This document shows, in pieces, positions 1 through 37,061 of a stretch of 37,061 nucleotides of DNA. The stretch comes from Chloroflexota bacterium (lineage in GTDB: Bacteria > Chloroflexota > Dehalococcoidia > DSTF01 > RBG-16-68-14). The stretch spans positions 1 to 37,061 of the forward strand of contig JACZYW010000004.1 of the NCBI GenBank assembly GCA_022570885.1. The letters are read 5' to 3'. A model generated the notes under the pieces. That model did no database searches. It worked only from the letters and a program-made list of their open reading frames with translations, and had not been told where the DNA came from. The first letter of the stretch is position 1, and each line of letters starts with the position of its first letter. A program made the position numbers and the translations under genes.

Positions 1-47
1 CGGCGGTAATGTGATGGGCAATGTGATGAACATGGGAACGTGGTAGG

Positions 48-839
48 TTGAAGCTCTCGCTCCTTATCCCCGTGCTTAACTACGAGGAGGCCCTTGGCGA
101 GACGATCGAGCGCCTGCGCGAGGCGTTGGGCGGCGACGTGGAGATCCTCGTGGTCTTCGACGTGACGAAGCCAGAGTTTCAGGAGCAGGTCGAGCGGCTA
201 AGGATCGAGCTGGCCGAGCGGTTCGATGTCCGTTCGCTCGTCCGGCTCGACGAGCGGGGCTTCGGCTCCGGGCTGCGCTACGCCGCGCAGCACGCGACCG
301 GCGAGGCGCTGCTGCCGATCATGGCGGACCTCTCCGATGATGTGGCGGCCATCCCCACGATGCTCCAGAAGATCGCCGATGGAGCGGATGTCGTCGTCGG
401 CGCTCGCTACGTGGAGGGTGGGCGAATCGTGGGAGACACGCCGAAACAGCGGCTCTCGCGTTGGTATACCTGGCTTATGGGTACCCTGACCACGGTCAAG
501 TGCGGAGACGCCTCGAACAGCTTCAAGATGTACCGCCGAGAGGTCTGGGAGGCAGTTGAGCCGAGAGGGCAGTCGTTCGACCTGTCAGTAGAGCTGGTGG
601 TGAAAGCTGCCGCCCTCGGCTATCGTATCGATCAAGTGCCCGCCACGTGGGTGAACCGGCAGGCGGGCCGCTCGAACTTCAGGATGGTGGGCGAGTTGTG
701 GAACTACGGCCGCTGGCTGCTCCTCGCTATGCTCCGCCTCCCGTCCCGCTGGGTGATCGTCGCCGGGTTTGGGCTGCCGTTGCTGGTGAGCTGGGCGGTG
801 TGGCGCAGGCCGCTCGCTCGGGCGTCGCAGCGGCCATAG
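48..839 (+). CDS. Glycosyltransferase family 2 (dolichol-phosphate mannose synthase-like), TTG start
   Basis: ORF MKLSLLIPVLNYEEALGETIERL...; GT-A N-terminus, GFGSGLRYAAQHATGE and VVGARYVEGG motifs; hydrophobic C-terminal part. Confidence 0.85.
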   Translation: MKLSLLIPVLNYEEALGETIERLREALGGDVEILVVFDVTKPEFQEQVERLRIELAERFDVRSLVRLDERGFGSGLRYAAQHATGEALLPIMADLSDDVAAIPTMLQKIADGADVVVGARYVEGGRIVGDTPKQRLSRWYTWLMGTLTTVKCGDASNSFKMYRREVWEAVEPRGQSFDLSVELVVKAAALGYRIDQVPATWVNRQAGRSNFRMVGELWNYGRWLLLAMLRLPSRWVIVAGFGLPLLVSWAVWRRPLARASQRP

Positions 840-859
840 CGAGACAAAGGAGGCGCATC

Positions 860-2164
860 ATGAACCCTGCAGCGTTACTCGATAAGGTCAACCGCGGCGA
901 TTTCTGCGTCGGTATCGTTGGCCTCGGACGGGTAGGCCTTCCGCTTGGTATCGCCTTTGCCCGCAAGGGCATCCGCGTCATCGGGGTCGATCGGAACGAA
1001 GAGCTGCTCGCGCTCGTCGGAGCTGGGACGATGCCCTTCTACGAAGAGGATGAGCACGATAGCCTGACGAAGGTCATCGCCTCAGGGAAACTGTCCGTTA
1101 CCAGCGACTATGACGCTCTCCGAGAGGCGGACATTCTGTTTATCACCGTCGCTACCAGCCTCAACATCGAGCAGCGCGTCGACTTTTCCCAGCTCTACTC
1201 CGCGCTGGAGGGGCTCTGCCCTCGCCTGCGGCCGGTCCAGCTCCTGATCCTGCGCAGCACGGTATCGCCGGGCACGCTCGAGAAGATCGTCAAACCATTC
1301 ATCGAAAAGCACACTGACCTGGAGGTGGGCAAGGACATCCTGCTCGCCTCGGCGCCGGAGCGCATCTCGGCAGGGCGAGCCCTTATCGAGTTGGAGACGC
1401 TACCGGAGATCGTGGGCGGTCTCGATTCGATCACCACCGATATCGTCGGCGCGGCGCTGCGAACGCTCAACCCAAAGAAGCTGATCCACCGCACCGACCC
1501 GGTGAGCGCCGAGCTGGCGAAGCTCTTTACGAACGTCTACCGATACGTCACTTTCGCCGTCGCGAATGAGTTCGCGCTGCTTGCGGAGCATCACGGTCGA
1601 AATGCGCACAGCATCATCCGCACGATTAACGAGGGCTATCCTCGCGGCAACATCCCGCTGCCGGGGCCCTGCGGCGGGCCCTGTCTGGCCAAGGACGGAT
1701 ACCTGCTGGTGGAGGAGCTTAGCTACCCCGACTTTATTCTCACCGCCTGGAAGCTCAACGAGGGCGTCCCATCGCATCTGGTGCACCGCCTCAAGGACGC
1801 GCTAAGCAAAGAAGGGAAGCGCCTGGCCGATACCAAGATCGGCGTGCTGGGCAAGGCATTCAAAGCGGACATCGACGATCTGCGGCAGTCGCCGGCGATG
1901 CGCATTATCGAACTGCTCGAGCGAGAGGGCGCGGACGTGCTCTGCCATGATCCGTTCCACGACACGCCCCCGCTGGACGTCGTGATCGAGGACGCCGACG
2001 CGGTCGTGCTCGCCACCAACCATACAGCGTTTCGCGAGCTTCGGCCCGCGGAGATGCGCAAGAAGACCAAGCCGGACTGTATCTTCGTCGACTGCTGGGG
2101 CCAGTGGGACGAGCCAGACGAAGAAGGCCGGATCCTCATGTTCGGAAGGGGGGACGCCACATGA
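860..2164 (+). CDS. Nucleotide-sugar (UDP-glucose/UDP-ManNAc type) 6-dehydrogenase
   Basis: MNPAALLDKVNRGDFCVGIVGLGRVGLPLGIAFARKG Rossmann motif, GPCGGPCLAKDGYLL catalytic Cys region; ATG at 860 with AAAGGAGG upstream preferred over the 647 ORF start. Confidence 0.88.
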   Translation: MNPAALLDKVNRGDFCVGIVGLGRVGLPLGIAFARKGIRVIGVDRNEELLALVGAGTMPFYEEDEHDSLTKVIASGKLSVTSDYDALREADILFITVATSLNIEQRVDFSQLYSALEGLCPRLRPVQLLILRSTVSPGTLEKIVKPFIEKHTDLEVGKDILLASAPERISAGRALIELETLPEIVGGLDSITTDIVGAALRTLNPKKLIHRTDPVSAELAKLFTNVYRYVTFAVANEFALLAEHHGRNAHSIIRTINEGYPRGNIPLPGPCGGPCLAKDGYLLVEELSYPDFILTAWKLNEGVPSHLVHRLKDALSKEGKRLADTKIGVLGKAFKADIDDLRQSPAMRIIELLEREGADVLCHDPFHDTPPLDVVIEDADAVVLATNHTAFRELRPAEMRKKTKPDCIFVDCWGQWDEPDEEGRILMFGRGDAT

Positions 2165-3123
2165 TCGTGGTCACCGGGGGCGCCGGATTTATCGGGAGCG
2201 CTGTTGTCCAGGTCTTGACTGAGCAAGGCCACAAGGTTCGTATCGTCGATGACCTCTCGAAAGGGCAGGCGGAAGAGAAGGCCGGCGACCACGAGTTTGT
2301 GCTCGCCGATCTACGCGACGCCGAGCAGGCCAAGCGGGCGCTGGAGGGTGCCGAGGTCTGCATCCACCTCGCCGCGAAGATCGGGGGCATCAGCTACTTC
2401 CACAAGTATCCCGCTACGATCCTGAGCGACAACGGCGTGATGCTATCGAGCGTCTTCCAGGCTGCGGCGGAGCATGGCACCAAGGTCGTCTACGTCTCCT
2501 CATCGATGGTGTTCGAGCGGACGGAGCAGTTCCCCACGCCTGAGAGCGCCGTCGCAGACTCGCCACCGCCGATCACCCACTATGGCTTCTCCAAACTTGT
2601 CGGCGAATACTTCTGCCGCGCCTTCCACGAAGAGCACAACGTCCCCTTCGTGATCTGCCGGCCGTTCAACGCGTATGGCCCCGGCGAGATGCCCGAAGGC
2701 GAGCCCGGCATGGCCCATGTCATTCCGGACTTGATCAAGAAAGTGCTGCGAGGGGACTATCCGCTCGAGATCCTCGGCAGCGGCGACCAGACCCGCTGCT
2801 TCACCTACGTTACCGACGTAGCGGAGGGCATCTGTCTGGCCGGGCTGGACCCCAAGGCGGAAAACGAAGACTTCAACGTCGGCGTGAACACCGAGGCGTC
2901 CATCCGGTCACTGGCGGAGCAGATCTGGCAGCAGTGTGGTCGGGAGGAGCCGTTCTCTCTTCGCCACGCGCCGCCGTTCCAGCACGACATCCAGACGCGA
3001 GTGCCCGACACGTCGAAGATCGAGCGGCTTCTCGGCTGGCGGCCGAAGGTGCAGCTCGAGGAGGGGCTGCGCCGGACCATCGCCTGGATGCAGGACCCGG
3101 CGCGGGCAGAGGTCAAGACGTAG
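2161..3123 (+). CDS. NAD-dependent epimerase/dehydratase (extended SDR)
   Basis: MIVVTGGAGFIGSAVVQVL; HYGFSKLVGEYFCR (YxxxK); ATG overlaps the end of the previous gene. Confidence 0.9.
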   Translation: MIVVTGGAGFIGSAVVQVLTEQGHKVRIVDDLSKGQAEEKAGDHEFVLADLRDAEQAKRALEGAEVCIHLAAKIGGISYFHKYPATILSDNGVMLSSVFQAAAEHGTKVVYVSSSMVFERTEQFPTPESAVADSPPPITHYGFSKLVGEYFCRAFHEEHNVPFVICRPFNAYGPGEMPEGEPGMAHVIPDLIKKVLRGDYPLEILGSGDQTRCFTYVTDVAEGICLAGLDPKAENEDFNVGVNTEASIRSLAEQIWQQCGREEPFSLRHAPPFQHDIQTRVPDTSKIERLLGWRPKVQLEEGLRRTIAWMQDPARAEVKT

Positions 3124-3129
3124 GACGCG

Positions 3130-3822
3130 ATGCTACCGAAGCGGGCAGAAGCGGACGATCTTCCAAGCCTCTACCGGCATCGATTTGGCGAGGCTGAGCG
3201 GAAGCAGAAGGACGCCCTCTGGAAGGTGCTGTGCGAGCAGTTCCTGCAACGCTACGTCGGGCTCTCGGACACCGTCGTCGATCTGGGCGCCGGCTACGGC
3301 GAGTTCATCAACAACATTCGCTGCGGCAAGAAGTACGCGGTAGATCTGAACGAGGATACCGGCCGGGCTGTCGACGATGACGTGACCTTCCTCAAGAGCA
3401 GCGGCTACGAGCTCACCGCGCTGGACGACGGCTCGGTGGACGTGGTCTTCGCCAGCAACCTCTTCGAGCATCTGGCCTCGAAGGACGAGCTGCTGGCGAC
3501 GCTGAGAGAGATCGAGCGGGTGTTGCGCGCCGGCGGCAAACTCCTCGTGCTCCAGCCGAACATCCGCTATGCCTATCGCGAGTACTGGGACTTCTTCGAT
3601 CACCACCTCCCGCTGAGCCACGAGAGCCTCTCCGAGGCGCTGGAGCTTTCGGGCTTCGACGTCGTCGAGTGCAGGCCACGCTTCCTGCCCTATACGACGA
3701 AATCCCGCCTGCCACAGCATCCGCTGCTCCTCCGGCTCTACCTCCGATTGCCACCGCTACAGTGGCTCCTGGGCAAGCAGATGTTCGTGGTGGGGATGAA
3801 GCGGGCCGGCTCGGCTGCTTGA
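3130..3822 (+). CDS. Class I SAM-dependent methyltransferase
   Basis: VVDLGAGYGEFINNI motif I; VDVVFASNLFEHL; VLRAGGKLLVLQPN. Confidence 0.85.
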   Translation: MLPKRAEADDLPSLYRHRFGEAERKQKDALWKVLCEQFLQRYVGLSDTVVDLGAGYGEFINNIRCGKKYAVDLNEDTGRAVDDDVTFLKSSGYELTALDDGSVDVVFASNLFEHLASKDELLATLREIERVLRAGGKLLVLQPNIRYAYREYWDFFDHHLPLSHESLSEALELSGFDVVECRPRFLPYTTKSRLPQHPLLLRLYLRLPPLQWLLGKQMFVVGMKRAGSAA

Positions 3823-3950
3823 TCACGGCCTTTGCTAGTTAGAACGAGCACAGGCGCTGGGCCTCCTCCCAGACGCGAGGACGGTAAGGACGGCGAGGTT
3901 TGGATCGAAGCGCGGAATCGCCGCAGGCTCGAAGAAGTGGCCACACCACG

Positions 3951-5441
3951 ATGAGCCGCGTTCAGCGATGGGCGCAAGGGCCCGGTGGGCAGGCATTCGT
4001 CGACCGGCTGCAGGCGTTCGCCCCACAACTCGTGCTGGCGGCGATCTTGCTCCTCACCTTCGCCGTGTACGCCCCGACGCTGACCTTCTGGTTCATGCAC
4101 GACGACTTTTTGTTCCTTCGCGCTGCCCAGACCGCCTCCAACCCGTGGGTCTACGTCCGCGACTCGTTCGACTTCCGCAACCCCGGCCCTCCGGCAGACT
4201 TTAGCTTCTACCGTCCGCTCTACCAGGCCAGCTTCCTGGGCTTCTACAAGCTCTTCGGGTTGGAGGCGTGGGCGTACCATCTGCTAAACGTAAGTGTCCA
4301 CCTGGCTAACGTGGCCTTCGTCTGGCTGATCGCGCGCAAGCTGACCGGTCGAGTGCTCGTCGCTCACGGGGCGGCGCTTATCTTCGCCCTCCACCCGGCG
4401 TACACCTCGGCCGTCGCCTGGGTCGCTGCGGGGAATGCCGTGCTGGAGACGTTGCCTTACTTGGCCTCGCTCTGGTTCTTCCTCAAGTATCTGGACGGCG
4501 GCCCCCGGCGACTCGGGTACTACGCCGCGTCGTTCGTGGCGTTCGTGCTGGCGCTGTTGTTCCATCCCGAGGCGCTGATGCTGACGGTGCTGATCGTGCT
4601 GGCGTACCCCCTGCTCTACGCTAGAGGGACTCGCGATCTGCGAACGGTAGGGCCGTGGCTGCGCCTGGTGCCGTTCGTCGTCACCGCCATCGCTTACTTC
4701 CAGATCCAGTCCTGGGTACGGGACCAATCGTTCGAGCAATCGGTCGCGTTTGGGTTTGGGTGGTGGTTCAACGATAACTATCTGCGCTACCTATCGCTGG
4801 CCATCTATCCGCTCGATCCCGGCCGCTCGACCGACTACTCAGCCAGCCACATCGTGTTCACGATCGCCTTCCTGTTTATCAGCGTGATCGTCGGCGTCGC
4901 GGGGCCTCGCCGGGGTCACTCCACCACCTTCGTCCTCTACTGGTTCTATATTGCGCTCATTCCCCTGTCGACGTTCCTTCTCGGCGCTTACAGCCGGAAG
5001 CTCTACACCGCTGGGCCGGGGCTGGCCATCTTGCTCGCGATGTTTGTCGCCGTGGTGTGGGACGCCCGTCCGAGACGGCTCGGAGCCTGGGCGCCGGCGT
5101 TGGCGTTGGCGATCGTCGTCCCCATCGTCGGGGTGATGGTCTGGCGTGGCGTCGAGCTCAGGGCTGGTCATCGGCACGCGATGTTCCAGAGCAGGCAACT
5201 GCTCCAGCAGGTACAGGAGGAGTACCCGAGCCTGCCTCCGGATGCGCGTGTCTATCTGGTGGGCGTGCCTGGGCTACTTACCTTGTTCACGGACAGCTAC
5301 GTGAGGGACGAGCTCAGGCTCTACTACGGCGACATCGAAGTGCGGGCGTTCGGCAACGACGCGCAATTGGCCGAGGCGGATCTTGAGCGCAGCGACGATG
5401 ATATCGTCATCCACTACCGGCCTCCAGGCAGGGCTCCATGA
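3951..5441 (+). CDS. Polytopic membrane protein, GT39/PMT-like glycosyltransferase-type (copy 1 of tandem pair)
   Basis: Many hydrophobic segments; HDDF near the N-terminus (FWFMHDDFLFLRAAQ); ATG 3951 chosen inside ORF 3900-5441. Confidence 0.7.
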   Translation: MSRVQRWAQGPGGQAFVDRLQAFAPQLVLAAILLLTFAVYAPTLTFWFMHDDFLFLRAAQTASNPWVYVRDSFDFRNPGPPADFSFYRPLYQASFLGFYKLFGLEAWAYHLLNVSVHLANVAFVWLIARKLTGRVLVAHGAALIFALHPAYTSAVAWVAAGNAVLETLPYLASLWFFLKYLDGGPRRLGYYAASFVAFVLALLFHPEALMLTVLIVLAYPLLYARGTRDLRTVGPWLRLVPFVVTAIAYFQIQSWVRDQSFEQSVAFGFGWWFNDNYLRYLSLAIYPLDPGRSTDYSASHIVFTIAFLFISVIVGVAGPRRGHSTTFVLYWFYIALIPLSTFLLGAYSRKLYTAGPGLAILLAMFVAVVWDARPRRLGAWAPALALAIVVPIVGVMVWRGVELRAGHRHAMFQSRQLLQQVQEEYPSLPPDARVYLVGVPGLLTLFTDSYVRDELRLYYGDIEVRAFGNDAQLAEADLERSDDDIVIHYRPPGRAP

Positions 5442-6946
5442 ACCGAATGTTCATCTTGCGAGCGCTGGCAGACCGTGTCCGGCGATGGGTACAGCAGCCC
5501 CAAGGTCGGAGACTCGCCGCCTTTGGCCAGACGTTTGCGCCGCAGCTGGTGCTGGCGGCGATCCTGCTGATCATCTTCGCGGTCTACGCGCCAACGCTGA
5601 CCTTCTGGTTCATGCACGACGACTTCACGTTCCTGCGCGGGGCGCAGACGGCTTCTGATCCTTGGGTTTGGGTCAGAGAATCGCTCGACTTCCGAAGCGA
5701 GGGACCGCCGGAGGGCTTCGGCTTTTACCGGCCGCTTTACCAAGCCGGCTTCCTCGGGTTCTATAAGCTGTTCGGGCTGGAGGCGTGGGCGTACCATCTC
5801 CTCAGCGTGAGCCTACACCTAGTGAACGTGACGCTCGTCTGGCTCATCGCCCGCAAGCTAACGAATCGACTGCTCATTGCTCACGGAGCGGCGCTCATCT
5901 TCGGCCTCCATCCAGCCTATCCTACGGCGGTGGCTTGGATCACGGCAGGGAACTCGGTCCTGGCGACCGTGGCCTATCTCGGATCGCTCTGGCTCTTCCT
6001 CAAGCATCTGGATGGCGGCCCCCGGCGACTCTGGTACTACGGGGCCTCGCTCTTGGCCTTCGTGGTCGCGCTGCTGTTCCATCCGGAGACATTGGTGCTC
6101 ACAGCGCTGATCGTGCTTGCTTACGGCCTGCTGTACGCGAGAAGCATACGCGACCTGCTGGCCGTCTGGTCGTGGCTGCGGCTGGCGCCATTTATCGTGA
6201 CCGCCATCGCTTACTATCAAATCCAGTCTTGGGTGCGTGACCATTCTTTTACACAGACTACCGGCTTCGGGATCGGGGACTGGTTCGACGTGAACTACGT
6301 GACGAACATGGCGCTAGCGATCTTCCCGTATGATCTCGACACGACCGGCGAATTCATAGCGGCTGGCGCCTTGGTGCTCATCAGCGTTATCGTCGCGCTA
6401 GCTCATACGAAGCCGAACAAACCATACGCAGCCATCTTTGTGGGGTACTGGTTGTTCCTCTGGTTTTTGCCTCTCTCCACTCCGATCCTTGGTGTTCACG
6501 GCCGAAAGCTCTACAGCGCCGGCCCAGCCCTGGCGATTATGGTCGCGATGTTTGGCGCGACTCTCTGGGACGCTCGCCCTCGGCGGCTTGGCGGCTGGGC
6601 GACCGGGTTGGCGTTCGTGCTGGTCGTGATGCTCATGTCCGCTGCGATCTGGCACGGGAACGAGCCCAGGGATAAAACCCGCTCGCGGGCAGCCGCATTC
6701 AAGCACCTGGTCGAGCAAGTGCGGGATGAGCACCCGAGTCTCCCTCCCGGAACTAACCTCTACATCGTCAATGTGCCGGGACAGTTATTGATCGGTGGAG
6801 ATAGGCATGTGCGAAATGCGGTGCGGCTCTACTTTGGCGATGTGGAGGTGCGCGTCTTCCCCAACGAGACGGCGCTCATGCAAGCCGTCAAGCTTGCCAA
6901 CGACGATGTCGTCTTACGCTATCGTGATCCGCTCAGACCCCCATAA
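5438..6946 (+). CDS. Polytopic membrane protein, GT39/PMT-like glycosyltransferase-type (copy 2 of tandem pair)
   Basis: Paralogous to 3951-5441 along its length (YAPTLTFWFMHDDFTFLRGAQTASDPWVWVRESLDFRSEGPP...); ATGA overlap with the preceding gene. Confidence 0.7.
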   Translation: MNRMFILRALADRVRRWVQQPQGRRLAAFGQTFAPQLVLAAILLIIFAVYAPTLTFWFMHDDFTFLRGAQTASDPWVWVRESLDFRSEGPPEGFGFYRPLYQAGFLGFYKLFGLEAWAYHLLSVSLHLVNVTLVWLIARKLTNRLLIAHGAALIFGLHPAYPTAVAWITAGNSVLATVAYLGSLWLFLKHLDGGPRRLWYYGASLLAFVVALLFHPETLVLTALIVLAYGLLYARSIRDLLAVWSWLRLAPFIVTAIAYYQIQSWVRDHSFTQTTGFGIGDWFDVNYVTNMALAIFPYDLDTTGEFIAAGALVLISVIVALAHTKPNKPYAAIFVGYWLFLWFLPLSTPILGVHGRKLYSAGPALAIMVAMFGATLWDARPRRLGGWATGLAFVLVVMLMSAAIWHGNEPRDKTRSRAAAFKHLVEQVRDEHPSLPPGTNLYIVNVPGQLLIGGDRHVRNAVRLYFGDVEVRVFPNETALMQAVKLANDDVVLRYRDPLRPP

Positions 6947-6973
6947 GCCGAACGCTACGGAGGCGGCTCCGGC

Positions 6974-7984
6974 CTAGGGCTTCGCCTCGGAGCGGCTGAA
7001 CGTGCCAGAGAGCATGTCTCGCCACGACTCGCGCCGGCTCCAGAGGAAGGCCATGCCCAAGATGATGGGTACCAGATTGAAAATTGCGTGGCTTACCAGC
7101 GCGAAGCCGGCGGCATCGGCTCGCTCGACGGCGAAGACGGTGGTCAGGGTTTCGATGGCGATGGCGTGGTACACGCCGATGGCGCCGGGCGACGAAGGCA
7201 CGATCATCCCCAGGGCAGTGGCCACCATCACGAGGAGGGGAGCGGCGTACGTCAACTCAAGGTCGAACGCCAGCAAGACGAAGTACATGTACAGTGACGA
7301 GAACGCCCAGGCTATGACCGACCAGCCGCCGGCCCGAAGCAGCACGGGCGGATGGCCCAGCGTCGCGAAGCCGTCCAGCGCCGCCTCCGCGCTCTCTCGC
7401 AGACGGCCCCGCAGCCTTTCCGGCGCCGGTCGCAGCAGCCATTCGACGACGTGAAGGGCGAACCGCCGCGCCCTGCTTATGGCGGCAAGCAGTGTCGCCA
7501 GCACCAGTATGCTAACGCCCAGCACCAACGCGGGGCCGGTGGCCCAGCTCGGCTCATCTACGAACGGCAGCAGAATCAGCAGCAGCGCGATCACGAGGAG
7601 CACGTCCAGCAGCCGTTCGACGACGATGGTCGTTAGCGCATGAACCCAGCCTACATCCTCGACCTTGCCGATGACGTAAGCACGCCCCAGCTCTCCGACG
7701 CGGAAGGGTAACAGGCTGTTCAGCATGTACCCAACGTTCATCGCCCCGAAGAGGTTGCCCAGGCTAAGTCCGCTTACTGGGTGAAAGAGCAGTTGCCACC
7801 GTCGAGCTCGGAGGACGAGGCCTATGAGCAGCACCGCGAGCGCTGGGAACAACCACAGGTAGTTCGCCGCGGTCAGCGCATCTACGACATCATCGATACG
7901 AAGGCTCCGGGCCGACAGCGCCAGGGCGCCGACGCTTACGGCCACCCCGATCCAGAGGTACGGACGCCTCAGGGTAGTTAACAT
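6974..7984 (-). CDS. Lysylphosphatidylglycerol synthase TM region / UPF0104 family membrane protein (flippase-like)
   Basis: MLTTLRRPYLWIGVAVSVGALALSARS...; LFGAMNVGYMLNSLLPFRVGELGRAYVIG and PSSPGAIGVYHAI are typical of the family. Confidence 0.8.
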   Translation of the reverse strand: MLTTLRRPYLWIGVAVSVGALALSARSLRIDDVVDALTAANYLWLFPALAVLLIGLVLRARRWQLLFHPVSGLSLGNLFGAMNVGYMLNSLLPFRVGELGRAYVIGKVEDVGWVHALTTIVVERLLDVLLVIALLLILLPFVDEPSWATGPALVLGVSILVLATLLAAISRARRFALHVVEWLLRPAPERLRGRLRESAEAALDGFATLGHPPVLLRAGGWSVIAWAFSSLYMYFVLLAFDLELTYAAPLLVMVATALGMIVPSSPGAIGVYHAIAIETLTTVFAVERADAAGFALVSHAIFNLVPIILGMAFLWSRRESWRDMLSGTFSRSEAKP

Positions 7985-8100
7985 AACGGTTCCTCGGTTG
8001 GCGAAGACGGGTAAACCCCGTGCCCGCTACCGGCTACCACGATAGCAGATATCGGAAGGGACACCGCCGATGAGAGAACGATGGCTGGAGCAAGGCGTTG

Positions 8101-8909
8101 CTAGCCTTGGTTTCTGGGCAGCTTTGGCCGCCAAACGAATACGTCGACATCGGCTAGCCGCGGCAGGCTGCGGGCCAGCTTATCGACGGCGCGCAGGATG
8201 TTGCTGCTGAGCCTGTCTGGGAGCAGGGAGAGGAACCGGCCCCAACCGGGGAAGCCCCAGAAGAGCGAGACGCCGAAGCACTTCGCTTCGTCGAAGAACG
8301 GCGCGCCCAGCGCGCGTGTATTCTCGTATGTGTATTCAAACGTGTGTTGGCCGAAGGTCACAGGACTATCCCAAAAGAAGAGCTTCTTGCGCGCGGGAGG
8401 CCATACCGCCCGAACGATCCATAGAGCCGCCGGCTAACGCGGATGGAGAAACTTGCGTAATTGTTGATGCTCACCACTGCCCGGCCGGTGGGGGTGAGCA
8501 CCCGGGAAAACTCTCCCATCGCACCCTCGCGATCGACAAAGTGATCGAGGGCCGATTTACAGATCAGAGAATCGAACGCCCCCTCCTTGAACGGAAGCCA
8601 CTCCGCCACGCCCTGCACCAGGTTGATCGGCTGTCCCGCGCTGAGGGCAGATTTCCGGGCGTCTCGTAGCTGTAGCGGCGATGGGTCGAGACCAACTCGC
8701 ACCCAGTCCTCGAAATTGACCGCCGAAATGTCGCGGGCGTCGCCGCAGGCCACATCCAGCACGCGGCCGGCCTTGCCGCCCGAGGCCTCGCGGCGCACGT
8801 GGGAGTCCCAGCGGTTGAAGAGCACGTAGGTATCGAGCGTATCGGAGAAGCTCTCGCAGATCTCCTCCGGGTGCCAGTGGGTCTGATACGCTGTTACATC
8901 AAATTTCAT
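8101..8909 (-). pseudogene. Frameshifted SAM-dependent methyltransferase (two ORFs, 8358-8909 and 8101-8361)
   Basis: N-part MKFDVTAYQTHW...VLDVACGDARD...RRLYGSFGRYGLPRA and C-part KKLFFWDSPVTFGQHTFEYTYENT...FGVSLFWGFPGWGRFLSLLPDRL in the next frame together align to the intact paralogue at 17501-18328. Confidence 0.8.
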
Positions 8910-9103
8910 CGGTTACGACACAAGAGGCTCACTCGTTATACAAGGGATAGCGATGCTCATTGTAGCGGCATGCTCGCCGGAGGAGCAACGGTTCATCGGA
9001 GGAGGCGACCGTCTCGTTGACAGCTTACGGAACGCTGGGTATGCTTCAGTATCCGAGATCCATGGTAACCAGCGACCTCCTTTGAGGGCTGTTCAGTTCG
9101 GTT

Positions 9104-10345
9104 ATGCTACAAAAACTGCGGCGGAAGATCACCTCTCACCCTCGTTATCGACGCGCTAAAGCGTTCCTCAACCCGATGCGTTTCGAGGGCTCGCGGCTAA
9201 CGCTGAAGCGGCTCGCCAATCTCTATCTGGTGAGATACGAGCGCGCTCGCGTTCACACAAAGCTTCGCGGTTATCCGCTCCGGCTCACTATCGAGGCGAC
9301 GAACGTGTGCAACTTGCAGTGCCCTGGCTGCTTCACCGGCGTCGGCGAGCAGGGCCGCAAGCGCTCCCACATGCCGCTGGATCTCTATCGAAGGCTTCTC
9401 GACGAGCTCGGCGACTATCTCCTGCAGCTCGAGTTCTACAACTGGGGCGAGCCGCTCCTCGCCAAGGATATCTACACGATGATCGAGGAGGCGAGCGGGC
9501 GGGGAATCTCCACCGTTGTGAGCACGAACTTCAGCATTCCGTTCGACGCCGCTCGCGCCGAGCGGCTGGTCTCCTCCGGCCTGGCCGTCCTCGGCGTCTC
9601 GATCGACGGCGCGCGGCAGCAGAGCTACGAGCAGTATCGCGTGCGAGGAGACCTGGAGACCGTGCTCGCTAACTGTCGCCTGATGAAAGAGGCGAAGGAG
9701 AAGCTCGGCTCAACGACACCAAACGTCGTCTGGGAGTTCCACACGTTCACGCACAACACGGACGATATCGAACTGGCCAGGTCGATGGCGAAAGAGTTGG
9801 GGATGGGGATCGTCGTGAGCAAAGGGTGGGTGGCCGGACCGGACTGGGAGACCGACGACGAAGATCTCATGCGCTCGATCACGCCGCCACCGTACCGGCC
9901 GGTGCCGTGCGACTTCCTCTGGGAGCGGGCGGTGGTGAACAACGACGGAGGAGTCGCGCCGTGTTGCGGCACATTCTACCGCCAAGACGACATGGGGAGA
10001 CTCAAGATCAGCGCCACGGCCATCGGCAAGTCGAGCTTCAGAGAGGTGTGGAACAACTGGAGCTACCAGCAGGCGCGCGGCTTCTTCCGGTCGCGGACGG
10101 GCACTGAGCAGACGAAAAAGATGGTCTGCTTCGATTGCCCCGCGACGACGATCTGGGAGCGCTACCAGAGCCACCTCAGCGCGGGAGGCGACGCCGAAGC
10201 GTTCGATTCGGAACATTCCACGAACGATGGCTTTAACTACTTCTTCAACCGCCGGCCGGCGAAGAGCGGCCCCGCGAAGGCCGCCGGCATCATCGAGCTC
10301 CAGGAGGTAGGCGCGGCGTCTCCAGAGGCCTCGTCGCGACGATAA
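9104..10345 (+). CDS. Radical SAM protein with SPASM-like C-terminal Cys cluster
   Basis: TNVCNLQCPGC (CX3CX2C); C-terminal PCDFLWERAVVNNDGGVAPCCGTFY ... CFDCP. Confidence 0.88.
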   Translation: MLQKLRRKITSHPRYRRAKAFLNPMRFEGSRLTLKRLANLYLVRYERARVHTKLRGYPLRLTIEATNVCNLQCPGCFTGVGEQGRKRSHMPLDLYRRLLDELGDYLLQLEFYNWGEPLLAKDIYTMIEEASGRGISTVVSTNFSIPFDAARAERLVSSGLAVLGVSIDGARQQSYEQYRVRGDLETVLANCRLMKEAKEKLGSTTPNVVWEFHTFTHNTDDIELARSMAKELGMGIVVSKGWVAGPDWETDDEDLMRSITPPPYRPVPCDFLWERAVVNNDGGVAPCCGTFYRQDDMGRLKISATAIGKSSFREVWNNWSYQQARGFFRSRTGTEQTKKMVCFDCPATTIWERYQSHLSAGGDAEAFDSEHSTNDGFNYFFNRRPAKSGPAKAAGIIELQEVGAASPEASSRR

Positions 10346-10357
10346 ACGCGGCCGTTC

Positions 10358-11188
10358 CTACACGCTCGCGAAGACGATCACGCGGTCGAAGTTGGCGTAG
10401 CGGTCGTAGCAGCCCGGATAGGGCATCGCCTGGCGCACATTCCTGAACCCCGCGTGGCGGAGCATCGTGAACAGGGCGCTCTTGTTCGGTACCAGGGCGC
10501 TGCCGGTCATGGCGGCCAGGGGGCTCTCGTCCCACTCCGGCTCCTCAAGGACGGCGAGGATATCGTTCGTCTCCACCTCTTCCATTCCGGCGATTGTGGT
10601 GACGCTGGGCCCGTCACGCAAGACCTGTGTATCGACGACACACAGCTCCCGTGTCACCGCGCGCAGACGTCGCAGGGCGCCGATCGGGTCCTCAAGGTGA
10701 TAGAGGAGGCCGAGAAAGAGCGTCAGGTCGAAGGCGCCGTACCGCTCCGGGGTCAGGCTGTCGATGTTGGCGACATCGAACGAGATGTTCTTCACCTGTA
10801 ACTGCCGCTTGACGAACTCCGCCTTCTCGATGTTCTGGGGCCGTGCGTCGAAGCCGACGACGGCCTTCGCCCCGCGGCGAGCGATCTCGAAGCCAACGTA
10901 GCCTTCGTTGCAGCCGGCGTCGAGGCAGCTCACTTCGTCCCAGCGCCCGTCGAAGAGCGCATCGATCTCTGGGAGCATCATCCGAAAGCGGGTCTCGTGC
11001 GCCTCGGCTAGCCAGTCGAACTGCAACGGCGTGACGACGCCGTCCGCCAGCTCGAACGGGTACACCCACTTGCCGAACCGCTCCAGCTCGCGCCGTAGCT
11101 CATCGGCCGTGCTCGCCCGAGGCGTGTCTTGCTGAACGAGACGGCGGCCCGCGTTCAGCAGGCGTCGGAGGTTCGTACGTGGGCTCAT
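10358..11188 (-). CDS. Class I SAM methyltransferase (CmoB/DUF1698-like)
   Basis: VSCLDAGCNEGYVGFEIARRGAKAVVGFDARPQNIEKAEFVK; LGLLYHLEDPIGALRRL. Confidence 0.8.
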   Translation of the reverse strand: MSPRTNLRRLLNAGRRLVQQDTPRASTADELRRELERFGKWVYPFELADGVVTPLQFDWLAEAHETRFRMMLPEIDALFDGRWDEVSCLDAGCNEGYVGFEIARRGAKAVVGFDARPQNIEKAEFVKRQLQVKNISFDVANIDSLTPERYGAFDLTLFLGLLYHLEDPIGALRRLRAVTRELCVVDTQVLRDGPSVTTIAGMEEVETNDILAVLEEPEWDESPLAAMTGSALVPNKSALFTMLRHAGFRNVRQAMPYPGCYDRYANFDRVIVFASV

Positions 11189-11208
11189 GCGTGATCTCCG
11201 GGAGGCGG

Positions 11209-12603
11209 CTAGCCGAGGAACCTTCGCAGCATGCGGAGCAGCGGGTTGCGCTTGACCGCGCGCGATAGCGATGCGGCCTCCTTGCTCTCGGCCAGGACCT
11301 CTCGCTGGATGTTCGCCAGCTCCTGGAGTCCGGCCTCCAGCTTCACCTCCAGGCGGGCCTGCGCCACCTTATGCTCGGCGCCGATGGCATCGAGGGCCGA
11401 CCGCAGTTCGGAGGCCAGGTAGCGCGTCTGCTCCCAGCGCTGCTCCTCGGCACGAAGGAGCGCCGCAGCGACGTCAGGCTGTTCTGGCGCGACGCCAGTT
11501 GGCCGCGCGCCGCCACCTGCATTCGCTCCGAGAGGCGATTCCGCCCGCGCGCCCGTCGATACGGCTGCGTCGGTCGACCGGCAATAGACCTGGAAGGCGA
11601 GGCTCGCGTCGACCGCTTCGCCGTCGACCCAGAGCTGTCCTTCGGCGTACGCTTTCGTATCGCTCGCCAAGGCGGCCACGGCGTCGCCGAAGACACCGTC
11701 GGGCGACTCCAGCGTGAGCAGATAGCGTTGTCCTGCCGATTCGGCCTGCTCCGGTACGGGAATGGACGCCCAGCCTTCGGCGAGGATGTGGTGGGCGAAC
11801 AGACGGTACGAGGCCACCTCCTGCTGGCCGTCCTCCCGGCGGAGGCGAAACAGCACGTGGCAGTTGTTCAGGCGCCCCAAGTTCGACAGCTTCACGTCGA
11901 TGCGGCTCATCTGGTCGCTGGGGCAGACGAAGCTCTGCGCGATGGTCCGCCCCTGCTTCAGCTCCGGCAGTTGCTGCCCGGCGAGCCGCTGGGAGACCGC
12001 GATGAACGACGGCTGCCAGGCCAGGAGCGGCCCGCTGGGGGCCGTCTCTGGCCACCTAGCCTCGATCGCGCGCATTGCCTCGCGGAAGCGCTCCGCGTCC
12101 TCAGCGCGGGGCGATGGCTTCATCGCGACACCGATCACCGTGCTGGGGAACTCGGCGTCGCCTTGCGAGACCACGAAGCGAGGCTCAAACGTCGTCAGCA
12201 GATAGTCGAAGACCGCGGGGGTGAAGCGCCAGTAGTCCGATGGGAACGAGTGAATCGGGAAGTTCATCACCGACGCAAGCAGCACGACGCCCCCCGGCCT
12301 GAGTGCGCGGCAGGCTTCCTGGACGGCGACGAACGGGCTCTGGACGTGTTCGAGGGTATCGAGCAGGAGGACAGTACCGACCGACGCCTCGCGGAACGGG
12401 AGCTGGTGCGCGTCGGCCAGGCATTCCACGCCCGCGCCGGGACGCATGTCGCAGCCGAGATAGCGGCCGTCTTTGAAGAACGGTCGCACGTCAGCGTACG
12501 CTTCCTGCCCCTCCGTCTGCAGCGCGCCCACCTCCAGCACAGGGTGCGGCAGATCTAAGGTCTCGGTGAGCAGTTGGAGGAACTCCTTGACGTTATCGCG
12601 CAT
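11209..12603 (-). CDS. SAM methyltransferase fused to a predicted beta-sandwich region and C-terminal coiled coil
   Basis: GTVLLLDTLEHVQSPFVAVQEACRALRPGGVVLLAS; then QSFVCPSDQMSRIDVKLSNLGRLNNCHVLFRLR; then Glu/Arg/Leu-rich helix and basic C-terminus VKRNPLLRMLRRFLG. ATG 12603 avoids overlap with the upstream gene. Confidence 0.75.
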   Translation of the reverse strand: MRDNVKEFLQLLTETLDLPHPVLEVGALQTEGQEAYADVRPFFKDGRYLGCDMRPGAGVECLADAHQLPFREASVGTVLLLDTLEHVQSPFVAVQEACRALRPGGVVLLASVMNFPIHSFPSDYWRFTPAVFDYLLTTFEPRFVVSQGDAEFPSTVIGVAMKPSPRAEDAERFREAMRAIEARWPETAPSGPLLAWQPSFIAVSQRLAGQQLPELKQGRTIAQSFVCPSDQMSRIDVKLSNLGRLNNCHVLFRLRREDGQQEVASYRLFAHHILAEGWASIPVPEQAESAGQRYLLTLESPDGVFGDAVAALASDTKAYAEGQLWVDGEAVDASLAFQVYCRSTDAAVSTGARAESPLGANAGGGARPTGVAPEQPDVAAALLRAEEQRWEQTRYLASELRSALDAIGAEHKVAQARLEVKLEAGLQELANIQREVLAESKEAASLSRAVKRNPLLRMLRRFLG

Positions 12604-12610
12604 GGCTATC

Positions 12611-13474
12611 CTATCGCTGGGCCGGGGTTTCGGAGGCATCCTCCTGCTGAGTGGTGATTGCCTCGTCGCTCCATCGTTGGAGCAGGGCCCGCCTAAAGGC
12701 CTGCTTAAACTCAGGCGAGGATTCCTTGCGGCGCTCGATATACTCCCTGGTCACCTCGATGGGATCGCCGTCCAGCACCGCCTTCCCGTGCTCGATGAGA
12801 ACGACGCGGCTGGCGAATTCCTTGAGCACGTCCACGTTGTGGGAGACGATGATGATGGTGGTGCCGCGCTGTTGCAGCTTGTCGAAGTGGTCGAAGCACT
12901 TCTTCTGAAATTCGGCGTCGCCCACCGCGAGTATCTCATCGATCAGGAAGATCTCGGGCTGCACATGGATCGCTACAGAGAAGCCAAGGCGTAAAAACAT
13001 GCCGGCGGAGTAGGTGCGCATCGGCTGATCGGCGAACTGCTCCAGGCCGGAGAATTCGAGGATCTCCGGCACCCGCTCTTTCGCCTCCCGCTTGGAGAGG
13101 CCCATGAAGAGGGCGTTCAGGTAGGCGTTTTCACGGCCTGTCGCTTGCCGGTGAAAACCGGCCCCCAGCTCTAGCAGCGCAGCATAGCGACCGTGGATGG
13201 TGACGCTTCCTGTCGTGGGAGGAGAGAGGCCGGCGAGGACTCGGAGGAGCGTGCTCTTGCCCGAGCCGTTGGCGCCGATGATGCCCACGATCTCGCCGCG
13301 GTTGACTGACATCGTCACGTCTCGCAGCGCCCAGAACGGCTCTCGTGGGCGGAGCCGATGCCAGAGCGCCCGCGGACTCGCCACGTCGCTCAGCCGAAAG
13401 GGCTTGACGGGATTCAGGAAGTATCGCTTGGACACCCCGTCTAGCTGCACTGCCAGCTCATCGCTAGAGGGCAT
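12611..13474 (-). CDS. ABC transporter ATP-binding protein, Wzt/TagH (polysaccharide/polyol export) type
   Basis: Walker A GANGSGKS; YSAGMFLRLGFSVAIHVQPEIFLIDEILAVGDAEFQKKC signature/Walker B typical of Wzt. Confidence 0.92.
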   Translation of the reverse strand: MPSSDELAVQLDGVSKRYFLNPVKPFRLSDVASPRALWHRLRPREPFWALRDVTMSVNRGEIVGIIGANGSGKSTLLRVLAGLSPPTTGSVTIHGRYAALLELGAGFHRQATGRENAYLNALFMGLSKREAKERVPEILEFSGLEQFADQPMRTYSAGMFLRLGFSVAIHVQPEIFLIDEILAVGDAEFQKKCFDHFDKLQQRGTTIIIVSHNVDVLKEFASRVVLIEHGKAVLDGDPIEVTREYIERRKESSPEFKQAFRRALLQRWSDEAITTQQEDASETPAQR

Positions 13475-14300
13475 CGGCGAAGAACCTCTCTAACGTGCGG
13501 AAGGTCGTCACGCCTATCACCACGACGACCACGGTGCCGGCGACGGCTGGCCAGAGATCGAGGCCCGGGAGCGAGCCCCGCAGGAAGAGGTCGCGCCACG
13601 CCTCTAAGAGCGTCGTCATCGGGCTCAGCTTGACGATGGGCTGAAACCGCTCCGGCACCCGCTCGAGCGGGAAGATCACCCCCGAGGTGTAGAACATCAG
13701 GAGGAGCACTACTTCGATGAGCGGCCCCAGATCGCGGAAGAAGACGTTGAGCGCGGCGACGAGCATCCCCAGCCCCATCAGCATGAGCAGTTGCAGGCCG
13801 AGGAGCAGTGGTATGCCCACTGCCCAGGTGATATCAGGGTCGATGCCGGCGAAGAGAACGAAGATGATAAGGATCGGCAGGGTGAGGAGAAATTGAACGG
13901 TATTGAAGAAGACAGCGGACAGCGGCAGGATCAGTCGTGGGAAGCGCACCTTCTTGAGCAACCCGCCGTTGGCGACGATGGCGCTGGCCGATTGCTGGAC
14001 AGCGCCCGAGAACCAGAACCAAGGGAAGAGCCCGGCGAGGAGGAAGACGCCGTAGTTCGCCACGTAGACGTCGCTGCCTTCGACGTCGAGCCGGAGTACT
14101 CGCCCCAGCGCGAAGTAGAGAACCATTCCCAACGCCAAGGGGCGCGCGATCCACCAGATATAGCTGAGCACCGTCCCCTGGTATCGAACCTTCAGGTCAC
14201 GTAGGGTGACCGCAACCAGGAGATCCCACGCTGTCACCATGGACCTCGCCGCTGTCGCCAGGCTGGAGGGTTTCGTCGTTGTTGCTTCCATCATCTCCAA
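13464..14300 (-). CDS. ABC-2 type transporter permease, Wzm/TagG type
   Basis: DLKVRYQGTVLSYIWWIARPL; six-TM type hydrophobicity; overlaps and is co-directional with the ATPase gene. Confidence 0.9.
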   Translation of the reverse strand: MEMMEATTTKPSSLATAARSMVTAWDLLVAVTLRDLKVRYQGTVLSYIWWIARPLALGMVLYFALGRVLRLDVEGSDVYVANYGVFLLAGLFPWFWFSGAVQQSASAIVANGGLLKKVRFPRLILPLSAVFFNTVQFLLTLPILIIFVLFAGIDPDITWAVGIPLLLGLQLLMLMGLGMLVAALNVFFRDLGPLIEVVLLLMFYTSGVIFPLERVPERFQPIVKLSPMTTLLEAWRDLFLRGSLPGLDLWPAVAGTVVVVVIGVTTFRTLERFFADAL

Positions 14301-14495
14301 TGTCTAGTCCGGGTCTGTTGCAACCCGTGACGCAGGTTTCATAGATCGTAACACAGAGTATGAAGCTGACGTTACGTTTGTAAAGGCGGAGCATGCCAGC
14401 GTAACGCGCTTTGCCCAGTATGCTATGATCGGCAGACCGGTGCCTGAGGAACCGCGTAGCTAGGGGCCCTCAGGGCCGGCGAAGGGACAGGAGCA

Positions 14496-15494
14496 GTGGC
14501 GAACCCATCCGCGCAAGACGCTCGTCCCTCGGTTGCTGTTCTCAGCGTGAACACCGACGGCGGGGCCTTCATCGAGGAGTTTGGGACATCGCTGGCTGGT
14601 GTCACCTATGCCAACTACCGCCTCATCGTCGTCGATAACGCTTCCGCTGACGATTCGCTGGAGATCCTGCGGCGGTCGCAGCCGGAGGCGGTCATCCTCC
14701 AAAACGATGCTAACCTGGGATTCACCGGCGCCTGCAATCGAGGCATTGAACACTGCCTGAGCGAGTCTTTCGACTACGTCCTGTTCATTAACAACGACCT
14801 GGTGATGGAACCCGGCTTCTTGGATCACCTGGTGGCTGCTGCTGATGAGCGGACGATGGCGGTACCAAAATCGTACCTCTATCATCACCCCGGCCGCCTC
14901 GACGACTCCGTAGGGGAGTTCGACTGGCTGCGCGGCGTCTGGAAGCGGCGGATCCTGGGCAAGCGCCCGGACACCGACTTCGACCAGCCCCGTCTCGTTG
15001 AGAGCGCTACGCTCTCCTGCATGTTGGTTCCCACCGGCCTGCTGCAAGAGGTGGGCTCGCTGGACGATAACTTTTTCATCTACTATGACGACACCGACTT
15101 CACCCATCGAGCCCGCCAACGGGGCTATCGCCTTCGCTTCGTGCCGGCTGCGATCATCTATCATCGTAAAGGCGCGACGATAGGCGGTACGAATACCCCC
15201 TTCGGGCTCTACTATCTTACTCGCAACAGGCCGTATCTTATTCGGAAGCATGTTCGCTCGCCCCTACGGCGCGCCCTGTTCTGGAGCTACTTCCTGAGCA
15301 CCCGCCTGCTTCGGCTCATCGGACTTCTCGCCCGGGGCCGAACCGCGCACGCGAAGGCGCTGATCCTGGGCCTCGTCGACTACTGGCGTGGCCGCATGGG
15401 GAAGACAGTCGAGCGCGACCGGTGGCCTGTGCCGGCGCAGCCGGGGCTTAAGATGCCGGAGCAAGAGCGGACGAAAGACCTGACGCAGTCATGA
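14496..15494 (+). CDS. GT2 family (rhamnosyltransferase-like) glycosyltransferase
   Basis: YRLIVVDNASADDSLEIL; NLGFTGACNRGIEHC; FINNDLVMEPGFLDHL; DDNFFIYYDDTDFTHRARQRGY. Confidence 0.9.
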   Translation: MANPSAQDARPSVAVLSVNTDGGAFIEEFGTSLAGVTYANYRLIVVDNASADDSLEILRRSQPEAVILQNDANLGFTGACNRGIEHCLSESFDYVLFINNDLVMEPGFLDHLVAAADERTMAVPKSYLYHHPGRLDDSVGEFDWLRGVWKRRILGKRPDTDFDQPRLVESATLSCMLVPTGLLQEVGSLDDNFFIYYDDTDFTHRARQRGYRLRFVPAAIIYHRKGATIGGTNTPFGLYYLTRNRPYLIRKHVRSPLRRALFWSYFLSTRLLRLIGLLARGRTAHAKALILGLVDYWRGRMGKTVERDRWPVPAQPGLKMPEQERTKDLTQS

Positions 15495-15549
15495 AGCGGA
15501 ACATGGCTGCGTTCCGTTACAATAGGCTTACTGAAGAGGTGATGATGTC

Positions 15550-16587
15550 ATGACAACGGTTCTCGTTACAGGCGGCGCGGGCTATATCGGTTCGGTCCTT
15601 GTCCGCAAGCTGCTCGCGCAGGGCATGAAGGTGCGCGTGCTGGACCGGCTGTACTGGGGCCGCAAGCCCATCGAAGAGGTGATCGACCAGATCGAGCTGT
15701 TCCACGGCGATATCCGCGATATCCGCGACGAATGGCTCGAGGGAGTCGACGCTGTGTGCCATCTGGGCGGTTTCTCCAACGACCCTACTGCGGAGTATGA
15801 CCCCAAAGCGAACTGGGAGATGAACGCCATCGCCACCGAGCGTCTGGCCCTGGCCTGCAAGCGGCTGGGCGTCCCCCGGCTCACCTTCGGGTCGAGCTGC
15901 TCCGTCTACGATGGGCTGCCCCCGGACGTCGACTACACCGAAGATCAAGAAGTGCAGGCGAAAGGCGCGTACGCCGAAGCGAAATACTACGCCGAGGAGC
16001 GTCTGCGCGAGCTGGCGGATGACAGCTTCTGTCCGGTGATCTTCCGCCAGGCTACCGTCTTCGGCTTCAGCCCACGCATGCGGTATGACCTGGTGGTAAA
16101 CACCTTCGTCAAGGATGCGCTCAAGTCCGGTAGCCTCTATCTGCATGGCGGCGGCTGGATGTGGCGGCCACTAGTCGACGTGGGAGACTGCGCTCAGGCG
16201 CACATCGTCGGCATCCAAGCGCCGGCGGAAAAGGTGCGCGGCGAGATCTTCAACGTGATGCAGGACAACTATCAGATTCGCGCTCTCGCCATGATGGTCG
16301 CGGGCACCCTGCGGCTGGAAGACCGAGACGTTGCTCTGGAGGAGGTGCCCGCGCCTCCTCGCACACGCGACTATCGCTGCTCGAGCGAAAAGATGACACG
16401 GGTGCTGGGCTTCTCGCCCCAAGTCACCGTTCTCGCCTCCATCGCCAACATGCTCAGGTGCATCAACCAGAATGGCTTCACGGAGTTCGATCACCCTCGC
16501 TACTACAACATCCGCTGGATGGAGTTGCTAATCGAGGTTAACGAAAACCTCCGGCCGTTCGAGAGCGTCCTGCGCGAAGGTAAATAG
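15550..16587 (+). CDS. NAD-dependent epimerase/dehydratase (extended SDR)
   Basis: MTTVLVTGGAGYIGSVLVRKLL; GAYAEAKYYAEERL. Confidence 0.9.
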   Translation: MTTVLVTGGAGYIGSVLVRKLLAQGMKVRVLDRLYWGRKPIEEVIDQIELFHGDIRDIRDEWLEGVDAVCHLGGFSNDPTAEYDPKANWEMNAIATERLALACKRLGVPRLTFGSSCSVYDGLPPDVDYTEDQEVQAKGAYAEAKYYAEERLRELADDSFCPVIFRQATVFGFSPRMRYDLVVNTFVKDALKSGSLYLHGGGWMWRPLVDVGDCAQAHIVGIQAPAEKVRGEIFNVMQDNYQIRALAMMVAGTLRLEDRDVALEEVPAPPRTRDYRCSSEKMTRVLGFSPQVTVLASIANMLRCINQNGFTEFDHPRYYNIRWMELLIEVNENLRPFESVLREGK

Positions 16588-16589
16588 CC

Positions 16590-17471
16590 GTGCGCGCGCT
16601 CCTGATCGGGAGCCGGGGGCAGCTGGGGAGCGACCTCTGCCGCATCTGGACCGGCGATCTCGTCGCCCTCTCCCACCAAGAACTCGACGTCTGTGACCGC
16701 GACCAGGTGTACACCACGATCGCCCGCGAGGCGCCGGACCTGGTGATCAACACCGCCGCTTACCATCGGGTGGACGAGTGCGAGAGCAACATCGCTCGCG
16801 CCTTCGAGGTCAACGTCCTCGGCGCGAAGTACGTGGCCGAAGCTGCCCGCCAGGCCGGCGCTGCCGTGATGTTCATCAGCACCGACTACGTCTTCGATGG
16901 CGAACAGGACAGTCCGTACGATGAGGAAGATCCTGGCCGGCCGCTCAGCGTCTACGGCGTATCGAAGCTCGCCGGCGAGCATGTGGTACAGCAGAGCAAT
17001 CCGCGGCACTTCGTCGTCCGTAGCTCCAGCCTCTTTGGGATCGCCGGCGCCAGCGGCAAAGGCGGCAACTTCGTCGAGACGATGCTTCGCAAGGCCCGTG
17101 CGGGGGAGCCGCTGCGGGTGGTGGACGACCAGGTCTCCTCGCCTACGTTCACCGCTGACCTGGCGGCCAAGCTACAGGAGCTTGCGGCGACTGATCGGTT
17201 CGGCCTCTACCACGTGACCAACAGCGGACAGACGTCCTGGTGCCGCTTCGCCGAGAAGATCTTCGAGCTGGTGGGGTTGCAGCCCAGCCTGACCGCGATC
17301 ACCAGCGAGGAGCTTGGCGCGCCCGCGGCTCGCCCCGCGTTCTCCGTGATGGCCAATCGCGCCCTGGCGGAGGCCGGCCTGTCGCTGCTGCGGCCCTGGG
17401 AGGATGCGCTGGAAGCCTACTTGGGCGAGAAGGGGCATCTGGCATCGGCAGTCGCCTCGGGCACGGGGTAG
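16590..17471 (+). CDS. rfbD: dTDP-4-dehydrorhamnose reductase-like (RmlD/RfbD family)
   Basis: MRALLIGSRGQLGSDL; PDLVINTAAYHRVDECE; FISTDYVFDGEQDSPYDEEDPGRPLSVYGVSKLAGE; GTG start. Confidence 0.85.
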   Translation: MRALLIGSRGQLGSDLCRIWTGDLVALSHQELDVCDRDQVYTTIAREAPDLVINTAAYHRVDECESNIARAFEVNVLGAKYVAEAARQAGAAVMFISTDYVFDGEQDSPYDEEDPGRPLSVYGVSKLAGEHVVQQSNPRHFVVRSSSLFGIAGASGKGGNFVETMLRKARAGEPLRVVDDQVSSPTFTADLAAKLQELAATDRFGLYHVTNSGQTSWCRFAEKIFELVGLQPSLTAITSEELGAPAARPAFSVMANRALAEAGLSLLRPWEDALEAYLGEKGHLASAVASGTG

Positions 17472-17500
17472 CCGCCGGCTCTGAGGGACAACATCTCGCT

Positions 17501-18328
17501 GTGGTAGACCTGAAGGCCGTAGACCTGGATTGGAAAACCGAAGATGTTCAGCGCGGTTGGCCGCGAGGTCGCGATACCGGCTGCATTCTGTTTCGCATAG
17601 AGCACGGCTTCTTTCAGACCGCGGCGGGCGGCGTTCCGGGGCAGCTTCTGGATGTGGCATGCGGCGAGGCCCGCCATGCCCCGAAACTGCACCGGCAGGG
17701 CTGGCGCATCATCGGCCTGGAGCCCTCCCCAGCGATGATCGCGCGGGCGAGACGCACGGCTGCTGACGCTGGTACTCCGCTCGACCTGGCGTGCGCCATC
17801 GGTGAAGTTCTGCCTTTCCGAGACGGAACTTTCGACCGCGTCCTCTGCGAATCCGCTCTCGATCATTTTGCCAACCCGGCGGAGGGAATGCGCGAGATCG
17901 CCCGCGTTCTCAAGCCGGGCGGCCATGCCATTATCGCCACCGTCAACTACGGGGGTCTGTCCTGTCGCGTGAGCCGTCTGCTCTACGCGCTGGGAAGGAA
18001 GCTGAGATGGATCTCATCGGACAAGAGGCTGTTCTGGGACACGCCCGTGCCCCACGAGCACACGTTTGAGGCCAACCTGCCGACGTTGAAGCGTTTCGCC
18101 GGCTCTTGGCTGGAGCTGGAAGAAGTGTACGGCGTTTCGCTCCTCTGGGCCTTCCCCGGCTGGGGCAGGCTGCTAGATCGCCTTCCTCACGCCATCGCCT
18201 TCAAGCTTCTGAACGGACTCGACCGCGTCGCGCGGAGAATGCCCACCGCGAGCGACTTCCTTGTCATGCGCTGGCGGCGTCCGCTAGAGCTACTGAACGA
18301 AGATGGAGAGAGAGAGCAGGTAGGCTAG
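17501..18328 (+). CDS. SAM-dependent methyltransferase (intact paralogue of the 8101-8909 locus)
   Basis: LLDVACGEARHAPKLHRQGWRIIGLEPSPAMIARA; VLCESALDHFANPAEGMREIARVLKPGG; GTG 17501 chosen to avoid overlap with rfbD. Confidence 0.82.
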   Translation: MVDLKAVDLDWKTEDVQRGWPRGRDTGCILFRIEHGFFQTAAGGVPGQLLDVACGEARHAPKLHRQGWRIIGLEPSPAMIARARRTAADAGTPLDLACAIGEVLPFRDGTFDRVLCESALDHFANPAEGMREIARVLKPGGHAIIATVNYGGLSCRVSRLLYALGRKLRWISSDKRLFWDTPVPHEHTFEANLPTLKRFAGSWLELEEVYGVSLLWAFPGWGRLLDRLPHAIAFKLLNGLDRVARRMPTASDFLVMRWRRPLELLNEDGEREQVG

Positions 18329-18957
18329 CTCGTCTTGACCCCGTCCTTGGTCGCTCTCAGGATCAGGTCCGCTTCCTCAATACCCACAATCGGCCCCCAG
18401 AAGCGTTCGCAGACGTACTGCCAGCGGCGGTTGCGGTTGGCGAAGGTATCGAACAGCATGTTGATCACCCGCCGCGGCCACGAGAGCAGCAGCTCCGTGT
18501 TGCGATCGGTGAGGGTGAAGTTCAGCTTCGCCCGCTCGATGCGGAAGCGGGCCTTCGAATAGTAGGCGAAGGCGGCGCCGTCGAAGTACGTGTCGTCGAA
18601 GTAGGCGAAGGTGGCGATGGAGAGGCCGCGGCGGTGGGTGGGATCCTTCCAGGTCACGAAACTCGAGGCGGCGTGGGGCGCTTTCACATAGACCAGCGCT
18701 CCTGGCCGGCAGACGCGCCAGATCTCACCCATCGTCGCCAGGAAGTCGTCCATGTGCTCCAGGATGTGGTAGGAGTAGACGGCATCGACGGAGCTATCCT
18801 TGAACGGTAGCCCGTGGTTGAGGTCCGCCACAACGTCCACGCCGGGCACCGCCACGGTGTCCACGCCCAGCGCGCCCTTCATCTTGCGAACGCCGCACCC
18901 AAGGTCGACCGTGATGCGCCGGGAACGGTTGCGTTTAGCCATCGATACATGCTCCAT
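18325..18957 (-). CDS. Class I SAM-dependent methyltransferase
   Basis: ITVDLGCGVRKMKGALGVDTV; VDAVYSYHILEHMDDFLATMGEIWRVCRPGALVYVKAPH. Confidence 0.83.
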   Translation of the reverse strand: MEHVSMAKRNRSRRITVDLGCGVRKMKGALGVDTVAVPGVDVVADLNHGLPFKDSSVDAVYSYHILEHMDDFLATMGEIWRVCRPGALVYVKAPHAASSFVTWKDPTHRRGLSIATFAYFDDTYFDGAAFAYYSKARFRIERAKLNFTLTDRNTELLLSWPRRVINMLFDTFANRNRRWQYVCERFWGPIVGIEEADLILRATKDGVKTS

Positions 18958-19027
18958 AGAACTCGATCTGTCGTTCGCCCATCATTATACACAACGCTTC
19001 TCCCGTTACAGAGCGGGCGCTGGTACG

Positions 19028-19057
19028 TTGAACGAACGAACAGGCGGCTGCTACTAT
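19028..19057 (+). promoter_or_regulatory. Candidate sigma70-type promoter TTGAAC-N18-TACTAT for the triple-GT operon
   Basis: -35-like TTGAAC 19028-19033, -10-like TACTAT 19052-19057, in the divergent intergenic region upstream of 19087. Confidence 0.4.
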
Positions 19058-19086
19058 GAGTCGGCCTCGTTGCCTACTGCTTTTGA

Positions 19087-20496
19087 ATGACTGACGTGAA
19101 ACGTATCCTCATCATTAGCCGCGGCTCCTCCGGCAAATATATGTCGAGTCCGGGTATCCGCGCCTTCGCCATGGCCCGGGTGCTGAAGCAGGCGTTGCCC
19201 GACGCCGAGGTCACGCTCGCGGTGCCGAACCTGTTCGATCGGCCCGAGATCGAGGGCGTGCGAACGGTCACCTACGGGTTCGTCTCGACGCTCTCGCTCA
19301 TCGCCCAGCACGATATCATCATCTCGTCTGGCTTCTCACCGCACTACATCGCCCTCTTCCCGCAGAAGAAGTTCGTGGTCGATCTGTTCAGTATGTACTT
19401 CATGGAGTGGATGGAGCTGACGAAGGGCGAGGCTCGTGACCGGGGCGTCAACCGGACGCTCTGGATGAACGAGAGCCGCACCTATCTGCCGATGCAGCTC
19501 ACCTTCGCCGACTTCGTCCTCTGCGCCAACGAGCGCCAGCGCGACTCCTACATCGGCATGCTGAGCGCCCTCGGCCTCATCGACCCGATCGCGTACGACC
19601 ATGACGATAGCCTGCGCCGGATGATCGACGTGGCGCCGCACGGCGTTCGGCCGGAGAAGCCTCAGCACGATACACAGGTGTTCAAGGGCGTCTTCCCCGG
19701 CGTGAAGGAGAGCGACACGGTGATCATCTGGAACGGCGGTACGGTGCACTGGTACGACCCGGAGCCTTTCCTCCAGGCGCTTCACCTCCTCTCCAAGGAG
19801 CGCGACGATATCAAGGCGCTCTTCTTGGGCGTCCAATACCCCGGCCTCGCCTCGCTGGGCACAGGGTCGCGGTTCAAGTCGGCCTTGCAGCTAAGCAAAG
19901 AGCTGAACCTCTACGACCGGTCGGTCTTCTTCGTGTTCGACTGGGTGCCCCATGAAGAGGTGAAGAACTACCTCATGGAGTCGAACATCGGCCTCTGCAC
20001 CTACTTCGACAATTCGGAGACGCACTTCTCACATCGAACTCGCTTCCTCGATCTCTTCTGGGCGGAGCTGCCGATCATCTGCACCCACGGCGACATTCTC
20101 GCCGAGATGGTGGAGGAGAAGGGGCTGGGCATCGTCGTTCCGCCAGGAGATGTTACCGCCATCGCCGATGCGATCCGCCGTCTCGTCGATGACAAGGCCT
20201 TCCTGAAACAGTGCGTGGAGAACTTGGGGGCGATCAAGCCCTCCCTGGCGTGGGAGGTGACGCTGGAGCCGTTGGTGCGCTTCTGCCGCGACGACACCTC
20301 GTATGCTGTGGCGAAGCGAGAACGGTTTCTCCCGCTCCTCACTCGCATCGCCGACTACCTGCTCGCGCGCCTGGGGCGGGAGGCGCACGCCTTCGCTGAG
20401 ACCGATGACCATGGCTTCATCCCCTTCATCTCGCCACTCGTCTCGCAGTCGGCCAGGTTCTTGTACGAATCGCTACGCAACAGCGACCAGCGATGA
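19087..20496 (+). CDS. GT4-like glycosyltransferase (tandem paralogue 1)
   Basis: RILIISRGSSGKYMSSPGIRAFAMARVL...; RFLDLFWAELPIICTHGDILAEMVEEKGLGIVVPPGDVTAIADAI. Confidence 0.8.
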   Translation: MTDVKRILIISRGSSGKYMSSPGIRAFAMARVLKQALPDAEVTLAVPNLFDRPEIEGVRTVTYGFVSTLSLIAQHDIIISSGFSPHYIALFPQKKFVVDLFSMYFMEWMELTKGEARDRGVNRTLWMNESRTYLPMQLTFADFVLCANERQRDSYIGMLSALGLIDPIAYDHDDSLRRMIDVAPHGVRPEKPQHDTQVFKGVFPGVKESDTVIIWNGGTVHWYDPEPFLQALHLLSKERDDIKALFLGVQYPGLASLGTGSRFKSALQLSKELNLYDRSVFFVFDWVPHEEVKNYLMESNIGLCTYFDNSETHFSHRTRFLDLFWAELPIICTHGDILAEMVEEKGLGIVVPPGDVTAIADAIRRLVDDKAFLKQCVENLGAIKPSLAWEVTLEPLVRFCRDDTSYAVAKRERFLPLLTRIADYLLARLGREAHAFAETDDHGFIPFISPLVSQSARFLYESLRNSDQR

Positions 20497-21884
20497 CGAA
20501 GATCCTCGTGCTGAGCCGGGGCGTTGTCGGGCGGAATATGGCCAGCACCGGTATCCGCAGCTACCACCTGGCCAGGGTGCTGGCCGAGCAGCTCCCGGAG
20601 GCGCAGGTGACGCTTGCAGTGCCGAACGAGCCTGACATCCCATCGCCCCACGAGCGGGTGCGCATGGTGCGGCAGGGCAACCCCTTGCGTATCCTGCGCC
20701 TCATGTTCCAGAGCGACCTTATCATCGCGCGCGAGTTCCCGCCGTACGCTATCGCACTCTTCTTCCATAAGCGGTTCGTCCTTGATGTCTACGCCGCTCT
20801 ATTCATCGAATGGCTGACTCTATCAATGAGGGTCCTCGATCCTTCACAACGTAGACTCTGGTACACCTCTCGGCGGCACTTCCTCATGATGCAGCTCACG
20901 CTGGCGGATTACATCTCCTGTTCCGACGAACGCCAGCGCGACCTCTGGATTGGCGCGCTGAGCATCGCAGGCCTGATCCCGCCGCGGACATATGATCGCG
21001 ATACGACGTTGCGCCGCCTCATCGACGTAGCGCCGTACGGGGTGCAGTCCGGCCGTCCTCGCAAGGGCCGCCGAGTGTTGAAGGGCGTGGTGCCGGGCAT
21101 TCGCAAAACCGACAAGGTGGTCATTTGGAACGGCAGCATCATGGAGTGGCTGGATGCGGAGACGGTGATCCGCGCGATGGCAGAGGTGAGCCGCGTTCGT
21201 GATGACGTGAAGCTGTACTTCTTGGGTGTGGAGCACCCCGACTTTGTCACCGGGCTCCTCTTCCATCTACCCCAGCAAGCGGTCAAGCTGAGCGAAGAGC
21301 TTGGCCTCTACGATCGGTACGTTTTCTTCAAATCGGGCTGGGTACCGTACAACGAGATCGGCGACTACCTGGCCGAAGCAGATATCGGCGTCTGTACCGG
21401 CTTCGATAGCCTGGAGGCGCGCTACGCGTACCGCACGCGGTTCGTCGACCTCTTCTGGGCGCAGTTGCCGATCGTATGCACCGAGGGGGATGTGCTGGCG
21501 GAGCGCGTGGCACAAGACCCCCTCGGCGTCGTCGTGCCTGAGCGGGATGTCCAGGCCGTCGCTTCGGGTATCCTCCGCCTCGTCGACGACAAGGAGTTCT
21601 ATCGGCGTTGCAAGAGCAACCTGCTCGCCGTCAAGAAAGAGTTGAGCTGGGAGCGGGTGCTGGCGCCCATCGTCGAGTTCGCCCGCAATCCGGAGAGCAT
21701 CGCCGCCGATAAGCGCGAGCGGCTGCTTCCCCTTCTCCGGCGCGCCACCGCCTACGAGCTCTCCCGCGGCCTGGAGAAGATCGCGCTGCTTACGCGCCAG
21801 CGGCTGCTCCCCGCTCTCGAGCGCTCTACAGTCGATACCATCGGGCGTGTCAGGCGGGTGCTCAAGGACGGGAAGCGAGGGTAG
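20493..21884 (+). CDS. GT4-like glycosyltransferase (tandem paralogue 2)
   Basis: KILVLSRGVVGRNMASTGIRSYHLARVLAEQLPEAQVTLAVPNE; RFVDLFWAQLPIVCTEGDVLAERV; ATGA overlap with the preceding gene. Confidence 0.8.
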   Translation: MTKILVLSRGVVGRNMASTGIRSYHLARVLAEQLPEAQVTLAVPNEPDIPSPHERVRMVRQGNPLRILRLMFQSDLIIAREFPPYAIALFFHKRFVLDVYAALFIEWLTLSMRVLDPSQRRLWYTSRRHFLMMQLTLADYISCSDERQRDLWIGALSIAGLIPPRTYDRDTTLRRLIDVAPYGVQSGRPRKGRRVLKGVVPGIRKTDKVVIWNGSIMEWLDAETVIRAMAEVSRVRDDVKLYFLGVEHPDFVTGLLFHLPQQAVKLSEELGLYDRYVFFKSGWVPYNEIGDYLAEADIGVCTGFDSLEARYAYRTRFVDLFWAQLPIVCTEGDVLAERVAQDPLGVVVPERDVQAVASGILRLVDDKEFYRRCKSNLLAVKKELSWERVLAPIVEFARNPESIAADKRERLLPLLRRATAYELSRGLEKIALLTRQRLLPALERSTVDTIGRVRRVLKDGKRG

Positions 21885-21895
21885 CCCTGGCGCTC

Positions 21896-23233
21896 ATGGC
21901 GAAGATTCTCGTCTTAAGCCGCGGCGTCGTCGCCCGGGACATGGCCAGCACCGGCATTCGCGCCTACCACATGGCCCGCGTGCTGGCCGAGCAGCTGCCC
22001 GAGGCGCAGGTCACCCTCGCTACGCCCAACGAGGCCGACATCCCGCCGCCCCATCCGCGCGTCCGCCTGGTTCGCTACGAGAGCCAGTGGGGCAGCGTGC
22101 GTGAGATGCGCGATCACGACATCATCATCTCGCGGAACTTCCCGCCTCACGTGATCTCACTGTTCACCCAGAAGCTGTTCGTGCTCGACTCGTTCACCGC
22201 GCTCTTCATCGAGTGGATGGAGCTGTCGAAGAGGAAGGCCTTCCGAAAGGGGCGAAAGAGCTGGATGGCCGCCAACCAACGCTATTTGAACTTCCAGTTC
22301 ACGCTGGCGGATTACATCATCTGCTCGAACGAGCGCCAGCGCGATGTCTGGGTGGGTGCCCTGAGCGCGCTTGGCCTGATCACGCCCGAGGTCTACGACC
22401 GCGACAGCACGCTGCACGACCTCGTCGGCGTGGTGCCGTACGGCGTCCCGCCCGGCCGTCCAGAGCACACCAAGCAGGTGCTCAAGGGTGTGGTGCCGGG
22501 CATTCGCGAGACCGATACGGTGATCATCTGGAACGGTCTCCTGGTGGAGTGGTTCGACGCTGAGACCGTCATTCAAGCGATGGCCGAGGTTAGCCGCGCC
22601 CGCGACGACGTGAAGCTGTTCTTCCTCGGCACGCAGCACCCGGAATGGGTCACGGGCATAGAGGCGCCGCCCGTGCGGCGGGCGATCGAGCTGAGCAAGC
22701 AGTTGGGCCTGTACGATCGCTCCGTCTTCTTCAACGTCGGCTGGGTGCCGTATCGAGAGATCGGCAACTACCTCAACGAGGCTGACATGGGCATCTGCAC
22801 CGGCTTCGACAACCTGGAGGCGCGCTACTCCTTCCGCACCCGCTTCGTCGACCTGATCTGGGCCGAGCTACCCATCGTCTGCACCCGCGGCGATGTCCTG
22901 GCCGACCGCATCGAACGCGAGCCGCTGGGCGTCGCTGTGCCGCCGGAAGACGCGCAGGCGCTCGCCGCGGGCATCCTCCGCCTCGCCGGCGACAAGGACT
23001 ACTACCAGCGCTGCCAGAGCAACCTGCGTACCGTCAAAGAGGAGATGCGCTGGGAGCGGGCGATGGCGCCGCTGGTGGAGTTCTGCCGGGGCGGCAAAGA
23101 GATCGCCGCCTCGAAGCGCCAGCGCCTGCTGCCGCTGCTCCAGCACTCGGCGCTCTACCTGCTCGGCAAGACGCTGACGCGGGTGGCGCAACGAGGCGAG
23201 CCCGGCCCATTCGAGACGGCCTCGCTGGGCTGA
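21896..23233 (+). CDS. GT4-like glycosyltransferase (tandem paralogue 3)
   Basis: KILVLSRGVVARDMASTGIRAYHMARVLAEQLPEAQVTLATPNEADIP; RFVDLIWAELPIVCTRGDVLADRI. Confidence 0.8.
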   Translation: MAKILVLSRGVVARDMASTGIRAYHMARVLAEQLPEAQVTLATPNEADIPPPHPRVRLVRYESQWGSVREMRDHDIIISRNFPPHVISLFTQKLFVLDSFTALFIEWMELSKRKAFRKGRKSWMAANQRYLNFQFTLADYIICSNERQRDVWVGALSALGLITPEVYDRDSTLHDLVGVVPYGVPPGRPEHTKQVLKGVVPGIRETDTVIIWNGLLVEWFDAETVIQAMAEVSRARDDVKLFFLGTQHPEWVTGIEAPPVRRAIELSKQLGLYDRSVFFNVGWVPYREIGNYLNEADMGICTGFDNLEARYSFRTRFVDLIWAELPIVCTRGDVLADRIEREPLGVAVPPEDAQALAAGILRLAGDKDYYQRCQSNLRTVKEEMRWERAMAPLVEFCRGGKEIAASKRQRLLPLLQHSALYLLGKTLTRVAQRGEPGPFETASLG

Positions 23234-23258
23234 GCGCGAGCACGGAGGCAGGAGGCCG

Positions 23259-23603
23259 GTGCGCATCCACAACGTCACTCAGGGCACGGAACTGGCGAGC
23301 GCAGCCCGCACGGCTCGGGCCTTTTGGCCGCGGCTGGTTGGCTTGCTAGGGCGCTCGTCGCTCCAGCCGGGCGAGGCGCTGGTGCTGGAGCCCTCCAGCT
23401 CGGTGCACACGTTCTTCATGCGCTTTACTATCGACGTCGTCTACCTCGACCGATCGAGCCGGGTAGTGAAGGCGGTCTCCGCGCTGCGGCCCTTCCGGAT
23501 AAGCGTGGGGCCCCGAGGCGCCCGATCCGTCATCGAGCTTCCGAGCGGCACCATCGCCATTACGCGCTCTGCTGTGGGCGACGAGCTGGCATTCGAGGAT
23601 TAA
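23259..23603 (+). CDS. DUF192 family protein
   Basis: ARTARAFWPRLVGLLGRSSLQPGEALVLEPSSSVHTFFMRFTIDVVYLDRSSRVVKAV is typical of DUF192; GTG start. Confidence 0.85.
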   Translation: MRIHNVTQGTELASAARTARAFWPRLVGLLGRSSLQPGEALVLEPSSSVHTFFMRFTIDVVYLDRSSRVVKAVSALRPFRISVGPRGARSVIELPSGTIAITRSAVGDELAFED

Positions 23604-23761
23604 GGAATCCGACTGAGTTTAGCCGTCTAAGGAAACTCTAGAGAATTCATGAGAGCTATCGGCACACAACTCACAGCGTTCGCGATCTATCCAACCCAAT
23701 GCCGTACGATACTAATAGATCGAGAGAGCGGCGAACGAGTAGTGATTGAAGGGGCTCAACG

Positions 23762-25258
23762 GTGAGTTGGCCACGATTTATACGTGATCGACGAGCGATC
23801 CTCCTTACGGCGCTGGCGGTGGCGCTGGCTGTCTGTTTCGGGCAGATCGCCACTGCCCAGGAGACGGCTAGCATCTCCATCGACCAAGTGATCGTCCAGG
23901 AGCAGGACGGTGGCGAAATCACCGTGCTCGTGTCGGCAGTTGACGATGGCAGGCCCATCCTGGGGCTAACTGGGTTCGAGGTGTTTGTCGATGGCCGCGC
24001 TGTTCAACTGGAGTCCGTGAAGCCGGTTATCGATGCGGAAGTCGGCGTCGCTGTCTTGGTGCTCATCGATGTCAGTGAGAGCATGGTTGGCGAGCCTCTG
24101 GCCCAAGCTCGCCGGGCTGCCACGCTATTCGTCGAAGGACTTGAGAGCAAGGACAGCGCCGCCATTGTTCCGTTTGGCAACGAGGCGCCTCAAGAGGCGC
24201 AGTTCACCACCGACCGTGAAGCGTTGCTAGCTGAGATCGATTCGCTTGAGGCGGAGGGTAGGACGGCCCTCTATGCTTCATTCGTGAGCGCCCTGGAAAT
24301 TGTGAACGGGGCGCCGCTTCCTAGACGCGCGTTAATCCTGCTCACAGACGGCAAGGACTCGGGAGAAAACATCATCAACACGCGGGAGGATGCGCTGCGT
24401 GCAGCGGAAACGTCCAGCTTGCCTATCTTCGCCATCGGCCTGGGCGTGAACGCCGACCTGGACTTCCTGCGGACACTGGTTCAGGATCGGGAAGGTGGAT
24501 TCTACTATGCTCCTGCGCCCGCGGACGTTCTCGATATTTTCGCTGCGATCGGGGCGACGCTGCGTGGGCAGTACTCGCTCACACTACGACTGCCGCCCTC
24601 CGAACGAACGACGCGGGAACTGCTTGTCCGCCTCGAACTTCCGGAAACGACACTAAGCGCCCAGACGACCTTCGCAGTTCCCGATGCCCTCATCGTCATA
24701 GGAGACAACACCAGCACAGGAGACGGCAGCGCTATAGGAGACGACAGCGCCACAGGAGTCGACATCGCCATAGGAGACGACAGCGGCTTCCCGACGCTTT
24801 TGGCGGCCGGCCTGGGTGCGAGCGGGATCGTGATCGCCATCGCCGTGGTCGGCATACTTCGGCGGCGTTCACGAGTCGCGGCCCCCGGCGGCCAGAGAGG
24901 GGAGATCGATGTGCCGCCTCGTCCTGCTCGCCGCGCTCAGCAAACCGCTGCGGTTGTGGGCAGCCTGAAAGTGGTGCAAGGTCCCAATACCGGCGCCAGC
25001 ATCGAGCTGGGCGACGGAGCTGTGGAGATCGGGTCGAGCGACACCTGCGGCCTAACGCTCGATGAAGCGGGCGGCACGGTCAGGGACATCCACGCTAGAG
25101 TGTGGCTCCAGGGCGACCGGCTCATGCTTCACCACCTTGCCAGGCAAGGCCAAACGCTTGTTGGTGACAAAGCGATTGAGTGGGCCACGCTGGACTCCCA
25201 AGATATCCTCCAGATCGGCCCGCACGTGATCATCTTTACCATCGACAGTTCCCCATAA
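23762..25258 (+). CDS. Secreted/membrane VWA-domain protein with TM helix and cytoplasmic FHA-like domain
   Basis: N-terminal signal-like segment; MIDAS DVSES and LLTDGKDSG; TM LLAAGLGASGIVIAIAVVGILRRRSR; C-terminal FHA-like GAVEIGSSDTCGLTL...; GTG start. Confidence 0.8.
   Translation: MSWPRFIRDRRAILLTALAVALAVCFGQIATAQETASISIDQVIVQEQDGGEITVLVSAVDDGRPILGLTGFEVFVDGRAVQLESVKPVIDAEVGVAVLVLIDVSESMVGEPLAQARRAATLFVEGLESKDSAAIVPFGNEAPQEAQFTTDREALLAEIDSLEAEGRTALYASFVSALEIVNGAPLPRRALILLTDGKDSGENIINTREDALRAAETSSLPIFAIGLGVNADLDFLRTLVQDREGGFYYAPAPADVLDIFAAIGATLRGQYSLTLRLPPSERTTRELLVRLELPETTLSAQTTFAVPDALIVIGDNTSTGDGSAIGDDSATGVDIAIGDDSGFPTLLAAGLGASGIVIAIAVVGILRRRSRVAAPGGQRGEIDVPPRPARRAQQTAAVVGSLKVVQGPNTGASIELGDGAVEIGSSDTCGLTLDEAGGTVRDIHARVWLQGDRLMLHHLARQGQTLVGDKAIEWATLDSQDILQIGPHVIIFTIDSSP
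24698..24787 (+). repeat. Five imperfect 18-nt (6-aa) tandem repeats in the VWA-FHA gene
   Basis: IGDNTS/TGDGSA/IGDDSA/TGVDIA/IGDDSG encoded by 5 x 18 nt. Confidence 0.85.
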
Positions 25259-25269
25259 CCCCGATTTAG

Positions 25270-25303
25270 CCTAACCGAAGCGTAGCTGTACCTAACCGAA
25301 GCG
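25270..25303. repeat. 13-bp exact direct repeat CCTAACCGAAGCG, 21-bp period
   Basis: Copies at 25270-25282 and 25291-25303. Confidence 0.85.
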
Positions 25304-25360
25304 CCTAGCGCATTAGGGCAGATACGCCGCTCTGTAATAGTTGACGTAATCAGCTGTTTA
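25301..25360 (+). promoter_or_regulatory. Duplicated regulatory element, copy 1
   Basis: 60 bp aligns ungapped to 28021-28080 (51/60; core 25317-25360 is 40/44): GGCAGATACGCCGCTCTGTAATAGTTGACGTAATCAGCTGTTTA. Confidence 0.8.
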
Positions 25361-25367
25361 CTATAAT
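25341..25367 (+). promoter_or_regulatory. Near-consensus sigma70-like promoter TTGACG-N15-TATAAT overlapping element copy 1
   Basis: TTGACG 25341-25346; TATAAT 25362-25367; spacer 15 nt (shorter than optimal). Confidence 0.5.
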
Positions 25368-25478
25368 GTCTGATGTGCCATTGGAGGCGAAGGTCTCCGA
25401 TGACGTAGTCACACGCGTGCACTGCCAGATGGGTTGTTAGGCTCAGCCAGGTTGTGCTGGGAAAGGTTAGCCACAGGC

Positions 25479-26219
25479 GTGTTCGAGAACAGTGTTCGAG
25501 ACATTGGCCGCGAGCCAGGAACCTTTTTGTTGCTGCTGTATACCGATGCAGGTCAGGCGGCAACGTTCGTTCGCTGGTTGTCCGAAGGCGGATCTAACGA
25601 GGTGGTGACGTGCCCCTTGTCGCGGCCTATCAGCAGTCTAATTGAGGAGGTTCAGCCGGATCTCATCCTCCTGGAGCCGCCGTCTAACAAAGAGCAGCTG
25701 CTGGAAGCTTGCGACCGTGTCCGGCAGGCAACCGAACGGCCTCTCGTCGTTTTGTCAAGTCTTGCCGAAGAGCTCGCCGTCACTCAGGCCTTGTCAGCCG
25801 GCGCCGATGAATACCTCGTGCTGCCTATTCGCGAACATGAGCTAGTTGCCCGTATCGGGGCTTTAGCACGTCGGATGAGCCGCGCCGGCGCCGTCGCGGC
25901 ACCGGCAGAGTTTGGTGGTATGACTCTTTCAGCGGATGAACAGTCTGCAGAGTTCTGCGGCCGTACATTCCTCCTCTCGCCTATCGAGTTCCGCTTGCTG
26001 GCGTGTCTCGTTTCCGCGCAGGGCAAGGTGGTAACGCATGACTACCTGATGTCTCACGTTTGGGGCGCAGAGTATGTCAATTCACGTCACTATTTGCACC
26101 TCTATATCCGCTACCTGCGGGAAAAGCTGGAGACCGATCGGGCGAACCCACGCCTCATCCTCAGCGAGTGGGGGATCGGCTATCGATTCCAGCCCGTGCT
26201 TGAAACTGAACCTTCGTAG
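25479..26219 (+). CDS. OmpR/PhoB-type winged-helix regulator with degenerate receiver domain
   Basis: PDLILLEPPSN at the phospho-acceptor position; C-terminal LSPIEFRLLACLVSAQGKVVTHDYLMSHVWG...YIRYLREKLE...GIGYRF; GTG 25479 chosen within ORF 25434-26219. Confidence 0.85.
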   Translation: MFENSVRDIGREPGTFLLLLYTDAGQAATFVRWLSEGGSNEVVTCPLSRPISSLIEEVQPDLILLEPPSNKEQLLEACDRVRQATERPLVVLSSLAEELAVTQALSAGADEYLVLPIREHELVARIGALARRMSRAGAVAAPAEFGGMTLSADEQSAEFCGRTFLLSPIEFRLLACLVSAQGKVVTHDYLMSHVWGAEYVNSRHYLHLYIRYLREKLETDRANPRLILSEWGIGYRFQPVLETEPS

Positions 26220-26239
26220 ACCGCGGTTCTCCGCCGCGT

Positions 26240-26258
26240 TTAGGGCTCTGCTCCCTAA
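26240..26258 (+). terminator. Possible weak intrinsic terminator hairpin
   Basis: Perfect TTAGGG-(7 nt)-CCCTAA inverted repeat just after the stop at 26219, followed by GTAATTTCTT; no strong T-tract. Confidence 0.35.
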
Positions 26259-26295
26259 GTAATTTCTTAACCCTCTCACAGCATTGGCCTAGAGC

Positions 26296-26312
26296 ATTCA
26301 TAGAAAATTCAT
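26296..26312 (+). promoter_or_regulatory. Direct hexamer repeat ATTCAT at 11-bp spacing upstream of the second regulator
   Basis: ATTCATAGAAAATTCAT: hexamers at 26296-26301 and 26307-26312. Confidence 0.4.
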
Positions 26313-26382
26313 GCCTGGTTCTTGGCGTATTGTCGCGGCGTTAGCGCTAGGCTTGCCCCAAGATTCAAACTAGGGGGCTGGG

Positions 26383-27120
26383 GTGGGTAACCATATTCTC
26401 CTGTTTGATGATTGTGGAGAGGGCGCTGACGGCGTTATCGATCGTCTCGCCCAGTCCGGATTTATCATCAAGCATGTCCGTAACCTAGATGAAGCGGCCC
26501 GCCGATTCCACGATGCTTCGCAGACCCCCATCGTTGCTCTGTTGACGTCTGCTGAGGCTGTCGAGCGGTGCGCGGCCCTGAGATGGATCTGCACATCGCC
26601 GATGATCGTCCTCCTTCGTGACAGTGACGATGACCCTCTCGTCCGCGATGAGACCGTTGCTGCGTGTCTCGAAGCTGGGGCGGATACGGTGATGTCTGCT
26701 GCGCTCGGCCGGCGCGAACTGGCGGCGAGAATCACCGCCGCTATCGGTACCCGGCGGCGAATAGAACCACGACAGCATCGCCGCGAAAGCTTCCCGCCGG
26801 GGGACTCGGTGACCTATCGATTCGGAGACCTCGTGATCGACCCGGCAAGGCATGCGGTCATGGTCTCTGGACAGCACATCGCATTGACTCCCACCGAGTT
26901 TCGACTGCTCGTCGCGCTCGCTCGGCGCTCCGGGAGGACGGCGCGCCACGAAGAATTGGTTGCTGAGGTTTGGGGCGCGCCGGGTAGTCACCGTCACAAG
27001 ATGCTTCGCTTGTATATCAGCTACTTGCGTAGAAAGCTAGAAGCGGGACGAAATCGTCCCCCGCTGGTCGTGAGCCAGCGGGGGATCGGCTACAGGCTCG
27101 CTAACAACGTGCAGTCATGA
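26383..27120 (+). CDS. OmpR/PhoB-type winged-helix regulator with degenerate receiver domain
   Basis: LTPTEFRLLVALARRSGRTARHEELVAEVWG...YISYLRRKLE...QRGIGYRL; receiver-like N-terminus with TPIVALLTSAE at the acceptor strand; GTG start. Confidence 0.83.
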   Translation: MGNHILLFDDCGEGADGVIDRLAQSGFIIKHVRNLDEAARRFHDASQTPIVALLTSAEAVERCAALRWICTSPMIVLLRDSDDDPLVRDETVAACLEAGADTVMSAALGRRELAARITAAIGTRRRIEPRQHRRESFPPGDSVTYRFGDLVIDPARHAVMVSGQHIALTPTEFRLLVALARRSGRTARHEELVAEVWGAPGSHRHKMLRLYISYLRRKLEAGRNRPPLVVSQRGIGYRLANNVQS

Positions 27121-27140
27121 ATAGCGAAAGGACGTGCTAA

Positions 27141-28028
27141 GTGGTTGTAAAAGCGCGGATGGATAAGCCCAGGACGCAAGGTCACATTGCTGTCTATGCG
27201 AAGGATGCGCGAAGACGGCAGGCGCTCGCAAGGACCCTAAGCGCGGCTGGCCATTCACACCACGAAGCGGCGACGCCGGCCGAGCTGCACCGGTTGCTGG
27301 ATCACCAGCGGTTTGACGTAGCGGCGTTGATCGTTCGTGACAGCGAGGAGGCGGAGGCGCTCTCTGCCGCGCTCGACGGCGTGCAGCTACCGCTCCATAC
27401 CATCCTGATCGGCAGCGCCAGCGCTCTGCCGCTTACGCTGAAGCGACGCCGTGGCAGCACCTTTCGTTTTGTTCCCGGGCAGCTCACGGCGCGTGAGATT
27501 ACCCACCTCGTCGACAGCAGCATCAGCGCCGGGACGTGGGATGAGGCCGCCACGGACAACGGCAACGGCTCGCATCTAGAGCAGGTTGAGCTGGAGGAGA
27601 TCATCGAACGCGCTGCCGCAACGGTATACAGCGAGGCGAAGCGGAAGCGACAGCGCTTCAACACCGTGGTCTCTGGAGCCCATGGGTACGTGCTCGGCAA
27701 CCCCGCCAAGCTGCGGCACATATTCAGCGCGCTGCTCCGGCTTTTCGTGTCGCTGGCGCCAACCGGCGTCACGGTCTCCATCGACGCCCACGCAGCCCAC
27801 GACAAGTGGGTGATCGATGTCAAGACGTCGGACGGCAAGGCCAGCCGCCGGCCAGTGGCGGACATTGCCGCGGAGCTTCGGGAAGAGCGCGCCGCGTTGA
27901 CGGCGGTAGCGCGTGAGATACGAGAGCAAGGGGGAATGCTCTGGGTAGAGCTAGCAGGGCCGGCGGCCCTGGCGTTGTGCCTGACGTTGCCCCTTCCAGC
28001 GGAAGCGTTAGAGAGCGCGTCCGCCTGA
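27141..28028 (+). CDS. Receiver-like plus HATPase_c-like protein (putative pseudo-histidine kinase)
   Basis: N-terminal receiver-like fold; VELEEIIERAAATVYSEAKRKRQRFN...GNPAKLRHIFSALLRLFVSLAPTGVTVSI resembles the region around the N-box; C-terminal IREQGGMLWVEL...LCLTLPLP. Confidence 0.55.
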   Translation: MVVKARMDKPRTQGHIAVYAKDARRRQALARTLSAAGHSHHEAATPAELHRLLDHQRFDVAALIVRDSEEAEALSAALDGVQLPLHTILIGSASALPLTLKRRRGSTFRFVPGQLTAREITHLVDSSISAGTWDEAATDNGNGSHLEQVELEEIIERAAATVYSEAKRKRQRFNTVVSGAHGYVLGNPAKLRHIFSALLRLFVSLAPTGVTVSIDAHAAHDKWVIDVKTSDGKASRRPVADIAAELREERAALTAVAREIREQGGMLWVELAGPAALALCLTLPLPAEALESASA

Positions 28029-28080
28029 CGCATCATGGCAGATACGCCCCTCTGTAACAGTTGGCGTAATCGGCTGTTTA
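28021..28080 (+). promoter_or_regulatory. Duplicated regulatory element, copy 2, upstream of flp pilin
   Basis: Aligns ungapped to 25301-25360; core GGCAGATACGCCCCTCTGTAACAGTTGGCGTAATCGGCTGTTTA. Confidence 0.8.
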
Positions 28081-28241
28081 GTGAGTGAAGGGAGGTGGGG
28101 GCCAGGAAAAATACAACAAGCAGTTCCCATGACGGTACGGCAAGGAGAGCAACCGTCCAGAGGGGCATAGGCAAGGCAGGGACTGGCCTGAACAAACCGA
28201 ACAGACAGAACAAGAACATCATTATTAGGAGGAATAATCAC

Positions 28242-28487
28242 ATGGCATTCATGAACACCGCGCTGTTGCGCATGATGACCGCGGTCTCCGGCCTGCGTGC
28301 TCGGTTCTCCGAGGAGCGGGGCCAGGACCTGCTGGAGTACGCCCTGCTGGGCGGCCTGATCGCCGCGGCACTCGTGGCGGCCGGAGTCCTGATCGCCTAC
28401 ACCGGTGGGGTCACGGCGATGGCCGACGGCATCGCCAACTGCATCGACTTCGACAACAGCGTTGGCTCGGAGTGTAATCCTTTCTAA
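28242..28487 (+). CDS. flp: Flp/Fap family type IVb pilin
   Basis: MAFMNTALLRMMTAVSGLRARFSEERGQDLLEYALLGGLIAAALVAAG: class III leader with Glu5-Tyr6; AGGAGG at 28227-28232. Confidence 0.9.
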   Translation: MAFMNTALLRMMTAVSGLRARFSEERGQDLLEYALLGGLIAAALVAAGVLIAYTGGVTAMADGIANCIDFDNSVGSECNPF

Positions 28488-28554
28488 GCTGGAATTGAAA
28501 GGAACGCAGCGGCAGGGAGGCCTTCTCGGCTACCTGCCGCTGCGCACCGCAATC

Positions 28555-29016
28555 ATGATTGAGAAGCTGTTTAGCTGTGTGAGAAGCCCGAGGGGCCAGG
28601 CGCTGATCGAGTTCGCGTTCATCCTGCCGATCATGCTCGTCTTTCTCTTCGCCATCGTCGACTTCGGCATCGCGATCGACAGGCGGATCACGCTGCAGCA
28701 TTCGGTCCGGGAGGGGGCTCGCTATGCGGCGGTCCACTCGAACGAACTGGACATCAAGCAGAAAACAGTTGACCAGGCACAGGGCATTATCGGCCTTGCC
28801 GATGTGGACGTCTGCTACATCGATGGGGACGACAGCAACACCAGCGTCGGTGACCCGGGTGATGCCGTTCGCGTCGGCGGCAGCTTCACTTGGGACTTCC
28901 CGATCATGAAGGAGATCTTCTCGGCCTTCGGCGTGCCGTCGCTATCGATTGAGATGACTCCGTGGGGCACGGCCCGCCTGGAGCGGAGCGTCACAGGAGC
29001 TATCGCATGTTCATAA
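28555..29016 (+). CDS. tadE: TadE-like pseudopilin
   Basis: SPRGQALIEFAFILPIMLVFLFAIVDFGIAIDRRITLQHSVREGARYAAV. Confidence 0.88.
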   Translation: MIEKLFSCVRSPRGQALIEFAFILPIMLVFLFAIVDFGIAIDRRITLQHSVREGARYAAVHSNELDIKQKTVDQAQGIIGLADVDVCYIDGDDSNTSVGDPGDAVRVGGSFTWDFPIMKEIFSAFGVPSLSIEMTPWGTARLERSVTGAIACS

Positions 29017-30218
29017 CACGCATCGTGCGCCGTCTCAGCGAGCAGAGAGGACAGACCTTGATCTTCTTTGCCGGCATCTTCACGGTCATCGCGATCGTCG
29101 GCGCCATCGTAATCGATTTTGGCGTCTGGTTCAGCGAGCGGCGCGGCGCGCAGACGGACAGCGACCTGATCGCTCTGGCCGGCGTGTACGAGCTGCTGAC
29201 CACCGGCAGCGCGTATGCTGACGTTGACATCGCGACGCAGCAGTCCGCCGTCGCGAATGGTATCGACCCCGTCGAGGACCTTCAGAACCTCGCGGTGAGG
29301 AGCCTGGAGTTTCCCGACGGGTACGAGACCGATCCTGACTACTGTCACACTGCAACGGACACCGGCGGCAGACTAAACGCCGTCGTGCTGGACGTTGATC
29401 ACGATTCGCAGGCATTCTTCGCGGGCATCTTTGGGATCGGGACGCCGGATATCGGCGCGCACGCCTGCGCCCGCGCCGGCTCGCTCCGCAGCACCAGCGG
29501 CCTCAGGCCCTGGGCGGTCGCCAGGTTTACGAGCGACTGCTTCGAATGGGATGAGGAGCTGGGTCAGTACGTTCCTCAGTTTGGCCAGGAGTGCATCTTC
29601 CGCATCGACAACTCGTCTCAGGTTGGCTCGATTCGCCTGGGGCCGGACGAAGGCGATGACTGCAGTGGTACCGGCGGCGCCGGCGCGAGCGTCTATCAAG
29701 AAAACATCATTGAAGCGTCGCCTTCTATCTGTGAGATCGGTGACATGGTCGATGTGGAGCCGGGCCTGAACGAGGGTCCGACGAAGCAGGCGCTGGCAAT
29801 CTTACTATCAACCGAGGGGGAATGTGACGAGTTAAACTCGTTTTCTCTAAACTTGGCGGAGCCTGATGGGATCGACGACTTTGTGGAGTCGTTTATACCG
29901 GTGTCCGGCATCATTGGCCCGGACGAGACGTATTTGGATGCAAACTGCAAGACACCGCGGGCAATCAGCCTTGTGATCGTCGACGAGTTCGATGGTCTCG
30001 GCTTCGACAGTGTGCCAATTGTAGGCTTTGCCGCGTTCTTTCTCGTCGCCTGTGACGTGCTCGATAACGACGGCAACGTGATTGAGATCAGCCGGGACTG
30101 CGATTTCTCTGGCTCAAAGTATCAGATTCGGGGCTTCTTCATGAGCATTCTGCTGTTGGAGGGGGACATCGGTGCTTTTGATCAGTTTGGCACGAAGGTG
30201 ATTAGGCTCGCTGAATAG
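29007..30218 (+). CDS. TadG-like Flp pilus-assembly membrane protein
   Basis: SEQRGQTLIFFAGIFTVIAIVGAIVIDFGVWFSERRGAQTDSDLIALAGVYEL; overlaps the tadE-like gene. Confidence 0.75.
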   Translation: MFITRIVRRLSEQRGQTLIFFAGIFTVIAIVGAIVIDFGVWFSERRGAQTDSDLIALAGVYELLTTGSAYADVDIATQQSAVANGIDPVEDLQNLAVRSLEFPDGYETDPDYCHTATDTGGRLNAVVLDVDHDSQAFFAGIFGIGTPDIGAHACARAGSLRSTSGLRPWAVARFTSDCFEWDEELGQYVPQFGQECIFRIDNSSQVGSIRLGPDEGDDCSGTGGAGASVYQENIIEASPSICEIGDMVDVEPGLNEGPTKQALAILLSTEGECDELNSFSLNLAEPDGIDDFVESFIPVSGIIGPDETYLDANCKTPRAISLVIVDEFDGLGFDSVPIVGFAAFFLVACDVLDNDGNVIEISRDCDFSGSKYQIRGFFMSILLLEGDIGAFDQFGTKVIRLAE

Positions 30219-30235
30219 AGCAGGAGGAGAGACAG

Positions 30236-31063
30236 ATGGCACAAGCAGTAGCAGGTTCAAGGCCGGAGAGTAGAAACCGTACGATGATCGTCGCGGCGGT
30301 CGTCTTTGCGGCCATAGCGGCCCTGCTCCTCTTCGTCGCGCTGCAGAACAGCGGCGGAGGTGGGGACAGCGCGAGCGCGCCCGTGGTCACGGCTGACGTG
30401 GTCGTCGCCACTGGAAACGTCAGCGCCAACACGATACTGACGGCCGAAATGATCGAGGTGAAGTCGATACCTGTCGACCAAGCGCTGACGGGTGGCTACA
30501 CCAGCATCGATACGGCGGTTGGTCTACCCGTTCGCTATCCGTTGCAGGCGGGCGAGCAGCTAACGACGTTTAAAGTTGGCATCGAGGCGATCGCGGATGA
30601 GAAGGATCTGGCGCTCGTCCTCGATAACGGAATGCGCGCCTTCGCCGTGTCTGCGAGCGAGGTCACTGCCGTTGGTGGCCTGCTGCTTCCCAAGAACTAT
30701 GTTGATGTGATCGCGGTCTTCCAGAACGAAGAGGGCGACATTGTGAGCGTCGTCACCGTCCTCGAAAACATACAGGTGCTGGGAGTAGCGCAGGAGGCGC
30801 TTGAGCCTGTGCCCGCGAACGTAGGCGATTCCGACGCGAGCGGAAGCGAGACCGGCATCCTCGGCCAACGGTCGGATGGGGTGGAGAGGCAGCCGCGGGC
30901 GCGCTCTGTCACGCTGGCGGTCACGCCCGATCAGGCGCAGCTGCTTGCAGGGCTGCAGACGGATGACATCAACCTCTGGCTCTCATTGCGACCTTTTGAT
31001 GACGACGCAAGCGGCCCGCAAGGCGCCCTAAGCGCAGAGCAGTTCCAGGCCATATCGCAATAA
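30236..31063 (+). CDS. cpaB: Flp pilus assembly protein CpaB (SAF domain)
   Basis: N-terminal TM; VVVATGNVSANTILTAEMIEVKSIP...GLPVRYPLQAGEQL...KNYVDVIAVF. Confidence 0.88.
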   Translation: MAQAVAGSRPESRNRTMIVAAVVFAAIAALLLFVALQNSGGGGDSASAPVVTADVVVATGNVSANTILTAEMIEVKSIPVDQALTGGYTSIDTAVGLPVRYPLQAGEQLTTFKVGIEAIADEKDLALVLDNGMRAFAVSASEVTAVGGLLLPKNYVDVIAVFQNEEGDIVSVVTVLENIQVLGVAQEALEPVPANVGDSDASGSETGILGQRSDGVERQPRARSVTLAVTPDQAQLLAGLQTDDINLWLSLRPFDDDASGPQGALSAEQFQAISQ

Positions 31064-31084
31064 GGCGTAGGAGGAAGACGACAC

Positions 31085-32347
31085 ATGGCGAAGTTACCAG
31101 GGATCTTCATCGTTGACCCAGACCCAGACGCCCGGTACCAGATTCAGCAACTGATACCGCAAACGGGCTTTGCCGTCAGCGGCCAGTCCGGTTTAGGTAC
31201 CGAGGCAGTCGCGCAAGTGACCGAGGCCGGGCCGGACATCATCCTCTGCGGCCTCAAGGAGCCGGTGGCTCGCGTGGTGCAGACCATCGAGTCCATCGCC
31301 TACGCGCTGCCGGAGACTCCGATCATCGTCTACGCCGATACGGCCGATCTAGACATCATCCGCAAGGCGATGCTCGCCGGCGCGCGCAATTTCCTTGAGA
31401 GCCCGCTACAGCCTGACCAGCTCAAGCGCGCCTTCTCCGCGACGCTAGAGGCTGAAGAACGGCGCCATCTACGGCAGGCTAACAACTCCATCCTTGGGCC
31501 GCATGGCGCGATCATCACGGTCTTTGGGGCAAAGGGCGGCATCGGCAAGACGACCCTCGCAGCGAACCTCGCCGTGGCGTTCGTTCGCCAGGCTGGCCAA
31601 TCCTGCGTGCTGGTCGACGCCGACGACTCGTTCGGTGACGCGGCCGCCACGCTCGCCGTCACGCCGGAGCAGACGCTTATAGACGGGTTGCGGGAGCTCG
31701 ACAACGAAGGCGGCGACGTTAGGAGCTGCCTAAGCTACCACAACAGCGGCCTGGCCATCGCTTCGGCGCCGGAAGACCCGCTCCAATGGCGCCAGGTCAA
31801 AGCCAACCGGTTCCAGGAGATGCTGCATCAATTGGCGCGCCAGTTCGATGTTGTCCTTGTCGATACTGCCGGAACGCTTGGCGAAGTGACTCAGGCTGCC
31901 CTGGAGGCGGCGTCGCTCGTGCTATGGCTCACCACACCCGATTACGCCAGCGTTCGCGATTCGCTCCAGGCTCTTCGGGCCGTTCGAAGTCTTGGCCTTG
32001 CCGATGACCGCATCCGGTTCGTGCTCAATGTCACGTCACCGGAGTTCGCCGTGAACCCGGCTACTATCGAGGACGCGATCGGCATGCCGCTCTTCTGGAC
32101 GATTTCCTATGACCGGCTGCTCCGGCAGAGCGGGCTGTTGGGGCAGGCGATCGTCGATGCCCATCCCAACAGCGCGGCCGCGCGGCAGTTCTCAGATCTT
32201 TCGCGGGTGCTAAGTGGGTTGCCGCTGGTACCGCGCAAGGCTGGCCTGTTGAGCCGGGTCTTCTCCAGCCGCAATGGGAAGGCGGAAAAACCGGAGAAGC
32301 TTGAGGAGACTAAAGGCATTGAAGTTGGAGAAGAGGCGTCAGCATGA
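31085..32347 (+). CDS. cpaE: CpaE/TadZ-like protein: degenerate receiver plus MinD-type ATPase
   Basis: FGAKGGIGKTTLAANLA deviant Walker A; VLVDADDSFGDAAATLAV; N-terminal receiver fold. Confidence 0.9.
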   Translation: MAKLPGIFIVDPDPDARYQIQQLIPQTGFAVSGQSGLGTEAVAQVTEAGPDIILCGLKEPVARVVQTIESIAYALPETPIIVYADTADLDIIRKAMLAGARNFLESPLQPDQLKRAFSATLEAEERRHLRQANNSILGPHGAIITVFGAKGGIGKTTLAANLAVAFVRQAGQSCVLVDADDSFGDAAATLAVTPEQTLIDGLRELDNEGGDVRSCLSYHNSGLAIASAPEDPLQWRQVKANRFQEMLHQLARQFDVVLVDTAGTLGEVTQAALEAASLVLWLTTPDYASVRDSLQALRAVRSLGLADDRIRFVLNVTSPEFAVNPATIEDAIGMPLFWTISYDRLLRQSGLLGQAIVDAHPNSAAARQFSDLSRVLSGLPLVPRKAGLLSRVFSSRNGKAEKPEKLEETKGIEVGEEASA

Positions 32348-33681
32348 CCGAAATATTTACCGCCAGCCAAGTTGAAACTCCGCCAATGGTGGGCGAAGAT
32401 GCTTCGCTCAACGTGGAGCAGGCGGCCTTGGTGCACCGGGTGCATCAACGGCTTATTCAGGACATTGACATGGTGGCGTTGGAACAGCAGCCCCCCGAAG
32501 ACGCTCGCAAGGCCATCGAAGCGACTGTGCGCGCTCTCATAAGCGAGATGGCGAGCGGTCTGTACGGGGAGACGAAAGAGGCGTCTGTGAAGGCGGTCCT
32601 GGACGAAGTAGTCGGACTCGGCCCCATTCAGTACCTAGTCGACGACCAGACGGTATCTGAGATCATGATTAACGCCACTGATGAGGTGTACTTCGAGCGA
32701 GACGGCATCATCTACCTCTCGGCCGCCCGCTTCCGCGACAACGAGCATATCATGCGGATCGTCGAGCGCATCATCGCTCCGCTCGGTCGCCGCGTCGATG
32801 AATCGTCCCCATACGTGGACGCCCGGCTGCCGGACGGCTCGCGGGTGAACGTGGTGATTCCACCCCTCGTCCCGCGCGGACCGACGGTCACCATCCGTAA
32901 GTTCCGCCCAGACATGTATACAGCAGACGACCTGATAGCGAACGGAACGTTTACGGAATCGATCGGGAGCTTCCTACGCGCATGCGTTCGGTTGCGCCTC
33001 AACATGGTACTCTCCGGCGGTACTGGCACCGGCAAGACCACGCTACTGAACGCCATTTCAACGTACCTACCGAGCAGCGAGCGCATCATCACCATCGAGG
33101 ATCCCATAGAGCTGAAGCTGCAGCAGAAGCACGTTATCTCGATGGAGGCCCGCCCGCCGAATATCGAGGGCCACAATCAAGTGACGCAGCGCGATCTGGT
33201 TCGCAATGCGCTTCGCATGCGGCCGGACCGCATCATCGTCGGTGAGGTGCGCGGGCCAGAGGCCTTCGACATGATGCAGGCGATGAACACCGGCCATGAA
33301 GGCTCGATGACGACGGTGCACGCGAACACCACACGAGACGCTCTCGCTCGCATCGAAAACATGATCCTGATGGCGGCGCTGGACCTCCCGATCCGCGCCA
33401 TCCGCGAGCAGATGGCGTCCGCGCTCCACCTAGTCATACAGCTCACGCGCTCTAGCGATGGCCGTCGCCGGGTGACCAACATTGCGGAGATTACCGGCAT
33501 GGAGAGCGACATCGTCACGATGCAAGACCTGTTTCGTTTCGAGCAGACAGGCGTTGATGATCAAGGGCGCGTGCAGGGCGACCTAGTGCCGACGGGCATC
33601 AGGCCTACGTTCGCCGAGTTGTTTGAGCGGTCGGGCGTAGATTTCGACTGGGGTGCGGTAGCAAGGGCGAACTGGGGGTAG
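32344..33681 (+). CDS. cpaF: CpaF/TadA type II/IV secretion ATPase
   Basis: LSGGTGTGKTTLLNAI Walker A; RPDRIIVGEVRGPEAFDMMQAMNTGHEGSMTTVHAN; ATGA overlap with cpaE. Confidence 0.95.
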   Translation: MTEIFTASQVETPPMVGEDASLNVEQAALVHRVHQRLIQDIDMVALEQQPPEDARKAIEATVRALISEMASGLYGETKEASVKAVLDEVVGLGPIQYLVDDQTVSEIMINATDEVYFERDGIIYLSAARFRDNEHIMRIVERIIAPLGRRVDESSPYVDARLPDGSRVNVVIPPLVPRGPTVTIRKFRPDMYTADDLIANGTFTESIGSFLRACVRLRLNMVLSGGTGTGKTTLLNAISTYLPSSERIITIEDPIELKLQQKHVISMEARPPNIEGHNQVTQRDLVRNALRMRPDRIIVGEVRGPEAFDMMQAMNTGHEGSMTTVHANTTRDALARIENMILMAALDLPIRAIREQMASALHLVIQLTRSSDGRRRVTNIAEITGMESDIVTMQDLFRFEQTGVDDQGRVQGDLVPTGIRPTFAELFERSGVDFDWGAVARANWG

Positions 33682-33685
33682 TACT

Positions 33686-34660
33686 ATGTTGGCATTTGCT
33701 GCAAGTGCGTTTGTATTCCTGGCGATAGTTACCGGGGCCATCGCCGCGTTTGGTCCGAGCCGCTTTGGACGAAGTAAGTCCGAGGAGCGAATCCTCAGTC
33801 TGCAGCCAAAGCAAGGCCCAACGGGAGATAGCTCGATTGGTCCGTCGTTTAAGCGGTCGCACTCATCCATCCCGACGCTTCGCTCACTGCTGAGCGACAG
33901 CGAATGGGCAGAATCGACAGCTCACGACCTGCAGCAGGCGAACGTCCACCTTCGCGTTGGCGAATACCTACTGATACGGTTCATATTGAGTGCGGTTCTC
34001 TTCTTTGTCGTTGTACTGGTGTTCCGGTTTCACCCACTAGGCATAGTGCTTGGGCTGGCCGCCGCGGGAGCCGGATATATGGTGGCCCCCTTCTATCTGC
34101 AGATGTTGCGACGCAGGCGACTGGCCAAGATCGAGAATCAGCTCGTGGAATTCTTGCCAATGCTCGCCTCGTCGCTCCGCTCCGGATTTGCGTTTCAGCA
34201 AGGCGTTGAGCTTGCAGCTCAGCAACTCGATCCGCCGTTGGCTGATGAGCTCATGATCTTACTGAACGATACGAACTTAGGCGCGACGATGGAGGATGCG
34301 CTGCTGCAGATGGGAGAGCGTGTTGGCAGCATTGACTTCGACATGATGATCACAGCGATCCTCGTCCAGCGCAATACCGGTGGCAACTTGGCCGAGGTTC
34401 TTGAGCGGGCCGCGGAGACGCTGCGGGAGCGGGAGCGCGTTCGCGCCGATCTCCAAACGCTGACTGCTTCGGCGCGACTCACCGGCCTCATCTTGTCGGT
34501 ATATCCTGCGCTAGTCGGTTTGCTGTTGTTGCTCATCATGCCTTCTCTCTGGGGTGTGATGTTTACGGAGACGATCGGACGGATCTTCCTCGGCGTTGCT
34601 CTTGGCCTTCAAGGGATCGGTTTCTTGGTCATGCGCCGCGTCATGAGATTCGAGTTTTAG
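33686..34660 (+). CDS. tadB: TadB-like type II secretion F-domain membrane protein
   Basis: LVEFLPMLASSLRSGFAFQQGVELAAQQLDPPLADELMILLNDTNLGATMEDALLQM...ERVRADLQTLTASARLTG. Confidence 0.9.
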   Translation: MLAFAASAFVFLAIVTGAIAAFGPSRFGRSKSEERILSLQPKQGPTGDSSIGPSFKRSHSSIPTLRSLLSDSEWAESTAHDLQQANVHLRVGEYLLIRFILSAVLFFVVVLVFRFHPLGIVLGLAAAGAGYMVAPFYLQMLRRRRLAKIENQLVEFLPMLASSLRSGFAFQQGVELAAQQLDPPLADELMILLNDTNLGATMEDALLQMGERVGSIDFDMMITAILVQRNTGGNLAEVLERAAETLRERERVRADLQTLTASARLTGLILSVYPALVGLLLLLIMPSLWGVMFTETIGRIFLGVALGLQGIGFLVMRRVMRFEF

Positions 34661-34670
34661 GAGGAAGCGG

Positions 34671-35588
34671 ATGTTACTCGATCTTAGTATCGCAATCTCT
34701 GCCTTCCTCGCGTTCGTCCTCTTCGGGCTCTGGGCGCTCCAGGGCGTCGGTGGCCCGGTGGAGGCTCGGATTCGGGCGTTGGGCCAGGGCCGGACAGGCC
34801 GGGACGGTCAGTCCAGTGAATCGGTGACGTTTCAAGCTCGTATTGTAGCGCCACTCATCGAATCAATCGGCCGCCGAGTAGCGGCAGCGCTACCGGGGGC
34901 CTTCCTGAAGCGGACGGAGCACCAGCTGGTGCTTGCGGGCCAGCCGATGAGTGCAACGACGTTCTACGCCCTCATGTTTTCGATTGGCGCCCTGCTAGCC
35001 GCAGTGTATGTGCTGATGATTGTTACTGTCTACAACGGCCTACCGCCTGTCTTGGCGCTGGTGCCTGGCGTAATCTTCGGCTTCATAGGCATGTACATGG
35101 TGAGCTTCTGGCTATCTTCTCAGGCGCGTTCGAGACGGAAGGCGATGGCGCGGGGGCTGCCCGATTCCATGGACCTGATGACGATCTGTGTGGAAGCCGG
35201 CCTCGGCCTGGACGCCGCCTTCCACCGGGTCTCGGAGAAACAGCGGGGGCCGTTGGTAGACGAGATCCGCCAAATGTTGCGAGAGATTGGCCTTGGGAAA
35301 TCGCGACGCGACGGCTTGCTGGATCTTGCCGACCGCACAGATCTTGAGGAAGTTCGCACCTTCGCCAATGCGGTCATCCAGGCGGAACAGCTAGGCACCA
35401 GCCTTGCCCAAGTCCTGCGGGTTCAGTCTGAGCGCTTGCGCGTTCGGCGCAGACAGCTGGCGGAACAAGAAGCGAGAAAAGCGCCGGTAAAGATGGTGTT
35501 CCCCCTGGTGTTCTGCCTTATGCCATCGCTCTTCATCTTCATCTTAGGGCCGATCGTGGTTAATCTGATCGGTTTTCTGTCCGGCTAA
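34671..35588 (+). CDS. tadC: TadC-like type II secretion F-domain membrane protein
   Basis: LPDSMDLMTICVEAGLGLDAAFHRVSEKQRGPLVDEIRQMLREIGLGKSRRDGLLDLADRT. Confidence 0.9.
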   Translation: MLLDLSIAISAFLAFVLFGLWALQGVGGPVEARIRALGQGRTGRDGQSSESVTFQARIVAPLIESIGRRVAAALPGAFLKRTEHQLVLAGQPMSATTFYALMFSIGALLAAVYVLMIVTVYNGLPPVLALVPGVIFGFIGMYMVSFWLSSQARSRRKAMARGLPDSMDLMTICVEAGLGLDAAFHRVSEKQRGPLVDEIRQMLREIGLGKSRRDGLLDLADRTDLEEVRTFANAVIQAEQLGTSLAQVLRVQSERLRVRRRQLAEQEARKAPVKMVFPLVFCLMPSLFIFILGPIVVNLIGFLSG

Positions 35589-36973
35589 TGAAAGAGCTTG
35601 AGGTCATGGAAACTGAGCGTGTCGCGGAGGACTACTTTGAGGTGCTCGGCTTGCTGCCGACTGCGCCCCATGACCTAGTCGTCGAGGTCTACTGGCATTC
35701 GGCGCATCGGCTCCAAGGAGCAGCCAGCACGGATCCATCTGCGCAAGCCATGCTGGTGCGACTCAACCAAGCGTACGCTTGGTTGACAAACCCAGGCGAC
35801 GACCAGCGCGCCAACCTGCTGCAACATCCGTCGCTTGAGAAGCACTACGAGACTGTTACGACCAAGCGACGGGGCTGGCTGGCGCGTCTTATGAGGGGAG
35901 CGCCGAAACCTGTCCAGGCTTCGCCCAACCACTGGGAATTGCTGGACCTCTTACCATCCGCCTCGCCCGAGCTAGTCAAACTGGCGTACGACTTCTGGCG
36001 CCGCCGGCTGCGCGGCAGCCTGGGCGAAGGCGCCGATCCGGCTCTAGCGAGGCTTTCCGAGGCCTATCAGGCGATCGTAGCGGCGGCAAGCGCTTCACCC
36101 GATCAAGCCGATGCGGGCCTTGAGTCGCTCGACAGCTCGAACGAGGTTCAGCAGCAAGCAGCGAATGAGACCGAACCACCAGCGCTTGCTGACCCGCAGA
36201 CCGACGTGAGCACAGACTCGGAAGAGGTCGAACCACCAGCGCTTGCTGACCCGCAGACCGACGAGAGCATAGACTCGGAAGAGGTCGAAGCGCTGGAAGA
36301 ACAGCCCGCTCGCAGCCCCCGGGCCTCACGAGCCTGGCTGGCCATTGCCTCCACATCCAGAGCAGCCGGTCAGCGGACAAGGCGTTTGCTGGCCGGCGGC
36401 CGGGAGCGGATCGGGAAGTGGGCTTCAGACCCATTTCACGAGTACGACCGCCAGGCGCAGCTCGAACTTGAGCTTCAAATACCGGACATCGGCGATGAGC
36501 GCTTGCGCTCGCTGGCTAGCGTGGTCGAAACTGAGCGCCCCCGCATCGACGAGAACCGTTCTCAGGCCCACCTCGCGCTCCCGTCGAGCACATTCGAAGG
36601 CGACACAGAGGGGCCACTCGAAGGAGTTGCCGAGCGTGATCAGGCAAGTCCTGTAGCCAGGCTTGTCGCGGAGAACGGTATGAGTTGGGCGATAGGCGAG
36701 GAGGCGCTGAGTATTGGCAGCGATCCCACATGCGACATCACGGCCGGTGACGGAACGGCTGACGCGGAGCATGTGACGGCTCGCATCTGGGCCCGAGGCA
36801 AGCAGGTTGTGCTCCACGCATTGGCGCCAGAACCGTCAGTTCTGGTCAATGGGCAGCGCGTGACCTGGGCGATTCTGGAGGATGGCGATGCAGTACAGGT
36901 ATGTGGTATGATGCTTCGATTCGAGGTGTACATAACGGGGGAAGGACGGACAGCAGATGTCGCAGGTGGATAG
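35588..36973 (+). CDS. Two J-like (HPD-less) repeats plus C-terminal FHA-like domain protein
   Basis: EDYFEVLGLLPTAPHDLVVEVYWHSAHRL... and NHWELLDLLPSASPELVKLAYDFWRRRL...; C-terminus LSIGSDPTCDITAGDG...VLVNGQRVTWAILEDGDAVQV; TAATG junction with tadC. Confidence 0.7.
   Translation: MKELEVMETERVAEDYFEVLGLLPTAPHDLVVEVYWHSAHRLQGAASTDPSAQAMLVRLNQAYAWLTNPGDDQRANLLQHPSLEKHYETVTTKRRGWLARLMRGAPKPVQASPNHWELLDLLPSASPELVKLAYDFWRRRLRGSLGEGADPALARLSEAYQAIVAAASASPDQADAGLESLDSSNEVQQQAANETEPPALADPQTDVSTDSEEVEPPALADPQTDESIDSEEVEALEEQPARSPRASRAWLAIASTSRAAGQRTRRLLAGGRERIGKWASDPFHEYDRQAQLELELQIPDIGDERLRSLASVVETERPRIDENRSQAHLALPSSTFEGDTEGPLEGVAERDQASPVARLVAENGMSWAIGEEALSIGSDPTCDITAGDGTADAEHVTARIWARGKQVVLHALAPEPSVLVNGQRVTWAILEDGDAVQVCGMMLRFEVYITGEGRTADVAGG
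36173..36286 (+). repeat. 57-bp tandem duplication (two copies), in frame
   Basis: EPPALADPQTDVSTDSEEV / EPPALADPQTDESIDSEEV at 36173-36229 and 36230-36286. Confidence 0.9.
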
Positions 36974-37061
36974 CAAGAACCCTAGCGAGAACCACGCACA
37001 ATTGAGCGTTAGCAGAATCATGAAACGTCGCCGAATCGGCGCTTTCGTAGCTGGCAAATGC
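36957..37061 (+). CDS. Possible 5' end of next gene in the operon (truncated by window edge)
   Basis: ATG 36957 opens MSQVDSKNPSENHAQLSVSRIMKRRRIGAFVAGKC... without a stop to the window end; overlaps the preceding stop. Confidence 0.45.
   Translation, partial: MSQVDSKNPSENHAQLSVSRIMKRRRIGAFVAGKC

Follow-up and report, generated by a model that had tools for sequence, protein, structure and literature searches.

A segment of a regulator promoter and its probable local copy upstream of the flp pilin gene in a Chloroflexota tad locus

The window, i.e., the whole stretch of 37,061 nt analysed here, comes from a Chloroflexota bacterium and covers a tad pilus locus, with the gene order VWA/FHA - RR1 - RR2 - kinase-like - flp - TadE - TadG - RcpC - TadZ - TadA - TadB - TadC (features under study in Table 1). 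This order is retained in two genomes of the same family (G4 and G2) and largely in G1. G3 and G5 retain it as well, except that no kinase-like gene is recognisable and RR2 is matched in part, and in L048 the succession RR1 - kinase-like - flp is kept, with TadA following directly. To our knowledge, the regulation of Tad pili outside the Proteobacteria has been little studied.

The winged helix of RR1 matches Trans_reg_C (PF00486) with an E value of 1.7e-21, which makes RR1 a protein of the OmpR/PhoB type. In the alignment, the receiver Asp is replaced by Glu, Gln or Leu in 7/7 sequences and the Lys by Leu or Thr; having lost both the phospho-acceptor Asp and the Lys, the domain is a pseudo-receiver. 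For the kinase-like protein, Pfam gave no match to HisKA or HATPase_c at E<=5 in four orthologues; its AlphaFold model is of low confidence (pLDDT 48), with an order of strands and helices resembling a receiver followed by a GHKL ATPase. The Trans_reg_C domains and the gene order confirm the two winged-helix regulators and the kinase-like protein that a previous sequence-only reading had placed in this tad locus. In most of the family, the adjacent winged-helix pair with degenerate receivers and the kinase-like protein are conserved alongside the tad locus.

Table 1. Positions of the features discussed, numbered from the first letter of the window
Feature	Position	Strand	Remarks
Tandem CCTAACCGAAGCG boxes (25270-25282 and 25291-25303)	25270..25303	+	21 bp apart, upstream of copy 1; candidate operator
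Shared element, copy 1 (core at 25317-25360)	25301..25360	+	upstream part of the predicted RR1 promoter, -35 and spacer
-35 hexamer TTGACG	25341..25346	+	TTGAY at the same place in G4a, G2, G4b and G1; TTGCC in L048
-10 region TATAATGT	25362..25369	+	spacer of 15 nt to TATAAT or of 17 nt to TAATGT
Hairpin CATTGGAG / CTCCGATG in the RR1 5′ leader	25379..25402	+	directly after the expected RR1 transcript start
RR1, degenerate receiver and Trans_reg_C winged helix	25434..26219	+	Asp to Glu, Lys to Leu; exact start uncertain
RR2, Trans_reg_C winged helix, receiver unrecognisable	26383..27120	+	profile match
Kinase-like protein	27141..28028	+	Pfam without a match at E<=0.001
Shared element, copy 2 (core at 28037-28080)	28021..28080	+	between the kinase-like gene and flp; without -10
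Distal Shine-Dalgarno-like block AAGGGAGGTG	28088..28097	+	conserved among relatives; about 150 nt upstream of flp
flp pilin gene	28242..28487	+	preceded by its own Shine-Dalgarno, AGGAGG (28227-28232)

RR1, RR2 and the kinase-like gene are flanked by two copies of a 60-bp element, as the sequence-only reading had said. A direct count reproduced its figures for the ungapped pair, with 51/60 identical positions over the full length and 40/44 in the core, the latter without an indel. The local alignment of the RR1-upstream with the flp-upstream region of the window scored 78 vs a shuffle mean of 17, and 0/200 shuffles reached this score; the runner-up match to the 44-base core within the window was 24/44. 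The right edge of the similarity is abrupt, directly past CTGTTTA, the left side fades gradually, and the stop codon of the kinase-like gene falls within the left end of copy 2. Only these two copies (E 2e-25 and 5e-13) were found in the draft genome of 2.34 Mb, which is about 91% complete with 9% missing, followed by a 17-base match (E 0.8). In five other genomes of the family no copy of the core was found, the best matches being 18-19 bases long (E 0.2-1).

The half-site-like words noticed earlier stand where they had been placed in copy 1: CTGTTTA (25354) follows CTGTAAT (25332) at a distance of 22 bp, and the offset between the GTAAT words (25334 and 25346) is 12 bp. In copy 2, however, CTGTAAT reads CTGTAAC, which leaves CTGTTTA as the only outer word identical in both copies, and the -35-like hexamer is TTGGCG vs TTGACG in copy 1. 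Elsewhere in the genome, the pattern CTGTAAY-N15-CTGTTTA gave 3 extra matches with two mismatches vs 4 control matches; the extra match inspected (L120) appears to fall in coding sequence. Folding around both copies was no better than that of shuffles (z about -1), and no RNA element is therefore proposed at either copy. Rfam scans gave no match at gathering thresholds, and a sub-threshold match to RsmV over 27909-28061 (E 0.67; 13.8 bits vs a cut-off of 100) was treated as chance. A promoter switch by recombination between the direct repeats was rejected as well, because the product of a crossover in the repeat keeps the right flank of copy 2, which lacks a -10.

The sequence-only reading had called copy 1 the regulator promoter, containing TTGACG and followed by TATAAT. 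Both hexamers are present, TATAAT at 25362-25367 with a 15-nt spacer, and the label holds because a matching -35 and -10 stand at the same place upstream of RR1 in relatives. The conserved -10, however, is TAATGT at 17 nt (25364-25369, overlapping TATAAT) and not TATAAT itself. This register fits most relatives (TAAAGT, TAACGT, TACCTT); by eye, the promoters upstream of RR1 read TTGATT-N17-TAAAGT in G4a, TTGACA-N17-TAAAGT in G1, TTGCCG-N17-TAACGT in L048, TTGATT-N17-TACCTT in G4b and, with a 15-nt spacer, TTGACA-N15-TAACGT in G2. Copy 1 with TTGACG-N17-TAATGT thus has the features of a sigma-70-type promoter, i.e., hexamers 16-18 nt apart that are conserved before the same gene. Judged from this comparison, copy 1 is the upstream half of the predicted RR1 promoter. 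The CTGTAAT and CTGTTTA words are not conserved at the RR1 promoters of relatives, though the DNA-binding domain of RR1 is nearly invariant, and the 44 bp of copy 1 alone aligned weakly with G4a (13/500 shuffles) and G2 (73/500). The RR1 leaders of relatives seem, by eye, to hold hairpins at similar places with different sequence.

The best-conserved word in the RR1 promoters is that of the tandem CCTAACCGAAGCG boxes, with counterparts in 5/8 lineages. Two such boxes lie upstream of RR1 in G1 and one each in G3 and G5, and L048 and G4b have the exact 21-mer GGTTTGCCGAAGCGTCTAACG upstream of RR1 in common. The CCGAAGC box is not universal, being absent from G4a, G2 and G4c. YCGAAGC occurred in 5/8 independent upstream regions vs 0.44 expected (0/5000 Markov resamplings); since this word was picked after seeing the sequences, an unguided count is the fairer test. 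When all 10-mers were counted with at most one mismatch, TTACCGAAGC topped the list with 5/8 RR1 upstream regions, and 60 shuffled sets never gave more than 4. Genome-wide, the CCTAACCGAAGCG word had 20 matches (<=1 mismatch) vs 2 for controls. A genome-wide regulon was rejected, as nearly all of the other 18 matches appear, from their long open frames, to be coding, and the RR1 pair alone is clearly intergenic. From this pattern of conservation, the CCTAACCGAAGCG tandem is more likely than the copy 1 element to be the conserved operator of RR1. One relative, G004, has three RR1 homologues (contigs C63, C123 and C106; 67, 63 and 57% identical). Two appear to lie outside a tad locus, and the homologue on C123 retains the CCGAAGCG box.

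Copy 2 had been labelled the flp pilin promoter, which is wrong on present evidence. No -10 follows its hexamer, with TGAGTG at 15 nt and AGTGAA at 17 nt, and when a -10 was sought at 15-19 nt, no sigma-70-type pair reaching 8/12 used TTGGCG at 28061; the best score in 27900-28240, 8/12, lies at an unrelated place. In six relatives (G4a, G2, L048, G1, G3 and G5), the similarity between the RR1-upstream and the flp-upstream region was at about shuffle level (8-143 of 200 shuffles reached the score), and a comparison of copy 2 with the flp junctions of G4a, G2, G1 and G3 gave nothing clearly above shuffles. The second flp of the same genome (contig C227) is without a copy of the element. From the anchor CCAGCGGAAGCG to the common TGAAGGGAGG, the junction measures 78 nt in the window vs 57-58 nt in G2 and G4a, i.e., it is 20-21 nt longer, which suggests that the segment replaced other sequence and lengthened the junction by about 20 nt net. 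The junction itself is rearranged in the two near relatives, on which the direction of copying rests, and this likewise points to a replacement and not to a clean insertion.

Copy 2 lies immediately before the distal Shine-Dalgarno-like block. With a pattern chosen by eye, such a block was found about 120-185 nt before flp in 5/5 family lineages vs 0.24 expected; the version in G1 is AAAAGGAGGTGA. It also precedes some more distant flp genes (L095, L099 and L115), and a AAAGGAGGTGA-type block lies 100-220 nt upstream of the flp starts in L034, L035, L038-L040, L048, L095, L099 and L115. No start codon stands at a consistent distance past the block, and the frame open from 28095 in the window carries stops in relatives, so that a leader peptide is less likely than a stabiliser of the STAB-SD type. 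The sequence hallmark of the latter, a distal block in the 5′ leader besides the gene's own site, is present here. In the cry3A leader of Bacillus thuringiensis, the STAB-SD is a Shine-Dalgarno-like block far upstream of the start (PMC4113751), near -129 compared to about -150 for flp; unlike the cry3A element, the block in the flp leader is known from sequence alone. By analogy, it is possibly a ribosome-binding stabiliser of the mRNA. Taken as a whole, the flp leader folded no better than shuffles. It contains a hairpin GACGGT...ACCGTC at 28131-28157, which in G4a and G2 reads GACGGC...GCCGTC, with one pair changed on both sides.

These features suggest that the RR1 promoter drives RR1, RR2 and the kinase-like gene, with probable read-through into flp and the tad genes, because no recognised promoter precedes flp. 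A piece of this promoter, about 44-60 bp long, would have been copied 2.7 kb downstream in the same orientation, to the junction of the kinase-like gene and flp. Without a -10, copy 2 would not be a promoter by itself and would not drive flp alone. If functional, it would represent a second predicted site for a protein that binds the RR1 promoter around the -35; the most likely binder is a winged-helix protein of the OmpR/PhoB type, for example RR1. Copy 2 would at most add this predicted site at the start of the flp leader. Protection of the pilin mRNA may begin at the distal Shine-Dalgarno block. For RR1, which is presumably phosphorylation-independent, the candidate target is the CCGAAGCG tandem or the -35 stretch of the RR1 promoter; ChxR likewise binds the promoter of its own gene.

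ChxR of Chlamydia trachomatis is an atypical OmpR/PhoB regulator that binds direct repeats in its own promoter (PMC3960148). It resembles RR1 in its winged-helix effector, a receiver working without phosphorylation and tandem repeated words upstream of its own gene. However, its binding was demonstrated (TCGATCA-N5-TAGATAA), whereas the sites in the window are predicted and differ in words and spacing, and ChxR does not belong to a pilus locus. The phosphorylation-independent OmpR/PhoB regulator HP1043 of Helicobacter pylori (PMC8345958) also has a degenerate receiver and repeated hemi-sites overlapping promoters, but its consensus is TTTAAG-N5-TTTAAG, and it is an essential genome-wide regulator and not a local one. 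PprB of Pseudomonas aeruginosa, a Tad/Flp regulator, acts on flp expression and on its own gene (PMC6821963), as was proposed for the window. In contrast to the regulators here, it is part of a conventional two-component pair (PprA-PprB) in a different phylum, and its reported site GGCTAATAC is unlike either word in the window.

With a probability of roughly 0.6, copy 2 is a lineage-specific copy of the upstream half of the RR1 promoter, with or without function. As the pair is absent from relatives, it appears to result from recent copying within the locus and not to be a conserved master switch. Copy 2 most likely derives from copy 1 within the lineage; the comparison covers one genome per genus. 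This estimate overlaps with that for one form of the copy account, in which a chance local duplication without function at copy 2 is now decaying; such a neutral relic is quite possible, if short of even odds. The missing -10, the lack of conservation, the 4/44 differences and the absence from relatives agree with it, but it does not predict that copy 2 sits precisely where the flp leader begins inside the operon, nor that indels are lacking. OmpR/PhoB-type proteins favour a spacing of two helical turns, and as a counterpoint to the copy account the outer words of the element are spaced in just this way. With one genome for the genus, the 40/44 identity without an indel could equally result from selection on a binding site.

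The sequence-only reading had proposed an operator of an autoregulatory circuit, to be refuted by a lack of conservation in relatives combined with a lack of binding by either regulator; the first half of this applies, as relatives lack the pair. A conserved two-site operator is not supported, because no relative has the pair or a similarity between the RR1 and flp upstream regions. It is rather unlikely that RR1 and/or RR2 bind the block at both places and thereby co-regulate their own promoter and flp, even though the high identity with sharp edges and no indel, the position of the pair around the regulators, the spaced half-site-like words and the precedents of ChxR (PMC3960148) and PprB (PMC6821963) all speak for it. 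The words are unconserved at the RR1 promoters despite the conserved DNA-binding domain, their arrangement elsewhere in the genome does not exceed control counts, and the second flp lacks the element. We regard it as distinctly unlikely that copy 2 is a recently captured site, gained by copying the -35-proximal part of the regulator promoter, which brings flp under a phosphorylation-independent winged-helix protein. This protein would act without a promoter there (e.g., by blocking read-through or by forming a loop with copy 1), beside a leader whose distal Shine-Dalgarno block stabilises the mRNA. A promoter of their own is common for Tad pilins, and the -35-like TTGGCG would suit a separate flp promoter with an unrecognised -10 or another sigma factor; the sequences at 15 and 17 nt are unlike a -10, the best sigma-70 score lies elsewhere and relatives are without such an element, which makes this very unlikely. 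A dispersed repeat or mobile element family would explain two near-identical intergenic copies but is scarcely credible with two copies in 2.34 Mb, none in the family genomes and no terminal inverted repeats apparent on visual inspection.

The evidence leaves a local copy of a promoter segment, of uncertain function, and the 60-bp pair mainly exemplifies how such a segment can be copied within an operon. The analysis maps a previously uncharacterised tad control region of the Chloroflexota in testable form, comprising a conserved regulator promoter, the CCGAAGCG tandem as the better operator candidate, a pair of pseudo-receiver regulators and, in the pilin leader, a distal Shine-Dalgarno-like block that is conserved. 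Two further features of the window concern repeated sequence. Three consecutive glycosyltransferase-like genes at 19087-23233, of about 450 aa with shared blocks, are apparently tandem duplicates, and the DnaJ/FHA-like gene that ends the tad locus contains a 57-bp tandem repeat at 36172-36272 (42/44 between units).
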